Shown piece after piece: positions 1-64,000 of a stretch of DNA of 64,000 bases. Made by a program: the position numbers and the translations under genes. Every line of letters begins with the position of its first letter. The first letter of the stretch is position 1. Origin of the DNA: an uncultured Latescibacterota bacterium (lineage in GTDB: Bacteria; Latescibacterota; UBA2968); contig OX638329.1 of assembly GCA_951812755.1 (NCBI GenBank), positions 1,659,339 to 1,723,338 of the forward strand, read 5' to 3'. The notes beneath the pieces were generated by a model, which saw nothing but the letters and a program-made list of their open reading frames with translations, was not told the DNA's origin and did not search any database.

Positions 1-864
1 ATCGCTCTATTCCTCGGTAGCGGTTTTACTGTGATTCCTCCGGGCCATGTCGGCTATGGGCGTCTGTTTGGTGCGGTTTATTGGCAGGACTTGCAGCCGG
101 GATTGCAATATCTCGCGCCTCGTCCCTTTGTGCAGGTGGATAAATGGCCGGTGAAAGAAGTGAAATACATTACAAACGCGAGCCCGTACGAATTGATTTC
201 GGGCGATCTGAACATCCTCTCTCTTACCATCAATGCGCAGTACCGTGTAAAGGATCCCTATATTTATCATTACCAGATCCAGAATCCGACAGAGATCATC
301 AAAGATGCCATCAAGGATCATCTGCGCGAGTTTGTATCTGCCCGCAATCTGGATCATCTGCTCAGTGTTCATCGCGCAACCCTGGAGCAGCATATCAGAC
401 AGTTGTTTGCGGGCACTGTCGAGGCGTCGCGCCCGGTGTTCGAGAGCGTTGAACTGATTGATGTAAATCTGGTAAGTATTAACCCGGCGGCAGAAACAAT
501 GAGTGCTTTCCGGGAAATCTCGAGTTCTCAGGAGGATCGAGAGCGAATCATCGTCAATGCCCAGCGTTTCTTGACGTCGTTAGTTCCCCGTGCACACGGA
601 AATGCGATTTACGAAGTGGAGCAGGCGAACGGCGAGGCGTTCAGGAAAGTAACCACTTCTGCCGCTGAAGCAGATGCGATAAAAGCCGTGGCTAATGCAG
701 TGCAGCGTGCGCCCAATGTTCTCCAGACCATGCTGTGGCGAGAGAAGCTGGAAACCGCGCTTTCTGGCAATGCCAAAATTATCGTTCCCAACAAGCGGAG
801 CCTGGAAAAGGTCGCGCTGTGGAAGAGTAAGCCGGCGAAGACAAACGCGAACGCCCAGCACTGA
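1..864 (+). CDS. SPFH/band-7 (HflK/HflC-like) protein, 5' partial
   Basis: The open frame runs in from the window edge, so the start and probably the N-terminal membrane anchor are missing; the first visible codons still read as the end of a hydrophobic stretch. What remains (about 287 residues) is an SPFH domain followed by a helical C-terminal part. SPFH proteins of the HflK/HflC/stomatin group form large membrane-anchored, usually periplasm-facing cages that act on membrane proteases or microdomains. It is the first visible gene of a tight operon with two further SPFH genes 15 and 9 bases apart. The exact partner and function are unknown. Family call is by overall sequence character, not by a catalytic motif, because these proteins have none. 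Confidence 0.75.
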   Translation: MALFLGSGFTVIPPGHVGYGRLFGAVYWQDLQPGLQYLAPRPFVQVDKWPVKEVKYITNASPYELISGDLNILSLTINAQYRVKDPYIYHYQIQNPTEIIKDAIKDHLREFVSARNLDHLLSVHRATLEQHIRQLFAGTVEASRPVFESVELIDVNLVSINPAAETMSAFREISSSQEDRERIIVNAQRFLTSLVPRAHGNAIYEVEQANGEAFRKVTTSAAEADAIKAVANAVQRAPNVLQTMLWREKLETALSGNAKIIVPNKRSLEKVALWKSKPAKTNANAQH

Positions 865-879
865 TAGGGAGAAAAAATT

Positions 880-1767
880 ATGACTTTTAAAAGAATTGTC
901 ACAGCCATTGTCGTGGTTTTGGTTGGTGTAATCGCGTATAGCTGTTTTTACACCATCCATGAAACGCAACAAGGCGTGTTGACCCACTTTGGCAAAATCT
1001 CGCCGCCCGTCAAAGGACCCGGGCTGCAGGTCAAATGGCCGTGGCCAATATCGAAGATATACAAGGTTGACCGGCGCATACAGACACTCAACGGCCTTAC
1101 CCACGAGTTGATTACGGAAGACCAGAAGAATGTCCTGGTTGACGGTTATACGATGTGGCGTATTGATGATCCCATCAAGTATGTCGAAGCTATCCGAACC
1201 GATGTAAATGCCGTTGATCGTTTGCGGGAGCTCTATTTTGCAAGTAGCGGTATTGTCATCAGCAATAGGGCACGCGATGCGTTCATCAGTCTGGGGTTGG
1301 AACACGAAGACCTGCATGAGGCGTGCCGCGAAATGCACAACAGAATCGCGCCAATCGCCAAAGCCAACTATGGGATTGAGGTGATACGGGTCGGTATTGT
1401 CGAATACACCTTGCCGGTGGAGAACCGCCCGAGCGTGATCCAGCGAATGATTTCCGAGCGTGCGCGCATTGCCACCCGCTATCGCAGCGAGGGAGAAGAG
1501 AAGGCGATAACTATCGAGGCTCTTGCCATTAACGAGCACGAAAAAATTATGGCTGACGCCCATGCAGAAGCGACGACTATTCTCGGCATTGCCGAGGCTC
1601 AGGCAATGGCAGTGCTGGGCAAAGCCTATCGGGAAGATCCGGAGTTCTACAAGTTTATCCGCGCACTCGACAGCTACGATCTGATTATTGACAAAAACAC
1701 GACGCTCATGTTGCCGGCAGACAGTGAATTATTCAAATATCTGGATAGCAAATCTATACCCAGGTAA
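880..1767 (+). CDS. SPFH/band-7 (HflC-like) membrane protein
   Basis: This 295-residue protein has one N-terminal membrane segment (about residues 5-22), then an SPFH domain (about 25-200) and an alanine/glutamate-rich helical tail (about 200-265) typical of HflC and prohibitin-like proteins. The start ATG is preceded by AGGGAGAAAAAATT. It lies 15 bases after an upstream SPFH gene and 9 bases before a third one, so the three products probably co-assemble in one cage-like membrane complex as HflK and HflC do (known for that pair, inferred here). HflC itself modulates FtsH, but no ftsH is in view. It could equally be a stomatin-like microdomain protein. Confidence 0.75.
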   Translation: MTFKRIVTAIVVVLVGVIAYSCFYTIHETQQGVLTHFGKISPPVKGPGLQVKWPWPISKIYKVDRRIQTLNGLTHELITEDQKNVLVDGYTMWRIDDPIKYVEAIRTDVNAVDRLRELYFASSGIVISNRARDAFISLGLEHEDLHEACREMHNRIAPIAKANYGIEVIRVGIVEYTLPVENRPSVIQRMISERARIATRYRSEGEEKAITIEALAINEHEKIMADAHAEATTILGIAEAQAMAVLGKAYREDPEFYKFIRALDSYDLIIDKNTTLMLPADSELFKYLDSKSIPR

Positions 1768-1776
1768 GATGGGGCT

Positions 1777-3099
1777 ATGACGATGAACGAACAACAACCA
1801 TTACCGCGCAGTACGCGCATGATCTATGCCGCCTTTGATTTCGTTGGGCAGTATCCCAAAAGGCGGATCCTCACAGTGCTCACCGCGATTGTCCTCGCTG
1901 TGGTGTTGGGCAGTGGTTTCTACGTTGTAAAGAAAGAGGAAGAGGCTGTGGTTCTGCGTTTCGGGAAGGTCGTGGCTACAGACGTCGGTCCCGGTATACA
2001 CTACTGCATCCCCGTTATCGACGAGGTTCAGATTCGCAAAGTCAAACGGATCGTCCAGCATCAGATAGCCAGTAAGAGCGGCGGCACAGCCAATTTTACA
2101 ATATTGTCCGGGGACACGAACCTGTTTGAGGTGGATATCGCCCTTCAATACCGGATAGATAATCTGAGGAATTTTTTGTATGCAACTGTCGATCCCCTTC
2201 AGGTGACCTCCATGCTCTTGCGGGAAGAGTTGATCAATATCATGGGGCAGAATTTTATTGATCTGATCCTGACTTCCAACCGCAATATTATTCAACACCA
2301 CCTGCTGCACGAGATTACCAGCCTTCTCGAAGAATACGACGTTGGCGTAGAGGTTGTCTCTCTCAACATCGTTGACATAAGCCCGATTGAAGAAACGATT
2401 GCTGCATTCCGGGATGTCAACGATGCGATTGCCGAGCGTGAGCAAGCAGAGAGCAATGCCAACCGCACGCGGGAGAAGATGCTCGCGCACAGCAGGGGAC
2501 AGGCGGAGGCAGTGGTGATGGACGCCCACGCCAGGGCGCGAGAACGCATTGTGCAGGCTCAAAGCAGTGCCGACGCATTCCTCGCTCTGCTCGCCGAGTA
2601 CAAAAATCAACGAACGCAAGTAGCTATTACGCGCTACTGGCAGCGCATGCGCACGATTTTCGCGGAAGCGAGTCTGTCGGCGGTCAATCCTCGCAATGAG
2701 GCGACAATAGATATCAATATGATAGAAGGTCTCGCGGCATCTACTCCTCCAGACCTGTTGTTGGGTACGCCTTCAGGCGATGCTGCCGATAGACCCTCTT
2801 TTTCAACGGCGCGGCAGCAGGATACACATACTTTTGAAAATGTCGATGAGGACAAACACTTGCTGGACGGGCAATTCCACAAAAGGCGCGTGGAACGACA
2901 TCACCAGAGGGTCGCCAATATGAGATCGCTGATATTCGACCTGCCCAGTGTATTTTCTCATGAGCACACGTCAACTCATCCCCAGACCACCGTGCGACAG
3001 GCAGACCAGCAGGCGGTGATTGAGACGAAAGCTGCAGAAAGCGTGCAGGATAGCAGCAAAACCGTGGATAAGGAGAAAAAAAGTGAGTCTGCTCAATAA
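1777..3099 (+). CDS. SPFH/band-7 (HflK-like) membrane protein with long C-terminal tail
   Basis: The third SPFH protein of the operon, 440 residues. A membrane segment lies at about residues 30-50, the SPFH domain at about 50-240, and a glutamate/alanine-rich coiled region follows (about 225-280). The last 150 residues are polar, histidine- and glutamine-rich and low in complexity, unlike the other two paralogues. HflK is normally longer than HflC, which fits this being the HflK-like partner. Its 3' end overlaps the start of the ligand-binding-protein gene by 17 bases, suggesting translational coupling. Start is ATG at 1777; an ATG at 1783 is possible. Confidence 0.72.
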   Translation: MTMNEQQPLPRSTRMIYAAFDFVGQYPKRRILTVLTAIVLAVVLGSGFYVVKKEEEAVVLRFGKVVATDVGPGIHYCIPVIDEVQIRKVKRIVQHQIASKSGGTANFTILSGDTNLFEVDIALQYRIDNLRNFLYATVDPLQVTSMLLREELINIMGQNFIDLILTSNRNIIQHHLLHEITSLLEEYDVGVEVVSLNIVDISPIEETIAAFRDVNDAIAEREQAESNANRTREKMLAHSRGQAEAVVMDAHARARERIVQAQSSADAFLALLAEYKNQRTQVAITRYWQRMRTIFAEASLSAVNPRNEATIDINMIEGLAASTPPDLLLGTPSGDAADRPSFSTARQQDTHTFENVDEDKHLLDGQFHKRRVERHHQRVANMRSLIFDLPSVFSHEHTSTHPQTTVRQADQQAVIETKAAESVQDSSKTVDKEKKSESAQ

Positions 3100-4330
3100 A
3101 CCCATATCGACGGGCATAGCTTCCTGTCTCATTTTGCTGGTGCTCACCCTGCCCTCTGCGGCGGCTCCGGGAGTTACTGATAGTACGATTGTGTTCGGAC
3201 AAACCGCCTGTTTCTCGGGTCCGAACAAAAATTTGGGTTTGTGGTATCGAGCCGGCATTTTGACCGCTTTTGAGGAACAGAACAATCGGGGCGGGGTGTA
3301 TGGCAGGTTGTTGAGGCTCATTTCTGTAGATGATGCGTACGAGCCTGATCTGGCAGCCGCAAATGCCGAAAGGTTCGCTTCCGAAAACAATGTGTTCGCC
3401 GTCATCGGCGGCGTGGGAACGCCGACTGCCAAGCGCATTGTACCCGTGCTGCGAACGGCTCAGATTCCCTTTGTGGGACCGTTTACGGGAGCCGACTTTC
3501 TGCGCGATGCTAAAAAGTATCCCAATATCATCAACCTGAGGGCTGGCTACTTTGACGAGATCTATGAACTGGTGCATCACATGATTGACGATCTCGGCAA
3601 AAGTCGTTTTGGCATTATATATCAGGATGATGCGTTTGGACGTTCCGTCTTGAGAAACTACAAGGAGGTTCTCGATAGTCGCGACCTTCCCTTACTGGCG
3701 AAGACCTCCTACTCGCGGAATACACATGCTGTCCATGCGAGCCTGTTCGCATTGGACAAAGCCGATCTGGACGCCATTCTGATAGTGGGAGCCTATGCCG
3801 CCAATTCGGAAATCATCAATCTGGCTAATTCTCTGGGCCATAAATACATAATAGCCAATCTGTCCTTTGTCTTATCCCGCGAACTGAAGAAGAGGATCCA
3901 TGCGCCGAGTGATAAAATCCTGGTGACTGAGGTGATGCCCGACGCGCAAGACCTGAGTAGTCATGTCGTGCGACAGTTTCAACAAGCTATAAGATCGTCA
4001 ACGGAAGGCCACCAGCACGAATTCAATGAGGTGTGTCTGGAGGGGTATATATTGGGCCGATATCTCATCGCTGTGCTGGAGCGTATGGCCGGTGAGTTGA
4101 CGGGCGTGTTGCCATCGTCATTGTCGCAGGAATATAAAACAGACGTGTTGGAGCGTATGGGCGATGAGTTGACGCGAGAGAAGTTCTTGAAAGATGGAAT
4201 GTCGCCAGCTAAGCCTGTCGTGCTTGGCGATTGGGTCCTTCATTTCAAATTCGGTGAGAATGCGGGTTCAAGCTATATCAGGTTGACCCATATGGGTGAC
4301 GGTCATTCTGAAAAGGAGAATAATCCTTGA
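3083..4330 (+). CDS. Periplasmic ligand-binding protein (Leu/Ile/Val-binding type)
   Basis: A type-1 periplasmic binding protein of the branched-chain amino acid (LivJ) family, about 415 residues. I start it at GTG 3083 because AAGGAG sits just upstream and the next residues form a clear signal peptide ending near residue 25. The mature part has the usual two-lobed pattern, including an early phrase like GQTACFSGPNKNLG where LivJ-type proteins contact ligand. No ABC permease or ATPase gene is nearby. Instead it overlaps an SPFH gene upstream and a small membrane protein gene downstream (TTGA overlap), so it may be a sensor subunit of the SPFH complex rather than a transporter part (inference). 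A 24-codon segment is duplicated near the C terminus. Confidence 0.75.
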   Translation: MSLLNKPISTGIASCLILLVLTLPSAAAPGVTDSTIVFGQTACFSGPNKNLGLWYRAGILTAFEEQNNRGGVYGRLLRLISVDDAYEPDLAAANAERFASENNVFAVIGGVGTPTAKRIVPVLRTAQIPFVGPFTGADFLRDAKKYPNIINLRAGYFDEIYELVHHMIDDLGKSRFGIIYQDDAFGRSVLRNYKEVLDSRDLPLLAKTSYSRNTHAVHASLFALDKADLDAILIVGAYAANSEIINLANSLGHKYIIANLSFVLSRELKKRIHAPSDKILVTEVMPDAQDLSSHVVRQFQQAIRSSTEGHQHEFNEVCLEGYILGRYLIAVLERMAGELTGVLPSSLSQEYKTDVLERMGDELTREKFLKDGMSPAKPVVLGDWVLHFKFGENAGSSYIRLTHMGDGHSEKENNP

Positions 4331-4818
4331 AGAATATAGACGAATTTTCTGTCGAAGAAATCGGCGAAGAGTGGTTGCGCGAGCTTTATAAGGTTGTTGC
4401 TTTGCGGCGCGGTACCATGTTCAGGATGATTACCGAGACAGCGCGCCTGTTGTTGTTTGGCAATGCGGGTGGTGCCGCGTTGATTATCGGTTTCATGAGT
4501 GCATCCACAGGTGGTGGTGAAGATCCCGCTTATCACTGGGCCTCCTTGCTGACGCTGCTCATGTTTGCGGTTGGAACACTTGCATCAGCCATAGCTATGA
4601 TCCTGGTCGCCGTAGTCTCGGTAAAGGAGGCTCACGGTGCGGAGACTGCATTGAAACAGTTTGTCGATGGCGAGATTGATCGAACACAGGTGATGTTTAC
4701 GGTTGAAGAACAGACTTTTCGCCTGGCCAATTACGCCACAGCGGCCGGTGTTGTCAGTGCTGTGGGATTTCTGCTTGGTGGATTGAGTAGTATTATTCTG
4801 TTGATCTTGTTTTTCTAA
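4327..4818 (+). CDS. Small membrane protein, unknown function
   Basis: The product has 163 residues and begins at TTG 4327, overlapping the upstream stop as TTGA, with AAGGAG about ten bases before. Three hydrophobic segments are visible (about residues 38-58, 68-97 and 130-162) with a charged 40-residue N-terminal part and a soluble linker between the second and third. I do not recognise the family. The coupling to the ligand-binding-protein gene and to three SPFH genes argues that it belongs to the same membrane assembly. After it there are 124 bases with no recognisable gene. Confidence 0.6.
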   Translation: MKNIDEFSVEEIGEEWLRELYKVVALRRGTMFRMITETARLLLFGNAGGAALIIGFMSASTGGGEDPAYHWASLLTLLMFAVGTLASAIAMILVAVVSVKEAHGAETALKQFVDGEIDRTQVMFTVEEQTFRLANYATAAGVVSAVGFLLGGLSSIILLILFF

Positions 4819-4942
4819 TAATAGTCTTGAGGTGTACTGAAAGTACCTGTCTGTATCTGTTTCTTTTTTCCATCCATTCTAATTCCTCACGCCCATCCTA
4901 ACCCAGATCACCACCATGAGCCAGGTTCCGGTTTAAACCACT

Positions 4943-5824
4943 GTGGATTCAAATTTTCTCATACTTTTGTTGGGATACGCCCTCGCTATCCTTGCCGCGT
5001 CTTTGCTCGGTGGATATTTGCCGGCAATTGTTAAGATGACGCATACGCGCATCCAGATGGTGATGAGTTTTGTTGCGGGTTTCATACTTGGCGTCGCGCT
5101 GTATCATCTCCTGCCGCACGGTTTGGTGATGATTCCCGGGCCAGGCGCTGTTGAAAAGGCCGTGGGATTGATGATGTTTGGCATCATTCTGATGGTGTTG
5201 TTGTTGCGTATCTTCCATTTTCATCAGCACGAATTTGGCGACGAAGCAGGTGATTTTCTTCACGATCATGCTCACGATCATGCTCACGATCATGCTCACG
5301 ATCATGCCAGTTCCGAGAGCAGGTTGATCGGCATCGGCATGGGGCTGGGGTTGCATACGGTGACCGAAGGCATTGCTCTGGGTACCAGCATCCGGGTTGG
5401 TGAAATACATGGGGGCGAAGCCGGTTTAGCGGGTCTCGGAGTGTTTCTTGCGATTCTTTTGCACAAGCCACTCGACGCGTTTTCCATTATCGGTTTGTTG
5501 CAGGCCGCTGGCCATAGTCTGCGTACTCGTATAGCAGTCAATATCGGCTTCGCCATGCTCTGTCCGGTGGTGGCTTTGTTGACTTTTTGGGGGATTGGGC
5601 TTCTGGGGCATTGGGAGGAAGAGGTGGTCGGTTATGTGCTGGTTTTGGCAGCCGGCGCGTTTCTGTGTATTTCCCTGAGCGATCTGTTACCGGAAATCCA
5701 TTTTCACAGTCACGATCGCGTCAAGCTCACGGTGTGCTTCCTCATGGGGATTGCGCTTGCGTATGGGCTGTATTTTATCGAGTCCGAAGCGGTGCATGGA
5801 TTAGAGACGCACGAAATGCATTGA
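4943..5824 (+). CDS. ZIP-family metal transporter
   Basis: A 293-residue integral membrane protein with about eight hydrophobic segments. It has the ZIP signatures: a histidine-rich loop between helices III and IV (four HDHA-type units, about residues 107-124), the helix-IV motif LHTVTEGIALG with the metal-binding His and Glu, and the helix-V motif HKPLDAF. ZIP proteins bring Zn(II), Fe(II) or Mn(II) into the cytoplasm. The GTG start at 4943 gives a sensible first helix; no strong ribosome-binding site is seen. The gene stands alone and is followed by a good terminator. Metal specificity cannot be told from sequence. Confidence 0.85.
   Translation: MDSNFLILLLGYALAILAASLLGGYLPAIVKMTHTRIQMVMSFVAGFILGVALYHLLPHGLVMIPGPGAVEKAVGLMMFGIILMVLLLRIFHFHQHEFGDEAGDFLHDHAHDHAHDHAHDHASSESRLIGIGMGLGLHTVTEGIALGTSIRVGEIHGGEAGLAGLGVFLAILLHKPLDAFSIIGLLQAAGHSLRTRIAVNIGFAMLCPVVALLTFWGIGLLGHWEEEVVGYVLVLAAGAFLCISLSDLLPEIHFHSHDRVKLTVCFLMGIALAYGLYFIESEAVHGLETHEMH
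5260..5307 (+). repeat. 12-bp tandem repeat in ZIP histidine loop
   Basis: Four nearly perfect copies of a 12-base unit (TCACGATCATGC) lie inside the ZIP gene and encode the His-Asp-His-Ala repeats of its metal-binding loop. Because the unit is a multiple of three, copy-number changes would lengthen or shorten the loop without a frameshift. Confidence 0.9.
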
Positions 5825-5852
5825 CCCAATAAATAAAATAATCCAAAACAAA

Positions 5853-5884
5853 AGGCGATTCATCAGGCGATGGATCGCCTTTTT
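5853..5884 (+). terminator. Rho-independent terminator after ZIP gene
   Basis: Stem AGGCGAT / ATCGCCT (5853-5859 with 5874-5880) is followed by a run of T. It begins 28 bases after the ZIP stop codon and ends just before the ribosome-binding site of the next gene. Confidence 0.8.
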
Positions 5885-5906
5885 GCTAATCAAAAAAGGA
5901 GACGTT

Positions 5907-6914
5907 ATGGGATCGATAAAGGCGGCAGTAGTGGGGCTTGGGTTGGGCCAGCATTTTGTTCGTGGACTGGTTGGGCATCCGGATGTTGACAGGCTTGTTC
6001 TGGTAGATCTGGACGCCGATCGAGCCGAAATGGTTCAAAGGGAGCACGACGAGGTGGATGCCGTCTATGAGATGCTCGAGGTCATGCTCGAAAAGGAGCG
6101 TCCCGATGCGGTGTGTGTCGTGACCCCCGACCATCTCCATCGGCCACATTCAACGGCTTGCTTTGAGGCTGGTGCCCACGTGTTGCAGACAAAACCGCTT
6201 GCGACGAACCTCGAGGACGCGCGTGCAATTTTGGCCGCTGCGAAGGCGACAGGGAAGAAAGTGATGGTAGCGCACGAGCGCAGGTTCCGGCCACTGGTCA
6301 AGCGAATCAAAGCGATTCTCGATGCTGGCGAAGTGGGCGATCTGATCCACCTTCGTATCGATGCGATTCAGGACAAGCGCGGGCAGTTTGCGCGTTCGCC
6401 GTGGTATGCGTCGGTAGAGGCGGGTCGGAGTGCATTGAACGGTTCGGGTATTCATGAAGTGGATCTTGCGCGACATTACGCAGGACGACCTGTCGAGTCT
6501 GTCTGTGCTTTCGCCAATCGGCTCGGTAATCTGGAGTTCCCAAGAGATAAAACAACATCTGCTCTGTTCCAGTTTGCAGGTGGCGTCGTGGGTCAGGTCA
6601 CGGTGACCTATGAGGCGCGATGGTCGCGTTCGAATTTTTTCGACGATACGTTCCGAGTGGTTGCTTCTGCAGGCATGATTGTGGGACCGCATGTCTATCG
6701 TGAAGGGGCAGAGGACTGGGAAGATTTAAGCGGTTTGGACAATAGTACAGCGTCAGGGATCGCGGGGGCCGTTCACGCGTTTGTCGATTCGGTCGTGAAC
6801 GATGCACCGATCGCGGTGACAGGTGAAGATGCCTTCGACTCGCTCGCGGCGGCATGCGCGGCCGATACATCGGCCGAACGGGGCGAGATGGTGTGCCCAG
6901 AGACGCTGGACTGA
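5907..6914 (+). CDS. Gfo/Idh/MocA family oxidoreductase
   Basis: About 335 residues. The start chosen is ATG 5907, preceded by AAAAAAGGAGACGTT, and directly followed by the Rossmann motif GLGLGQHFVRG for NAD(P). The family hallmark EKP appears here as QTKPLATN (about residues 92-99), with the central Lys retained and the Glu replaced by Thr, and a later GSGIHEVDL segment holds the His expected near the active site. Members oxidise or reduce sugars, inositols and related alcohols. The substrate is not evident. The gene is alone between a terminator and a convergent amidohydrolase gene. Confidence 0.85.
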   Translation: MGSIKAAVVGLGLGQHFVRGLVGHPDVDRLVLVDLDADRAEMVQREHDEVDAVYEMLEVMLEKERPDAVCVVTPDHLHRPHSTACFEAGAHVLQTKPLATNLEDARAILAAAKATGKKVMVAHERRFRPLVKRIKAILDAGEVGDLIHLRIDAIQDKRGQFARSPWYASVEAGRSALNGSGIHEVDLARHYAGRPVESVCAFANRLGNLEFPRDKTTSALFQFAGGVVGQVTVTYEARWSRSNFFDDTFRVVASAGMIVGPHVYREGAEDWEDLSGLDNSTASGIAGAVHAFVDSVVNDAPIAVTGEDAFDSLAAACAADTSAERGEMVCPETLD

Positions 6915-6923
6915 CTTATCCAC

Positions 6924-7036
6924 TTATGCCCGCCACAATCTGCATTCATCTGCATTCATCTGCATTCATCTGCATTCATCTGCGTTCATCTGCGTTCATC
7001 TGCGGATAATTTTCTTTTTATGCCCGCCACAATCTG
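6924..7036. repeat. 10-bp tandem repeat flanked by 19-bp direct repeats
   Basis: From 6940 to 7004 a 10-base unit (TCTGCATTCA, later TCTGCGTTCA) is repeated six to seven times. A 19-base word beginning TTATGCCCGCC occurs at 6924-6942 and again at 7018-7036; the second copy forms the last codons and stop of the convergent amidohydrolase gene. The arrangement suggests duplication of the gene end together with expansion of the short unit. It fills most of the 103-base gap. Confidence 0.85.
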
Positions 7037-8268
7037 GGTACTCTGACGGGTGTTTCCGTTACCGGCCAGTATTCGGGAGGCGCGTCTTCCCAATGGGGTA
7101 CGGTGCGCGCGTCTCGATCAAAAATGATTTGTCCATTGCGAATGGTGAGCCGACAGATCAGGCGTTGATCTGTATCTATTCGCGTATAACCGCAGTCTTG
7201 AAATGAGAATTTTCCCGATTCGAGAGCGAGGACTGCAACGTCTGCGTCTGTTCCCACCGATAGCGTGCCCAGTTCCGGGCGTCCGATTGCACGCGCTGGC
7301 GTCGCGGTTGATCTGTAAATTACGTCTTCGAGGGTCATGCCCATTGCCAGGCATTTTGACATGGTGTCTTGCATGCTGAATACGGTACCAGAAATATTGC
7401 CCATGTGCAGGTCTGTGCTGATGGAGTCGGGGGCAAATCCATTGGCAATAGCTCGCGCTCCGTTTCGATACCAGAAACTCGCGGCACCGTGTCCCAGGTC
7501 AAACCAGATTCCGCGTTGTCTGGCTTCAAACATATACGGCTGGACGTTTCCGTTGTCATCTACTACGGGGAATTGCCTCGCATAGACATGGGTGTGAATA
7601 TCACCTGGGCGGAGTTTTTCGAGAATCAACGTGGGATAGGGCCGTTCGGGACGCGGCCAAAAATCGACCATGACGGGCATGCCGCATCCATCTCCCGCTT
7701 CTACTGCTTTTTCCACCGATTCCCAGGGCGGGTGCATGTCGTCAAATGGCGCGCTTGTCCAATAATGTGCTGTTTTGATGCCGACGACTACTTCGCTGTG
7801 TTCGAGGGCGGCTTTTGCCGCGCTATCTACGTCAAAGGTCCGGATATCTTGCTCTGGCGCGCCCATACCGGGTGCAGAAATATTTACATAAGCCAGCACT
7901 CGCGTTTTTGCATGTTCCATGACGGTTTGGCGAAAATGCGCTATTTCTTCGCATCCCGCGGTTCCCGTATCTACGCATGTTGTTACGCCAGAGAGTGGAA
8001 AATGGGCATCTGGATTCAGGCTCGAACTGAAGAGGCCCTCTCCTGGTGCACGGGTGAAATAGGCGTGGATGTGAATGTCGATTAACCCGGGCGTTACTAT
8101 CAGACCTGACACATCCACCACATGGTCTGCTTCTTCTGCGGCGATATCCGCTTCTACCTTTGCAATTTTGCCATCTGCAATTCCCACATCACATAATCCA
8201 TTCACCTTATTGGCAGGATCAATTACTCGTCCGCCTTTCAACAGCAGGTCGAATTTACCTTCGGCCAT
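7018..8268 (-). CDS. Amidohydrolase/deacetylase family metallohydrolase (COG3964-like)
   Basis: A 416-residue amidohydrolase-superfamily enzyme. Metal ligands are visible in order: the strand-1 motif DIHIH, a lysine in GIKTAHYW that could be the carbamylated bridge, His in HTHVYA, His in DLGHGAASF and the final Asp in STDLH. The N- and C-terminal parts form the usual small beta-sandwich. The pattern resembles the COG3964 deacetylase/amidohydrolase group more than true dihydroorotase. It likely hydrolyses an amide or N-acyl bond in a small organic acid; the substrate is unknown. TGGAGGT precedes the start. It faces the oxidoreductase gene and shares a spacer with the divergent cyclotransferase gene. 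Confidence 0.82.
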   Translation of the reverse strand: MAEGKFDLLLKGGRVIDPANKVNGLCDVGIADGKIAKVEADIAAEEADHVVDVSGLIVTPGLIDIHIHAYFTRAPGEGLFSSSLNPDAHFPLSGVTTCVDTGTAGCEEIAHFRQTVMEHAKTRVLAYVNISAPGMGAPEQDIRTFDVDSAAKAALEHSEVVVGIKTAHYWTSAPFDDMHPPWESVEKAVEAGDGCGMPVMVDFWPRPERPYPTLILEKLRPGDIHTHVYARQFPVVDDNGNVQPYMFEARQRGIWFDLGHGAASFWYRNGARAIANGFAPDSISTDLHMGNISGTVFSMQDTMSKCLAMGMTLEDVIYRSTATPARAIGRPELGTLSVGTDADVAVLALESGKFSFQDCGYTRIDTDQRLICRLTIRNGQIIFDRDARTVPHWEDAPPEYWPVTETPVRVPRLWRA

Positions 8269-8353
8269 AATTAACCTCCAATCGCGTTTTTTGGAAATTC
8301 ATCCTCTTGAGTATTATGCGCCATAATCGTATATTTAACAAGAACGGTATGGT

Positions 8354-9280
8354 GTGAGCCAATTGGTCGGGGAGCGGGGTACAACTGCGCCAGCAGTTCA
8401 AAGGATTTCCCTCCTACTGCAAAACGTTACAATCAGAAAAATTTTTGGGATTAAACCATTGATTGCCAATGCTAAAAGATGTGTTCGCGTTTTCTCGGTA
8501 TTTTCGTGCATATTGTTTTTTTCGACGTGCAACCAGACGCCGCCCCTTCCAGGTGCTGATTCACTCGCTTCTGAATCTGCGCTTCCGTCTATCTATACCT
8601 ACACTATTGTCAATACTTATTTACACGATCCCAATGCTTTTACTCAGGGGTTGGTGTTTGAAGATGGGTTTTTTTATGAGGGTACCGGGCACTACGGTGC
8701 TTCAACGATTCGCAAGATTATACCTGCTACAGGCGCGATTTTGGCGCAGAAAAGTGTTGCACCCAATTTTTTTGGCGAGGGCATCGCGATTTTTGGTAAT
8801 CGCCTGTATCAACTCACGTGGAAATCGGGTATATGCTTTGTGTACGACAAGAACACATTTGAATTACAGGTCCAATTTACCTATTCCAGGGAGGGTTGGG
8901 GGCTTACACACGATGGTGAAAAGCTGATTATGAGTGATGGCACGAATATTATTTATTTTCGGGATCCCAATACATTTAGAGAAATTGGGCGTATCGAAGT
9001 GACCGATAACACGGGTCCTGTTCATTATCTCAACGAGCTTGAATATATCAAGGGACAGATTTTCGCCAATGTATGGCAAACCGATCGCATTGCCCGTATC
9101 GATCCCAAAAGTGGTAGGGTTACGGGATGGATTAATCTCAAGGGCATTTTATCTCCGGCTGATCGTTTGCACCATCGCGTTGATGTGCTCAATGGCATTG
9201 CCTACGATGCCGCGACTGACCGCATTTTTGTTACGGGCAAGTGGTGGCCCAAATTATTTGAAATAAAACTCGTTCAGTAA
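8354..9280 (+). CDS. Glutaminyl-peptide cyclotransferase-like lipoprotein
   Basis: The product fits the bacterial and plant-type glutamine cyclotransferase family: a five-bladed beta-propeller that turns N-terminal glutamine into pyroglutamate. Recognisable phrases include DPNAFTQGLVFEDGFFYEGTG near the start of the domain, the SREGWGLTHDG segment, and LNELEYIKG followed by NVWQTDRIARID. The first 75 residues contain a hydrophobic run ending FSTC, a weak lipobox, so the protein is probably anchored outside the cytoplasm. The GTG start at 8354 is uncertain; a TTG at 8459 would give a shorter signal peptide. It is followed by a peptidase lipoprotein gene 26 bases on. Confidence 0.8.
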   Translation: MSQLVGERGTTAPAVQRISLLLQNVTIRKIFGIKPLIANAKRCVRVFSVFSCILFFSTCNQTPPLPGADSLASESALPSIYTYTIVNTYLHDPNAFTQGLVFEDGFFYEGTGHYGASTIRKIIPATGAILAQKSVAPNFFGEGIAIFGNRLYQLTWKSGICFVYDKNTFELQVQFTYSREGWGLTHDGEKLIMSDGTNIIYFRDPNTFREIGRIEVTDNTGPVHYLNELEYIKGQIFANVWQTDRIARIDPKSGRVTGWINLKGILSPADRLHHRVDVLNGIAYDAATDRIFVTGKWWPKLFEIKLVQ

Positions 9281-9306
9281 AAGGTGAGGGGATAAAGGAG
9301 GGCGTC

Positions 9307-11085
9307 TTGTTAGTCCGGTTATTGCTGTTTGTGCTCGCTATATGTGTATGGGGGTGTGGCGATGATTCTTCGCCAACGGCTCCAGAAGACGATGTTGTGC
9401 GCCCAACAGGGGAATTACAACCATGGCCTCTTTCATCCATTGTTTCGGTTGATTCGGTTCGTTCTATGGCACCGGGTACGCCCGTATTTATGCGGACCGA
9501 ATTTGCCAGTGGACAGCTTGCAGATCTCGAAATGACATTCATACAGGTGGTTGACGATTTTTTGCCGCCAATGCCTGTTTATATGGTTGAAGCCTCCGAC
9601 CCCGTTTTGATACAGCTCGGGGGAATTGCCCAGGGTATGAGTGGTTCTCCCATTTTCACTGAACAAGGCACATGGGGCGCTATTGCTTATGGTTTTAATC
9701 AACAAGATAGCCCGCCGTACTATTTTTTTGCAACACCGATAGAATGGGTGATTGGCAATCGGGGAGCGATGCCATTGGCTAAGAGCGCGGCCACCTGGGA
9801 AGAGAATGGTATTACACCTCTGACTATTCCCTTGTTGGGTACGGGATTCAATCCTGCATACGAGTTAGATGATTTGCCCTTTCAGAGTGAGTTGACGCCA
9901 GCCGGAAGAGCCGCGCAAAATCAGGATAGTTTTGAGGCGGGTAGGCCACTGGCTGTTGGTTTGATGCTGGGTGAGGTTACGATCGCTTCGTTGGGAACTA
10001 TATCATATATCGATGGCAATCGGATATATGGTTTTGGGCATCCAATGTCCGGTTCGGGTGCGGTAGAACTGCCTATTATAGAAGCAGTAGTGCTCGGTCC
10101 AATATCCAATCTCTCTGCGCCGTTTAAGTTTGCAACGCTGAATCCAACGGTGCGGGGAACACTGACCGAAGACCGTTTGCCCGCGGTTCGCGGTATGCTC
10201 GGCGAGGGGCCAAAATTGATACCTCTCAAGAGCGTATATACGTTTTCTTCAGGAAATGTGCTTGAGCTTACGCACAGGTTGGCAACAGTTGAACCATCTA
10301 CCACGGCTGGTCTTGTTGCGCTGGCTTTGGCCTCACCTTTGCTTAACCGAGTTGAAAACGAATCGAATCACAGTGTGCGCGTCAGGACGGATATTTCTTT
10401 TGTTGAAACAGATTCAATACTGGCTCGCTCCCGCCTCTATGCAGAGCCAGAAGGGCAGCTTTTGTCTTTAATTTTTAATGCCTCTGCCGATCTGGGAGGG
10501 ATACTCTCGCAACTTATGACAAGAAATGATTACGTCTTGCAGATGCGCGAGGCCGAGATCTATATTGATATGCTGTCCGAATCTCGTTTTGGAAAAATAG
10601 TAGGCGTTGCTGCGGATACGGTTATCAGTGCTGGGAGCACATTGTCTATCAGGACTTCGCTACGCGTGGGGCGACGTGAGGACAGGGAAATCGAGATGGC
10701 ATTTAGCATACCCGATACGCTTCCTGTGGGTGTTTATCAGCTCGAAGTGGGTTCTGTCGCAACATTAGGGGCAGGTTTTGCTGGAGAAAGTAGCGATCCT
10801 TTTGGGGGGCTGTTTGATTTTTTGGGGAGCGATGAAACGCTCGAAGATTTTTTTGCCCGCGTGAATGGAATAGATGAAAATGTCATCTTAAAGGCGCGTT
10901 TGACATCTGATATTCCAGCTGAAGAACAGGCGTTGCGCGATAGTTTGCCAGACAATTTTCCAAGCAATTTGCCGCTTGATTTTCTCGGTCTTCAGTCCGC
11001 GACTGCACCTGTTTCTATGGAGAAAGATGTCGATTTATTTTTGGAAGGTTCTCAAATGCTTCGGATACGCGTGGCTGGGAATTAA
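9307..11085 (+). CDS. Lipoprotein with SpoIVB-type (S55) serine peptidase domain
   Basis: 592 residues starting at TTG 9307, eight bases after AAAGGAGGG. The N terminus is a lipoprotein signal with lipobox VWGC. Residues about 105-118 hold GMSGSPIF, the catalytic-serine motif of S55 peptidases, followed by GAIAYGFN; about 130 residues later FGHPMSGSG supplies a histidine in the form often seen in non-sporulating bacteria with this domain. The remaining 300 residues look like beta-rich domains. In sporulators SpoIVB triggers intramembrane proteolysis; here only an envelope peptidase role can be inferred. It may be cotranscribed with the preceding cyclotransferase gene. Confidence 0.75.
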   Translation: MLVRLLLFVLAICVWGCGDDSSPTAPEDDVVRPTGELQPWPLSSIVSVDSVRSMAPGTPVFMRTEFASGQLADLEMTFIQVVDDFLPPMPVYMVEASDPVLIQLGGIAQGMSGSPIFTEQGTWGAIAYGFNQQDSPPYYFFATPIEWVIGNRGAMPLAKSAATWEENGITPLTIPLLGTGFNPAYELDDLPFQSELTPAGRAAQNQDSFEAGRPLAVGLMLGEVTIASLGTISYIDGNRIYGFGHPMSGSGAVELPIIEAVVLGPISNLSAPFKFATLNPTVRGTLTEDRLPAVRGMLGEGPKLIPLKSVYTFSSGNVLELTHRLATVEPSTTAGLVALALASPLLNRVENESNHSVRVRTDISFVETDSILARSRLYAEPEGQLLSLIFNASADLGGILSQLMTRNDYVLQMREAEIYIDMLSESRFGKIVGVAADTVISAGSTLSIRTSLRVGRREDREIEMAFSIPDTLPVGVYQLEVGSVATLGAGFAGESSDPFGGLFDFLGSDETLEDFFARVNGIDENVILKARLTSDIPAEEQALRDSLPDNFPSNLPLDFLGLQSATAPVSMEKDVDLFLEGSQMLRIRVAGN

Positions 11086-11104
11086 CAATACTCAGGAGCT
11101 ACTC

Positions 11105-11851
11105 ATGAAATGGACAGATGAACAACTCGCACAATACGATGAACAGGGTTATCTTTTTATGCCAGGTCTGCTCTCAGCCGACGAGGTCGATGCACTCAAT
11201 AGCGATGTTCCGCTTTTGCTCAATGGAGAGAACGACGGGTTGCATCGCGAACGCGAACGCGGTGGTGCTGTGCGTCAGGTTTATCTCGCCCATCGGAGCG
11301 TTGATACCTTTCAGTGTCTCATCAGTCATCCGAAAATCCTGCATCCCGTTCGGCAGATTCTCAAAGATGACGTGTATGTCTGGCACTCGAAACTCAATGT
11401 CAAGGATGCTTTTGAGGGTACGGTCTGGTTGTGGCATCAGGACTATGGGTACTGGATGTGGGATGGGGTTGATCCGCGTCTCGTCTCCGCTATGGTTTTT
11501 CTCGATCAGGCTACGCTCAACAACGGTTGTTTGATGGTGGTATCGGGGTCCCATAAATGGGAACGTCAGGAGCACTATGCGGACACGGTTACGACGAGCT
11601 ATAAGCAGTGGTGTATTGATACAGGTACTCTGAAAGAAAAAATCTGCGAAGAAGATATTGAGCACATCACGGGAAAACCGGGCGATGTGCTGTTTTTTGA
11701 TTGCAATATTGTGCATGGCTCTGGTCACAATATGTCGCCATTGCCCCGCAAGACCTTTATTATTGCGTACAATGCCATTTCCAATAAGCCTCGTGAGGTG
11801 GATAATCCCCGACCCGATTGGGTGGTAGCGCGTACGTTTGATATTGTTTGA
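11105..11851 (+). CDS. Phytanoyl-CoA dioxygenase (PhyH) family oxygenase
   Basis: About 248 residues from ATG 11105, with CAGGAG upstream; the open frame extends further 5' but into the previous gene. It carries the Fe(II)/2-oxoglutarate oxygenase facial triad: His111 and Asp113 in WLWHQDYGYW, and the distal His204 in NIVHGSGHN, with Arg215 placed to hold 2-oxoglutarate. PhyH-family enzymes hydroxylate diverse small molecules, including phytanoyl-CoA, ectoine and phosphonates; the substrate here is open. A separate promoter begins just behind it, so it may be the last gene of its transcript. Confidence 0.82.
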   Translation: MKWTDEQLAQYDEQGYLFMPGLLSADEVDALNSDVPLLLNGENDGLHRERERGGAVRQVYLAHRSVDTFQCLISHPKILHPVRQILKDDVYVWHSKLNVKDAFEGTVWLWHQDYGYWMWDGVDPRLVSAMVFLDQATLNNGCLMVVSGSHKWERQEHYADTVTTSYKQWCIDTGTLKEKICEEDIEHITGKPGDVLFFDCNIVHGSGHNMSPLPRKTFIIAYNAISNKPREVDNPRPDWVVARTFDIV

Positions 11852-11852
11852 C

Positions 11853-11881
11853 TTGACATTGAAAAGGAAGTAATCTATTCT
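11853..11881 (+). promoter_or_regulatory. Sigma-70-type promoter
   Basis: TTGACA at 11853-11858 and TATTCT at 11876-11881 with a 17-base spacer. It lies 25 bases ahead of the amidohydrolase start at 11907, leaving a short leader that includes the GGAGG site. Confidence 0.7.
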
Positions 11882-11906
11882 CCTGACCATCACATAGGAG
11901 GCTGCA

Positions 11907-13019
11907 ATGTCTGCTACAGAAACTGCTCCACGCACAAATGGCAGGGCTAATGCTCTTACAAAATTCAAAATTGTAGATTGCGATGTACACCATTCTCCGG
12001 GCAAGGGCGATGCGCTATATCCCTATATGCCGCGTCACTTTGTCGAGTATATCAAAGATTTTGGTACGATGATGCCCAGGCTCGGGTACACCAATATGCC
12101 GGGAGGCGGTGCGCGAAAAGATCTGTGGGAAGATCCAAAGCAAAATCCCTCCCATCAGCCGCAAGTTTGTATTGAGAAGCACCTCAATGCCTATGATATA
12201 GATTATGCGGTTCTCACGGGTGGACCTTATGCAGCAGCTGTTCACAACAACCCGGATTACGCATCGGCTTATTGCAGTGCTTTTAACGATTGGACAAAAG
12301 ACCACTGGATCAGTGCCGATCCGAGGTTTCGGGCTTCGATTCATATTTGCCCCGTAGATCCGCAACTCGCGGTAAAGGAAATCGATCGCCTGGGTCCCGA
12401 TCCGGATTTTGTGCAGGTTATGATGCCCGCTGGTGCTCGCATGCCTTTTGGCAACCGCCACTATCATCCTATTTACGAAGCCTGTGAAAGACACGGGTTG
12501 CCCGTTTCGGTTCATTTTGGGGCTGAAGGCGCAGGTCTTGCAGCACCGCCCACTGCTGCGGGATATCCCACCTATTATCTCGAAATGCGCATGGCGCGGC
12601 CCCAAATTGCACAGGCTCATGTCACGAGCCTCGTTGTGGAGGGCGTGTTTGAGAAATTCCAGAATTTGCACTTTATATTTGTCGAGATGGATACTTTCTG
12701 GCTGCCGGGTCTTATGTGGCATCTCGATCTCGATTGGCGCGCGCTGCGCGATTACACGCCGTGGGTCAAACGCCTGCCCAGCGAATATATTCGCGAGCAT
12801 ATCCGCCTGGGCACGCAACCTATGCCCGATATACCCGGCGGGAAAGAAGATCTGGAGACGTATTTGCGCTGGATGCACGCCGAAGATACCCTTGTTTTCG
12901 CCAGTGATTATCCACATTGGGACTGGGATGAACCCGGTCACGTCCTTCGCAATATTGATCGCGATCTGAAAAAGCGAATTATGGGCGAGAATGCCGCTGA
13001 GGTACTTGGGCTTTTCTAA
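11907..13019 (+). CDS. Amidohydrolase 2 family (COG2159) metal-dependent hydrolase
   Basis: 370 residues preceded by ATAGGAGG. It has the ACMSD-like/COG2159 pattern: an N-terminal DCDVHH metal motif, a central His in PVSVHFGAEGAG, and a C-terminal SDYPHWDWD with the catalytic Asp. Such enzymes decarboxylate or hydrolyse aromatic or other carboxylic acids. Its stop codon overlaps the start of a Rieske protein gene (TAATG), pointing to joint expression and perhaps a shared pathway in which the Rieske protein feeds electrons to an oxygenase. The substrate is unknown. Confidence 0.82.
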   Translation: MSATETAPRTNGRANALTKFKIVDCDVHHSPGKGDALYPYMPRHFVEYIKDFGTMMPRLGYTNMPGGGARKDLWEDPKQNPSHQPQVCIEKHLNAYDIDYAVLTGGPYAAAVHNNPDYASAYCSAFNDWTKDHWISADPRFRASIHICPVDPQLAVKEIDRLGPDPDFVQVMMPAGARMPFGNRHYHPIYEACERHGLPVSVHFGAEGAGLAAPPTAAGYPTYYLEMRMARPQIAQAHVTSLVVEGVFEKFQNLHFIFVEMDTFWLPGLMWHLDLDWRALRDYTPWVKRLPSEYIREHIRLGTQPMPDIPGGKEDLETYLRWMHAEDTLVFASDYPHWDWDEPGHVLRNIDRDLKKRIMGENAAEVLGLF

Positions 13020-13372
13020 TGTCGAAACACAGGGTAGCGAAAATAGCGGATCTGCCCCCTGGCGAGCGCAAAATTGTGACGGTTAATAACCGGGAGATCG
13101 GTGTTCTCAATGTGGATGGCAATCTGTATGCCCTGCGCAATATTTGCCCGCACCGCCTGGGTCCGATCTGCAAAGGCCGCATACGCCCACTCGTCGTGTG
13201 GGAAGGTGAGACCCATATCGGCCATGAACGCGAAAACGAAATTATCAAGTGCCCCTGGCACAACTGGGAGTTTGATCTGAAGACCGGCAAATCGATTACG
13301 GATGACAATTTGCGCGTGCGTACCTATCGCGTGGAAGCCGAGGGTGATGATGTTGTGCTTTATCTGAGGTGA
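13019..13372 (+). CDS. Rieske [2Fe-2S] protein
   Basis: A 117-residue Rieske domain. The two cluster-binding motifs are NICPHRLGP (Cys and His) and KCPWHNWEFD (Cys and His), about 43 residues apart, longer than in the minimal ferredoxins because of an inserted loop around residues 58-76. It has no signal peptide and so should work in the cytoplasm as an electron carrier, like the small subunit of a ring-hydroxylating oxygenase or nitrite reductase. Translation is coupled to the upstream amidohydrolase by a one-base overlap. No reductase or oxygenase large subunit lies next to it. Confidence 0.87.
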   Translation: MSKHRVAKIADLPPGERKIVTVNNREIGVLNVDGNLYALRNICPHRLGPICKGRIRPLVVWEGETHIGHERENEIIKCPWHNWEFDLKTGKSITDDNLRVRTYRVEAEGDDVVLYLR

Positions 13373-13470
13373 GATGTGAGAGGGCCTCACACAAAGACAC
13401 GAAGCCACAAAGATACAAGAGGTGAGGAAGGGTGGACTTGGTTACTGATAACTTTTTAAAGAGATACCTT

Positions 13471-14241
13471 ATGCAACTTACTTTTAGCACCACTGTTTGT
13501 CCCGATTTACTTTTGCCCGATGCTCTGAAAGTTGCCACAGATGCGGGTTTTAATCGCATTGAACTTTTTCGTACATGGAGCGAGAGTTCGCCCGTTCACG
13601 CGGATACATCGGTGCGTATGGTGCGGGAGCGTCTGGACAATGCGGGCGTTACGCTCACGGGTCTTAATATTCGCAATATCACAGGACGCAATTCCAGCAA
13701 GAACGAACGCGATTTGAGCTACAATATGCGCCAGGTCGAATGGGATATCCACCTTTCTCGCGCTCTGCGGTTACAGTGTGCCAATCTCAAAGGCGGTGAT
13801 CGCACAGACGAAGCGCGCGAAGATTTTATCAAGGGCATTAATCATGTGCTCGGGCGCGTTTCCGATTTTACTCTCAACATAGGAAATCACAAGGGGAATT
13901 TGTTCGAGAATATCGAAGATTATCAGGGCATTTTGCCCGAGCTTCCCGATCGCGCCAAAGTGTTGATGGATACGGGTCATCTTCTTTCAGCAGGGGTTGA
14001 TGTACGCGCTTTTGCAGAAGCTTTTGCCGACCGCATTGGCCTTGTTCACCTGAGAGATCAGAAGGGAGAAACTCCCGTGCCTTTTGGCGAGGGCGATTTG
14101 CCTTTTGAAGATGTTATCTGTATTCTCAAGGGCGTGGGTTATGATGGCGAACTCGTCATCGAATTGGAAAAAGTCACCTGGGGTGAACCAGCCCGGGCTT
14201 GTGCTGCAGCGCGTGAATACGTCGAAAAAATCCTATCTTGA
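13471..14241 (+). CDS. Sugar phosphate isomerase/epimerase (xylose-isomerase-like TIM barrel)
   Basis: A 256-residue AP-endonuclease-2/xylose-isomerase-type TIM barrel. Acidic and His residues expected at the metal site occur in GNHKGNLFENIEDY, MDTGHLLSAG, LVHLRDQKG and LVIELEKVTWG. Such proteins isomerise or epimerise sugars and related polyols. I place the start at ATG 13471 because homology-like sequence begins there; GTG 13432 with GAGGAAG upstream is an alternative adding 13 residues. The 98-base gap before it holds a short CACAAAGACACGAAG-like repeat. The stop overlaps or abuts speD. Confidence 0.75.
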   Translation: MQLTFSTTVCPDLLLPDALKVATDAGFNRIELFRTWSESSPVHADTSVRMVRERLDNAGVTLTGLNIRNITGRNSSKNERDLSYNMRQVEWDIHLSRALRLQCANLKGGDRTDEAREDFIKGINHVLGRVSDFTLNIGNHKGNLFENIEDYQGILPELPDRAKVLMDTGHLLSAGVDVRAFAEAFADRIGLVHLRDQKGETPVPFGEGDLPFEDVICILKGVGYDGELVIELEKVTWGEPARACAAAREYVEKILS

Positions 14242-14249
14242 ATGAGCCT

Positions 14250-14651
14250 ATGTCCCATGCACTGAGCAAACATCTGCTCGTCGATCTGTACGATTGCTCC
14301 GCTAACTTGCTCAATGATGTCACCGCGCTTGAAAAGGTTATGATCGAAGCTGCTCACCGCGCAGGTGCTACGGTGATCAATAGCATGTTTCATCACTTTT
14401 CGCCGTTCGGTGTATCGGGTGTTGTGGTTATTCAGGAAAGCCACCTGACCATCCACACATGGCCAGAGCAGGGTTTTGCTGCTGTTGACCTGTTCACCTG
14501 TGGCACGCAGACCAAACCGCAGCGCGCGTTGACCCACTTAAAACGCGCACTTCAATGTACACGGATCGAAGTTCGACAATTCAGACGTGGGCAAGGTGAT
14601 TCATTGGCTGCAAAGACCGACCGCAACTTTGGGGAAGATAGTGATCCGTAA
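14250..14651 (+). CDS. speD: S-adenosylmethionine decarboxylase proenzyme
   Basis: A 133-residue class-1b bacterial/archaeal type AdoMet decarboxylase. It self-cleaves between Glu63 and Ser64 in the motif QESHLTIHTWPE to create the pyruvoyl cofactor; His69 and Cys84 (in LFTCG) match the other catalytic residues of the Thermotoga enzyme with a one-residue offset. It makes decarboxylated AdoMet for spermidine or related polyamines. The start is ATG 14250; a TTG at 14238 overlapping the previous stop is possible. No spermidine synthase gene lies beside it. A strong terminator follows. Confidence 0.92.
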   Translation: MSHALSKHLLVDLYDCSANLLNDVTALEKVMIEAAHRAGATVINSMFHHFSPFGVSGVVVIQESHLTIHTWPEQGFAAVDLFTCGTQTKPQRALTHLKRALQCTRIEVRQFRRGQGDSLAAKTDRNFGEDSDP

Positions 14652-14670
14652 CTTTGTGAGATAAAAAGTA

Positions 14671-14727
14671 AACGCCCGTCATTTGGTGTGCAACTGTGGT
14701 AGCAGTTGATCCCGACGGGCGTTTTTT
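14671..14727 (+). terminator. Two-tier Rho-independent terminator after speD
   Basis: An outer 10-base-pair stem (AACGCCCGTC 14671-14680 with GACGGGCGTT 14714-14723) encloses an inner stem CAACTG / CAGTTG (14691-14696 with 14703-14708) and is followed by a T run. Confidence 0.9.
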
Positions 14728-14763
14728 GCATAATTTGACACTTCTATTTTTTTGGAGGCCCTC

Positions 14764-15015
14764 ATGACAGTAAGCCAGGCCACTGAAATTCGATCTACGC
14801 TCATCGAGATGTTTGAGGCTATTGACAAAAAAGAAAATATCGCCGAGCATTTGCTCAAACTCGACGATATTCAGCGCAGCCTTGATCGGGATACGCCGGC
14901 ACAACTCAGACATTTTCTCGAGCGCCGTAGTTATACCAAAGCTCTCGAATATCTCGATACGGGTACGTTTATCGACGATCCCAACCGGCCCGACTGCGAC
15001 GACCATCCCCATTAA
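14764..15015 (+). CDS. Small acidic hypothetical protein
   Basis: An 83-residue cytoplasmic protein starting at ATG 14764 behind TTGGAGG. It is mostly helical in character (a run of Glu, Lys and Leu from about residue 10 to 60) and ends in an acidic, proline/aspartate/histidine-rich tail. No family is recognised. It is 16 bases ahead of a cupin gene and downstream of a terminator, so the two probably form a small transcript. Confidence 0.6.
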   Translation: MTVSQATEIRSTLIEMFEAIDKKENIAEHLLKLDDIQRSLDRDTPAQLRHFLERRSYTKALEYLDTGTFIDDPNRPDCDDHPH

Positions 15016-15031
15016 TTTCAGGAGTTCAGCT

Positions 15032-15337
15032 ATGTCTGTCGAAACCCGCACGAATATAAAAGGCATTCCCCGTTTTCTATTTACCGATGGCACAGATGCC
15101 GACCGTCTGCACTTGCATGTTTCAGAAGTTGGTCCAGGTCAGCGCGCCCACCCGCCACACCGGCACGATGGGTGGGAGATTTTCTACGTTATCAAAGGCA
15201 ATGGCGAAGTTCTGTACGGCGATCAAACACATCCAGTCAATACAGGTGAAGCCATGCACCTGGAGTGCAGTATTTTGCACGGAATAAAAAATATCGGCGA
15301 TGCCCCGCTTCAATACGCTGTGATTATCAGAAAATGA
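15032..15337 (+). CDS. Cupin-domain protein
   Basis: A 101-residue single-domain cupin beginning at ATG 15032 with CAGGAG upstream. The first cupin motif is visible as PPHRHDGWEIFYVIKGNGEV (about residues 42-61), with the His, His and Glu that bind the metal; the second motif is weaker (GEAMHLECSILHGIKN, His at about 80 and 86). Stand-alone cupins serve as small dioxygenases, isomerases or sensors; nothing here tells which. It converges on the kinase gene, with seven bases between the two stop codons. Confidence 0.8.
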   Translation: MSVETRTNIKGIPRFLFTDGTDADRLHLHVSEVGPGQRAHPPHRHDGWEIFYVIKGNGEVLYGDQTHPVNTGEAMHLECSILHGIKNIGDAPLQYAVIIRK

Positions 15338-15344
15338 GTGGGCA

Positions 15345-16484
15345 TCAGTTGTGTTTTCGCAACACATCCATAATGTGTGCAGAGAGCGATTGCACGGTTT
15401 CATCAAAATTTGCATTCTCAACAGTCATGATGCGATGTGCTTCGCCCACCTCTAAGATATGTTGTTGAATCTGTAAAATGGCATCGAGGTTTTCTACATA
15501 GCGATGCGACGCTCTTTGCATTGCTTCTGTACTGCGAAATTCAAAACGCTCGGCATATTGCTTTTTGTCATCTAAGTACAAGATCATCCAGATAAATGTT
15601 GCCTGATCTTTATAAGTGCTCAAATCGATCAAATCGGGCAGGAGATGCACGCCGTCAATTATCAGGTTGACATGCTCTTCAATGGCGCGCTCAATCATTG
15701 CTCTCACGCCAACACCAACGCGAACAGCCTGTTCGCGAAATGCCTGCACAACCGGTGGGTGCTCATCGCCCAATTCTGCACCTGTATGTTGCCAGGCGGA
15801 AAATGAAGAGGCGTGCAATGCGGGCATCAGTTCGGGTGAGATCATCAATCGCATAATCTGTCGAATGGCATCGGTGGATGCAACGCGCGAAATTTTTAGT
15901 TGATTGGCCAGTGCCAATCCCACAGAGGTTTTGCCCACCCCAGTTGCGCCGCTGATGAGAATAATGAGTGGTTTGTGCTGTTGGTCCCTGCGAAATTGAT
16001 ACCATGCCTCATAGCGTTTGGCATACTGAGAGCCATAGCCGTCTTTTAAGCTTTTCAGCGTTATCTTGAATAGCTGTGGTCGCTTAATCACTCTGTTTTG
16101 TGAACTCAAAAGTTTCTGTGCGACCTCCGAGGCAATCTGGTGTGCGAGATCGTGATCCAGCCCAATGGCTTCAAGCGAATCGGCGAGTCGCTCCAGGGAA
16201 AATAGTACCCTATCTTCGCCTTCTTCGATAAAAATTTGCCGCGATGAGGGTTCCCAAAAGATGGCATCGCCAATCATCCGATTTCCAAATTCGCGCTGCA
16301 CCTGTTTCCGCACCAGATCGGCCATATCTTCGGCGTTGATGTCTTTCGCTTTTTGAAGTGACCGACGGATGCCATCTGCGAATTTGTATGCCTCTTGAAA
16401 TGCGAATCCATGCTCAATTAAATAGTGCGCCAGCATGCCCCGCAAAAATGGAATCCTTTTTTTGCCATCAACAATTGTCGCCAT
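15345..16484 (-). CDS. 2-phosphoglycerate-kinase-like protein with ATP-cone
   Basis: About 379 residues. The N-terminal 90 residues resemble an ATP-cone regulatory domain (FLRGMLAHYLIEHGFAFQEAYKFAD). The C-terminal half is a P-loop kinase with Walker A GATGVGKTS (about residues 186-194) and a following STDAIRQIMR segment typical of archaeal 2-phosphoglycerate kinase, which makes 2,3-bisphosphoglycerate. In bacteria the substrate of such proteins is less certain; a related phosphotransferase is possible. I chose ATG 16484, because residues before it are not family-like. A good promoter lies 55 bases upstream. Confidence 0.72.
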   Translation of the reverse strand: MATIVDGKKRIPFLRGMLAHYLIEHGFAFQEAYKFADGIRRSLQKAKDINAEDMADLVRKQVQREFGNRMIGDAIFWEPSSRQIFIEEGEDRVLFSLERLADSLEAIGLDHDLAHQIASEVAQKLLSSQNRVIKRPQLFKITLKSLKDGYGSQYAKRYEAWYQFRRDQQHKPLIILISGATGVGKTSVGLALANQLKISRVASTDAIRQIMRLMISPELMPALHASSFSAWQHTGAELGDEHPPVVQAFREQAVRVGVGVRAMIERAIEEHVNLIIDGVHLLPDLIDLSTYKDQATFIWMILYLDDKKQYAERFEFRSTEAMQRASHRYVENLDAILQIQQHILEVGEAHRIMTVENANFDETVQSLSAHIMDVLRKHN

Positions 16485-16538
16485 GGCAATCTCCCACAAA
16501 ACACGGATTTTTGAAAGACAACAAATAGCTAATAATCG

Positions 16539-16567
16539 AACTTAGCGAACCTTTTGCACGATGTCAA
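16539..16567 (-). promoter_or_regulatory. Sigma-70-type promoter for kinase gene
   Basis: On the minus strand TTGACA (16567-16562) and TAAGTT (16544-16539) are separated by 17 bases and point at the kinase gene. The rest of the 152-base gap up to the sulfatase holds a small stem-loop at 16580-16597. Confidence 0.6.
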
Positions 16568-16636
16568 GTCTCTGTATTACGGCTCTCCAAAGAGCCGAGA
16601 AGGGGTTACGTGACCAACCAAAACGCGAGGAATTTT

Positions 16637-18112
16637 ATGTCTGTACAACCGAACGTCTTGTTGATTTCGACAGATCACTGGCCAGCGCATCTTTTGGGAT
16701 GTGATGGTCATCCTGTTATTCAGACGCCGACGCTGGATGAATTGGCGCGAAGTGGTGTGCGTTTTACCAATTGTTATGCCGAATGTCCGGTGTGTATTCC
16801 GGCGCGGCGCACGTTGATGACGGGCACCACACCGCGAACGCACGGGGATCGGGTGTTTAAGGAGACGCTCGAAATGCCCGATATGCCAACGATGGCGCAG
16901 ACTTTTCGCAATGCGGGATATCAGGCGTATGCCGTGGGTAAGTTACATGTGTTTCCGCAGCGGGACCGCATTGGGTTTGACGATGTGATTTTAGACGAAG
17001 AGGGACGCACGCAGTATGGGGTTCTCGACGATTACGAGCTTTTTTTGGGCGATCAGGGCTATGCGGGCGAGCACTTCAATCACGGTATGAGTAATAATGA
17101 GTATAGCGCGATGCCCTGGCATTTGCCCGATGAAACTCATGCGACAAACTGGGCGACTCAGAACATGGTGCGATTTATCAAACGACGAGATCCCTCGCGC
17201 CCTTCGTTCTGGTTTGTTTCTTATCGGCATCCACATCCGCCGATTGTGCCGTTGCAAAAGTACCTGGATTTTTATCGGGATATGGAGATTGATACGCCGT
17301 TTATGGGCGATTGGGTTCAGTCTGGAAATCTTCCCTATAGTCTTCAATCGATGACAGCGCGAGGAGACAAGCACAGTGCAGTGCAAATCGAGATGGCGCG
17401 GCGTGCGTTTTATGCCCTGTGTACCCATATTGACCACAGCCTGCGCGTGTTGATTGGTACGCTGAGGGAGGAGGGTTTGCTCGACAATACGATTATTTGT
17501 TTTACGTCGGATCACGGTGATATGTTGGGCAATCACAATATGTTGGCGAAGCGTCTTTTCTACGAGGGTTCGGCCAATATTCCGATGATTTTGTTGGGGA
17601 CTGCTGGCGATGAACGAGTCGGGTTCAACCGCGTGGATGATCGCCTAATGGGGTGGCAAGATGTGATGCCCACGTTGTTGGATCTGGCTGGTGTAGATAT
17701 TCCCGATACTGTGGAGGGGGTGTCGATGGTTGGTGAGCAAAAACGGGATTGGTTTTACGGCGAGGTAGGCGAAGATGCCCACGCGACGCGGATGATTTGC
17801 GATGGACGCTACAAGTTGATTTACTATTCTGTGGGAAATTGCCGACAGCTTTTTGATCTGAAAGCTGATCCTCAGGAACTCGTGGATTTGTCGTCTGATC
17901 CGCGACATGCCGAGACTCTGGCGCGGTTGACAGAGCTTTTGATTGGCGAACTTTACGGCGAGGATGAGGCATGGGTCGAGAATGGACAATTGGTGGGCCT
18001 GCCAGACCAGCCATATCACCCCGGTCCCAACCGGGGGCTGACCAGCCAGCGCGGACAACACTGGCCCCCACCCCCAAAATCCGATATGCCTCAGATACAA
18101 TGGCATGCGTGA
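16637..18112 (+). CDS. Type I sulfatase
   Basis: About 491 residues of the formylglycine-dependent arylsulfatase/alkaline-phosphatase superfamily. The sulfatase signature C-x-P-x-R occurs as Cys53 in PVCIPARRTLMTG; Cys53 would be converted to formylglycine. The N-terminal metal site is STDHWP and the second is TSDHGDMLGNH. No signal peptide is seen, so this enzyme probably acts in the cytoplasm on small sulfate esters, or is exported in another way. The start at ATG 16637 has GCGAGG upstream; an in-frame GTG at 16610 is less likely. It heads a sulfatase-dehydrogenase-sulfatase run. Confidence 0.88.
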   Translation: MSVQPNVLLISTDHWPAHLLGCDGHPVIQTPTLDELARSGVRFTNCYAECPVCIPARRTLMTGTTPRTHGDRVFKETLEMPDMPTMAQTFRNAGYQAYAVGKLHVFPQRDRIGFDDVILDEEGRTQYGVLDDYELFLGDQGYAGEHFNHGMSNNEYSAMPWHLPDETHATNWATQNMVRFIKRRDPSRPSFWFVSYRHPHPPIVPLQKYLDFYRDMEIDTPFMGDWVQSGNLPYSLQSMTARGDKHSAVQIEMARRAFYALCTHIDHSLRVLIGTLREEGLLDNTIICFTSDHGDMLGNHNMLAKRLFYEGSANIPMILLGTAGDERVGFNRVDDRLMGWQDVMPTLLDLAGVDIPDTVEGVSMVGEQKRDWFYGEVGEDAHATRMICDGRYKLIYYSVGNCRQLFDLKADPQELVDLSSDPRHAETLARLTELLIGELYGEDEAWVENGQLVGLPDQPYHPGPNRGLTSQRGQHWPPPPKSDMPQIQWHA

Positions 18113-18147
18113 GTGGATAGAAGCCGAAAAATGTCAGTGGAGGAATT

Positions 18148-19158
18148 ATGCCATCGCGATTGTTCAATTCACATCCAGACCACGGGATTCGCGTGCCTTG
18201 TGAGGTGATGGAAGCTTATGTACGCGCGCTTTTTCTCGCTGTGGGTACGTCTGAAGAACACGCGCAGCACATGGCGGTCACGTTGACGGCAAATGATTTG
18301 CGCTGTGTGTTCAGTCACGGCACGCGGCAGGTGCGTAGCTATATATCTGAAATGAAAAATGGGCATACCAATCCGCGGCCCAATGTGACGGTGGTGTCCG
18401 AGTCAGAGGCAACTGCTATACTGGATGGGGATGGTGGGTTGGGGTATTTCCCATCGCATCGGGGAACGGAGATGGCGATTGAAAAAGCGTTAAAAGTGGG
18501 TGTGAGTACTGTGACGACGCGCAATCACTTCCACTTTGGCGCAGCGGGCAATTATTCCCGCATGGCTCTTGCCAGCGATTGTATTGGGATGGCTCTGTCT
18601 TCCCATCGCTATCGCCCGCGTCCAGAGGCGACGGTTATGAGCGCGTCGGGAGGGTCGCCAATTAGTATCGCCGTGCCCACTGGCGAACAACCCCCTCTAA
18701 TTATGGATATGTCGGCGAACTTTATACCTTATGACGACGCATCATTCGCAAAATTTCCCGCCGCGGTTTTCAAGGGGCTGGGATTGGCGGCTGTGCTACA
18801 GGCGATGGGAGGGATTTTGGCAGGTATCTGGAATGAAGGGTATGAATTTACCGGTGAAGGCAAAGGTGCAGCGCCACATCAAGGTGCGTTTATTGCGGTG
18901 TTTGACGTGAGGCGATTTGCCGATGTCGAGATGTTTAAGCGGGAGATAGATCGCTATATCGGCGAGGCGCGCGCCACAAAACCCCTGCCGGGACACGATC
19001 GCGCAGAGTTGGCCGGCGGTATGGAATGGCAATGGGAAAGAGAGCACCGCGAGATCGGTATTCCCATGACTGACGATCACCGCGATCTGCTGGAGAAAGT
19101 AGGCGATAGTGTTGGTGTTTTGTCGCCGTTTGGAGAATTTGAAGGATCGCGATTTTAG
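18148..19158 (+). CDS. Ldh-family NAD(P)-dependent oxidoreductase
   Basis: A 336-residue member of the malate/L-lactate/ureidoglycolate/sulfolactate dehydrogenase family (PF02615), whose NAD-binding fold is not the classical Rossmann. Typical phrases are SHGTRQVRSYI near residue 50, a central TRNHFHFGAAGNYSRMA with the catalytic His, and GKGAAPHQGAFIAVFD. GTGGAGG precedes the start. Lying between two sulfatase genes, it could oxidise a product released by desulfation, for example a 2-hydroxy acid or sulfolactate; this is inference. The stop codon is followed at once by a degenerate repeat element. Confidence 0.82.
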   Translation: MPSRLFNSHPDHGIRVPCEVMEAYVRALFLAVGTSEEHAQHMAVTLTANDLRCVFSHGTRQVRSYISEMKNGHTNPRPNVTVVSESEATAILDGDGGLGYFPSHRGTEMAIEKALKVGVSTVTTRNHFHFGAAGNYSRMALASDCIGMALSSHRYRPRPEATVMSASGGSPISIAVPTGEQPPLIMDMSANFIPYDDASFAKFPAAVFKGLGLAAVLQAMGGILAGIWNEGYEFTGEGKGAAPHQGAFIAVFDVRRFADVEMFKREIDRYIGEARATKPLPGHDRAELAGGMEWQWEREHREIGIPMTDDHRDLLEKVGDSVGVLSPFGEFEGSRF

Positions 19159-19245
19159 GATTCAAAACTGATGTTACGCATGTCTGGTGTTTTTGTCATG
19201 CTGAGCGGAGTGGAACGGAGCCGAAGTATCTGTTCCACTGATCAC
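19159..19245 (+). repeat. Degenerate copy of the stop-codon-linked repeat family
   Basis: Directly behind the TAG of the dehydrogenase gene the sequence CTGATGTTACGCATGTC and, a little later, GTCATGCTGAGCGGAG match the repeats at 28658 and 50890 in the same orientation relative to the gene, but the ends and the middle are eroded. Confidence 0.7.
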
Positions 19246-19263
19246 TAACACAAGGAGCAAGAG

Positions 19264-20556
19264 ATGAGCGATAGACCGAATATTCTTTTTCTTTTTGCCG
19301 ATCAGATGCACGCTTTTGCAATGGGATGTATGGGAACGGAGGATATTCACACGCCAAATCTGGATAAGCTGGCGCGAGAAGGGGTCTTGTTTCGCAATTG
19401 TTATTCCAATGCGCCGGTTTGTACGCCGTTTCGCGCGACGCTCATTTCAGGGCAATATGGATCGCAGACAGATACGTTGCGCAATGGACGGTATATTCCC
19501 GAGGGGACGCGCACGCTGGCAGGTGCGCTGAATGACGCGGGGTATCGAACCGGTTGGGTGGGCAAGTGGCATTTGGGCGCAACGGGTAATGTGTGGATCC
19601 CACCCGAGTTGCGGGCGGATTTTACGGAGTTTATCGGGTATCAGTGTTATAATGATTTTTTGCACAGTGTGAAATTTTACGATGAAGCGGGTGATGAGCA
19701 TTGGTACGGTCATCACAGGACAGATGTGACGAGTGATATTGCGATTGAGCGCATGGAGAAGATGGCGGAAAACGCGCCTTTCGCGCTGTTTGTGTCCTAT
19801 CAGAATCCGCATTATCCCGAGCAACCGGGATATGAATACGACGAGATGTATCGGGGCGTGACCATTGCGCGACGCCCAAATTGCGAGGAGGTTGATCCCT
19901 ATACGAGAACGCATAGCCCGCCGAGTCCCAAACCCCAGGGGAATGATCCGATTTATCAACGCTATGGCAATGATCTCGATGAATATCTGCGCGCGTATTA
20001 CGCGATGGTGACGCAGTTGGACGCAAATGTGGGGCGGATGATGGATGCGCTGGATCGCATGGGGTTGCGGAATAATACGGTGGTGATGTTTACGTCGGAT
20101 CACGGGGATTTGCAGGGTAGCCACGGAGAGACGAATAAGGGCAAGGCCTGGGAGGAGTCGAGTCGGATTCCCCTGATTGTTCGCGCACCGGGTGGTGCAG
20201 CAGGTGCGGTTGTGGATGATCTGGTATCTGGTGTGGATTTTTTCGCGACTTGTGTAGATTACGCGGGTCAGCCCCCCGAGCCTTCGGTAGAGGGCGATAG
20301 TTTCGCGCCTCTGATGAGCGACCCTTCGCAAAGCTTAGAACGACCGGTGTTTTCAGAAATGCAGCCCTGGTGTATGGTGCGCGAAGGGGCGTTTAAGCTG
20401 GTGGTGGAGAAAGAGGGTTTTGAGGCGACACATCTGTTCGATTTGGAAAATGATCCCTACGAGATGAATAATCTGCTGAACGATCCCACAAACGCCGAGA
20501 AACAAGCGCATTTGTACGATGTGTTGCAAAATTGGTACAGGCGCGTGAAGAGGTGA
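19264..20556 (+). CDS. Type I sulfatase
   Basis: A 430-residue formylglycine-dependent sulfatase. Cys53 in PVCTPFRATLISG is the residue to be modified; metal-binding motifs FADQMH and TSDHGDLQGSHG are present, and a late KGKAWEESSRIPLIVRAPG segment is common in this family. It has no signal peptide. It is a different subtype from the upstream sulfatase, with which it shares few residues outside the motifs. ACAAGGAG precedes the start. The gene ends 46 bases before the broken channel gene. Substrate is not predictable from sequence alone. Confidence 0.88.
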   Translation: MSDRPNILFLFADQMHAFAMGCMGTEDIHTPNLDKLAREGVLFRNCYSNAPVCTPFRATLISGQYGSQTDTLRNGRYIPEGTRTLAGALNDAGYRTGWVGKWHLGATGNVWIPPELRADFTEFIGYQCYNDFLHSVKFYDEAGDEHWYGHHRTDVTSDIAIERMEKMAENAPFALFVSYQNPHYPEQPGYEYDEMYRGVTIARRPNCEEVDPYTRTHSPPSPKPQGNDPIYQRYGNDLDEYLRAYYAMVTQLDANVGRMMDALDRMGLRNNTVVMFTSDHGDLQGSHGETNKGKAWEESSRIPLIVRAPGGAAGAVVDDLVSGVDFFATCVDYAGQPPEPSVEGDSFAPLMSDPSQSLERPVFSEMQPWCMVREGAFKLVVEKEGFEATHLFDLENDPYEMNNLLNDPTNAEKQAHLYDVLQNWYRRVKR

Positions 20557-21195
20557 TTGTGGATAGTGCTGGGAATGGAGAGAGGAGCAATGGAGGACCG
20601 GCGTGGAGAGATTAAATAGTAAAGGTCCAGATTTGAAATTTTGGGAGCGCTTTTCGAGCTACAAATACACTATTCTCGCCCTTTCAGTGGTTTTGCTTTT
20701 TTTTACAATGCCGTTGTTAGAGCACGAGAGAGAGCATTTTTTACCGTTTCTTTTTTTACCTATTATGGCCGCGGTGCTCTGGACGTTGGGCCTTCATAGA
20801 GGGCTATTGGTGTTGTGTTTGGCGCTCGGGTTTCTGGGATTTGGGTTTCATTTAATTGTCGAGAATATTGGTCTGTCTGGGGACGTATCCAGAGTGCTTG
20901 AGATGGCAGAGATGGGTGTTTATAAACTGTTTTACGGGATATGCCTTCTGGTCTTTTTGCACAGGATTTTCTCTGAGACGACGGTCACAGCAGATACCAT
21001 CCAGGGGGGGATAGCCGTTTATTTTTTGAGCGGCTTGTTGTGGGCATTTTTTTATCAAACTCTGATATTACAATACTTCGGACAGTTTTTTTGCGAAAGG
21101 TTAAAAAAAATCATAGACAAAAAAGTGCCGTTCACGCAGATTGGATGTCAAAGATTTTCCGAGTCAAAGACAATCCAAACAAGTGAGACGGCACA

Positions 21196-22470
21196 ATGGA
21201 ACTGGCAAAAAAGATACTCAATCGGCTCGACATTTGCAAACCCCAAAAAAAGTTTCTCATCACCCTTTTTACCACCATACTCATTGCACGAGGCAAAATC
21301 AATTTTCGCAACCTTTCACGCTATTCCCATTACAGTGAGCGCACATACGCCCGTCAATTTGACAAATCCTTTAACTTTATGGGGTTCAACCGTGCCATCA
21401 TCAATGAATGTATAGATCAAGACCAGGATCAAGGCCAAGATCAAGACCAGGATCAAGACCAGGATCAAGACCAGGATCAGGCATCTGCACGTATTCTGGC
21501 CTTAGATGCCTCTTTTATCCCCAAGTCCGGGAACAAGACGTATGGATTAGACTACTTTTTCAATGGCTGCCATTGCAAAACAGAAAAAGGCTTAGAAATC
21601 TGTGGGGTGGCAGTAGTTGATGTAGAAAAAAACACAGCCTATCCGCTTTCGGTTCGACAAACCACCCCCATCCCTGAGGCCGAAAACAGCCAACAAGGAG
21701 ATGATGAAAACCGTATAGACCAGTATTTACACCACTTACGAGACATAAAACCTTACCTGAACGAGGATGAAACCTATCTGTGTGTGGATGGCTTCTTCTC
21801 CAAAAAGAAATTCATCAATGGCGTGACCAACCTCCACCTCCACCAAATTGGCAGATTGCGGCGCGATGCCAACTGTCGCTATCTTTATACAGGTCCCAAA
21901 CGAGAAAAAGGCTCTGGCAATCAGAAAACATACGACGGCAAAGTTGATTGGCAGGACTTATCGCGCTTTACCTATCACCACACAAAAGACGGCATTGCCT
22001 CGTATAGCAAGATACTCAATCATCAATGTTTCAAGAGAAATCTCAAAGTCGTCGTCCTCGTCAATGAGAAGATCAAGAGCAAGAAAAATTATGTGATCTT
22101 GTTTTCTACCGATCCGCATTTAGATGCCCAAAGCCTGGTCACCTATTACAAAGCACGCTTCCAAATTGAATTTATTTTTCGCGATGCCAAACAGTTTACT
22201 GGCCTATCAGATGCTCAGACGAGAGACAAAAAACGCCTTGATTTCCATTTTAATGCATCCTTGACAACTCTGAATCTATCCAAAGCAGAGCACTTGAAAA
22301 CCCATTGGGATACCCCGACAAAGCCCTTTTCTATGACCAGCATAAAAGCCTGTTATTTCAACACTTTTTTCCTCGAAAAGTTTTTTTCAATGTTTGATCT
22401 TGAACCTAAGCACATAAAAAAATCACCCAAATACACATATCTCATCAATTATGGCAATATTGCCGCTTAA
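21196..22470 (+). CDS. IS4-family DDE transposase
   Basis: A 424-residue transposase. The DDE catalytic residues can be placed at Asp104 (LALDASF), a second Asp in YLCVDGFF, and Glu in the IS4-type Y-(2)-R-(3)-E-(6)-K signature read from YYKARFQIEFIFRDAK. Between the helical N-terminal region and the first Asp there is a run of alternating Asp-Gln (about residues 74-95) encoded by a simple 12-base repeat; this tract is unusual and probably variable. The frame is intact from ATG 21196 to its stop 17 bases before the element's end, so the element may still be active. Confidence 0.88.
   Translation: MELAKKILNRLDICKPQKKFLITLFTTILIARGKINFRNLSRYSHYSERTYARQFDKSFNFMGFNRAIINECIDQDQDQGQDQDQDQDQDQDQDQASARILALDASFIPKSGNKTYGLDYFFNGCHCKTEKGLEICGVAVVDVEKNTAYPLSVRQTTPIPEAENSQQGDDENRIDQYLHHLRDIKPYLNEDETYLCVDGFFSKKKFINGVTNLHLHQIGRLRRDANCRYLYTGPKREKGSGNQKTYDGKVDWQDLSRFTYHHTKDGIASYSKILNHQCFKRNLKVVVLVNEKIKSKKNYVILFSTDPHLDAQSLVTYYKARFQIEFIFRDAKQFTGLSDAQTRDKKRLDFHFNASLTTLNLSKAEHLKTHWDTPTKPFSMTSIKACYFNTFFLEKFFSMFDLEPKHIKKSPKYTYLINYGNIAA
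21413..21481 (+). repeat. Asp-Gln-coding simple repeat in transposase
   Basis: About five copies of a 12-base unit related to GATCAAGACCAG produce an alternating Asp-Gln run inside the transposase. The unit keeps the reading frame whatever the copy number. Confidence 0.88.
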
Positions 22471-22493
22471 TTCTGTCCGAACCATTGATATTA

Positions 22494-22688
22494 CAATACT
22501 TCGGACAGTTTTTGGCTGTAGAAGGTTCTTTGAAATCAACAAGTTAGATGAGGCCAGATGTTTTATTTTAAACTTAGGTCTGCACCCTGAGTTTGATAAA
22601 AAAACAGATCATTCTATAAACCTTTGTTTTATAGAAACTTAGAATTTTTGGCTGGTTAAAAATCTATCGAAAAGTGTCCGAACCATTG
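22494..22688. mobile_element. 195-bp miniature element related to the IS
   Basis: This non-coding segment begins CAATACTTCGGACAG and ends GTGTCCGAACCATTG, the same ends as the adjacent insertion sequence, but its interior is unrelated and has no gene. It is flanked by ATATTA on both sides. It is best read as a miniature inverted-repeat element moved in trans by this IS family. Confidence 0.82.
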
Positions 22689-22898
22689 ATATTATTTAAT
22701 CCAGATGCGATTTTGTTTTCGGATCATGTCCTGGGTGAGTTTTCAGATCTAATTTATTTTTCTTTTGTTACAATAACCACTCTGGGCTATGGAGATATAA
22801 CGCCTGTGAGCCGGATGGCGAAAAACCTGGCACTTTTGGAAGCTGTTTGGGGACAAACCTATCTGGCGGTGCTGGTTGCTCGTCTGGTGGGACTGCAT

Positions 22899-25019
22899 TT
22901 AAGTGGCAGCGGTCGATTCGATTGAAGGTGGTGTTTGGGCAAAAAAGTCGGGGATATCGACGGGTTCGCCCAGAGACAGATTCATGAGCATGTCGTGCAT
23001 GCAGAATGCAGGTGCATTTGGAGCGGGTGCGATGTGACGGTCTGTGCCATCGGGCAGGAGTTCGCGCGATTTGACATTGTCGGCAAAACAGGCACTGAGG
23101 AGTTCTGATTTTATCCGATCGATCAGGTCCGGATCTTCGATGGGGCAAAGCGTTTCTACACGGCGACGCAAATTTCGAGGCATCCAATCCGCACTGCCAA
23201 TGTACACATCGGGATTCCCGTCATTTTCAAAGTAGTAGATGCGGCTATGTTCCAGAAATCGCCCGATGATGCTGCGTACTCTGATGTTGTCGCTTATACC
23301 GGGAACCCCCGCACGCAGACAGCATATACCGCGCACAATCAGGTCAATTTGCACGCCGTTTTGCGATGCGCGATACAGCGCGCGAATGACTTTGGGGTCT
23401 TGAAGTGAATTCATTTTCGCAACAATGCGGGCTGTGCGTCCTTTGCGGGCATGGTGGATTTCGCGGTCGATTTTTTTGAGGATGGAATCGAGCATGGTAG
23501 AGGGTGCAATGAGAAATTTGCTGACCTGGGGATGTGCAGATTGTGTGGTGAGCAGGTTAAAAATTTCCGCCACATCATTTGTGATGTCTTCGCGTGCTGT
23601 GAACAATCCCAGGTCCGTATAAAGTCGGGCTGTTGAGGGATTGTAATTGCCCGTGCCGATGTGGGCATAGCGCCGCAGGCCATTGTTGGTTTCGCGCCTG
23701 ACCAGCAGCGAGAGTTTGCAATGCGTTTTAAGGCCCACGACGCCATACACGACGCATACACCCGCATCCTGAAGGCGGCGCGCCCATCGAATATTGGATG
23801 CCTCGTCAAATCGCGCTTTGAGTTCAACAACTACTGTTACTTCTTTGCCCGCCTCTGCTGCGCGAATCAGTGCATCGATAACGGGCGAATCTTCGCTGGT
23901 GCGATAGAGCGTCTGTTTGATGGCGAGCACATCGGGGTCGGTTGCCGCTGAATTGACGAATTGAACAACGGGTGTAAAGGCATCGTAGGGATGGTGAAGC
24001 AGTATATCTTTTTGTCTGATCTGATCAAAGAGGGTATCGATTTCTTCATAAGTCTGGTCGGGCGGGTGATAGGGTGAGTATTTCAAATCGGGTCTGGGAG
24101 TCGCGCTATAAAGTCCCATTAAACGGTTGAGATTCACCGGTCCGTTGACCTGATACACCTGATTGTTTTTTAAACTGTATGTCGATTGTAAGCGCTTGAC
24201 AAGTGCCTTGCTCGCATCGGCTTCGATTTCGAGGCGGACGGTATCTCCTTTGCGCCGATTTTGCAATTCGTCTTCAATGGCGAGTAATAAGTCGTCGGCT
24301 TCTTCTTCGTCCAGATAAAGATCGCTGTTTCGGGTGATTCGAAAAGCGGCTGTGTCGAGAATTTGATATCCCCGGAAGAGTTCGGGAATATGCGCCTGGA
24401 CAATATCGGCGAGGAAGACAAAGTCGATGCGCTGGCTGTCTTCTTCGCGGGGCAAGCGGATCAGACGCGGCAACAGACGAGGAACCTGCACGACGCCGAG
24501 CAGTGTTTCACCTTCGCGGTTTTTGAGCAAAAGGGCGATGCAAAGGGCTTTGTTGATCAAGCGTGGCAATGGGTGTGCAGGGCTGATGGTGAGCGGAGTT
24601 AAAACCGGGTAGAGTTCTGCGTGGCAATAGTCGTCGAGGAAGGATTTTTCGCGATCGGAAAGCGTGCTGATGGTGCGGATGTGAACATCTGCATCGCGCA
24701 ATGCGGGAAGGAGTTCGTCATTCCAGCAGGCGTATTGCTCATCGACCATGCGATGAGCTTCTTTTGCTATGGCTGAAATTTGTTCCTCGGGCAGGAGGCC
24801 ATCGGGGCCATAGTCGGAAATGCCCGCTTCTACTTGTTGGAGCAGTCCCGCTACGCGCACTTCAAAAAATTCGTCGAGGTTGTTGGCCACGATGCCCAGG
24901 AATTTGACCCGTTCCAGCAGGGGATTTTCAGAGGTGCGGGCTTCTTGTAATACGCGCTGATTGAAACGCAGCCATGAAAGTTCTCTATTGAGATAGAGAC
25001 TGGTATCGCTGAGGTCCAT
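22899..25019 (-). CDS. ppk: Polyphosphate kinase 1
   Basis: A 706-residue Ppk1, the usual length. The N-terminal domain opens LYLNRELSWLRFNQRVLQEA and LGIVANNLDEFFEVRVAGL; the core contains GLKTHCKLSLLVRRE with the phospho-accepting His, followed by HIGTGNYNPSTARLYTDLG, and the late SADWMPRNLRRRVE motif. It polymerises the gamma-phosphate of ATP into polyphosphate at the membrane. It starts behind CCCCGGAG and a near-consensus promoter, and I see no Pho-box array there. It sits about 6 kb from the Pst block, so phosphate uptake and storage are loosely linked. Its 3' end overlaps the convergent channel gene. Confidence 0.95.
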   Translation of the reverse strand: MDLSDTSLYLNRELSWLRFNQRVLQEARTSENPLLERVKFLGIVANNLDEFFEVRVAGLLQQVEAGISDYGPDGLLPEEQISAIAKEAHRMVDEQYACWNDELLPALRDADVHIRTISTLSDREKSFLDDYCHAELYPVLTPLTISPAHPLPRLINKALCIALLLKNREGETLLGVVQVPRLLPRLIRLPREEDSQRIDFVFLADIVQAHIPELFRGYQILDTAAFRITRNSDLYLDEEEADDLLLAIEDELQNRRKGDTVRLEIEADASKALVKRLQSTYSLKNNQVYQVNGPVNLNRLMGLYSATPRPDLKYSPYHPPDQTYEEIDTLFDQIRQKDILLHHPYDAFTPVVQFVNSAATDPDVLAIKQTLYRTSEDSPVIDALIRAAEAGKEVTVVVELKARFDEASNIRWARRLQDAGVCVVYGVVGLKTHCKLSLLVRRETNNGLRRYAHIGTGNYNPSTARLYTDLGLFTAREDITNDVAEIFNLLTTQSAHPQVSKFLIAPSTMLDSILKKIDREIHHARKGRTARIVAKMNSLQDPKVIRALYRASQNGVQIDLIVRGICCLRAGVPGISDNIRVRSIIGRFLEHSRIYYFENDGNPDVYIGSADWMPRNLRRRVETLCPIEDPDLIDRIKSELLSACFADNVKSRELLPDGTDRHIAPAPNAPAFCMHDMLMNLSLGEPVDIPDFFAQTPPSIESTAAT

Positions 25020-25065
25020 AACACACTCCGGGGAAGAGGCGACGGAATTGCGTTAAAGGTCTGGT

Positions 25066-25095
25066 ATTATAATGCGATGTGGGGTAGATTGTCAA
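25066..25095 (-). promoter_or_regulatory. Consensus sigma-70 promoter for ppk
   Basis: On the minus strand a perfect TTGACA (25095-25090) and a perfect TATAAT (25071-25066) are 18 bases apart, 46 bases ahead of the ppk start. Confidence 0.85.
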
Positions 25096-25123
25096 ATGAA
25101 AACAGCGGTCATCAGTTTGCTTT

Positions 25124-26077
25124 TTATTGTGCAAAGTCCTGTAGAAAGGCCGTTATTGCCTGGAGACTTTCGGTTTCCCCGTCGCGGCGAAGGGCTGTGG
25201 CATAGGCGAGGGCAAAGTTGCGGGTGAGGCGCCGATATCGCGCATCTTCTGGATGGATGAGGTGAGCAGCTAAGGCATATTGGAATGCATAAGGCATATC
25301 GCGGTGTTCATAAGCGGCAAGGGCGCGGTTGTAGAAAAATACAGCGAGAATCTGCACGGGTGTCAGGATACGTTGGCGTTCCCGGTACGCTTTAAATAGA
25401 GCATCTATACCGGATATTGATAGATCATAAGGTGTAATCAAACCTGCGTTGAGCAGATTTGAAAGCACGTCGTCGCGGGTCTGTGAAAAGCCAAATCCGC
25501 GTTTGGGAAGTGTGAGTTCAATTACGAGGGATGGATGGGTATTGAGACGGATGTAGGCGTGCATCGGGGTTTCGACAACTGCAACGGGCAGGTCGTAGCG
25601 ACGGGCGAATATAAAATAGAGATAGGAGGCTGTGATACAGTTGTAGTGTCCGCGCGTCCAGAGGTCGAGTAGCGTGACGGGACGGGTTTCAAATTGACGG
25701 AGAATTTGCCGGTGAAGATAATAAAAAATTTCGGCTGCTCTGTGTTCTGTGTGCAGGAGGTAGGGGATGGATAAGAGCGCGTGTTGTTGGAGGTATTTGA
25801 AGCGGCGGCGATTTTGGGAAAGGGACACTGGCGTTGTGGCGCCAGAAGCAATTAGACCGGCATCGAGCAGTGTAAATGAGTTGAGAAGGCCATCGGATGT
25901 GTCGGATAGAAGTTGAATTTCGAGGGGTTTAAAAAAGACGGGTAGATCATCAATAAGTTTGGGGACGCGATCGGGGGTATAGAGTTGGGCAAAGGAGTTT
26001 GTCCCAAATAAAAAAAATAGGCTGATGCTTGCACACATCAGCCCGGTAAAAGAGATTTTTGAGAAGTTAGTCGTCAT
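25124..26077 (-). CDS. Exported transglutaminase-like protein
   Basis: 317 residues with a signal peptide (about 1-30, ending SFAQ). The middle contains GHYNCITASYLYFIFARRYDLPVAVVETPMHAYI: a Cys followed about 25 residues later by a His, the arrangement of the transglutaminase-like papain fold. The C-terminal third is helical, with alanine- and tyrosine-rich pieces reminiscent of TPR units. The function is not known; such proteins are often periplasmic proteases or peptide-bond-forming enzymes. Its start overlaps the end of the upstream lipoprotein gene by 11 bases, so the two are coupled. Confidence 0.65.
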   Translation of the reverse strand: MTTNFSKISFTGLMCASISLFFLFGTNSFAQLYTPDRVPKLIDDLPVFFKPLEIQLLSDTSDGLLNSFTLLDAGLIASGATTPVSLSQNRRRFKYLQQHALLSIPYLLHTEHRAAEIFYYLHRQILRQFETRPVTLLDLWTRGHYNCITASYLYFIFARRYDLPVAVVETPMHAYIRLNTHPSLVIELTLPKRGFGFSQTRDDVLSNLLNAGLITPYDLSISGIDALFKAYRERQRILTPVQILAVFFYNRALAAYEHRDMPYAFQYALAAHLIHPEDARYRRLTRNFALAYATALRRDGETESLQAITAFLQDFAQ

Positions 26078-26552
26078 AACTCAATAAACGGTAGTATCGC
26101 TCTTTTTCGACAACAGAACCGAGGATGTGCAGGTCGCGTTCTTTGCCTTCGGGCGTTTTGACGGTGAGGACCGTGCCTCCACGCAGTTTAAATGTTTTGT
26201 AGTCGCGCGTGGGCCTGGTGAACCGAATGCGCACAAAGTCGTAATTTTTGCCGCCGTAATTTTGCACCCATTTTGGAATGCCTTTCAAATTCCTTTTGTT
26301 GAGGTTGCTCCAGGCAAATTCAGCGGTAAAACTGTTGTGTTTTGATGGAAATTCTGGCCAGAGTTCGTCGATGTACTGGTCTTTATCTACGCGCAGGTGG
26401 AAGAGGTTTTCGGCTGATTTGGCGTTGAGTGCCGACACAACGGCGCGTCCCAGTTTTTCGGGCGTTTCGCCATATCCGCGTTTCAATGTGGCGTCACCGC
26501 AGGCGCACACGACAAGTGTGCAGCATGCGATAATAAGTTTAAGACATTTCAT
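26067..26552 (-). CDS. Hypothetical lipoprotein
   Basis: About 161 residues. I take the second of two Met codons (26552), as it has GAAAGGATTGAAG upstream and gives a compact signal peptide ending in the lipobox VCAC. The mature part is basic and contains paired aromatic residues near the C terminus; no family is recognised. It is translationally coupled to the transglutaminase-like gene, which suggests a shared envelope function. Confidence 0.65.
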   Translation of the reverse strand: MKCLKLIIACCTLVVCACGDATLKRGYGETPEKLGRAVVSALNAKSAENLFHLRVDKDQYIDELWPEFPSKHNSFTAEFAWSNLNKRNLKGIPKWVQNYGGKNYDFVRIRFTRPTRDYKTFKLRGGTVLTVKTPEGKERDLHILGSVVEKERYYRLLSYDD

Positions 26553-26635
26553 GTGATACTTCAATCCTTTCATATCAGTGATTCTTTAAGCTGAAAAAAT
26601 ATAACAATTTTAATTTTCAAAGTCTATGATTCCAG

Positions 26636-26675
26636 AAAAAAAGGTCGGATGAATTTTCGCTCATCCGACCTTTTT
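26636..26675 (-). terminator. Bidirectional Rho-independent terminator
   Basis: A 12-base-pair stem (AAGGTCGGATGA 26641-26652 with TCATCCGACCTT 26661-26672) is flanked by A residues on one side and T residues on the other, so it can stop transcription in both directions. It ends the beta-helix-protein transcript. Confidence 0.9.
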
Positions 26676-26695
26676 GTGGATCTGCTGCGTGAACT

Positions 26696-28468
26696 TTACT
26701 GACCTGCAGGTCTTTCACTGGTCGTCCAGCCAGCCAACCAATTTCGCATGGGATCAACGCCACCGATAAAGTTGACGGGTGTGAAAAATCCGTCGTCGGG
26801 AGGCGAGGCCACAGGTACTGTGCCGTCAACAGCAGGGGAATTAGCCTCGGGTGTGAAGTCGGGCGTAGATGTACTGTAGGGTGCCCTGAGCATGGGATTG
26901 ACTTCGGCATTGTTGAAAGATGGCATTCTCGCCCAGGCCGCTTCGTCAATATCATCGCTATCAACTTCAAAGTTGCCAGGTGTACCTTCAGTAGCACCAC
27001 CAACCTTGTTGTTGTAGAAGATGGTGTTCTGTACCGACAATTCACCACTGTTGGCCAGTTGGATTGAGGAGCCAGTATCGATGTCCAACCCACCTTTGTT
27101 GAAGCCTATTACGATGAAGTTGCGCAATGTGGCTGCTGTGCCTTCGCGCAGCAAGAGTCCTGTGTCAGATTCGGGACCATTGGGATCACCGACGAGGGTC
27201 ACATTGTAGATGGTGGGATTGGACCTTGGCATGGCTTCGTTGTTGTCGCCTTCGTTGTCAGATTCAAAGCCGTTGTCAGCGTCGTCACCGCGCTGCTGTG
27301 CGACCCAGAATTGTCCTTTGCCTGTCCATCCGTCTGTCCAGTCGAAGGAATCATCTCGGATGCCCGTGCAGTAGAGGTGCTTGGCATTGACTGTGCCACC
27401 GAAGAACTCGATGCCGTCGTCTTGATTAAAGTGAACTTGCACATAGTCAACGACTGTGCCAGAGCCGACGCCCTGGAAAGCGATGCCGTTGAGTTCGTTG
27501 TCTGGAGAGAATTCGATGCCGGCGAATTCGACGCGCACGTATCGCAGGATGCCTGAGTTGTCCGTTGGGTCAGAGCCACCATAGGATCCTGTGTCGCCTT
27601 CACCCTGAGCGATAGCACCTGTGTTGACGGGTGCGCGGCCATTGATGATGAGGCCACCCCACTGGCCGCGGTCTTTTTCACCGTCCAATGCATCAGAGGT
27701 GAAGACGATTGGTCTGTCAGCACGGCCATTGGCGATGATTTTTCCACCTTGCGCGACGATGAATGTGCCGTTTGTGGCACCTTCACCGAAGACCTGTGTA
27801 CCGGGTTCAATGGTGAGTGTGGCTCCGTCTTGTATGAAGACTGCGCCGGATAGAAGATAGTATTTGTCAGATGTGAGGAGGCGATCAGAGGTGATCATGC
27901 CTGTGAGGACTTCGGGCATACCAGATGCCATGCCTGAAGGGGTGGTCATTGCCGTAGCAGATGAACCAGGTTCCGAGGAGCCTGCAACACTGATGACCAC
28001 AATGCGATAATCATAGTCGGTTCCGGGAACCAGACCGGTATCAGTATAACTTGTACCGGTCACATTTTCAGCAACAGTTGTGAAGTCAGACAAACCCTGC
28101 ATTCTGCGCTCTACACTATAACCTGTTGCATTGGCAATAGATGCCCAACTTACGGCAATGGACATGTTGCTTTCTACTGCGAGTGTAGGAGCTGCAGGGG
28201 TTATCCCGGATGATTGCCCGAAAACAGAGACAAACAGGAGAAAGTCTGGAAAATCAATCGCTCCATTGCCGTCAAAGTCCATCCTGCTATCAAAATCTGG
28301 GTCTGCTGAAGTCTTGCCGAAAACAGAGACAAACAGGAGAAAGTCGGGAAATTCAACCATTCCATTGCCATCAAAGTCAGCTTGTGCCGGGTCTATTTGT
28401 GCATGGGCAAAATCTGCCAGACCAAATGTTAACCCCAGAATGAGGCATACGCGGTAAAAACGTCTCAC
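26696..28468 (-). CDS. Secreted protein: two EF-hand repeats, FN3 domain, parallel beta-helix
   Basis: 590 residues with a signal peptide (about 1-23). Residues about 30-52 and 64-86 are two near-identical dockerin-like calcium loops built on DFDGNG followed by FPDFLLFVSVFG. Next comes a fibronectin-III-like domain (about 95-180), then a right-handed beta-helix region with GGKIIANGRADRPIVFTSDA and repeated short loops. The function is unknown; proteins with this beta-helix are, as far as I recall, found next to TonB receptors in Bacteroidota. Here too a TonB receptor gene lies upstream in the same direction, separated by a miniature element and a hairpin-bearing spacer. Confidence 0.75.
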   Translation of the reverse strand: MRRFYRVCLILGLTFGLADFAHAQIDPAQADFDGNGMVEFPDFLLFVSVFGKTSADPDFDSRMDFDGNGAIDFPDFLLFVSVFGQSSGITPAAPTLAVESNMSIAVSWASIANATGYSVERRMQGLSDFTTVAENVTGTSYTDTGLVPGTDYDYRIVVISVAGSSEPGSSATAMTTPSGMASGMPEVLTGMITSDRLLTSDKYYLLSGAVFIQDGATLTIEPGTQVFGEGATNGTFIVAQGGKIIANGRADRPIVFTSDALDGEKDRGQWGGLIINGRAPVNTGAIAQGEGDTGSYGGSDPTDNSGILRYVRVEFAGIEFSPDNELNGIAFQGVGSGTVVDYVQVHFNQDDGIEFFGGTVNAKHLYCTGIRDDSFDWTDGWTGKGQFWVAQQRGDDADNGFESDNEGDNNEAMPRSNPTIYNVTLVGDPNGPESDTGLLLREGTAATLRNFIVIGFNKGGLDIDTGSSIQLANSGELSVQNTIFYNNKVGGATEGTPGNFEVDSDDIDEAAWARMPSFNNAEVNPMLRAPYSTSTPDFTPEANSPAVDGTVPVASPPDDGFFTPVNFIGGVDPMRNWLAGWTTSERPAGQ

Positions 28469-28529
28469 AAGTGTGTCCTTTCATTTTGAGTGATGAGCTT
28501 TGCAGATTCGGGTATTAACGATGGGTGTA

Positions 28530-28564
28530 CAGGATATAGACAGGATATGGGGGCTTATCCTGTC
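28530..28564. promoter_or_regulatory. Inverted repeat plus half-site upstream of beta-helix gene
   Basis: GACAGGATA (28539-28547) and TATCCTGTC (28556-28564) form a perfect 9-base inverted repeat around an 8-base centre; a further ACAGGATATA half-site lies at 28530-28539, putting the two direct copies 11 bases apart. It lies about 60-95 bases before the beta-helix gene and could be an operator or an RNA hairpin. Confidence 0.55.
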
Positions 28565-28657
28565 TTGTTGTCTGTCACCCTTAATGTGCTAAATGGCGTC
28601 CGCGACTACGCCAAATGCGATGATCTGTTTTGGCCCGGGGGTGAAAATTTTTAGTTA

Positions 28658-28841
28658 GAAGCTGTTTTAAAACTCATTCTGCCCCTCCCCGTCTATGCTC
28701 TATTGCCCTGTCATTCTGAGCGGAGCGTAGCGGAGTCGAAGAATCTCTTACCAACTCAGGTGGAAAAGATGCTTCGGCTACGCTCAGCATGACAAAACGC
28801 CGGACATGCGTAACATCAGGTATTAATTTTAAAACAGCTTC
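28658..28841. mobile_element. 184-bp miniature inverted-repeat element, copy A
   Basis: A non-coding element with perfect 15-base terminal inverted repeats (GAAGCTGTTTTAAAA at the left, its complement at the right) and 3-base direct repeats TTA at 28655-28657 and 28842-28844. The right-hand TTA is the stop codon (TAA on the minus strand) of the TonB receptor gene. The interior holds a TGTCATTCTGAGCGGAG arm and an opposing CTACGCTCAGCATGACA arm that can pair. Nearly the same sequence occurs inverted at 50890-51099. Confidence 0.9.
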
Positions 28842-31628
28842 TTAGTATTCATAACTTATGCCAAGCGAAAGGGAGCGCCCGATTTTGTATTCTCGGAAAA
28901 CGCCTTCCTTTTGCTTAAAGAGTACTTTGCTGTCGAGCACGTTTTTCGTCGATACCTTCAATGCGAAGTGACCGAACTTTTTCTTTATATTGAAGTCAAG
29001 TTGATGCCGGGGTTGTTCAAAAACATCGGGCAACCCCTGTGCGCCTACTTCGCTGATCCGCCTGCCAAATACATTGTAGAGCAAGTTGGCTTGAAACTCT
29101 TGATTGAGTTTGTCGTAGCCGAGGGTTACGTTGACTGCGTAAGGAGATTGGCCCTGAAGCGCGCGTTCGTTGGATGTCTGCACACCAATGTCGGGATTGA
29201 TTTCAATCTGCGATTTGACCAGTGTGATATTGGTGTTGATGGATAGTGGTTCAAGGGATGGGGATAGTATGTCGAGGCGGCGCCGAAATTCAAATTCGAT
29301 ACCGTAGTTTGTTGCTGCTTTGGCATTTTGAAATGTGACGCTGAGTTGTGCGGTGGGGCGAATGATTTGCTCAATGGGATCGTGGAATTTTTTGTAGAAA
29401 GCACTAATCGCCACCAGTTCGCCCAGGCGCGGAAACATTTCGAATCGGAAATCAAAATTGTCGATGGAACTGCGCTGGAGTTCGGGATTGCCAGAAACTG
29501 CCCGCCCGCCGATAAAGTCCGTAAATTCAAAAGGCGCGAGTTCGCGAAAATCCGGACGCGCCAGTGTGCGCGAATAAGCCGTACGGAAATTGGTGTGGTC
29601 ATTTAGCTTATAGACCAGATTGAGTCCGGGCAGGAGATCTGTGTTGTCCAGGGTCACTTCGATAGGGTCAACAGTTGTGCTAAAAGGATCAAAGGATGTA
29701 AGCTCCTGTTTGGATTGCTCAACGCGCAGCCCGCCTACAAAACGCCATTGGCCCGATAACTGGAGGTCGGTCATCGCGTAAGCTGCCCGGGTGGTCTGTG
29801 AGGCACTGTAGTTATCGACATTGCGGGTGGTTTCGCGCAGTTCAAAGCGGCCGGGCGCGATATTGTCTGAAATAAAAATTTCTTCGGGGTCGAGTGTCAG
29901 GTCAATATGTCGCTGGATGCCGCTGGATTGTTCAAAGCGAAATCGGCGGGCGTCAAAGGTGCGGTCTTTGGAGAGCGTTTTTCCACCCAGTTTAATTTTA
30001 GAAGAGAGGCTATTGAAACCCGCAAAGGGAATTGTCCAATCAATTTTGCCACTTTGAGCATTGTCAACAAGGTCAAAGAAGAAGCGGCTGCCGCTTTGCG
30101 TGATGTCAAAAAAGGTCCAATTGCCATTGCGGTCTTCGTAGAGTACTTCGCGGTTATCGGGTTCGTCGCGCGTGGCTTTGGACAAACTGTACAACCAATC
30201 GATATTGGAATTGAGAATGTGATGCTCTCCCGACAGTTGTCCCGTGAAAATACCGCGCTCGACAAATCGCAAGCGGAAGTCGCGCAAGTCAGTGCCCCGG
30301 TCGGAATTGTAACCGGTGTACGTGCGCGCCTCGTTGTCGGTGTTGCGATTAAAGAGGGTTTTTAAGCTGATTTTGTGGAGCGGAGACATCCGCAGACTGC
30401 TGTTGAACAATAGGCCCCACAGAATGTTGTTGGTTGTGCTGTTTACTTCATATGAGGTAAAAGGCGTGAGTATTTGTTCGCCCGATGCATCAGCAGTTAT
30501 GCGGAAGGAGTTCCAGTTTTCACTTCTGTTGTTAAAGCTGTTGTCATAAGTAAATGAGAATACATAACCGAGTTCCCGTTCGCTTCCGCCAATGGCATTG
30601 CCAATGCTGATGCTATAGCCCTGATTGACCGGCGCGCTTCTGGTTTTGGGCTGCCATACGTTAGCAAAGGCCTGTCCAAATTGCTGGATTTCTTCAGAGG
30701 AAAATCCGATTTCTGGGGTAAAACGCCCACTCTTGCGCACTGGCTCCTCAGCGGCTTGAGTTTTGATCTGTTCGGGCAGAGAACGCGTGCCGTCATCCAC
30801 ACCCAAAAAGTCCCAGGAGCCTCCATCGTAGGTCTGAATATCTTTGAAACTGGTTTGGCTGTGATATCCGGCTGATGTGGAAACCGAAAATGTAAATTCA
30901 CTGGGAAAATCGCGGGTTTTGATCTGTACGGAGCCGCCTGAAAAATCTCCCGGTTGATCGGGGGAGAAGGTTTTGGATACCTGGATATTTTCCAGAAGGC
31001 CAGCGGGGAAGATGTCCATGGGTACAACGCGTTTGTTTGGCTCGGGGCTGGGAATATCTGCGCCATTGACCTGCGTGTTGCTGTAGCGTTCGCCCAGGCC
31101 GCGCACGTACACGAATTTATCTACAATGGTGATTCCCGTTACGCGCTTGAGTGCGTCGCCCGCATCGGAAGACGAGGAGCGACTCATCAATTCGGCACTG
31201 ATGCCGTCCGTGACTACGGGTGCTTTTTGCTGTATGCCAAGCATCGATACTTCGCTGTCTTGTACGGCTCTGGCCGTGACGACTATTTCATCTGCCTGCA
31301 TGGCTTCGGGGGGTAGTGATATATTGAGTGATGCGGGGTCGTCGGTTTTGACTTCAACGCCGGTGACTGTTTTAGTGGCGTAGGAGATGTAGCTAAATTC
31401 GACGTTGTGTATGCCTATTGGTGCCGTGAGGACAAAGCGACCATCGAGGTCGGTGGAGGTGCCATACATTGGTACGCCAGTTTCATCTTTGATGACGATG
31501 TTGGTGCCGATGAGCGGTTCTCCTGTTTCTGCATCCACGACAACACCCTGGATTTTACCCATGTCCTGTGCCTGGATTGAAATGCTGGTGAAAGTAAGGG
31601 CAAAAAAGAGCAATAATATTCTTTTCAT
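28842..31628 (-). CDS. TonB-dependent outer-membrane receptor
   Basis: About 928 residues. The true start is ATG 31628, behind GAAAGGAT and directly followed by a signal peptide; the longer open frame includes promoter elements. Residues about 24-105 form a carboxypeptidase-regulatory-like domain (GVVVDAETGEPLIGTNIVI), then a plug with VYVRGLGERYSNTQVNG and a beta-barrel ending in an aromatic residue (ISYEY). Pho-box-like units lie 90-130 bases upstream on the minus strand, so the receptor is predicted to import a phosphorus-bearing ligand across the outer membrane when phosphate is short (inference). Ligand unknown. Confidence 0.85.
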   Translation of the reverse strand: MKRILLLFFALTFTSISIQAQDMGKIQGVVVDAETGEPLIGTNIVIKDETGVPMYGTSTDLDGRFVLTAPIGIHNVEFSYISYATKTVTGVEVKTDDPASLNISLPPEAMQADEIVVTARAVQDSEVSMLGIQQKAPVVTDGISAELMSRSSSSDAGDALKRVTGITIVDKFVYVRGLGERYSNTQVNGADIPSPEPNKRVVPMDIFPAGLLENIQVSKTFSPDQPGDFSGGSVQIKTRDFPSEFTFSVSTSAGYHSQTSFKDIQTYDGGSWDFLGVDDGTRSLPEQIKTQAAEEPVRKSGRFTPEIGFSSEEIQQFGQAFANVWQPKTRSAPVNQGYSISIGNAIGGSERELGYVFSFTYDNSFNNRSENWNSFRITADASGEQILTPFTSYEVNSTTNNILWGLLFNSSLRMSPLHKISLKTLFNRNTDNEARTYTGYNSDRGTDLRDFRLRFVERGIFTGQLSGEHHILNSNIDWLYSLSKATRDEPDNREVLYEDRNGNWTFFDITQSGSRFFFDLVDNAQSGKIDWTIPFAGFNSLSSKIKLGGKTLSKDRTFDARRFRFEQSSGIQRHIDLTLDPEEIFISDNIAPGRFELRETTRNVDNYSASQTTRAAYAMTDLQLSGQWRFVGGLRVEQSKQELTSFDPFSTTVDPIEVTLDNTDLLPGLNLVYKLNDHTNFRTAYSRTLARPDFRELAPFEFTDFIGGRAVSGNPELQRSSIDNFDFRFEMFPRLGELVAISAFYKKFHDPIEQIIRPTAQLSVTFQNAKAATNYGIEFEFRRRLDILSPSLEPLSINTNITLVKSQIEINPDIGVQTSNERALQGQSPYAVNVTLGYDKLNQEFQANLLYNVFGRRISEVGAQGLPDVFEQPRHQLDFNIKKKFGHFALKVSTKNVLDSKVLFKQKEGVFREYKIGRSLSLGISYEY

Positions 31629-31706
31629 GCGACGTATCCTTTCGGCGTGTGTAAACTGTTGTTCCGCGACAGGAGTTAAGCACCCTAAATAATTTTGTGT
31701 GAATTT

Positions 31707-31757
31707 AGTTTGACTATGTTGAGTTAGAGTTACAAATGAGTTACGATTTTGCGACAA
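31707..31757 (-). promoter_or_regulatory. Pho-box array upstream of TonB receptor
   Basis: Read on the minus strand, TTGTCGC (31757-31751), TCGTAAC (31746-31740), TTGTAAC (31735-31729) and ACTCAAC (31724-31718) follow each other at exact 11-base steps. CATAGT at 31718-31713, ten bases after the TTGTAAC unit, would serve as the -10 element. This is the geometry of PhoB-controlled promoters. Confidence 0.75.
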
Positions 31758-31865
31758 CGCAATGATTGCGGTTCCCTTTTCTTTTGAGAAGAGGGCTAGC
31801 GATATGTAGAGGTCAAAAGTTTGAATTTGTGGGAAAAATCCCTGGAGGATGGGGAAATGGCGTAT

Positions 31866-31927
31866 TTGTAACACAACTGTCACAATTCTGTGACCAAAGC
31901 GTAACCGTTTTGGAGCTAATTTGTAAC
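31866..31927 (+). promoter_or_regulatory. Six-unit Pho-box array upstream of porin
   Basis: Units TTGTAAC (31866), CTGTCAC (31877), CTGTGAC (31888), GCGTAAC (31899), TTGGAGC (31910) and TTGTAAC (31921) start at exact 11-base intervals, each separated by an AT-rich 4-base spacer in most cases. CTAATT at 31916 could be a -10 element ten bases after the fourth unit. Confidence 0.8.
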
Positions 31928-31987
31928 ATTAGGGCGATGTCTTGTCGCGGAGAACGTCGTTTATCCACCAATTCGGAGGGAGAGCAC

Positions 31988-32941
31988 ATGCGCCTTTGTA
32001 AAACAATTTGGGGAATACTGTTGTGTTTGGGTTTCGTATTGGCGGGACGGAGTGAAGCTGTAGATACCAGGCTCCAGGGTGTTATGTTTGCCGATTATTA
32101 TATTGTCAGAGGAAATGGGGAAGAAGAGAATGGCTTTCGGTTTCGACGTATTTATCTCACCCATGACCTGAAGTGGAGTGATGCTTTTTCTGGACGGGTT
32201 CGGCTGGAAGCCAAAGATGCGGGATTTAATAGTGGTCAAAAAATAGAACCTTTTGTAAAGCACGCGTATTTGCGCTATCGCAAAAATGGGCACGCGATCT
32301 ATATGGGGCTGTCGGGTACGCCAACATGGAACGTATCGGAGTCTGTTTGGGGTTATCGCTCGGTCGAGAAGACCCTCATGGATCGAAAAAAAATTGCTTC
32401 TTCGGCTGATATAGGCATTGCATATCGCGCGCGATTGGATGAAGCTGGAAAGTTAAATGCCCAGATTATGCTGGCCAATGGCAGCGGGCAGCAGTCCGAG
32501 TCAGATCACTACAAAAAAATTTACGGTCTGTTGCATTTTGAGCCTGGTACTCTGAATGTGACGACTTATGTAGATTGGGAAAAACGCCCAGATAATCGAG
32601 ACCGCACGACTTTTGCTACGTTTATCGGGTTAAAAAAGAAAAATTTTCACGGTGGATTGGAAGGATTTGTGCAATGGCGCAACCATACCGCACAGACGCG
32701 GGGGCTTTCACTGTTCGGCGCAGGACAGTTTAGCGAAAAGATAAAGGTGTTTGCTCGCGGCGATTTCTTTGATCCAGACGATAAATCTGACGACGATGGG
32801 GAATATTGTTTTCTCGGAGGGCTTGACATTGAGCCGGTAAAGGATATTCACATTATGCCCAATGTGATGGCCACAAATTTTCAGGCTCCAGATGTAGATA
32901 TTGAGATGATCCCCCGGCTAACGCTATATGTTAAGTTTTGA
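31988..32941 (+). CDS. Outer-membrane porin, probably phosphate-induced
   Basis: 317 residues starting at ATG 31988 behind GGAGGGAG; upstream codons of the same frame lie in the Pho-box region and are leader. A signal peptide (about 1-24) is followed by alternating beta-strand sequence rich in aromatic residues and ending in Phe, the usual outer-membrane barrel signature. Charged loops contain several Lys and Arg. Position between Pho boxes and pstS suggests an OprP/OprO-like phosphate or polyphosphate porin. The family match to those is by context rather than by clear sequence motif. Its stop codon directly precedes the target repeat of a miniature element. Confidence 0.72.
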   Translation: MRLCKTIWGILLCLGFVLAGRSEAVDTRLQGVMFADYYIVRGNGEEENGFRFRRIYLTHDLKWSDAFSGRVRLEAKDAGFNSGQKIEPFVKHAYLRYRKNGHAIYMGLSGTPTWNVSESVWGYRSVEKTLMDRKKIASSADIGIAYRARLDEAGKLNAQIMLANGSGQQSESDHYKKIYGLLHFEPGTLNVTTYVDWEKRPDNRDRTTFATFIGLKKKNFHGGLEGFVQWRNHTAQTRGLSLFGAGQFSEKIKVFARGDFFDPDDKSDDDGEYCFLGGLDIEPVKDIHIMPNVMATNFQAPDVDIEMIPRLTLYVKF

Positions 32942-32953
32942 TTATCACATAGA

Positions 32954-33133
32954 CGTCATGTGTGACTTTAAAATAATGGTGAAGAAAACAAGCAATCAGT
33001 GGTCAGTAGTCAGAAAAACAAGGATTTTAGAGCCGTCATTGCGGCAGGGTGTTAGCCGCAATCCAGTGGTTTTGACTTTCTTATATCTGTTTATCGGTAT
33101 TACTATGTGGCGGTTTTGAAGTCACACATCACG
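32954..33133. mobile_element. 180-bp miniature element between porin and pstS
   Basis: The element begins CGTCATGTGTGACTT and ends with the complement of CGTGATGTGTGACTT (14 of 15 bases match). It is flanked by a perfect 12-base direct repeat TTATCACATAGA (32942-32953 and 33134-33145), which looks like a target-site duplication. Inside is a hairpin ATTGCGGC / GCCGCAAT and no gene. The end sequences resemble those of the element in the higBA relic at 56984. Confidence 0.82.
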
Positions 33134-33173
33134 TTATCACATAGATGTCGTGCTTTTGTCACATAATTGTAAC
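33134..33173 (+). promoter_or_regulatory. Pho-box array upstream of pstS
   Basis: Units TTATCAC (33134), ATGTCGT (33145), TTGTCAC (33156) and TTGTAAC (33167) are spaced at exactly 11 bases. TTTATT at 33184-33189 sits ten bases after the last unit, as a -10 element should in a PhoB-type promoter. The first unit lies within the 12-base repeat duplicated by the adjacent miniature element. Confidence 0.8.
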
Positions 33174-33226
33174 GCGATACAGGTTTATTTTTTGTATCCT
33201 ATATTGCATAACACAAGGGAGATTGA

Positions 33227-34186
33227 ATGACCAGATTTATTTGTATGATTGCATGTATGGCTGTTTTGATACCGGCTGCGGCTCAGGCACAACAAGATTC
33301 GCCTGTTTCCGCGTATCAAAAAGTGAGTGGAATTTCCGGAAGTGCCAACAGCATTGGCTCCGATACGATGAATAATTTGATGACGCTGTGGCTGGAGGGG
33401 TTCCGCAAGTATTATCCCAATGTAACAATTCAGGTTGAGGGTAAGGGATCGAGCACAGCACCGCCCGCGCTGATTGAAGGTACCGCGCAGTTCGGGCCGA
33501 TGTCACGCCCGATGAAGGCTTCCGAAATTGATAAATTTGAAAAACATTTTGGATATCCACCAACATTGTTGCGCACCTCGCTGGATGCACTGGCTGTTTT
33601 TGTCAATAAAGACAACCCGATTAATGGGTTGACTTTGCAGCAGGTAGATGCGATTTTTTCCAAGACGCGACGCGGTGAGTATAAGGAAAATATTGCGAGA
33701 TGGGGGCAGTTGGGTTTGGATGGCGATTGGAAAAATGCCGCATTCAGCCTTTACGGGCGCAATTCCGCGTCGGGCACTTATGGGTTTTTCAAAGATCACG
33801 CGCTGTTTAAGGGCGATTTCAAAGATGAAGTGAAAGAGCAGCCCGGGTCTGCGTCGGTGGTGCAGGGCGTGGCCGAAGATAGGTACAGCATGGGTTATAG
33901 TGGCATTGGTTACAAGACATCGGGTGTGCGCGTCGTACCTCTGGCGTTGGAAACGGGCGAACCCTTTAGAGAGGGCACCATAGAAAATGTGATAGATGGA
34001 TCTTATCCTCTGGGGCGTTTTTTGTATTTGTACATCAATAAGGCGCCCAATAAACCCCTCGATCCGCTTGTACGGGAATTTTGTAAGTTCATTTTTTCCA
34101 AAGAGGGGCAAGAGATTGTCGTTAAAGATGGCTATATGCCCGTGCCCTATCAGGTGGTTAAAGAAGAACTTGAAAAATTACAGTAG
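33227..34186 (+). CDS. pstS: Phosphate-binding protein PstS
   Basis: 319 residues with a signal peptide ending AAAQAQ. The mature protein shows PstS features: SGSANSIGSDTMNNLM and GKGSSTAPPALIEGTAQFGPMSRPM near the N terminus, where phosphate is bound, and GRNSASGTYGFF in the second lobe. It captures phosphate in the periplasm for the PstCAB transporter. CAAGGGAG precedes the start. It is the first gene of pstS-pstC-pstA-pstB-phoU, under the Pho-box array. A 135-base spacer without an evident terminator separates it from pstC. Confidence 0.92.
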   Translation: MTRFICMIACMAVLIPAAAQAQQDSPVSAYQKVSGISGSANSIGSDTMNNLMTLWLEGFRKYYPNVTIQVEGKGSSTAPPALIEGTAQFGPMSRPMKASEIDKFEKHFGYPPTLLRTSLDALAVFVNKDNPINGLTLQQVDAIFSKTRRGEYKENIARWGQLGLDGDWKNAAFSLYGRNSASGTYGFFKDHALFKGDFKDEVKEQPGSASVVQGVAEDRYSMGYSGIGYKTSGVRVVPLALETGEPFREGTIENVIDGSYPLGRFLYLYINKAPNKPLDPLVREFCKFIFSKEGQEIVVKDGYMPVPYQVVKEELEKLQ

Positions 34187-34308
34187 TTAGCCACTCAAAT
34201 ACCCAACTTCAAAGGTGAGACGTTAGACATTAGAGGGCTACCCAGCTTCCATTCCAGAAGCGAGAGAAAGTCCCCCGCCCGTGTCTCTTACGTTTCACCC
34301 TTTGTGTT

Positions 34309-34320
34309 TCACCTCCTTAT
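34309..34320 (+). other. Anti-Shine-Dalgarno-like sequence before pstC
   Basis: The bases before the pstC start read TCACCTCCTTAT, identical to the tail of a typical 16S rRNA rather than complementary to it. No ordinary ribosome-binding site is visible, so initiation may be inefficient or depend on another mechanism. It may be chance. Confidence 0.4.
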
Positions 34321-34321
34321 T

Positions 34322-36562
34322 ATGGCATTTTCATTGGAACCAACATCAAAGCGACAATTGCCCGGCATCACGCCAAAGGCACGTCTGATGGACCGCGTTG
34401 GGCAGTGGGTGATCACTGCTGGGGGCATCGGGGTGATCCTGTCGGTGCTGGGCATTTTTCTTTTTGTGTTGATGGAGGCCTATCCCCTGTTTTTGAAGCC
34501 GAGTGTGTCCAGGGTGCATACCTTTGATTTTTCGCACCGTCAGCCCGTCCTGTGTACGGGGGTGGATCCCTATCAAGCTGTGATGTTTGTCGTGCATGAA
34601 GCGGGGATTGATTTTGTGGATATGACTACAAAGTCTGTGACAAAGTCTGTGTATCCCCCTGAACTACAGGGACGGCGTATTCGATCGGCTTATCGCGCTC
34701 TGGATAATAAGCATGTTGGCCTGGGTCTGGACGACGGTACAATGCTGGGCTGCCGCGTAAATTTTGTCGTGGATTACGATGCGGAGGGAAAGCGGATTGT
34801 GACACCGTCTTTTTCTGTTGAGTCGGCGATGGATTTAACTGATGAAGCTCTTGTGCATCTCGTATTTCGGCACGATGGAAAATCTCGAGGCACAGTACTT
34901 GGCATCGCGGATTCCGGGCAACTCGTTTTGGGAATTTCCGACAGGCAGCGCGGTCTTTTAGGTGATGGCAAAACGACTATTCATACATACGATTTGACCG
35001 CTGAGATTAAAGGGCGCGCCAGGGTGGGTGCTGTGGCGAAATCGGGACGCTATGTTCTGGTGGGCACAGATCGCGGTGAAGTATTTCGATGGGAAATTGG
35101 ACGGGCGAGTTCCAATCCCAGAATGTTGGATTATTTTCGGGTCTCCGATCAGGAGGTGACTGCGCTGGATTTTGTGCTGGGTGATGTATCTCTCCTCATG
35201 GGTGATGTGGGTGGTCGTGTGTCTGTATGGATGCCCGTCAGGATGGGTGAAGGCGACAATAAAAAGATGTTCAAAAAGATCCACGATTTGCGATCTCATC
35301 CAGCGGCGGTGACGGCACTGGCGTCGTCTGCTCGCGATAAACAGTTTTTATCGAGCGATGTATCGGGGATGGTTGCGTTGCATCACATGACATCGGAACA
35401 AACGTTTTTTCAATTGCCTGTTGATGGCTCCATCCAAACCATGGCTTTCGCGCCAAAAGCAAATGGCTTTTTGACAGTGAGTAAGTCGGGACAAATAACG
35501 GATTTCGACCTCCAAAATCCACATCCCGAAGTAACGTTACAAACGCTTTTTGGGAAAGTATGGTACGAGGGATATACGGAGCCTCAATACGTGTGGCAAT
35601 CTACGGGTGGATCAGATGATTTTGAGCCTAAATTGAGTATCGTACCCCTGGTATTTGGCACATTTAAGGGTACGATTTACGCTATGTTATTCGCGCTGCC
35701 TCTGGCTATTCTGGCAGCGATTTACACATCGGAATTTGCCTCTCCCAACGTGCGCAATCTGGTCAAACCCGTGGTGGAGTTGATGGCCTCGCTTCCCAGC
35801 GTGATTTTGGGCTTTTTAGCTGGTTTGTGGTTGGCACCGCTTCTGGATACGAGAATTGTTGGTGCGTTATTGTTATTACCCTGTGTACCCGTTGTCGTGG
35901 TGATATGCGCGTGGGCGTGGGGGCAGGTGTCCGAAGATTTTGCACGCAGAGTACCGGGTCACTTGATTCTAACTTTGTTGACTGGCATTGTGTTGTTCGC
36001 GCTCTTTCTGTCGTTTGCACTCGGTCCAGCAGCCGAATCGCTTTTGTTTGATGGCAATTTTCAAAGCTGGCTGCTCGGCACAACGGGTACGCGCTACGAT
36101 CAACGCAATTGTCTCGTGGTGGGGTTTGCCATGGGATTTGCCGTAGTACCCATTATTTACACGATCAGCGAAGATGCCCTGTCAAGTGTGCCACAGCATT
36201 TGCGCGCTGGGTCCCTCGCGCTTGGCGCAACGCCCTGGCAGACGGCTATCCGCGTGGTGCTGCCCACAGCGAGCCCGGGTATTTTTTCCGCGACTATGAT
36301 CGGTTTTGGCCGCGCTGTGGGCGAAACGATGATTGTGTTGATGGCCACGGGCAATACTCCAATTCTGGATTGGACCATTTTTAACGGCATGCGCACGATG
36401 TCGGCCAATATCGCCGTGGAGATACCCGAAGCACCCCATGAAGGTACGCTTTATCGCGTGTTGTTTTTAACAGGGGTTTTGCTGGCGGCGATTACTTTTT
36501 TTGTGAATACGCTGGCAGAAGTGGTGCGGCAGCGTTTGCGCGAAAAGTATAGCAGGATTTGA
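34322..36562 (+). CDS. pstC: Phosphate ABC transporter permease PstC, long form
   Basis: About 746 residues, more than twice a basic PstC. After one membrane helix (about 29-50) comes a soluble domain of about 350 residues with WD-like beta-propeller character (for example GRYVLVGTDRGEVFRWEIG and KQFLSSDVSGMVALHHM). From about residue 440 the permease proper begins with GTIYAMLFALPLAILAAIYTSEFA and contains the coupling loop ALGATPWQTAIRVVLPTASPGI. Long PstC forms are also known in gammaproteobacteria such as Pseudomonas. The start ATG 34322 is preferred to GTG 34304. It pairs with PstA to form the channel. Confidence 0.88.
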   Translation: MAFSLEPTSKRQLPGITPKARLMDRVGQWVITAGGIGVILSVLGIFLFVLMEAYPLFLKPSVSRVHTFDFSHRQPVLCTGVDPYQAVMFVVHEAGIDFVDMTTKSVTKSVYPPELQGRRIRSAYRALDNKHVGLGLDDGTMLGCRVNFVVDYDAEGKRIVTPSFSVESAMDLTDEALVHLVFRHDGKSRGTVLGIADSGQLVLGISDRQRGLLGDGKTTIHTYDLTAEIKGRARVGAVAKSGRYVLVGTDRGEVFRWEIGRASSNPRMLDYFRVSDQEVTALDFVLGDVSLLMGDVGGRVSVWMPVRMGEGDNKKMFKKIHDLRSHPAAVTALASSARDKQFLSSDVSGMVALHHMTSEQTFFQLPVDGSIQTMAFAPKANGFLTVSKSGQITDFDLQNPHPEVTLQTLFGKVWYEGYTEPQYVWQSTGGSDDFEPKLSIVPLVFGTFKGTIYAMLFALPLAILAAIYTSEFASPNVRNLVKPVVELMASLPSVILGFLAGLWLAPLLDTRIVGALLLLPCVPVVVVICAWAWGQVSEDFARRVPGHLILTLLTGIVLFALFLSFALGPAAESLLFDGNFQSWLLGTTGTRYDQRNCLVVGFAMGFAVVPIIYTISEDALSSVPQHLRAGSLALGATPWQTAIRVVLPTASPGIFSATMIGFGRAVGETMIVLMATGNTPILDWTIFNGMRTMSANIAVEIPEAPHEGTLYRVLFLTGVLLAAITFFVNTLAEVVRQRLREKYSRI

Positions 36563-36572
36563 TGTTTTGGAG

Positions 36573-38207
36573 ATGGATGTGAAAAATTTACTGAATAGAG
36601 GTCCCTCAGCACAGGTCTGGAAAACAGGTGTGCCATTTATCTGGTTGACCGGTAGCGCGCTGGCGCTTTGTTTGCTCATGATTACAGGGCTGGTCGCACT
36701 GGTTATGTACAATGGCACCGGATTTTTTTGGCCCTCGGATATCGAAGCAGTAATATTCAAAGATGGTCGGAAGGCGATGGGACAGCGGTGGGACAAACAG
36801 GAGATTCCCGCATCGAACCGAACGGGGTCTGGGCAATTTCGCATTCAGCTCAAAGTGGGCAATCGCGATGTGTATGGCAGCGATTTTCAATGGATAGATG
36901 AATCGGATATTCAATCGACGGATTATCCCGTAGATGCGGTGGTTTTTGAACGGCGCGAGTGGGGTAATTTTTACGGGTTTGTCGAAGCGCTGTACGAAGG
37001 TGAAAACCGCGTGTCGAACACATGGGATGTTCTGCAAGCACAATTGGATAAAACCCGAGAACGGCACGAACAGATTCGGCAAATTGAAAAAGATGCGATT
37101 GGCGACTTAAATCGGCAAATTGAAAGTCTGCGACTAAAAAAACGCGAGATAGAATTTGGTGATGGGAATGCCGATGAAATAGATGCGATTGATCGAGAGA
37201 GCAGATCCTATTGGGAAGCTTATGAACGATTGGCCGACCAACTGGCGCAGTTGCGAGCAGCCAACGAGATTTACCGCATAGATGTACGGTTAATTGGCGG
37301 TGAGGTGCGGCAGATTGCCACGGCCGATGTCGTGCGTGCATATCGACCCAACCGACTGGGAATGTTGGGAAAAACGAGCGTTTATCTTTCGCGTGTTGGG
37401 GAATTTTTATTTGATGAACCCCGCGAGTCCAATACAGAAGGTGGGGTATTTCCCGCGATCTTTGGTACTGTTATGATGGTTTTTCTGATGAGTTTGGCGG
37501 CTGTTCCATTTGGCATCTTAGCCGCGCTCTATTTGCGCGAATACGCCAGGCAAGGTATCTTGGTTAGAGTGATTCGCATTGCGGTTAATAATCTGGCGGG
37601 TGTCCCGTCTATTGTTTTTGGTATGTTTGGACTGGGATTTTTTGTTTACGGCATTGGCGGAAGTATTGATCAGTTCTTTTTTTCTGAGGCGTTGCCCGCG
37701 CCCACGTATGGTACTGGCGGCATTTTGTGGGCGTCATTGACCCTGGCATTGCTGACAGTACCGGTGATGATTGTTTCAGCCGAAGAAGCGCTTTCTGCTG
37801 TGCCGAGTGATGTGCGTGCCGGGTCGCTGGCACTGGGAGCGACCAAATTGCAGACTATTTTGCGCGTGGTTTTGCCCGGCGCGTTGCCGGGGATTCTCAC
37901 GGGGATTATTCTCGTGATTGCACGCGGTGCTGGCGAAGTGGCTCCGCTTATGATTACTGGCGTTGTGAAATTGGCTCCTGCATTGCCCGTGGATGGTATC
38001 TGGCCCTTTTTTCATCTGGAACGCAAGTTTATGCATTTGGGGTTCCACATTTACGATGTGGGTTTCCAGTCGCCCAATGTCGAGGCAGCTCGCCCCATGG
38101 TATATACGACGACTTTATTGCTGATGGGGATTGTGCTGGCTCTGAATCTGGTGGCGATTCTGGTTCGCAATCGGCTTCGCAAGCGCTTTGGTGGCGCGAC
38201 GTTCTGA
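36573..38207 (+). CDS. pstA: Phosphate ABC transporter permease PstA, long form
   Basis: About 544 residues. An N-terminal helix (about 17-45) is followed by a soluble region that includes a coiled coil (about 150-200, rich in Glu, Arg and Lys) before the permease domain begins near residue 285 with FGTVMMVFLMSLAAVPFGILAALYLREYA. The ABC-coupling loop is AGSLALGATKLQTILRVVLPGALPGI. The extension matches the long PstC, suggesting that the two extra domains meet on the same side of the membrane. ATG 36573 is used; TTG 36567 is possible. Ten bases follow the pstC stop. Confidence 0.88.
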   Translation: MDVKNLLNRGPSAQVWKTGVPFIWLTGSALALCLLMITGLVALVMYNGTGFFWPSDIEAVIFKDGRKAMGQRWDKQEIPASNRTGSGQFRIQLKVGNRDVYGSDFQWIDESDIQSTDYPVDAVVFERREWGNFYGFVEALYEGENRVSNTWDVLQAQLDKTRERHEQIRQIEKDAIGDLNRQIESLRLKKREIEFGDGNADEIDAIDRESRSYWEAYERLADQLAQLRAANEIYRIDVRLIGGEVRQIATADVVRAYRPNRLGMLGKTSVYLSRVGEFLFDEPRESNTEGGVFPAIFGTVMMVFLMSLAAVPFGILAALYLREYARQGILVRVIRIAVNNLAGVPSIVFGMFGLGFFVYGIGGSIDQFFFSEALPAPTYGTGGILWASLTLALLTVPVMIVSAEEALSAVPSDVRAGSLALGATKLQTILRVVLPGALPGILTGIILVIARGAGEVAPLMITGVVKLAPALPVDGIWPFFHLERKFMHLGFHIYDVGFQSPNVEAARPMVYTTTLLLMGIVLALNLVAILVRNRLRKRFGGATF

Positions 38208-38230
38208 ATAGGTGAGAGAAAGGAATCACG

Positions 38231-39040
38231 ATGGCTGAAGCAGAACTTGCAAATACACGGTCCGAAGCAATTGTTCCAGATATTCAGAATCCCATTGTCA
38301 CCGTGTCGAATCTGAGCCTATATTACGGCGAGACGCAGGCTCTTTTTGACATTGACATGCAGATTCCCGAGCATCGGGTAACGGCTTTGATCGGTCCTTC
38401 GGGGTGCGGGAAGTCAACGCTGTTGCGGTGCATGAATAGGCTGAACGATTTGATCGACTCGGTGCGTATCAAGGGTGTGGTTGAAATTGACAATGACGAT
38501 ATTTACAACTCTGGATACGATGTGATTTCGTTGCGCCGCCAGGTCGGGATGGTATTTCAAAAGTCCAATCCCTTTCCCAAGTCGATCTATGAGAATCTCG
38601 TTTACGGTTTGCGAATTGCAGGTGAAAATCGGCGGGCGGTGCTCGATGAGGTGGTGGAACGCAGTTTGCAGGCTGCCGCGCTTTGGGATGAAGTAAAAGA
38701 CCGGCTCGATGAGAGTGCTCTGGGCCTTTCAGGAGGACAACAGCAGAGGTTGTGCATTGCGCGTGCAATTGCCGTTGAGCCTGCGGTGATTTTGATGGAT
38801 GAACCCTGTTCGGCACTGGATCCAATTGCGACAGGACGTATTGAAGAGACAATTGAAGAGCTCAAAAAGCAATATACGATCGTGATTGTAACACACAATA
38901 TGCAGCAGGCATCGCGCATTTCGGACTATACGGCGTTTTTCTATTTGGGGCGTTTGATTGAGATGGCCGAAACGAGCGAGATGTTTACCAATCCGCAACT
39001 CGAACAAACCGAAGATTATGTGACGGGACGGTTTGGCTAA
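38231..39040 (+). CDS. pstB: Phosphate ABC transporter ATPase PstB
   Basis: 269 residues with all ABC ATPase motifs: Walker [10 protein letters not shown] (about residues 57-65), the Q-loop [19 protein letters not shown] characteristic of PstB, signature [16 protein letters not shown] and Walker [14 protein letters not shown]. It powers phosphate import through PstCA. The first 20 residues are a nonconserved extension. It is 23 bases after pstA and nearly contiguous with phoU. Confidence 0.95.
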
Positions 39041-39056
39041 AACCGGAGTGTTTATT

Positions 39057-39734
39057 ATGGAGCGTACTCTTGACCAGCATCTCGATCACCTCAAAGGTGA
39101 GTTGTTGAAGATGGGCAGTGCGGTGGAAGAGTCGATTGAACAGGCAGTACAATCGCTTGTAGAACGCGACAATCACCTCGCCGATGTGGTTGAAGAAGGT
39201 GGGCATTACATTGACGATTGGGAAGTGGCAATAGAAGAAGAATGTTTGAAGTTGCTGGCTGTACAGCAACCGGTGGCTGGCGATTTGCGCCTGGTGGCGG
39301 GTATTATGAAGATCAATTACGATCTCGAGCGCATCAATGATCAGGCGGTCAATATCGCGCAACGCGCCCGTTTGCTCAATCAGATGCCGCAATTGAAACC
39401 GCTGATCGATATTCCTCGGATGGCCGAGTTGGCACGGGGTATGGTCAGGGATGCACTGGATGCTTTTGTCAATCGAGATGTGGAATTGGCCAATAAGGTG
39501 CGTAAAATTGACGATACAATGGATGCATTGCGCGATCAAATTTTCCGCGAGTTGTTGACGTACTTAAACACGGGTGTTCCCGCGACTGTAGATCAGGCAA
39601 TTTTGCTCATTCTCGTGTCCCGACATTTGGAGCGCATTGGCGATCATTCATCCAATATTGCCGAAAATGCCGTCTATCTCGTAGAAGGGCGCATTGTGAG
39701 ACACCAACAGGAGGAATTGCGCGGAGGCGCGTAA
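39057..39734 (+). CDS. phoU: Phosphate regulator PhoU
   Basis: About 225 residues of two three-helix bundles, each with the PhoU metal-ligand pattern (for example VAGIMKINYDLERINDQAVNIA and LVSRHLERIGDHSSNIAENAVY). The start is ATG 39057, with CGGAGTG upstream and the typical first residues MERTLDQHLDHLKGELLKMG; a TTG at 39033 inside pstB is unlikely. PhoU links the transporter to the PhoR/PhoB two-component system and represses the regulon when phosphate is plentiful. phoR and phoB are not in the window. Confidence 0.93.
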   Translation: MERTLDQHLDHLKGELLKMGSAVEESIEQAVQSLVERDNHLADVVEEGGHYIDDWEVAIEEECLKLLAVQQPVAGDLRLVAGIMKINYDLERINDQAVNIAQRARLLNQMPQLKPLIDIPRMAELARGMVRDALDAFVNRDVELANKVRKIDDTMDALRDQIFRELLTYLNTGVPATVDQAILLILVSRHLERIGDHSSNIAENAVYLVEGRIVRHQQEELRGGA

Positions 39735-39743
39735 TTAACGGTT

Positions 39744-39788
39744 TTGTCGCATAAACGACACGCGATTGTAACACGGCAATGATATTAT
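39744..39788 (+). promoter_or_regulatory. Pho-box promoter behind phoU
   Basis: TTGTCGC (39744), ACGACAC (39755) and TTGTAAC (39766) stand at 11-base intervals, and TATTAT at 39783-39788 follows ten bases after the last unit. This is the same geometry as at pstS, but no protein gene begins before the next terminator. Confidence 0.6.
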
Positions 39789-39794
39789 ACCTAA

Positions 39795-39850
39795 AGCACG
39801 ACGTATTCTCCCTCTTGGGAACCGGCCCGCGACCCGGTTCCCATTTTTTT
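39795..39850 (+). ncRNA. Candidate Pho-controlled small RNA
   Basis: Transcription from the predicted Pho promoter would start near 39795 and meet a strong terminator within about 55 bases, or a second one within about 85. No reading frame with a ribosome-binding site fits in this stretch. The simplest reading is a short regulatory RNA, or only an efficient 3' end for the phoU transcript. No homologue can be checked here. Confidence 0.4.
39817..39850 (+). terminator. Rho-independent terminator after phoU
   Basis: GGGAACCGG (39817-39825) pairs with CCGGTTCCC (39834-39842) and is followed by eight T residues. Confidence 0.92.
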
Positions 39851-39851
39851 T

Positions 39852-39878
39852 GCCCCGAGTTTGAATTCGGGGCTTTTT
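39852..39878 (+). terminator. Second terminator after phoU
   Basis: GCCCCGA (39852-39858) pairs with TCGGGGC (39867-39873) and a TTTTT run follows. Two terminators back to back insulate the Pst block from the next genes. Confidence 0.85.
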
Positions 39879-39950
39879 CGTTGACCCAAAACTATTACCT
39901 GTGTATTTTTTGGAAATACTATATATTATAACAATTAAAAAATAAGGTGG

Positions 39951-40499
39951 TTGATCTCTTTGCCCAGTTGCATAAAATCCGAAGCCCGGTTTTGCGAGCG
40001 CTGTGGGACTTTGCTGGTTGTAAAAGCAGTTGAAGATCGGGAGAGGCCGTGTTGTCCGGCGTGTGGATTTGTGGTTTATCTCGACCCCAAGGTAGCGGCC
40101 GGGGTTATTGTGACTCTCGATGGTGGCGTTGTCTTGCTCAAGCGCAATATTGACCCCGGGTTTGGCAAGTGGGTGTTCCCCGGTGGATATGTGGATGCGG
40201 GCGAGCCAACCGATGTTGCGGCTGTGCGCGAAACCCGCGAGGAAGTGGGGTTAGAGGTTGAGATTGGCGAGTTGCTCTGTGTGTTGTCTTATGAAGGGGA
40301 ACGGGTGGTGCTGATTGTTTATACTGGACGGGTTGTGGGCGGAAAGTTGGAGGGCAATTTTGAATCGCAGGCTGTGGCTACATTTGTACCCCGGGATATT
40401 CCCTGGAATGATCTGGCTTTTGACACGACCAGAGAGGCATTGCAAATTTGGGTGGCGCAGTATGGCGAAATGTACGAAAAAGAAAGGTTATTATGCTGA
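39951..40499 (+). CDS. NUDIX hydrolase with zinc ribbon
   Basis: 182 residues. An N-terminal zinc ribbon with paired Cys motifs (FCERCG and CCPACG) precedes a NUDIX domain whose box reads GGYVDAGEPTDVAAVRETREEVGLE, with all catalytic Glu residues. The layout resembles short NADH-pyrophosphatase-like (NudC-type) enzymes and ADP-ribose pyrophosphatases; the exact nucleotide substrate is unknown. TTG 39951, three bases after AAGGTGG, or TTG 39960, with better spacing, could be the start. The end overlaps the MoxR gene by seven bases. Confidence 0.85.
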   Translation: MISLPSCIKSEARFCERCGTLLVVKAVEDRERPCCPACGFVVYLDPKVAAGVIVTLDGGVVLLKRNIDPGFGKWVFPGGYVDAGEPTDVAAVRETREEVGLEVEIGELLCVLSYEGERVVLIVYTGRVVGGKLEGNFESQAVATFVPRDIPWNDLAFDTTREALQIWVAQYGEMYEKERLLC

Positions 40500-41404
40500 A
40501 TTCTATTGAAGATGTTGAGGAGCGGTTTGCCGAGCAGGGGTATATCACGGACCGCACATTGGCAACGACGATTTTTTTGGCGCAGGCACTTGGCAAACCG
40601 ATTTTTCTGGAGGGGGAACCAGGTGTTGGAAAAACAGAAGTGGCCAAAGTTATGGCCAGTATTTTTGGTACCGAGTTGATTCGATTGCAGTGCTATGAAG
40701 GCATTGATGCCAATACGGCATTGTACGAATGGAATTATCCGCGCCAGATGTTGGAGTTAAGGCTTGAAGAAGCGCGAGGAATCGACAAGGCCGAAATTGG
40801 TCAGAATATTTTTCGCGAAGATTTTTTACTCAAGCGTCCCCTTTTGTCGGCTCTTGAGGGCAGCGCAAAAAAGCAACAGGTGTTGTTGATCGATGAGGTG
40901 GATCGGTCGGATGAAGAGTTTGAGGCGTTTTTGCTGGAGGTGTTGTCCGATTTCCAGATTACGATTCCCGAGATTGGTGCGATTAAAGCAATGCAAGTGC
41001 CATTTGTCGTGCTCACGTCCAATCGAACGCGCGAATTGCACGACGCGCTGAAGCGCCGATGTTTGTATTTGTGGATTGACTATCCCACATTTAGCAAAGA
41101 AATGGATATTGTGCGGTCGCGTGTGGCGGGTGTGCAAGACGAATTGGCACAACAGGTTTGCGGGTTTATGCAATTGTTGCGCAATCGCGATTTTTACAAA
41201 AAACCCGGCGTTGCCGAAACGATTGATTGGGCACTGGCTCTGATGGCTATGCGTGTTGAAGAATTGAACCCGCAGACAGTTGATGCGACATTGGGATGTG
41301 TTTTGAAGTATAAAGAAGATATTGAAAAAATTCAGGAAGACGGCCTGCCACAACTGATTGAGAAGGCCCGATTGTTAAAAGAACGCACGCAAATTGGCGT
41401 TTAG
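40493..41404 (+). CDS. MoxR/CoxD-type AAA+ ATPase
   Basis: About 303 residues starting at ATG 40493 behind AGAAAGG. Walker A GEPGVGKTEV (residues 41-50), Walker B LLIDEVDRSDEEFEAFLLEVL and sensor 1 VPFVVLTSNRTRELHDALKRR are typical of the CoxD group of MoxR ATPases. In carboxydotrophs CoxD helps insert the copper-sulfur centre into CO dehydrogenase, working with a VWA protein (CoxE). The next gene encodes just such a protein, nine bases on. No CO or xanthine dehydrogenase subunit gene is in view. Confidence 0.9.
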   Translation: MLNSIEDVEERFAEQGYITDRTLATTIFLAQALGKPIFLEGEPGVGKTEVAKVMASIFGTELIRLQCYEGIDANTALYEWNYPRQMLELRLEEARGIDKAEIGQNIFREDFLLKRPLLSALEGSAKKQQVLLIDEVDRSDEEFEAFLLEVLSDFQITIPEIGAIKAMQVPFVVLTSNRTRELHDALKRRCLYLWIDYPTFSKEMDIVRSRVAGVQDELAQQVCGFMQLLRNRDFYKKPGVAETIDWALALMAMRVEELNPQTVDATLGCVLKYKEDIEKIQEDGLPQLIEKARLLKERTQIGV

Positions 41405-41412
41405 GAGATCAC

Positions 41413-42549
41413 ATGCCAGGAACTATGCTGGGACGAGTTGTCGGTTTTTCAAGGGCATTACACACCGCGGGCGTTGAAGTCAATGCGGGCAATCTCATCG
41501 ATTTGTGCGATAGTTTTCGACATATCAGCCTGCACAATCGGAGCGATTTTTACGCTGCTGCGCGGGCAACACTGGTGTCGCGATACGACGATCTGGAGAC
41601 TTTTGACGAAGTTTTCAGGGCTTTCTGGGCGCGGCCGATTTTGCCCGACGATATGACACTGACTGATACGGAGGCCGGAGGAGATCCGGACCTCGATGTT
41701 CAGGCAGATGTCAATGAGGTGGTGGATACCGCAGATTTGCAGGAAGAGGCCGAGGGGGAAGGCGAATCCGAGGAGGTTGGGTATAGTCCCGATGAGGCTT
41801 TGATGGGAAAAGATTTGGCCGCAATGTCCGATCGGGAGATTGAGCAGGCCCGAAAGGTGATCCACGAAATTGTGAATATTATTGCCAATCGCCGCAGTCG
41901 CAGGCGCGTGCCTGAGAATCGAGGGGCTGAACTGGATTTCAGGCGCACCTGGCGGCGCAATGCGATATATGGTTCTGATGGTGTGGAATTGATGATGAAG
42001 CGGCGGCGCATTAAAAAGACCAGGCTGATGTTGTTGTGTGATGTGAGTGGGTCTATGGATTGTTATAGTCGCTTTCTAATCCGCTTTATCTACGCGCTCA
42101 AGCGCGAAATCCGGGATGTGGAGGTCGGGGTGTTTTCCACGCGGATGACAGCAATTTCGCGACTGCTGAAAACAAAAGGTATTGAAGAATCGCTCGTGGA
42201 AGTGGCTGATACAGTACACGACTGGGCAGGTGGAACAGATATTGGCGGGTGTTTGCGCGAGTTTAACGACCAGTTTGCACGCGATATGTTGCATTCGCGC
42301 ACTGTGATGATTATTGTGAGCGATGGCTGGGACCGGGGCGATCCCGATTTGATGCGGCAAGAGATGGCGCGATTGCGAAAGCGCGTGCATAAGTTGATGT
42401 GGCTCAATCCGCTTTTGGGCACGCCGGGATATCAGCCCCTGTGTTTGGGGATGAAGACAGCATTGCCCTATTTGGATTATTTTTTACCCGCACACAATCT
42501 GGAGAGTTTGATTCAACTTGCTCGCACACTGCGGTCTGTTTGGAAGTAG
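41413..42549 (+). CDS. CoxE-like VWA-domain protein
   Basis: 378 residues. The N-terminal half is charged and acidic (about 75-125); the C-terminal half is a von Willebrand A domain with the MIDAS motif CDVSGSMDC (about residues 211-219), a Thr in GGTDIGG and an Asp in VSDGWDRGDP. This is the standard partner of a CoxD/MoxR ATPase in metallocofactor maturation. It is nine bases downstream of the ATPase gene and nine bases upstream of the XdhC-like gene, so the three likely work in one pathway. Confidence 0.88.
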   Translation: MPGTMLGRVVGFSRALHTAGVEVNAGNLIDLCDSFRHISLHNRSDFYAAARATLVSRYDDLETFDEVFRAFWARPILPDDMTLTDTEAGGDPDLDVQADVNEVVDTADLQEEAEGEGESEEVGYSPDEALMGKDLAAMSDREIEQARKVIHEIVNIIANRRSRRRVPENRGAELDFRRTWRRNAIYGSDGVELMMKRRRIKKTRLMLLCDVSGSMDCYSRFLIRFIYALKREIRDVEVGVFSTRMTAISRLLKTKGIEESLVEVADTVHDWAGGTDIGGCLREFNDQFARDMLHSRTVMIIVSDGWDRGDPDLMRQEMARLRKRVHKLMWLNPLLGTPGYQPLCLGMKTALPYLDYFLPAHNLESLIQLARTLRSVWK

Positions 42550-42558
42550 GGGGATGTT

Positions 42559-43650
42559 ATGGCTGGTCAAGATGTTTTTCAAGAGGCGTTGACCCTAATT
42601 TCTCAGGGGGAAAAAGCCGCCTTATCGACGATTGTGTCGAGCAAGGGGTCTTTGCCGATGAGCAAAAAGGCCAAGATGCTCGTGCGTCCCGATGGCGTAA
42701 TTATAGGTACGGTGGGGGGCGGGTGTTTGGAAGCCGATGTGTGGGCCGAAGCCCGTCATGTGATGGAAACCGAAGCACCGACATTGCAGAAGTTTATTTT
42801 GACGGAAAAACACGCGGGCGAAAATGGCCTCAATTGCGGCGGCAATGTCGAGATTTTTACCGAACCGCTGCTGCCCGGTCGCGCAGATGACATGCTCGGC
42901 GATATTGCCCGGGTTCGCAAAGTGCGCGGTTCGGCTGTGTTGGCAACGCTGGTTTCGGGCGGCGATCAGGTGGGCGCGAAGTTATTGGTACATCCCGATG
43001 GCAGAACAGTGGGTGGCCTCGGCCATGCCCTTGCTGAAGCCTGTGTGCGAGAAGAGGTGGCGGCTTTTGAGGCGATTCCGGAGAGTTTGCTCAAAGTCAT
43101 AGAAATCGGCACAGAACCCGTTGTGGTCTTTTTGGAATCTATTTGTCCCGAGCCTACGCTGTTTTTGTTCGGCGGGGGGCACGTGTCCTTTGCCATCGCG
43201 CAGATCGCGCATTCGGTCGGGTTTCGGATTGTGGTCATTGATGACCGGCCCATGTTTGCCAATAAAGAGCGGTTTCCCATGGCGAGTGAAACGCTGACGC
43301 TGGAGATGGAGACGGCTTTTGACCATCTAATCATTGACGATTTGTCTTATGTGGTGGCGGTGACGCGCGGGCACCAGCACGACAAGCCGGTTATTGAGCA
43401 GGCTATTCATACCTCTGCGGCGTATGTTGGTATGATTGGCAGCCGTCGGAAGATCGCGCTGATGTGGAAAGAGTTTGAAGCCAAAGGCATTCCGCGAGAA
43501 AAATTGGATGCTGTTCACGCGCCGATTGGATTGGATATCGGTGCAGATACGCCCGAAGAAATTGCAGTGAGTGTTGTATCCGAACTCGTTCAGGTGCGCC
43601 GGTCACAGGGAAAGCCCATTCACCAGGGTATATCGCTGTCATCGGTGTGA
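42559..43650 (+). CDS. XdhC/CoxI-family molybdenum-enzyme maturation protein
   Basis: 363 residues. The N-terminal XdhC domain contains ALSTIVSSKGSLPMSKKAKMLV and GTVGGGCLEADVWAEA; a Rossmann domain follows with FLFGGGHVSFAIAQIA. XdhC binds molybdenum cofactor, protects it and promotes its sulfuration before insertion into xanthine-dehydrogenase-type enzymes. With the CoxD and CoxE homologues upstream it completes a maturation set for a molybdenum hydroxylase, which must be encoded elsewhere. The 142 bases after it contain a possible 17-codon frame (ATG 43727) with GGAGGG before it, of doubtful meaning. Confidence 0.88.
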   Translation: MAGQDVFQEALTLISQGEKAALSTIVSSKGSLPMSKKAKMLVRPDGVIIGTVGGGCLEADVWAEARHVMETEAPTLQKFILTEKHAGENGLNCGGNVEIFTEPLLPGRADDMLGDIARVRKVRGSAVLATLVSGGDQVGAKLLVHPDGRTVGGLGHALAEACVREEVAAFEAIPESLLKVIEIGTEPVVVFLESICPEPTLFLFGGGHVSFAIAQIAHSVGFRIVVIDDRPMFANKERFPMASETLTLEMETAFDHLIIDDLSYVVAVTRGHQHDKPVIEQAIHTSAAYVGMIGSRRKIALMWKEFEAKGIPREKLDAVHAPIGLDIGADTPEEIAVSVVSELVQVRRSQGKPIHQGISLSSV

Positions 43651-43792
43651 GGTAAATGACTTGTTGTCGGGGAAACAAGGAGGTGATGCAAGCGACATAG
43701 CTGAGAACGGTTTACGTGAGGGAGGGATGAATGAGAGGCGCGCGAGCGTCTTTAAGTCTGGTTTTCGAAATTATTTCTGAAGGGAGTTGACC

Positions 43793-46681
43793 ATGACGAG
43801 ATGGATAATCGCACTTGTTGCGATGTCGTTTTTATCCGCGTCGGCGATGGCCGGGGTGACGGGTAAAATTACGGGTCAGATTGTTGACAAAGACGGCAGT
43901 GGCGGATTGCCCGGTGCCAATGTGGTGGTTCTGGGCCTGTCCAGTGTCTTTGGTGCGACATCAGATCCCGAAGGTAATTTTGTGATTTTGAATGTGCCAG
44001 CAGGCACGTATGACGTAAAATGCAGCTTTATCGGGTATCAAGACGTGGTGTTCAAGGGCATCAAGGTGTTGCCCGATTTGACTACCGAAGTAGATTTTGT
44101 GCTTACAGCGCAAGCTCTGGAAGCCGAAGCTATCGAAGTGGTGGCGGTGCGCCCGCTGGTACAGAAAGACAATACCAGCTCGATGCGCCTCGTGACCAGC
44201 GAAGAACTCGAATACATGCCTGTGCGCGGATATGCAGCGGCCACGTCCTTGCAGGCGGGTGTGACGACTCGGAACGGCGTAATTTATGTACGCGGCGGAC
44301 GGTTTTCCGAAGTTGACTATATCGTCGATGGGGTATCGCAGAAGGATTTGCAATTCGGCTCATCGACCACGACCCTGAGCAATGGTGCTATTGATCAGGT
44401 ATCTGTAATTGTGGGTGGATTTGAAGCGGAGTATGGTCGCGTGATGTCGGGCGTTGTCAAGGTGGTGACGCGCGAAGGCGGGCAGAATTATTCGGGGTCT
44501 GTTGAATACATCACCGATGAGATGAATGATCGCAGTTGGGCCGGTGCGCCTTCTTATGGGTATAATACCACCGATGCGACACTGGGGGGGCCACTCATTC
44601 CCGGGACGAACGGGCCTTCGTTTTTTGTCTCTGGAGAATACATTGATCGCCTTGACCGCAGCCCGCGCTGGGGAGTGGAAGTCCACGAGTGGGAAAAAGA
44701 TCTTTTGCCACAGGAAGAGTACGATTTGCTCAGCGAGGGCATATTGCCGCATTATACGCTCGAAAGATGGGGCTGGCAGGCCAAGCTGGCGTATCGGTTG
44801 TCCGACGAAATCGGTCTGAAGGCAGGGATTGTAGGCTCAAAAACGGATCGCTTGAGCTATATTCACTCCTATCGCTATAATTTGCGGCATGCGCCGCGTG
44901 TCAAAAGAAATAACAACTCGGCATTTGCCCGCGTGACCTATACGCTCGGAGCAAAGACCTTCTTCACTTTGCAAACGAGTATGTTCGACCAGAATTTTAA
45001 GGTGGGCGACGGGGTCCATTTCGACAATTTGCACGACTATGCCCGTCCCCAGGGCAATTCGCGTTATGACGCGGAAAGTTTGTTTGCCCGCGGCGATGTG
45101 GATTCCACCGAGATTACGCAGACAACGGACACCATCAATGACCGCTCTATAACGTTTTTTGAAGGCGATGAAGGGCGCGTGTATGACGACTTTGAGCAAA
45201 CCAGCTCATTTTATCTCACGCCTATCGACTTTGATTTGACCAGCCAGATCAGCCGCAATCACCAGTTTAAGCTCGGGTTTGATGTGCAGATGCATCGATT
45301 GCGTTATTATCGGCACCTGACCCCCATTTTGCTCTTCCGTGGCCCATTTGTCAGCACAGACGACAGGGGTGGCTTTCAGGATGTAGATCGCTACGGGTAT
45401 CAGTACGACTGGAATAATCAGATGGTCGAGCCTCTGGAATCGACCCGCGACGCGCAAAAAGAACCCATTTTGGCCTCGTTTTACGTACAGGACAAGATGG
45501 AATACGACGGGTTGATCATCAACGCGGGTGTTCGATACGATTATTTGAATGCGAGTACCGATGTGTTGGCCAATGAAGGCGTGCCATTGGGTGGCGATTC
45601 CACACTCGATCCATCGGATCTCGCTGGCAACAGCGTGTATCACAAGATCAGCCCGCGCCTGGGTGTTGGGTTTCCCGTTACAGATAAGACCGTGTTTCAC
45701 ATGAACTACGGCATTTTTTACCAGCAACCCAAGCTGGAAGACCTGTATGTGGGCCTGGATTATCTGGAATACAAAGTGCCGCTGGGAGGGTATTATTACG
45801 CCTTTGGCAATCCGAATCTCCGGCCGGAAAAAACCACGGCTTACGAAGTGGGCGTGGTACAGCAGGTGGGCGGTCATGCCAGTGTCGATGTCACTGCTTA
45901 TTACAAAGCCGTGGAAAACCTCGTTCAGGTGTCGACAATTCCGTCTGATCCCACGGCCTTTTCCTCGTTCCGCAACAACGACTACGGAACCATTAAGGGG
46001 CTGGACTTCGGTTTGTTGATGCGGCGCACAGGGCGGACAACTGTACGTCTGTCTTATTCTCTCGCTTATGCGACAGGCACGGGATCAACCCCACAAACCC
46101 AGCGGCGGATCGCCTGGGGCTTCCAACCCGGCGTGACCGAGCCGCCCAAATCGACCTCACCACTCGACTTTGATCAACGCCACAAAATTTCGGCGTCAAT
46201 TGACTATCGCTTTGTAGATAAAGATGGGCCGAGGTTCCTGGGCGGTCAGCCATTGTCAAATGCCGGGATCAATGTGTTGTTCACTGCCGGGAGTGGGTTC
46301 CCCTATACCCCCACGTTCACGTTTAATGAAGTGACCACAGGGGCTTCGGCGTCACGTCCTTCGGGACCGGTGAATTCCAGCTATGGTCCCTGGACATTCA
46401 GGACCGATGTGAAGGCGAATAAGCGTTTCAAAATTATAGGGCTTCAGGGTGATCTGTACGTCTGGGTGCTCAATTTGCTCAACCGCGCCAACGCAACCAG
46501 CCCCGTGTATTCGAGCACGGGCAGCCCAATGACTTCGGGCTGGTTGAATACAGACGAAGGCCGCAAATTTGTGGAGCGCTTTGGTCAACTGGGCGAAGAC
46601 AAATACAAGCTCAAAGAGAAAAGCCCATTCAACTTTGGCACGCCGCGACAGGTTCGTTTCGGACTCGCGCTCAGCTTCTAA
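43793..46681 (+). CDS. TonB-dependent receptor with regulatory-like N-terminal domain
   Basis: About 962 residues from ATG 43793, with AAGGGAG upstream and a signal peptide ending SAMAG. Residues about 24-110 form a carboxypeptidase-regulatory-like domain (GQIVDKDGSGGLPGANVVV), then a plug with VIYVRGGRFSEVDYIVDGVSQKD and a large barrel ending in Phe. It imports a substrate, or serves export, together with the two genes that follow. No Pho-box pattern was noticed in front of it. It differs strongly from the receptor at 28842. Ligand unknown. Confidence 0.82.
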   Translation: MTRWIIALVAMSFLSASAMAGVTGKITGQIVDKDGSGGLPGANVVVLGLSSVFGATSDPEGNFVILNVPAGTYDVKCSFIGYQDVVFKGIKVLPDLTTEVDFVLTAQALEAEAIEVVAVRPLVQKDNTSSMRLVTSEELEYMPVRGYAAATSLQAGVTTRNGVIYVRGGRFSEVDYIVDGVSQKDLQFGSSTTTLSNGAIDQVSVIVGGFEAEYGRVMSGVVKVVTREGGQNYSGSVEYITDEMNDRSWAGAPSYGYNTTDATLGGPLIPGTNGPSFFVSGEYIDRLDRSPRWGVEVHEWEKDLLPQEEYDLLSEGILPHYTLERWGWQAKLAYRLSDEIGLKAGIVGSKTDRLSYIHSYRYNLRHAPRVKRNNNSAFARVTYTLGAKTFFTLQTSMFDQNFKVGDGVHFDNLHDYARPQGNSRYDAESLFARGDVDSTEITQTTDTINDRSITFFEGDEGRVYDDFEQTSSFYLTPIDFDLTSQISRNHQFKLGFDVQMHRLRYYRHLTPILLFRGPFVSTDDRGGFQDVDRYGYQYDWNNQMVEPLESTRDAQKEPILASFYVQDKMEYDGLIINAGVRYDYLNASTDVLANEGVPLGGDSTLDPSDLAGNSVYHKISPRLGVGFPVTDKTVFHMNYGIFYQQPKLEDLYVGLDYLEYKVPLGGYYYAFGNPNLRPEKTTAYEVGVVQQVGGHASVDVTAYYKAVENLVQVSTIPSDPTAFSSFRNNDYGTIKGLDFGLLMRRTGRTTVRLSYSLAYATGTGSTPQTQRRIAWGFQPGVTEPPKSTSPLDFDQRHKISASIDYRFVDKDGPRFLGGQPLSNAGINVLFTAGSGFPYTPTFTFNEVTTGASASRPSGPVNSSYGPWTFRTDVKANKRFKIIGLQGDLYVWVLNLLNRANATSPVYSSTGSPMTSGWLNTDEGRKFVERFGQLGEDKYKLKEKSPFNFGTPRQVRFGLALSF

Positions 46682-46696
46682 ATGGGAGATTAGAAC

Positions 46697-49600
46697 ATGA
46701 AAAGCTTTTTGAATATTCTGACGCTGGCTTTGATGAGCGCGGGCATGGTCGGCATTGCACTGGCTGCATCGCCCTCGCAACAGCCGCGGCTGGGTAAAAT
46801 TAGCAATGACCAGGTGATTGATGTGAACAATATCAGAATGTTTGTGACAAACCAGGGATCATTTGCCTGGGACCTGGCGACTGGATCTTCGGGTCTTGAA
46901 TTTCCCAAGGGCACGGGTAAAACCGCGGTATTTGCCTCTGGCCCGTGGATTGCCGGCAAGGTTAATGGAGAGATTCGCGTGGCGATTGCCGAGTATTCAT
47001 TTGAGTATGCGCCCGGGCCGATTTTGCCCGACGGCACACCCGCCGACCCGCAACTCGACCGCTATCGCGTGTATAAGATCAACAAAGGCGATGGCATGGA
47101 AAATCCGGATTACGCGCAGTGGCCGGTTGAAGACGGAGCGCCGGTCAATCCCGATGGTACGCCGATGGTGCTGGGGGATCAGACCCTATGGGCGGTATAT
47201 AACGATGCCGACCCGGGTTCCCACACCAATATGCAGACCGCGCCTTTGGGCGTTGAAATACAGCAGACGACATTTGCGTTCAACCGCACGGGTCCGCTCG
47301 GCAATGTGATATTTGTCAAATTTTTGCTTATCAACAAGGGTGGTAATACCATCGATAGCACTTATGTGTCGCTGTGGTCTGATCCCGATCTGGGTCAGTT
47401 CGATAACGACCTGGTGGGCTGCGATGTGGAGACCAGCTTTGGGTTTTGTTATAACGGGTCAAACATAGATGCGCAGTATGGTTCGTCACCTCCGGCCGTG
47501 GGGTATGACTTTTTTAAAGGTCCTATTGGCGATGACGGTCTGGAATTGCCCATGACGTCGTTTAACAAATACATCAACGGCACGGACCCTCATACTGCAG
47601 AAGAGACCTATAACTACATGAAGGGCCTTGACCCGGATGGCGGCGTGGCCGATCACACCGATCCAATTACGGGTCAGGTGAAGGCTTTTATGGTCGATGG
47701 AGATCCGGTTGCGGGCACGGGCTGGCTTGACGAAAATCCAGCTGACCGCCGCTTTATGCTCACGGCGGGTCCGTTTACCTTCGCGCCCGGCGATTCACAG
47801 GAAGTGGTGGGTGCCATTATTATCGGTCAAGGTCAAGATCGGCTCACGTCGATTACGGCTGCGCGTTTTAACGATACATTTGCCCAATCGGCTTTTGATG
47901 CCAATTTTGCATTGCCATCGCCTCCGCCTGCACCCAAAGTGTCGGTGGCTGTGACGGGCGATCACCTGGGCAATGGCAAAGTTCAGTTGACCTGGGGAGA
48001 TGATTCAGAAGTTACCTCGGGCGATTATGCATTCGAAGGCTATAACGTGTATCAGGGCGAGTCGATCGCTGGACCGTGGCGGCGTCTTGCGACTTATGAC
48101 GTGGTCAATGGCTCGGCCATTATTTTTGATAATCAGTTCGATGAAGGTGCCGGTGTGGTGGTCAACTCGCCCGTGCAATTTGGCGGTGACTCGGGCGTTC
48201 GGCGCTATATCGAACTTAAGGAAGATAAGGTTTTGGGTGGTAGGCTGGTGACGGGTAAAACCTATTATTTTGCGGTGACGGCCTATTCGTTGAATGAGGG
48301 CAGGTCGCCCAAGACACTCGAGACAGCCATTTCATCTCTGGCCGATGGGCGCATGACGTTTAAGCCTCTTTCGGATGAGATGATTCCGGCCACTGGCATT
48401 GTGCCGCGCGGGCCCACTGCGGGTACGCGATTTACTGTAGGTGTGGATAGCACTGTTGAACACACATCGGGTTCAAGCGATGGTATCGTGGCTGTGGAGG
48501 TGGTTGACGATACACAGGTCACGGGTGCGTCTTACGAAGTGCGCTTCCGCGAGACCGATGCCGGAACGATTTGGGATCTGATCAATCTGTCGAGTGGTCA
48601 GGCCGTGCTTTCAGATATGCAGCAGCACGCAAATCTAAATGATGCGGTTACCAATCCAATTGTCGAGGGTTTGCTCGTGCGCGTGACGGGTCCTCCCTTC
48701 GGCATCAAAGATTGGGATATTCCGTCGGGCGCGCGCTGGTACACCTGGGCAAATACCAACTGGGGTGCCGAAGGTTTTAACGGCGCGATGACGGGTGATG
48801 TTGCCCATATGTGGTTTGGTCCGACGAGTGTGTCGCCTGCGCAGTTGGTCAATGTGGAATTGCGATTTACCAGTGTGATTGAAGATGAGGGCGAAGATCA
48901 GTACAAACCCATTGACTTGACCAATCCCAATGTGTCTTATGGGTATCGGTATTTGCGCGGCGCAGGTGCTCCTCCTCCTGCACCTGCCGATCAGACGACG
49001 ACACAAGTACCTTATGACTGGAGCCATTATATCATCAATACATCGGGTCCCGGTGTATATGTGTATCAGGAACGCAATCCAATCGCGCTTTCGGCCTGGG
49101 ATGTGGAAAATAATCGCCGCCTCGAAATTGGTTGGCTGGAGAATAACCAACCCGGCGGCCTGGTCAACGGTGCGTATGGTCCGGGCTGGTACAACGCTGT
49201 TAGCAATCTGGCTGGCGGTGGACCGCGCGAGTGGTTGTTCATTTTTGATCGGGATTATACCGAGCCGGGCGATGATTCCAATGTGGCAGAGTTGTCCCAG
49301 GGCTTGATTAATGATGCGCCGGCACCGCCCATTATGTATATCATTTGGGCCGCGCGCCGCGTGGCAGATCGGTTCCCGCAGGATGGCGATTCGTTTTTGA
49401 TTCTGGCCAATCACGTCAATGGCCCCAACGATGTGTTTTCATTTGGAACGCAGGGTGCTATCCGGGGCGATCAAGAGTTGGCGGTGGAGGATTTGACAAA
49501 AATTCTGGCAGTGCCCAATCCGTATCTGGGGCGTTCATCTTATGAATTTAGTTCGCTCTCACGCCAGATGCGTTTTACCAATCTTCCCGCGCAATGCACG

Positions 49601-49807
49601 ATCCGAATTTTCAGTCTGTCGGGCGATCTGGTGCGAACGATTAACCACAATAACGGTCTGTCGTTTGACACCTGGGATCTGAAAACAGATCAGGGCGTGC
49701 TGGTTGCCAGCGGCATTTATATCGCGCATTTTGACGCGCCAAATATCGGTACGCATTTTATCAAGTGCGCGGTGTTCATGGAAGCTGAGACGCTGAACAC
49801 ATTTTAA
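46697..49807 (+). CDS. Large secreted protein with FN3-like domain and FlgD-like C-terminal domain
   Basis: 1036 residues with a signal peptide (about 1-23). The first 400 residues are a beta-rich domain of unknown fold; a fibronectin-III-like module follows (about 415-540), with YAFEGYNVYQGES and TYYFAVTAYSLNEG. The last 85 residues resemble a FlgD/T9SS-type C-terminal domain: CTIRIFSLSGDLVRTI, then WDLKTDQGVLVASGIYIAHF. Such domains often mark export by a type-IX-like route in FCB bacteria. It lies between a TonB receptor and a PorV-type gene, consistent with a secreted or surface-anchored product. No catalytic motif is seen. Confidence 0.72.
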   Translation: MKSFLNILTLALMSAGMVGIALAASPSQQPRLGKISNDQVIDVNNIRMFVTNQGSFAWDLATGSSGLEFPKGTGKTAVFASGPWIAGKVNGEIRVAIAEYSFEYAPGPILPDGTPADPQLDRYRVYKINKGDGMENPDYAQWPVEDGAPVNPDGTPMVLGDQTLWAVYNDADPGSHTNMQTAPLGVEIQQTTFAFNRTGPLGNVIFVKFLLINKGGNTIDSTYVSLWSDPDLGQFDNDLVGCDVETSFGFCYNGSNIDAQYGSSPPAVGYDFFKGPIGDDGLELPMTSFNKYINGTDPHTAEETYNYMKGLDPDGGVADHTDPITGQVKAFMVDGDPVAGTGWLDENPADRRFMLTAGPFTFAPGDSQEVVGAIIIGQGQDRLTSITAARFNDTFAQSAFDANFALPSPPPAPKVSVAVTGDHLGNGKVQLTWGDDSEVTSGDYAFEGYNVYQGESIAGPWRRLATYDVVNGSAIIFDNQFDEGAGVVVNSPVQFGGDSGVRRYIELKEDKVLGGRLVTGKTYYFAVTAYSLNEGRSPKTLETAISSLADGRMTFKPLSDEMIPATGIVPRGPTAGTRFTVGVDSTVEHTSGSSDGIVAVEVVDDTQVTGASYEVRFRETDAGTIWDLINLSSGQAVLSDMQQHANLNDAVTNPIVEGLLVRVTGPPFGIKDWDIPSGARWYTWANTNWGAEGFNGAMTGDVAHMWFGPTSVSPAQLVNVELRFTSVIEDEGEDQYKPIDLTNPNVSYGYRYLRGAGAPPPAPADQTTTQVPYDWSHYIINTSGPGVYVYQERNPIALSAWDVENNRRLEIGWLENNQPGGLVNGAYGPGWYNAVSNLAGGGPREWLFIFDRDYTEPGDDSNVAELSQGLINDAPAPPIMYIIWAARRVADRFPQDGDSFLILANHVNGPNDVFSFGTQGAIRGDQELAVEDLTKILAVPNPYLGRSSYEFSSLSRQMRFTNLPAQCTIRIFSLSGDLVRTINHNNGLSFDTWDLKTDQGVLVASGIYIAHFDAPNIGTHFIKCAVFMEAETLNTF

Positions 49808-49833
49808 CGAACCGCTGAATGGAGGAATTACTT

Positions 49834-50889
49834 ATGTTCAGGCAGATGATTTTTCTGTTTGCCGCGCTGGCATTGATCGCTCAGGATGCCCGTGCAGGCG
49901 ATAAGAGCCGTATCGGCACAGCCGCGGCACAAGAGTTGCGCATTCCAATTGGATCGCGCGGTACAGCACTTGGGGGCTCAATAATGGCCCATGTAAAAGG
50001 CGCCGAGGCGTTGCAGTGGAATCCTTCGGGATTGGTATTTGGAACGCACAAGCGCGAGGCCGTGTTTTCATATCTGGATTATATCGCGGATATGAATGTG
50101 AATTATTTTGCGATTACCACGCGTCTGCGGGATGATATTTCGGTGGGGATCAGTGCCCGCGTGTTTGCGGTGGGCGATATTGTTGTGACGACCGAGGAAT
50201 CGCCCGAAGGCACGGGTGAGATACTCTCGCCGAGGTTTTCGTGCGTGACATTTACGTATTCGCAGTTGTTGACAGACCGCGTGTCGTTTGGCACCACGAT
50301 CAAATACATCCACGAGGCGATTAAGCGCGAGACTGCCAACGGCCTGGCGTTTGATTTTGGTTTCCAATATAAAACCGCACTCAAAGGTCTGACGCTGGGA
50401 ATTGCCATGCAAAATTTTGGTCCCGATCTGCGATTTGATGGTCCGGATCTGGACCGGGTGGTGAGATTGCAAGATGCGGTCCCAGAAGCTGATCCCCAAT
50501 CCGGATCGCGCAGTTTCCGCACGTCACTGGCAGCCGCTGAGTTGCCCACGTCCATAGAAATTGGTTTTTCCTATGCTTTCTATGAAGATGCGCTGGGCAC
50601 AGCTGCTTTTTCAGCGACTTTCCGCAACAATAATCTGGCGACTGACGAGTATCAGGCTGGTGTCGAGTATTCGATGAAGCAAATACTTCAGTTGCGCGGA
50701 GGGTATGTGACTTCCCCAACCGGTGATGCCCTGCCCAACGGGTTTAAGAAGGAATATATTCTCGGCCCGACGTTTGGCTTTGGTCTCAATGTGCCCATGG
50801 GCAATATGGCTTTTCAAGTGGATTATGCCTATGGCAGAACCGAGTACTTTCAAGATAATCACTGGTTGACTGTGGGGCTTGGGTTTTAA
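49834..50889 (+). CDS. PorV/PorQ-family outer-membrane protein
   Basis: About 351 residues from ATG 49834 behind GGAGG; an upstream in-frame ATG lies inside that site. A signal peptide (about 1-21) is followed by SRIGTAAAQELRIPIGSRGTALGG, the start typical of the PorV/PorQ (UPF0164) group, and by ALQWNPSGL. The rest is a barrel of the FadL-like type ending in Phe. PorV shuttles type-IX secretion substrates to the surface in Bacteroidota; linkage to a protein with a FlgD-like tail supports a similar role. The stop TAA directly abuts a miniature element. Confidence 0.8.
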   Translation: MFRQMIFLFAALALIAQDARAGDKSRIGTAAAQELRIPIGSRGTALGGSIMAHVKGAEALQWNPSGLVFGTHKREAVFSYLDYIADMNVNYFAITTRLRDDISVGISARVFAVGDIVVTTEESPEGTGEILSPRFSCVTFTYSQLLTDRVSFGTTIKYIHEAIKRETANGLAFDFGFQYKTALKGLTLGIAMQNFGPDLRFDGPDLDRVVRLQDAVPEADPQSGSRSFRTSLAAAELPTSIEIGFSYAFYEDALGTAAFSATFRNNNLATDEYQAGVEYSMKQILQLRGGYVTSPTGDALPNGFKKEYILGPTFGFGLNVPMGNMAFQVDYAYGRTEYFQDNHWLTVGLGF

Positions 50890-51099
50890 GAAGCTGTTTT
50901 AAAATTAATACCTGATGTTACGCATGTCCGGCGTTTTGTCATGCTGAGCGTAGCCGAAGCATCTTTTCCACCTGAGTTGGTAAGAGATGAACTGCTACGC
51001 AGTTGTACCCCGCTCCTTCGACTCCGCTGCGCTCCGCTCAGAATGACAGGGCAATAGCGCATAGCTGAGAAGGGGCAAAATGAGTTTTAAAACAGTCTC
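50890..51099. mobile_element. 210-bp miniature inverted-repeat element, copy B
   Basis: The element starts directly behind the stop codon TAA (50887-50889) of the PorV-type gene and is followed by a second TAA (51100-51102), a probable 3-base duplication. Its left end is GAAGCTGTTTTAAAA and its right end is a slightly decayed complement. Read from the gene it is nearly the same as copy A at 28658-28841, with one 26-base insertion containing a small palindrome (GAACTGCTACGCAGTTG). No gene lies inside. Confidence 0.9.
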
Positions 51100-51124
51100 T
51101 AAATAGTTTCTCATAGGTGTATTT

Positions 51125-51168
51125 AACCGCCTGTGTTGGTTTATTTTGCCAATACAGGCGGTTTTTTT
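51125..51168 (+). terminator. Rho-independent terminator
   Basis: AACCGCCTGTGTTGG (51125-51139) pairs with CCAATACAGGCGGTT (51149-51163), with one G-T pair, followed by a T run. It closes the PorV-type gene's transcript. Confidence 0.9.
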
Positions 51169-51226
51169 GTGCCTTGAAAACCTTTATTTATATAAAAAAC
51201 AGTAAGATAGATCTTGAAGGATGTTT

Positions 51227-51242
51227 TGGCACAGATATTGCA
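51227..51242 (+). promoter_or_regulatory. Sigma-54 (-24/-12) promoter of pspA
   Basis: TGGCAC, five bases, then TTGCA gives the GG and GC doublets exactly ten bases apart, matching the RpoN consensus. It is 52 bases ahead of the pspA start. pspA is sigma-54-dependent in enterobacteria through PspF; no activator gene is nearby here. Confidence 0.8.
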
Positions 51243-51294
51243 GAAAGGTAGATGTGCATATGATCGATAACCAAAAATCAAAAGGAGATATACC

Positions 51295-51966
51295 ATGGGT
51301 ACCTTTTCGAGAATAAGCAATGTTGTCCGCGCTGAGGTTGACGATGTTCTGAATAAGATAGAGGATCCTAAGAAGATGGTGCGGCAGATGGTTCGGGATA
51401 TGGAGGACGCGCTGGATGATGCGGTGGTTGCCGTGGCACAGGCGATGGCAAATGAGAAGTTGCTGGCGCGCCGGATTGCTCAGAAGCGGGAAGATTCGGC
51501 TTTGTGGGCGCGCAAGGCAGAGGATGCTATGGCTGCCGGTGAGGAAGAACTGGCGCGCAAGGCACTGGTTCAGAAGGTGGCGGTTGATGAAGCGGTCAAT
51601 ACACTGCAAAAAGCACGGGAGGAAGCAGAAGAGGTGACGGCGATGCTGAAGCAGCGACTCGCAGATCTGAAGGCGAAGTTGGCGTCTGCCCGCGCGCAAC
51701 AAAGCACGCTGGCGATTCGCAAACAGGTGGTGGTGCAGGAGATGCGACAAGATGCGCGTGTGGCGGCTTATGATCGGTTTGTTCGGGATGTGGCGCGCGA
51801 GGAAGCGACTGCTGAGATTTATGCGGAGATGGTGGATGATGCACAGTTGCAAGAAGAGTTTGATCAACTGGAGCGAAAGCAGCGCGTTGAAGCTGAGATG
51901 CAGGTGTTGAAGGAAAAAGTGAAACAGAGCGTGCGCCAGGATGATGAATCTGAGGAGGGGAAGTAA
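51295..51966 (+). CDS. pspA: PspA/IM30-family membrane-stress protein
   Basis: 223 residues, nearly all helical and coiled coil. It starts MGTFSRISNVVRAEVDDVLNKIEDPKKMVRQMVRDMEDAL, as typical PspA proteins do: an amphipathic helix that binds stressed membranes and then the long hairpin of the ESCRT-III-like fold. It assembles on the inner face of the cytoplasmic membrane to limit proton leakage. AAAAGGAGATATACC precedes the start, and a sigma-54 promoter lies further upstream. It shares a transcript with a small membrane protein two bases on. Confidence 0.92.
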   Translation: MGTFSRISNVVRAEVDDVLNKIEDPKKMVRQMVRDMEDALDDAVVAVAQAMANEKLLARRIAQKREDSALWARKAEDAMAAGEEELARKALVQKVAVDEAVNTLQKAREEAEEVTAMLKQRLADLKAKLASARAQQSTLAIRKQVVVQEMRQDARVAAYDRFVRDVAREEATAEIYAEMVDDAQLQEEFDQLERKQRVEAEMQVLKEKVKQSVRQDDESEEGK

Positions 51967-51968
51967 TC

Positions 51969-52157
51969 ATGTTGGCAAAATTATTTGGCATTGCCCTGCT
52001 GGTCGTCGGCGGGATTGTTGCATTTTGCTTGCTGATGGCGCTCATTGGAACGATTTTTAGTATTTTGATTTTTGCATTGAAGGTGGCAATCCCCGTGGTG
52101 CTGGTATATCTGGGGTATCGATTGATTACGCGAGATAGGCATCAGGTTATGTATTGA
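51969..52157 (+). CDS. Small membrane protein of psp operon
   Basis: A 62-residue protein with two adjacent hydrophobic segments (about residues 4-30 and 33-53) and a short basic C-terminal end. It begins two bases after the pspA stop. By position it could be a PspB/PspC-like or LiaF-like partner that brings PspA to the membrane, but the sequence is too short to assign. A terminator follows. Confidence 0.72.
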   Translation: MLAKLFGIALLVVGGIVAFCLLMALIGTIFSILIFALKVAIPVVLVYLGYRLITRDRHQVMY

Positions 52158-52188
52158 ATTAATGTTTAGCTGACAGCAAATGAATAGA

Positions 52189-52221
52189 AGCCCTGGGCGT
52201 TAGATAACGTCCAGGGCTTTT
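52189..52221 (+). terminator. Rho-independent terminator after psp operon
   Basis: AGCCCTGGGCGTTA (52189-52202) pairs with TAACGTCCAGGGCT (52205-52218) with one mismatch, followed by TTTT. Confidence 0.85.
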
Positions 52222-52299
52222 GTGTACAAACACTTGACAGAGAGATATATTGCAGATTATTTACTGTTAATTATTCAGTAGAGTGGTTTATAGTTGTTG

Positions 52300-54303
52300 A
52301 TGATTGATAAGGTGGGTGTATTGGAAAATCTTTTTTTTAAATTGCGATCGCGAACTACTGACCCGTTTGCGCGAGTAAAAAATTATCTGAAATTTCGCGT
52401 TGAGCGACTGTTGCTGCTGGGCGTCCACTTTCATCTGCTGGTCATTGCTTCGGTAATCGGGTTGGTCGCCGTTGGTGGTGGTTTGCTGGTGCAGGCTACG
52501 GACGCACCTTTTGATGATCGCGAGACAGCCATCTGGTGGGCATTTTTGCGCTTGACCGATCCGGGTTATTTGGGAGATGACGAAGGGCTTGCCCGCCGCG
52601 TGATTTCAACGGTGGTGACGGTGCTTGGATATGTGCTTTTTATGGGGTCGTTGATTGCAATTATGACGCAGTGGCTCAATCAGACGATTCGCAATTTTGA
52701 GCGCGGGCTTACGCCGATTGTGCGTCGCAATCATATTTTGATTTTGGGATGGACCAATCGCACGTCCGAAATTGTCAGCGAGTTGATGCGCGCTGAGGAG
52801 CGCGTGCGCCGGTTTTTGCAACTGCTCGGTGCGCGTGGGTTACATGTGGTGATTCTTTCCGAAGACGTGAGTTTGGAGCGCACAATGGAATTGCGGAGAG
52901 CACTGGGCCCTCTGTGGAATCCTAAGAAGATCACATTTCGGTCGGGAATACCTCTGCGGATAGAACATTTGGAGCGCGTGGATTTCAAAAATGCGAGTGC
53001 TATTATTTTGCCCGGTGCTGATTTTGCTTATGGCAGTGCGGATGAATCGGATATGCGCATTATAAAAACATTGATGTCGATATCGAATCAAGGTGAAAAA
53101 GGGGATGCTAAAGAGGTTCTGCCCTTGCTGGTGACAGAAATTTTCGATTCCGACAAAGTGGTTATGGCAAAAAGAGCCTATCGGGGTGTTTTGGAAATTT
53201 TGGCGAGCGATGTTTTTATTACGCGATGTATGGCGCAAAATGTGCGTCATCCGGGATTATCGCATGTGTTCCACGATATTTTGTCGCACGGGCTTGGCAA
53301 TGAGGTCTATATTCGCACCTCCGAACAGTTTACGGGTTTTCGTTTTGGCGATGTATCAGGTGCGTATCCCAAAGCGGTTTTGCTGGGCGTGGTGCGTCCC
53401 AAGGGTGAGGCGTTTTGTCCCATGCTCAATCCACCCGAGGATCTAATTTTGGAATCAGAAGACCGTCTGGTCTTTTTGGCAGAGGGATACGAGAATTGTG
53501 AACCCCTGAGAAATTATCAGTTAAAACGCGTGTCGCGTAAATTTCAAGAGGTGCCCTATGTGAGGGAAAAGGGCAAACGACGCGTCTTAATTTTGGGATG
53601 GAATCACAAAGCAGTGGATTTGCTCAAAGAGTTCGGCAGGCAGGTGCGCGAACAGTTTGAGGTCGTGGTTTTGTCTCTTATACCCTCGGCACAGAGAGAA
53701 GCTGAAGTGGCGCAAAAGGGCATTGACCCGCGCCGCGTGGTTGTCACCCATCGCGAAGGTGAGCCCACTTCGCGATCAAATTTAAGAGAAATGGATCCAG
53801 GTGGGTATGACAATGTGGTGATCCTGGGCAGTGATTGGGTAGAGACACAGGAAGAGTCGGATGCGCGGACGATTGTGGTACATCTGGTGCTGAGGAATGT
53901 ACTGGAGGAGAGCACCCATAAACCAGAAATTCTGGTCGATTTGATGGATGCCGACAATGTGGCGTTGTTTGAAGATTACAATACCGAGGTATTGGTTACG
54001 CCAATGATCGCAAGCCACGTGCTGGCACAAGTTGCGTTGCGTCGGGAGATCAATGTTGTTTATGAAGAGTTGTTTGCTGCCGGTGGTGCAGAGATTTTCT
54101 TTCGCCGAGTTTCAGATTACGGCATAGCAGGTCAAGATGTGAGTTTTGGGCAGATCAAAGAGATGGCGGCATGTCGGGGCGAAATCGCGCTGGGGATTCG
54201 CTTGCAAAACGGCGGAGTTGTACTCAATCCAGCGCATGATGAGCCATATATGCTAAGTGAATCGGATGATCTTATTGTATTGGTTCGGGAGGATCAGTCA
54301 TGA
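52300..54303 (+). CDS. CASTOR/POLLUX-type ion channel with two RCK-like domains
   Basis: About 667 residues. Two membrane helices near the N terminus (about 45-68 and 105-125) surround a pore segment FLRLTDPGYLGD, the form of the filter found in bacterial CASTOR/POLLUX relatives instead of the usual GYG. Two Rossmann-like RCK/TrkA-N domains follow, starting NHILILGWTNRTSEIV and RVLILGWNHKAVDLL. The plant homologues are nuclear-envelope cation channels; the bacterial role is unsettled. The start is uncertain: ATG 52300 is used, but TTG 52321 has AAGGTGG at good spacing. It overlaps the MscS gene by four bases (ATGA). Confidence 0.85.
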   Translation: MIDKVGVLENLFFKLRSRTTDPFARVKNYLKFRVERLLLLGVHFHLLVIASVIGLVAVGGGLLVQATDAPFDDRETAIWWAFLRLTDPGYLGDDEGLARRVISTVVTVLGYVLFMGSLIAIMTQWLNQTIRNFERGLTPIVRRNHILILGWTNRTSEIVSELMRAEERVRRFLQLLGARGLHVVILSEDVSLERTMELRRALGPLWNPKKITFRSGIPLRIEHLERVDFKNASAIILPGADFAYGSADESDMRIIKTLMSISNQGEKGDAKEVLPLLVTEIFDSDKVVMAKRAYRGVLEILASDVFITRCMAQNVRHPGLSHVFHDILSHGLGNEVYIRTSEQFTGFRFGDVSGAYPKAVLLGVVRPKGEAFCPMLNPPEDLILESEDRLVFLAEGYENCEPLRNYQLKRVSRKFQEVPYVREKGKRRVLILGWNHKAVDLLKEFGRQVREQFEVVVLSLIPSAQREAEVAQKGIDPRRVVVTHREGEPTSRSNLREMDPGGYDNVVILGSDWVETQEESDARTIVVHLVLRNVLEESTHKPEILVDLMDADNVALFEDYNTEVLVTPMIASHVLAQVALRREINVVYEELFAAGGAEIFFRRVSDYGIAGQDVSFGQIKEMAACRGEIALGIRLQNGGVVLNPAHDEPYMLSESDDLIVLVREDQS

Positions 54304-55190
54304 CGACCTGGGACGAGTTGCGCGCGGTATTTGAGAAACAGCTCGTAGCTTTTGGCGAGATAAAAATAACGCCCGCCATTTTGCTGACGGCTGTGCTGAT
54401 TATCCTTGTCGCGTATGGAATATCGCGGTTGTTGCAGCGCATGTTGCGGCGTGGCGTATTTGAACAGATACATCTAAATCATGGTTCGCAGTCGGCTATC
54501 TGTCGCGTATTGCACATTATTATCATGTGCATCGGCACATTTATCGCTATAGAATATACCGGGATTGATCTGACGACATTGGCTGCTGTCAGTGCGGTAT
54601 TGTTGGTGGGGATTGGTTTGGGGCTGCAAAATATTACCCACAATTTTATTAGCGGACTCATTTTGTTATTTGAGCGGCCCGTGCAGGAGGGAGATTTTGT
54701 GGAGGTGGGTGGCGTGCAGGGCAGTGTGCAAGCAGTCAATGCATATAGCACAAAAGTTGAGACCCTGGATAAGGTGACGATTATTGTGCCCAATTCGCAT
54801 TTTCTATCTGAAAATGTCATAAACTGGAGTTTTCAAGATTCAAAAGTGCGTATTCATGTATCTGTGGGGGTGTCCTATGGTTCCGATGTGGAACTGGTCG
54901 CAGAGATGTTGCTGGAGGTAGGGCAGGCGCATCCAGAGGTTTTGTCCGATCCCGAACCACAGATACAGTTCCTGGGCTTTGGCGATAGTTCGCTAAATTT
55001 TGATTTGCTGGTGTGGATTGCGGATCCGACCCGTCAATATTTTGTGGTCAGTGATTTGAATTTTGCAATTGTTCAGGCATTCAGAACGCGGGATATTACT
55101 ATTCCATTCCCGCAGCGGGATTTGCATGTGCGAAGTGCTGTGCCAATGAGTGTGGCTACACAATCGGATGGTGAGAAAGAAATAGAATAA
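54300..55190 (+). CDS. MscS-family mechanosensitive channel
   Basis: 296 residues. Three membrane segments are followed by the pore-lining and beta-domain signature of MscS: LAAVSAVLLVGIGLGLQNITHNFISGLILLFERPVQEGDFVEV. The C-terminal alpha/beta part is complete. It opens under membrane tension and protects cells from osmotic shock. ATGA overlap with the CASTOR-like gene implies one transcript, giving two ion channels in tandem next to the pspA operon, all of them concerned with membrane integrity. Confidence 0.92.
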   Translation: MTTWDELRAVFEKQLVAFGEIKITPAILLTAVLIILVAYGISRLLQRMLRRGVFEQIHLNHGSQSAICRVLHIIIMCIGTFIAIEYTGIDLTTLAAVSAVLLVGIGLGLQNITHNFISGLILLFERPVQEGDFVEVGGVQGSVQAVNAYSTKVETLDKVTIIVPNSHFLSENVINWSFQDSKVRIHVSVGVSYGSDVELVAEMLLEVGQAHPEVLSDPEPQIQFLGFGDSSLNFDLLVWIADPTRQYFVVSDLNFAIVQAFRTRDITIPFPQRDLHVRSAVPMSVATQSDGEKEIE

Positions 55191-55211
55191 GAAACAAAAA
55201 GGAGGGGAGGG

Positions 55212-55256
55212 ATGTCGGATACGTTGAAGGTGGTGCAGGATACCTTCAGCATCTAA
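55212..55256 (+). CDS. Possible 14-codon open frame
   Basis: ATG at 55212 has a strong ribosome-binding site (AAGGAGGGGAGGG) but the frame stops after 14 codons. It may be a leader peptide or the remnant of a deleted gene; an ordinary gene start without the rest of the gene is the simpler reading because the neighbourhood is eroded. Confidence 0.3.
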   Translation: MSDTLKVVQDTFSI

Positions 55257-55274
55257 GGAAGTGGCTATTGGACA

Positions 55275-55343
55275 ATGAACACAATATATCGTACAGTTCT
55301 CGATGAGGTGCAATTTTGGTCTGTTGTGTGGGAGGATGCATGA
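55275..55343 (+). CDS. Possible 22-codon open frame coupled to 5'-nucleotidase gene
   Basis: A frame of 22 codons from ATG 55275 ends in TGA overlapping the ATG of the 5'-nucleotidase-like gene as ATGA. A coupled leader peptide is possible, but the ribosome-binding site is poorly placed and no homology can be judged. Confidence 0.25.
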   Translation: MNTIYRTVLDEVQFWSVVWEDA

Positions 55344-56356
55344 GCGCGGTGCTGCAGCGGGGAGTCTATTGTATCCTCGCTTGTTTTTTCTTTGCTTCTT
55401 CTTTATCTGCTGAAGATATACGGCTTACGGTGATTCACAGCAATGATGTATCAGGACAATTGACGCGGCGAAGTGGCCGCGGTGGCATGGCTGGGCGCGT
55501 GGGGTTGATTCGCAAATTGCAGACTTCTGAGCCGGCAATTGTTCTGGATGCCGGGGATGCTCTGGGACCCAATGCGATGTCCCGATTTGACACGGGTGCC
55601 ACGATGTGTGCGGCGATGAACCGCGCAAATTATGCGGCTATGGCAGTGGGGAATCACGATTTGTCTTTGGGATGGGATGTTTTGGAAGCGCGGCAAAAGG
55701 AAATCGATTTTCCGATGCTGGCGGCGAATCTCGTGCGAAAAGATGGTGAAAAGCCTCCTTTGCCGGGTTATACTACGGTCGTGGCTGGCGGTGTTCAGGC
55801 GGGGATCATAGGTGTGCTGGGTCCGCAGGTTGCACATAAAATTGACCCAGGGCATCTGTCGGGTCTGAGGGTTGGCGATCCCGTAAAAGTTGTGGATTCA
55901 TTGGCCGTTGTGTTGCGCGAAAAAAAGGCGCAGTGCGTTATTGTATTGGCGCATATGGATGAAACGAGTGCTCTGAATTTTGCCCGCGAGGTTGAGGGGG
56001 TGGATCTGATTGTCGCTGGTGGGTTTAGCGATCTGGACCGCGGTTTACGGGTGCCGGGTCTGATCCGTCTGGTGAATGGTTTGGCACTGGTCGTCACGCC
56101 GAGCAATGGGATGTCTATTGGTCGCGTTGTGCTACACCTTGCGCCGGATACTCAGGGTAATATGAAGGTGGTGGATGTTTCGGCAGAGCAGATTCCGGTG
56201 GATCGCTCTGTGGAGCGTGACCCGGAGGTAGAGCAATTGGTCAACGATCTCAGGCAAAGATACGAACTGGTCGCGAATCAAAGGATAGGTCGGATTGCGG
56301 GCAAGACATATCGGGATCAAGGGCGCATTGTCACGGGGTTGATGCAAATGACATAG
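55340..56356 (+). CDS. 5'-nucleotidase/calcineurin-like metallophosphatase, short form
   Basis: About 338 residues from ATG 55340 behind GGGAGG, with a signal peptide ending SLSA. It has the metallophosphatase motifs VLDAGDALGP and VGNHDLSLGWDV, and LAHMDE later. The first motif is HSNDVSGQL where NDxHG is usual, so the metal-binding His is replaced by Ser. The family normally runs past 500 residues with a substrate-binding C-terminal domain; here the frame stops in the linker at 56356. Right after it lies the 3' part of an outer-membrane protein gene, so a deletion probably fused the two. Activity is doubtful. Confidence 0.68.
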   Translation: MSAVLQRGVYCILACFFFASSLSAEDIRLTVIHSNDVSGQLTRRSGRGGMAGRVGLIRKLQTSEPAIVLDAGDALGPNAMSRFDTGATMCAAMNRANYAAMAVGNHDLSLGWDVLEARQKEIDFPMLAANLVRKDGEKPPLPGYTTVVAGGVQAGIIGVLGPQVAHKIDPGHLSGLRVGDPVKVVDSLAVVLREKKAQCVIVLAHMDETSALNFAREVEGVDLIVAGGFSDLDRGLRVPGLIRLVNGLALVVTPSNGMSIGRVVLHLAPDTQGNMKVVDVSAEQIPVDRSVERDPEVEQLVNDLRQRYELVANQRIGRIAGKTYRDQGRIVTGLMQMT

Positions 56357-56634
56357 GGGCGGAAGTGTATTTGGACTATCGGCAATCATTGGGTAGCGGC
56401 AAATTGCGGTCGCGGTTGCGCAGTTTTACAGGGTTTACAGATCGGCATGTGGTGTCTTTAGAGAATTATAATTCGCTCGCTTTTCCGCTGGTTGGCGAGT
56501 TGAGTTTGTCTGTACAGCAGAACAATTTTTTGTATCGCGTCAACAGAATTGGCAATACGCCTATTGATGGCATTGCCAATCGGTGGAATCTGACGCTCGG
56601 TCTGGTTTATGATTTGGGGTGGAAGTGGTATTGA
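56341..56634 (+). pseudogene. 3' fragment of an outer-membrane barrel protein gene
   Basis: In a different frame from the nucleotidase gene, sequence from about 56341 reads as coherent beta-strand protein (DIGAEVYLDYRQSLGSGK and onward) to a stop at 56634, ending in Trp-Tyr as outer-membrane barrels do. An open GTG at 56365 exists but has no ribosome-binding site. It looks like the last 90 residues of a barrel protein whose beginning has been lost. Confidence 0.55.
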
Positions 56635-56664
56635 GATCGAGCGTAACTATGTTGGTTTACCTCA

Positions 56665-56952
56665 TCAAACAAGTTCAAACTTGCGAACCTTTATGTCGCT
56701 TGTTTTTGTTTGTATCTGGGCCAGATCATAGTTTATTTGCTGACGCAACCAGCTTTCTGCACTGCCGCCAAATGCTTTAGAGAGACGCACTGCCATTTCC
56801 GTGGAAATGCCGTTGTGCCCGTGAATTAGCCGAGATAAACTCGTGCGGGTTACACCTAATCCTTCGGCAGCTTCTGTAATTGACAGGCCAAGCGGCTCAA
56901 GGCATTCTTCGAAAATAAATTTACCGGGATGAGGAGGATTCTTCATGGGCAT
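56665..56952 (-). CDS. higA: HigA-type antitoxin
   Basis: 95 residues with the HigA pattern: [20 protein letters not shown], then a helix-turn-helix [21 protein letters not shown] and [24 protein letters not shown] precedes the start. HigA normally binds and silences the RNase HigB encoded just upstream, and represses the operon. Here only the last few codons of higB are left in front of it, so this is an orphan antitoxin or a decaying module. Confidence 0.87.
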
Positions 56953-56964
56953 GATATTCTCCTT

Positions 56965-57196
56965 CTAATGATAGTCTTCGTAACGTCAGGTGTGACTTCA
57001 AGATCAGAGGTCAAATGAGCCCTGTCATTCTGAGCGGAGCGTAGCGGAGTCGAAGAATCTACTGCCTCAACAGTGTGCATGGGTAACAGATGCTTCGTCA
57101 GCCTGTCGGCTTCCTCAGCATGACATGGTGTATAGCGCATTTATTTTTTAAGTCACACATCGCGTTCTTCGTAATCAAATGCTATGTCCCTGAAAT
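56965..57196 (-). pseudogene. 3' relic of higB toxin gene, split by a miniature element
   Basis: Removing the element at 56984-57165 with one copy of its 9-base repeat rejoins minus-strand sequence that reads NFRDIAFDYEDYH and a TAG stop 12 bases ahead of higA. HigB toxins commonly end in DYxDYH, so this is best explained as a higB 3' end. A stop codon stands directly before the Asn codon, so the rest of the gene is gone. Confidence 0.55.
56984..57165. mobile_element. 182-bp miniature element in the higBA relic
   Basis: Flanked by 9-base direct repeats TCTTCGTAA (56975-56983 and 57166-57174). The ends (CGTCAGGTGTGACTT and the complement of CGCGATGTGTGACTT) resemble those of the element at 32954-33133. 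The interior contains a 38-base word starting TGTCATTCTGAGCGG that also occurs in copy A at 28711, plus an opposing TCAGCATGACA arm. No gene inside. Confidence 0.82.
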
Positions 57197-57201
57197 TCTA
57201 A

Positions 57202-57230
57202 ATTTTAACAGATAATATAACACCTGTCAA
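57202..57230 (-). promoter_or_regulatory. Sigma-70 promoter in front of higA relic region
   Basis: On the minus strand TTGACA (57230-57225) and TAAAAT (57207-57202) are 17 bases apart and point to higA. The miniature element now sits in the leader between this promoter and the gene. Confidence 0.7.
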
Positions 57231-57257
57231 TACTAACGAGACGACATAAGTGTGTGA

Positions 57258-58556
57258 ATGTGTGTATCCCTTAATGGTATTTCCATGTTAAAAAACAAAA
57301 AAAATAGGCGACCTGTTGCTGGCGCATTGATGGTCGGTTTTGCTGCGAGTTTTTTGTTGTGTGGATATGAGTTTGTGCGAAGTGTATCCACGTCGTTGTT
57401 TATCGGTGCGTATGGAGCGCACAATTTGCCTTTTGTTATGACGCTGGCGCCTCTGGGGACGTTTGGTATGGTTTGGGGGTATGGGGTGTTGTTGTCGCGA
57501 TTTGGGACGCGGCAGACTTTGTTTTTGACGTCGGTGATTTCGGGTGGGGGTATTCTGGCGTGTTATGGGGGGATTTTATCTGGTTTTCATCCGGCGGTCG
57601 GGGTGTTATATGTGCTGCGCGAAGCGTATATTGTGTTGATTATTGAGCAATACTGGTCGTTTATCAATAGCGTCTTGCGCGAGGAACAGGGGCGAAAGTA
57701 CAATGGACCGATCTGCGGTATTGCGTCGGTGGGTGCGATTTGCGGGGGTTTGATTGTAGGACAAACGGCAAAGGTGATAGGGAGTGAACATCTGCTGATT
57801 TTTGCCGCACTATCGCTTTTGCCAGCAGCGGTTCTGGCGTGGTGGGCTTATGGCCTGGGGGGTGTGCCGGTTCAAGAGTCGGAAAAGCGAGGCAAGCTGG
57901 CATTGGGTTTGTTTCGGGAAATTCCGACTTTGCGCTATCTCGCGGGATTGATTTTTGTCACGCAGATGGTGTCGGCGGTGTTGGATTTGCGGTTCAGTGG
58001 ACTGGTGGAAACGGCTTTGCCGATGCAGGACGAGCGCACCGCGTATTTGGGGCATTTTTATGCTTTGTTGAATGCATGTGCATTTGTGTTTCAGTTTGGC
58101 GTTGCGCCCCTGTTGCTGCGCTTTGTGTCGTTGCGAACTGCTCATCTCGGTATTCCGGTGATTCATTTGATAACGTGTGGGGTGTTGTTGGCCTATCCGA
58201 CTCTCACCACTGGTGCATTGGCCTATCTGGTGTTTAAGACGCTGGATTATTCGGTGTTTCGGGCTGCAAAAGAGTTACTCTATATTCCGCTTTCGTTTGA
58301 TGCGAGGTACCGGGCAAAAGAAGTGATTGATGCGTTTGGTTATCGCGCGTCAAAGGGAATGACTTCGGGATTGATCGCACTGGCGGGGACTATTACTTAC
58401 AGGGTTTTCAATATTGGACGATTGCCGGGGTCAGTGTATCCGCTTGTCGCATTGGGTGCGCTGGGAATATGGAGTTGGCTCGCGTGGGCAATTACAAAAT
58501 CGGAGGGTGATAGCGATCGGCGACCACTGGTCTCAGAGGAAGTTGCTGATTTTTAG
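57258..58556 (+). CDS. ATP/ADP-translocase-like (Npt) or MFS-type transporter
   Basis: Up to 432 residues with about twelve membrane helices. Phrases such as VRSVSTSLFIGAYGAHNLPF, LREAYIVLIIEQYWSFINS and KELLYIPLSFDARYRAKEVIDAFGYRASKG are typical of the nucleotide exchange (TlcA/Npt) family of obligate intracellular bacteria and plastids, though free-living bacteria also carry distant members with unknown substrates. Starts at ATG 57258 and ATG 57285 both lack a clear ribosome-binding site; the second is closer to the first helix. It stands alone, facing away from higA. Confidence 0.75.
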   Translation: MCVSLNGISMLKNKKNRRPVAGALMVGFAASFLLCGYEFVRSVSTSLFIGAYGAHNLPFVMTLAPLGTFGMVWGYGVLLSRFGTRQTLFLTSVISGGGILACYGGILSGFHPAVGVLYVLREAYIVLIIEQYWSFINSVLREEQGRKYNGPICGIASVGAICGGLIVGQTAKVIGSEHLLIFAALSLLPAAVLAWWAYGLGGVPVQESEKRGKLALGLFREIPTLRYLAGLIFVTQMVSAVLDLRFSGLVETALPMQDERTAYLGHFYALLNACAFVFQFGVAPLLLRFVSLRTAHLGIPVIHLITCGVLLAYPTLTTGALAYLVFKTLDYSVFRAAKELLYIPLSFDARYRAKEVIDAFGYRASKGMTSGLIALAGTITYRVFNIGRLPGSVYPLVALGALGIWSWLAWAITKSEGDSDRRPLVSEEVADF

Positions 58557-58565
58557 AGTGAATGC

Positions 58566-58594
58566 TTGACACAAAATGTCAAAACTTCTATTTT
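58566..58594 (+). promoter_or_regulatory. Sigma-70 promoter upstream of short transcript and ileS
   Basis: TTGACA (58566-58571) and TATTTT (58589-58594) with a 17-base spacer, ten bases after the transporter stop codon. Confidence 0.75.
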
Positions 58595-58625
58595 TAACCG
58601 CGCTGATAGGAAAAAGGATTGGAAT

Positions 58626-58763
58626 ATGACTACAACCCATCAAACATCTTCACAACTGAAAAAGGGTCCTGCCCAGGTGACAGGTTATCTGACACCGGGC
58701 AGTGCCATTGGGGTTATACGTATATACACTGAGGAGACGCTTGTGGGGTGTTGTTTGTCGTGA
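58626..58763 (+). CDS. Small open frame (45 codons) in leader of ileS
   Basis: ATG 58626 follows AAAAAGGATTGG. The 45-residue product is not recognised and ends Cys-Cys-Leu-Ser. It contains three Ile codons within seven (ATT, ATA, ATA around residues 28-34), which is noteworthy upstream of isoleucyl-tRNA synthetase. It overlaps a stable RNA hairpin, so it might be a leader peptide or merely an accidental frame inside a non-coding RNA. Confidence 0.4.
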   Translation: MTTTHQTSSQLKKGPAQVTGYLTPGSAIGVIRIYTEETLVGCCLS

Positions 58764-58821
58764 GCTATATACTTTTTGTATGACACACCGCCAGGGGCGT
58801 TTGCCGTGGCGGTTTTTTTTT
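58669..58821 (+). ncRNA. Structured short transcript ahead of ileS
   Basis: Between the promoter at 58566 and a strong terminator at 58788-58821 the RNA can fold a long hairpin: CTGCCC, GGTG and CAG pair with CTG, CACC and GGGCAG around a five-base loop (58669-58702). The promoter-hairpin-terminator layout suggests a small RNA or an attenuator controlling ileS. It does not match a riboswitch that I recognise. The 150 bases from the terminator to ileS hold no clear second promoter. Confidence 0.45.
58788..58821 (+). terminator. Rho-independent terminator or attenuator before ileS
   Basis: CCGCCA (58788-58793) pairs with TGGCGG (58807-58812), followed by nine T residues; it lies 139 bases upstream of ileS. 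Confidence 0.88.
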
Positions 58822-58959
58822 GCAATAGTTTGGGTAGTTTTTAAAATAAATCTTTGGCATCTAATCCAATGGGTGTGGTTGGGGGTATTCTGCTTATCCT
58901 TTCATCACTGGATAGAGGCGTTCCAGTGCAGGCTCTGCCCATCCTGATAGGAGTTTTTA

Positions 58960-61900
58960 ATGTTTGAAAAAGTAGATACAAATGTGAATTTTCCCAAAGA
59001 GGAAGAAAAGGTGCTTGCTTTTTGGGATGAGATCAGAGCATTTGAAAAATCGCTCGAGATTAGAAAAAATAACGATGAATACGTTTTTTACGATGGACCG
59101 CCTTTTGCGACGGGTCTGCCGCATTACGGACACTTGCTGGCCGGGACGATCAAAGATGTGATCCCGCGCTATCAAACCATGAATGGCAAATACGTAGATC
59201 GCGTCTTTGGATGGGACTGCCACGGGTTGCCCGTAGAATACGAACTCAGCCAGGAATTGGGCTTGAATAGCAAAAGCGAGATTGAGGAATACGGGATTGC
59301 GGAATACAATGAGGCCTGTCGGGGCATTGTTTTGCGTTATACTGCCGAATGGCGACAATTTGTCAAACGCATTGGGCGCTGGGTTGATTTTGAAAATGGG
59401 TACCGCACGATGGACCGCGATTACATGGAGTCCATCTGGTGGGTGTTCAAACAGCTCTGGGACAAAGGCTTGATCTATGAGGGACACAAAATTTTGCCTT
59501 ACTGTCCCCAGGATGCGACACCTCTGTCCAATTTTGAAGCCAATCAGGGTTATGAGTCTGTGCAGGACCCGGCTATTACCGTTGCGTTCAAGCTCAAAGA
59601 TGAACCGGATGCATATCTGCTGGCGTGGACGACAACGCCCTGGACACTGCCGTCAAATTTGGCTCTGACTGTGCATGAAGATGTGGATTATGTGTATGTC
59701 AAAGATGGGGATGTGACGTACGTTCTCGCTGAAGCGCGTGTGGATACTTATTATCCCTCGAGCAGACCCGAGATCGTTAAGACTATAAAGGGAAAAGATC
59801 TCCTCGACATGCAATACGAACCGCTTTTTCCCTATTTTGAAGATTTGCGCGCTCAGGGGGCGTTCCGCATCATCACAGCCGAATTTGTCACTACTGAAGA
59901 AGGAACGGGTATTGTCCACACGGCACCCGGGTTTGGCGAAGACGATGCCGAAGCCGGTCGCGTTTACGGCGTTCCGTCTGTCTGTCCGATTGATGCAGAA
60001 TGCCGTTTTACCTCTGAAGTGCGTGACTACGAAGGGCGTTTTGTCAAGGACTGTGATAGCGATATTGTGAATCGCTTAAAGGAAGAGGGCAAACTCGTAC
60101 ATCGATCTACACATCACCACAGTTATCCCCATTGCTGGCGGTGTGAGTCGCCCCTCATTTACAGGGCGATTTCGACGTGGTTTGTCAATATTGAGAAGAT
60201 TAAAGACCAGATGCTTCGTGCAAACGCGCAGATCCACTGGGTGCCCGAACATATCAAAGCGGGGCGTTTTGGCAATTGGCTGGAAAATGCGCGAGATTGG
60301 GCGATTTCCCGCAATCGCTATTGGGGTTGTCCGCTTCCCCTGTGGCGAAATGAAGAGACGGGTGAGACTGTGTGTGTTGGCTCTATCGGCGATCTCGAAG
60401 AGCGCACGGGTGGAAAGTTTGACGATATCCACAAGCATTTTATAGATCCTGTGATTATCGAAGGTGAAACCGGACCTCTTACCCGCGTGCCCGAAGTTCT
60501 CGACTGCTGGTTTGAAAGCGGTTCTATGCCTTATGCTCAACGCCATTATCCGTTTGAAAACAAAGATTGGCTGGACGCGCATTTCCCGGCAGATTTTATC
60601 GCTGAGGGATTGGACCAGACGCGCGGCTGGTTTTATACGCTTGTCGTGCTCGGTGCTGCTCTTTTTGACCGTCCGCCGTTCGAAAATGTCGTTGTCAACG
60701 GTATGATTTTAGCCGAAGATGGGCGCAAAATGTCCAAGCGATTGAAGAATTATCCCGATCCCATGCATGTTATGGATACTTATGGTGCCGATGCCCTGCG
60801 TCTCAATATGTTGTCTTCACCTGTGGTGCGTGGCGAGGACCTCGCTTTTTCGGAACAGGGCGTTCAAAAGACGATGCGCAGCGTATTGCTACCTTTGTGG
60901 AATGCTTACAGTTTTCTCGTCACTTATGCGCGTGTTGATAACTGGCAGCCCACGTCGGAACGGTCAGACCATCCGCTCGATCGCTGGATCCGCGCGCGTT
61001 TGAATCATCTGGTGCGCGATATTCGCCAGGGTCTGGATCGGTGTCATTTGCAAACAGCGGCTACGAGATTTGCGACATTTATCGACGATATGACCAACTG
61101 GTATATCCGGCGCAGCCGACGGCGTTTCTGGAAGAGCGATAATGATAGCGATAAATTGTCTGCTTATGCGACGCTCTATCATGTGCTCTTAACGCTGGTC
61201 AAAGCACTGGCGCCTTTCGCGCCGTTTATCACGGAAACCATCTACCGGAATTTGCGAGCGAGCGATATGCCGGAATCCGTGCATTTGTGCGATTATCCCG
61301 ATGTGATCGAAGCCGATCTTGACGAAAAGCTCGAGCAGCAGATGGCGCACACGCGGACAGCGGTCGGGTTGGGCAGGTTTTTGCGCAGTCAGGCCAATGT
61401 TAGGACCCGACACCCGTTGCGTACAGCGATTCTTGTGTCCATGCAGGAGGATGTGCGCGAAGACCTCAGGGTATTACAGGATATTATCGCGGATGAGTTA
61501 AATGTGAAAGATGTGGATATTCGCGCCAATGAAGAGGAAGTCGTGACGCTTTCTGCAAAAGCCAATTTCAGAGTGTTGGGGCCGCGTTTGGGCAAAAATA
61601 TGAAGGCGGCTGCGGAGAAGATTGCGGGTCTAAGCTCTGAAGAAATCCGATCTTTGCGCCAAGGCCACACGCACATATTGGATCTGGATGGTGCGGAGTG
61701 CTTAGAAATCACGGTGGATGATATTTTGATCCAGCGCGAAGAGAAAGAAGATATGCCTGTGGCAAATGAAGGCGATATTACGGTGGCGCTGGATTTATAT
61801 AGGGATGAAGATTTGGTGCGCGAAGGTCTAGCGCGTGAGATTGTTCATGTTATTCAAAATATCCGCAGGGATAAGGAGCTGGATGTTTCAGATCGGATTG

Positions 61901-62076
61901 CAGTGACATATAGCGTGCCAGATGAAGTGGCACCTGCTTTCGATCAGTTTCGAGATTATATCATGGGTGAGACGCTCTGTACGACATTGGTTCGCGCAGA
62001 TGAGGTGGAAGGCGATGCGGTTGACCTCGAAGGCCAGGTCGTGCGGTTTCTCGTCGAGAAAACAAGTGCGTCATAA
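58960..62076 (+). CDS. ileS: Isoleucyl-tRNA synthetase (eukaryote-like IleS2 type)
   Basis: 1038 residues. Class-I motifs are PHYGH (the HIGH motif, about residues 55-59) and KMSKR (the KMSKS motif, within EDGRKMSKRLKN). The insertion domain for editing contains LAWTTTPWTLPSNLAL, and the anticodon-binding region follows LYHVLLTLVKALAPFAPFITE. The opening FPKEEEKVLAFWDEIRAFEKS and overall length fit the IleS2 branch, which often tolerates mupirocin (known for the branch, not tested here). TAGGAG precedes the start. It is probably controlled by the leader region upstream. Confidence 0.96.
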   Translation: MFEKVDTNVNFPKEEEKVLAFWDEIRAFEKSLEIRKNNDEYVFYDGPPFATGLPHYGHLLAGTIKDVIPRYQTMNGKYVDRVFGWDCHGLPVEYELSQELGLNSKSEIEEYGIAEYNEACRGIVLRYTAEWRQFVKRIGRWVDFENGYRTMDRDYMESIWWVFKQLWDKGLIYEGHKILPYCPQDATPLSNFEANQGYESVQDPAITVAFKLKDEPDAYLLAWTTTPWTLPSNLALTVHEDVDYVYVKDGDVTYVLAEARVDTYYPSSRPEIVKTIKGKDLLDMQYEPLFPYFEDLRAQGAFRIITAEFVTTEEGTGIVHTAPGFGEDDAEAGRVYGVPSVCPIDAECRFTSEVRDYEGRFVKDCDSDIVNRLKEEGKLVHRSTHHHSYPHCWRCESPLIYRAISTWFVNIEKIKDQMLRANAQIHWVPEHIKAGRFGNWLENARDWAISRNRYWGCPLPLWRNEETGETVCVGSIGDLEERTGGKFDDIHKHFIDPVIIEGETGPLTRVPEVLDCWFESGSMPYAQRHYPFENKDWLDAHFPADFIAEGLDQTRGWFYTLVVLGAALFDRPPFENVVVNGMILAEDGRKMSKRLKNYPDPMHVMDTYGADALRLNMLSSPVVRGEDLAFSEQGVQKTMRSVLLPLWNAYSFLVTYARVDNWQPTSERSDHPLDRWIRARLNHLVRDIRQGLDRCHLQTAATRFATFIDDMTNWYIRRSRRRFWKSDNDSDKLSAYATLYHVLLTLVKALAPFAPFITETIYRNLRASDMPESVHLCDYPDVIEADLDEKLEQQMAHTRTAVGLGRFLRSQANVRTRHPLRTAILVSMQEDVREDLRVLQDIIADELNVKDVDIRANEEEVVTLSAKANFRVLGPRLGKNMKAAAEKIAGLSSEEIRSLRQGHTHILDLDGAECLEITVDDILIQREEKEDMPVANEGDITVALDLYRDEDLVREGLAREIVHVIQNIRRDKELDVSDRIAVTYSVPDEVAPAFDQFRDYIMGETLCTTLVRADEVEGDAVDLEGQVVRFLVEKTSAS

Positions 62077-62077
62077 A

Positions 62078-62109
62078 ATCAGCGGCGTTATGCAGCGCTG
62101 ATATTTCTT
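62078..62109 (+). terminator. Weak terminator-like hairpin after ileS
   Basis: ATCAGCG (62078-62084) pairs with CGCTGAT (62096-62102); only a broken T run follows, so termination is uncertain. Confidence 0.45.
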
Positions 62110-62125
62110 CACCGAAAGGGCTACA

Positions 62126-64000
62126 ATGCAACATCACGCCCGAGTCGTTATTATCGGTGCCGGTATTGCCGGTACCAGCGTCGCCTACCACCTGGGGCAA
62201 CTGGGCTGGAAGGACATTGTGGTTCTGGAAAAGGGTCCGCTGTTCAAAACGGGCGGCTCGACATCCCACGCCCCCGGCCTTGTTTTCCAGGTCAATGTCT
62301 CACGCATGATGTCGGTCTTTGCCCGCGAGACGGTGCAACTCTACCAACGCCTTAGTCCCTCCAATGGCGAGCCATTGTGGTTCGGGATCGGCGGAATGGA
62401 GGTGGCGACGACGCCCGAGCGGTTCGAAGAGCTCAAGCGCAAGGTCGGGGCTGGTCGGACCTGGGGCATTGATACCGGCTTGCTCGGTCCGGCAGAAGCC
62501 CGCGCGAAGATTCCCCTTCTGTCGGACTCGATCTACGGCGCGCTGTACACGCCCAGCGACGGCATTGCACGGGCCTGGCAACTGGCCGAGGCCATGGCCG
62601 ACCACGCCCAGGCTGGCGGGGCCGCGAGGTTTTATGGAAATACTACAGTAACCGGCATTGAGGTGGTCGGAGGCCGCGTGTCCGGAGTTCACACTGATCG
62701 CGGGTATATCCGCACCGAGGCCATTGTCTGCGCCGCCGGGATATGGGGACGCCTCATCGGCCAGATGGCCGGTGTCTCCCTGCCGCTGGTGCCTTTTTGC
62801 CACCTGTACGCCGAAACAGCTCCCCTGCCCGAACTCGCTGACGAGACCATGCAGTACCGGCACCCCATCCTCCGCCATCAGGACCGGGCGATCTACTGTC
62901 GGCAGGAGGGCCAGGCCTACATCATCGGCTCCTACGACCACGAGCCTGTGCGCGTCGAGCCGGAGGACATTGAGTCGCACGAGCAAGCACCCGAGATGCC
63001 TTCAATGCGGCCCTGGTCGGCCGCGGCCTTTCGCGAAGGGATGATTTCGGCCGGCAAACTGCTGCCTGCACTCAGCCGCGCCGCGCTGACCCGCAAGGTC
63101 AACGGCCTGTTGCTGTTTACGCCAGACGGAATGCCCGTGCTCGGCGAAGCTCCTCACGTCAAGGGGTTTTGGTCAGCGGAGGCGGTGTGGATCACGCATG
63201 CTGGCGGTGTCGGCAAGGCGGTCGCCGAGTGGATGGCAAACGGCCAGCCGACTATGGATCTGCGCTATGCCGACCTCGCCCGCTTCCTTCCCTTCCAACG
63301 CACCGCGTCCTACGTCTTCCAGCGCAGTACGCAGCAATACCGCGAGGTTTACGACATCATTCACCCGGCCCAGCCGATAGACGCCCCGCGCGGCCTGCGC
63401 CTTCTCCCATACCACCAACGCTATCGGGAACTGGGGGCCGCCTTTGTCGAAAGCGCGGGGTGGGAACGGCCCAGGTGGTTTGAGACCAACGCGGTCCCCA
63501 CCGACCACAGCCACACCCGCAGCGGCTGGGCGGCGCGTTTTTGGTCGCCGATCATCGGCACAGAGCACTGCGCTGTCCGCGAGCGCGTGGGGCTTTTTGA
63601 TCTGACTCCGTTTGCCAAATTTCGCGTATCCGGGCCGGGGTCCCTGGCGTTTTTGGACTATTTGGCCGCCAATCGCATGGACCAACCCCAGGGCCGCATT
63701 ACCTACACCTCTATGCTCACACCGCAGGGGGGCATCCAGTGCGATCTTACTGTAACACGCCTTGCCGAAGATCAATTCCTCATCGTTACAGGCGGCAGTA
63801 CCGCCGAACGCGACAAGGCATGGATCCGCCGCTACATGCCCACTGATGGCTCAGTTGTCCTGTCCGATGAGAGCAGTCGCTGGTGTTGTGTAGGTGTTTG
63901 GGGTCCCAGGGCACGCGAACTGCTGCGTCGCACCACCGATGCGGATGTGTCCGACCGCGGTTTTCCCTACCTGACCGCGCAGCGTCTCTCCATCGGCGCG
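62126..64000 (+). CDS. FAD-dependent dehydrogenase fused to GcvT-like domain, 3' partial
   Basis: The frame is open from ATG 62126 (behind GAAAGGG) to the window end, at least 625 codons. The N terminus has the FAD-binding GAGIAGTSVAYHLGQLG and VLEKG of the DAO family; the TSHAPGLVFQV segment is typical of dimethylglycine/sarcosine dehydrogenases. From about residue 410 a GcvT-like aminomethyltransferase region begins (GLFDLTPFAKFRVSGPG, then TYTSMLTPQGGIQCDLTVTR), which passes the methyl group to tetrahydrofolate. It likely demethylates a methylated glycine or related amine from betaine-type osmolytes. The gene is visibly richer in G+C, with C- and G-ending codons, than its neighbours. Confidence 0.88.
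   Translation, partial: MQHHARVVIIGAGIAGTSVAYHLGQLGWKDIVVLEKGPLFKTGGSTSHAPGLVFQVNVSRMMSVFARETVQLYQRLSPSNGEPLWFGIGGMEVATTPERFEELKRKVGAGRTWGIDTGLLGPAEARAKIPLLSDSIYGALYTPSDGIARAWQLAEAMADHAQAGGAARFYGNTTVTGIEVVGGRVSGVHTDRGYIRTEAIVCAAGIWGRLIGQMAGVSLPLVPFCHLYAETAPLPELADETMQYRHPILRHQDRAIYCRQEGQAYIIGSYDHEPVRVEPEDIESHEQAPEMPSMRPWSAAAFREGMISAGKLLPALSRAALTRKVNGLLLFTPDGMPVLGEAPHVKGFWSAEAVWITHAGGVGKAVAEWMANGQPTMDLRYADLARFLPFQRTASYVFQRSTQQYREVYDIIHPAQPIDAPRGLRLLPYHQRYRELGAAFVESAGWERPRWFETNAVPTDHSHTRSGWAARFWSPIIGTEHCAVRERVGLFDLTPFAKFRVSGPGSLAFLDYLAANRMDQPQGRITYTSMLTPQGGIQCDLTVTRLAEDQFLIVTGGSTAERDKAWIRRYMPTDGSVVLSDESSRWCCVGVWGPRARELLRRTTDADVSDRGFPYLTAQRLSIGA

Follow-up and report, generated by a model that had tools for sequence, protein, structure and literature searches.

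An orphan pspA gene of a Latescibacterota bacterium has a sigma-54 promoter and a predicted enhancer dyad that point to control by a PspF-related response regulator

The orphan pspA gene described here is likely driven by a sigma-54 promoter, with an upstream enhancer at 51136–51152 and an activator related to PspF whose gene lies elsewhere on the chromosome, in an operon headed by another pspA gene, pspA2. The window, by which we mean the whole 64-kb stretch of DNA that was analyzed, corresponds to G000:C1:1659339-1723338, and its source genome (G000), a single contig of 6.53 Mb, belongs to the Latescibacterota, a phylum of the FCB group. The best reading of the data is one of PspF-like control of pspA outside the Proteobacteria, in which a phosphorelay replaces control by PspA, PspB, and PspC. 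The initial annotation of this DNA had proposed the same control logic with different parts, and this proposal appears to be right and to extend further, to the regulator of the pspA2 operon and to a dyad common to both pspA genes. Its companion statement, that no PspF-type activator is adjacent, is true only of the neighborhood: there is no gene for an enhancer-binding protein (EBP) in the 64-kb window, but the pspA2 operon does encode a PspF-related regulator.

The window pspA (51295–51966, plus strand) encodes a 223-aa protein that matches PF04012 with 115.5 bits (E = 3.6e-33) against a gathering score of 33.9, which places it in the PspA/IM30 family; its score with TIGR02977, 127.5 bits, is under the 242.95 cut-off of that model. 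In the PspA tree, all 18 orphan genes of this kind, referred to here as type A, form one clade (100/100) beside the operon-type genes from their own order, and the fork joining the two types has a support of 92/100, which we count as not firm. We read type A as a pspA copy that would have left the operon. A ribosome-binding site (AAGGAG, 51282–51287, plus strand), read from the sequence and conserved in relatives, precedes the gene, and a 62-aa membrane-protein gene (51969–52157, plus strand; hydrophobic by reading) follows it, as such a gene adjoins 16 of the 18 type-A genes. This partner had been described as neither PspB nor PspC, and indeed the 62-aa ORF has no Pfam or NCBIfam match, and neither PspB (PF06667) nor PspC (PF04024) was found in the genome. 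The unit is followed by a hairpin and then a few T residues, a likely terminator (52184–52223, plus strand; fold −29.2 kcal/mol, z −8.5). Further 3' of the unit, at 52294–55187, lie genes for a Castor/Pollux-RCK channel and for MscS; matches to both are also found 3' of the pspA unit in G001, G003, and G007, and after the unit on the opposite strand in G002. In two close relatives, G006 (L103:1391-2860) and G004 (L104:12676-14100), the gene of a different NtrC-type EBP comes immediately after the orphan pspA unit in convergent orientation; the window has none there. Upstream of the unit, a repeat-like stretch (..TTCGACTCCGCTGCGCTCCGCTCAGAATGACA..) is common to the window at ~50940–51060 and the intergenic region upstream of pspA3 (L064).

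The sigma-54 promoter, TGGCACAGATATTGCA, lies on the plus strand at 51227–51242, 52 bp ahead of the pspA ATG at 51295. It reads TGGCAC-N5-TTGCA and agrees with the pattern TGGCAC-N5-TTGCW at 11 of 11 positions, with both the GG and GC elements and their spacing intact, exactly as first annotated. The pattern has two matches in the 64-kb window against 0.08 expected, and 63 in the whole genome, where the reversed pattern has 3. The other window match (40987–41002, minus strand) looks internal to a reading frame, as judged from the 500 flanking bases that were read, and was dropped. The search for rpoN and EBPs that had been suggested as a check found an rpoN gene (PF04552, E = 4e-59) and about 25 full-size EBPs in the genome. 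Transcription of pspA would presumably start at ~51253, the position expected from the usual spacing to the −12 element.

The second pspA gene (pspA2, G000:C1:1921640-1922290) is of the operon type, and the gene for the PspF-related regulator (G000:C1:1914276-1915682) lies in the same operon. This row (L097) starts with pspA2 and the genes for a 221-aa protein, a 119-aa protein, an ECF sigma factor, and a 201-aa protein, and continues with those for a Band_7 protein, a TPR histidine kinase, the receiver-AAA-HTH regulator, and a SpoIIE phosphatase. The 201-aa protein, which we take to be NfeD-like, has no Pfam hit; together with the Band_7 protein, it mostly follows the operon-type pspA in f1 and f2 genomes, and family f4 has a shorter row, in which pspA is accompanied by genes for a 221-aa-protein homologue, the kinase, and the regulator. 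Of the 38 operon-type loci, 32 have the regulator gene downstream of pspA and in the same orientation, never divergent from it, and at the remaining 6 the contig ends 1.1–4.0 kb after pspA; at the type-A loci it was found in 0 of 18. The kinase, taken to be cytosolic, contains TPRs and has no membrane domain in Pfam, and its GHxxKNL motif is invariant in 31 sequences. The receiver of the regulator matches Response_reg (PF00072) over residues 3–110 (E = 5.6e-17), and its phosphoacceptor aspartate is invariant in 31 of 31 regulator orthologs. The AAA+ loop reads GAFTGA in 21 of these and GAYTGA in 10, and the HTH_8 match of the regulator, at 17.1 bits, is under the 22-bit cut-off. With its receiver aspartate, AAA+ loop, HTH, and adjacent kinase gene, the protein qualifies by sequence as an NtrC-type two-component response regulator.

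In the circuit that we propose, sigma-54 RNA polymerase would transcribe the window pspA from the promoter at 51227–51242, and the product of the regulator gene in the pspA2 operon would activate it from the enhancer at 51136–51152. The regulator combines PspF-type AAA+ and helix-turn-helix parts with an added receiver. The TPR histidine kinase would sense membrane stress, perhaps via its TPR part, and phosphorylate the receiver, upon which the regulator would bind the TTGGY-N7-RCCAA dyads and open both pspA promoters. The pspA2 operon would activate or amplify its own expression in this manner and recruit the orphan pspA and its small membrane protein.

The kinship of the regulator with PspF is apparent from several comparisons, although by curated cut-off there is no PspF in this genome, as none of the 27 TIGR02974 matches reaches 443.55 bits. 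The regulator has the best TIGR02974 score among the EBPs of the genome (309.3 bits in the genome search), and for its AAA+HTH core PspF is the first of all NCBIfam families, with 347.7 bits, also below the cut-off; the core of an f4 ortholog reaches 370.7 bits with PspF. Taken alone, the HTH of the G000 regulator matches only the two PspF models, and that of the f4 regulator has weaker matches to Fis and NtrC models as well. A tree was built from 41 AAA+HTH cores, with 11 regulator orthologs representing all and L026 left out. In it, the regulator groups with E. coli PspF and with a PspF-like protein of G087 (100/99), a genome outside the phylum in which the gene for this protein is divergent from pspA, and E. 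coli NtrC, ZraR, AtoC, GlrR, and NorR stand apart along with 23 other EBPs of the genome. NtrC4 and ZraR outscored PspF in a PDB sequence search with the full-length regulator, a search in which the receiver counts and the stored PspF chains are without the HTH. The regulator stands outside PspF proper by its receiver, its gene order, and its lack of Trp56, and its score is below the PspF cut-off. Two EBPs of PspF-like length, L013 and L024, were considered as activators and rejected, as for each of them another family scores above PspF and both fall outside the PspF group of the tree. When 386 genomes were searched for the regulator at a cut-off of E 1e-100, too strict to pick up weaker relatives, the only genomes outside the phylum to pass were G077, G108, and G293, in which no PspF-type HTH was found, nor any pspA on the fetched stretch (the contig of G293 is short).

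Among the other EBPs of the genome, the one at G000:C1:5999451 (L025:520-2403) joins an N-terminal part that matches Cas_NE0113, a CRISPR-associated family (E = 1.2e-35), to a sigma-54 activator domain with a Fis-type HTH, and may be a nucleotide-sensing sigma-54 regulator. An expanded family of ~1070–1120 aa (L011, L012, L014–L017, L019, L020, and L022, plus the shorter L013) forms one tree clade; L011, the member that was scanned, carries Reg_prop and Y_Y_Y sensor domains, and several members have perfect −24/−12 sites such as TGGCACGCTTTTTGCA close by. The EBP-like product of L026 (G000:C1:3024691), 287 aa long, starts with a SHOCT-like region and has neither a GAFTGA loop nor an HTH.

In E. 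coli, PspA docks at Trp56 and holds PspF inactive, and the W56A substitution is reported to abolish PspA binding (PMC6003685). Trp56 is present in E. coli PspF and in the PspF of one genome outside the phylum and is absent from 31 of 31 regulator orthologs, and the brake on the regulator is thus probably the receiver. Retention of PspA feedback via another surface, with the receiver as a second input only, is a less likely arrangement but one that deserves some weight, as a second PspA-PspF contact, involving the C-terminal part of PspA, is reported for E. coli in the same source (PMC6003685); it would have to accommodate both the absence of Trp56 from every ortholog and the lack of PspB and PspC for signal relay.

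Besides the −24/−12 element, the control region has a second half, a conserved upstream dyad held in a terminator-like hairpin, that the initial annotation missed. Lining up the promoters brought out the dyad TTGGY-N7-RCCAA, ~72–98 bp before the −24 element and common to both pspA types, and the predicted enhancer (UAS) of the window, TTGGTTTATTTTGCCAA, at 51136–51152, lies 74 bp ahead of that element and agrees with the motif at 10 of 10 positions. The core TGGY-N7-RCCA occurs 40–140 bp before the −24 element in 15 of 16 genes of type A and in 29 of 35 of the operon type, compared with 177 of 12,000 random 100-bp segments, the gene counts not being independent events, as the sequences are related. 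L100, L143, and L147, with <140 bp before the site, were left out of these counts, and the genes in which the dyad was missed are L109 (type A) and L118, L135, L144, L150, L151, and L152 (operon type). Operon-type genes, above all those of f4, often have two copies ~21–22 bp apart. A matrix transferred from one pspA type to the other is a stronger test than these counts: trained on 12 operon-type sites, it gives all but one of 15 type-A promoters a score of at least 12.9 (15.2 for the window; 9.4 for L109, the exception), whereas 29 other G000 sigma-54 promoters, drawn as controls from the 62 other perfect sites of the genome, have a mean of 1.1 and a maximum of 11.6. The 18 f4 promoters score 6.0–18.3, and some of them are therefore not above the controls.

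Across 21 genomes of the order, the joint dyad and promoter pattern has 50 matches against 3 for the reversed control, with 26 of the 50 at pspA genes by position and 24 elsewhere; among the latter, three precede other genes of interest, and one pair that was examined has no clear target. The three sites of interest lie before MacA/HlyD-type adaptor genes in G013:C340 (L189) and G014:C801 (L191) and before an STAS-like gene in G014:C427 (L190), all named by reading their translations, from which MacB-like permease ORFs are also read after the G014 adaptor gene. These adaptor and STAS-like genes of sister genera are possible further members of the regulon. An IHF-like site between enhancer and promoter was also considered and rejected, being mostly no better than shuffles and perfect in 2 of 32 promoters.

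As there is no linkage on the chromosome, the pairing of the regulator with the orphan pspA rests on the common dyad. Another EBP, or several, might activate the orphan gene from its sigma-54 promoter, leaving the common dyad as an ancestral residue, and the ~25 EBPs of the genome would offer choices, as would the L002-like EBP gene found directly 3' of the pspA unit in G006 and G004. We consider this unlikely, as the L002-like gene adjoins only 2 of the 18 type-A loci, and 15 of 16 retain the core of the dyad amid otherwise diverging DNA, f2 genomes included. Activation by the regulator of the pspA2 operon remains the preferred reading.

The co-directional gene upstream has a terminator-like hairpin (51125–51163, plus strand; located by scan; fold −28 kcal/mol, z −8.3) with a T run at 51162–51168, and the window dyad lies in the part of its stem nearest the loop. 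All 15 type-A loci that were folded have this arrangement, with the dyad in the loop-proximal stem and 4–8 T after the hairpin (z −4.4 to −10.6). An upstream ORF was found at 13 of 16 loci examined, and at 11 of these 13 the nearest one is co-directional. Both the strong hairpin with its T run and the co-directional ORF would suit a dyad that is a terminator stem and nothing more, of which the regulator makes no use, but this is very improbable, as the same core is found at operon-type promoters without such a hairpin (17 operon-type sites fold mostly at shuffle level, with a lowest z of −3.5), the inner TTGG/CCAA is nearly fixed between genomes while the outer stem pairs change type in a plain comparison of the stem sequences, and the dyad-to-promoter spacing is kept. 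We infer instead that the hairpin would shield pspA from read-through while its core dyad binds the activator. An enhancer inside a terminator hairpin, the two formed by one palindrome, would be an unusual double use of the DNA at the orphan pspA promoter.

Conservation of the promoter in relatives, another check that had been suggested, was scored in 60 stretches around PspA-family genes of G000 and its relatives, plus the window, wherever at least 90 bp of upstream sequence was available, and a promoter was counted as present at 9 or more of the 11 positions. L111, with 46 bp upstream, was left out of the promoter counts. L154 has a second PspA fragment (E = 7e-8) that entered none of the counts, and the PspA tree was built without this locus. 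The site is present before 17 of 18 type-A genes (L120 has none), 37 of 37 scorable operon-type genes, and 2 of 5 other PspA-family paralogues; no promoter of this kind precedes the third pspA paralogue of the genome (G000:C1:1347705), which makes it a helpful negative case. In close relatives, the −24/−12 element forms a conservation island within diverged DNA, and genus-level relatives have a TATAAAAAACA stretch ~38 bp before the promoter. That the match is chance or a relic, with a sigma-70-type promoter driving pspA, is scarcely credible given its presence at nearly every type-A gene against 15 of 853 other ORFs of at least 150 aa on the same stretches (an earlier count, whose start-finding rule differed from that of the pspA counts and failed on most f4 genes) and given that the scan listed no sigma-70-like sites in the gap separating pspA from the terminator upstream of it.

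In enterobacteria, PspF and sigma-54 are already known to control pspA; the same is predicted in Desulfovibrio, and two-component control of PspA homologues is known from LiaRS. The E. coli pspF-pspABCDE system is alike in having PspA, a sigma-54 promoter of the same form (TGGCACGCAAATTGTA), a 17-bp upstream dyad, and an activator with a PspF-type AAA+ domain and HTH. The best dyad match in the E. coli pspF-pspA intergenic stretch, TTAGTGTAATTCGCTAA, agrees with the motif at 8 of 10 positions, and the E. coli dyad TTAG-N9-CTAA resembles the TTGGY-N7-RCCAA found here. Unlike E. coli PspF, the activator here has a receiver and a partner kinase, is not encoded divergently from pspA, and is without Trp56, and the genome has two pspA loci with a common enhancer and is without PspB and PspC. 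The phage-shock operon of Desulfovibrio vulgaris (DVU2989 / DVU2988-2986) is predicted to be sigma-54 dependent (PMC4641369), another candidate for such control outside enterobacteria, but its EBP is a single-component protein without an N-terminal domain, like E. coli PspF, and without a receiver. The LiaRS-LiaIH system of Bacillus subtilis also combines a two-component-controlled PspA homologue with a membrane partner (PMC9239133, PMC11237479), but LiaR is described as a receiver-winged-HTH protein rather than an AAA+ EBP, and LiaS has a membrane region, whereas the kinase here has TPRs and no membrane domain in Pfam. The PspA-flotillin-NfeD neighborhoods, for example in Acidobacteriota, have similar Band_7 and NfeD-like partners (PMC9239133), to which the row here adds the ECF sigma factor, the TPR kinase, the PspF-like response regulator, and the SpoIIE phosphatase. 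Among titles and abstract beginnings of the open-licence literature, we met no receiver-bearing PspF sister with a common enhancer and found no paper on sigma-54 control of pspA in Latescibacterota or on a terminator holding a sigma-54 enhancer.

A more tentative idea, which we would not rate as the likelier history, is that the receiver-bearing form of PspF is the older one and that the enterobacterial circuit arose when the receiver was lost and the Trp56 loop acquired, with the dyad and the recognition helix kept across phyla. Psp control would then have begun with sigma-54 and a two-component system, and the new loop would have allowed PspA itself to take over as the brake. The circuit proposed here, in which a PspF sister from a distant phylum pairs the same promoter form and a closely similar enhancer with a receiver and no docking residue for PspA, would by itself show that enhancer control of pspA is old and its sensing arm exchangeable, and it makes the origin of the regulatory role of PspA directly testable.
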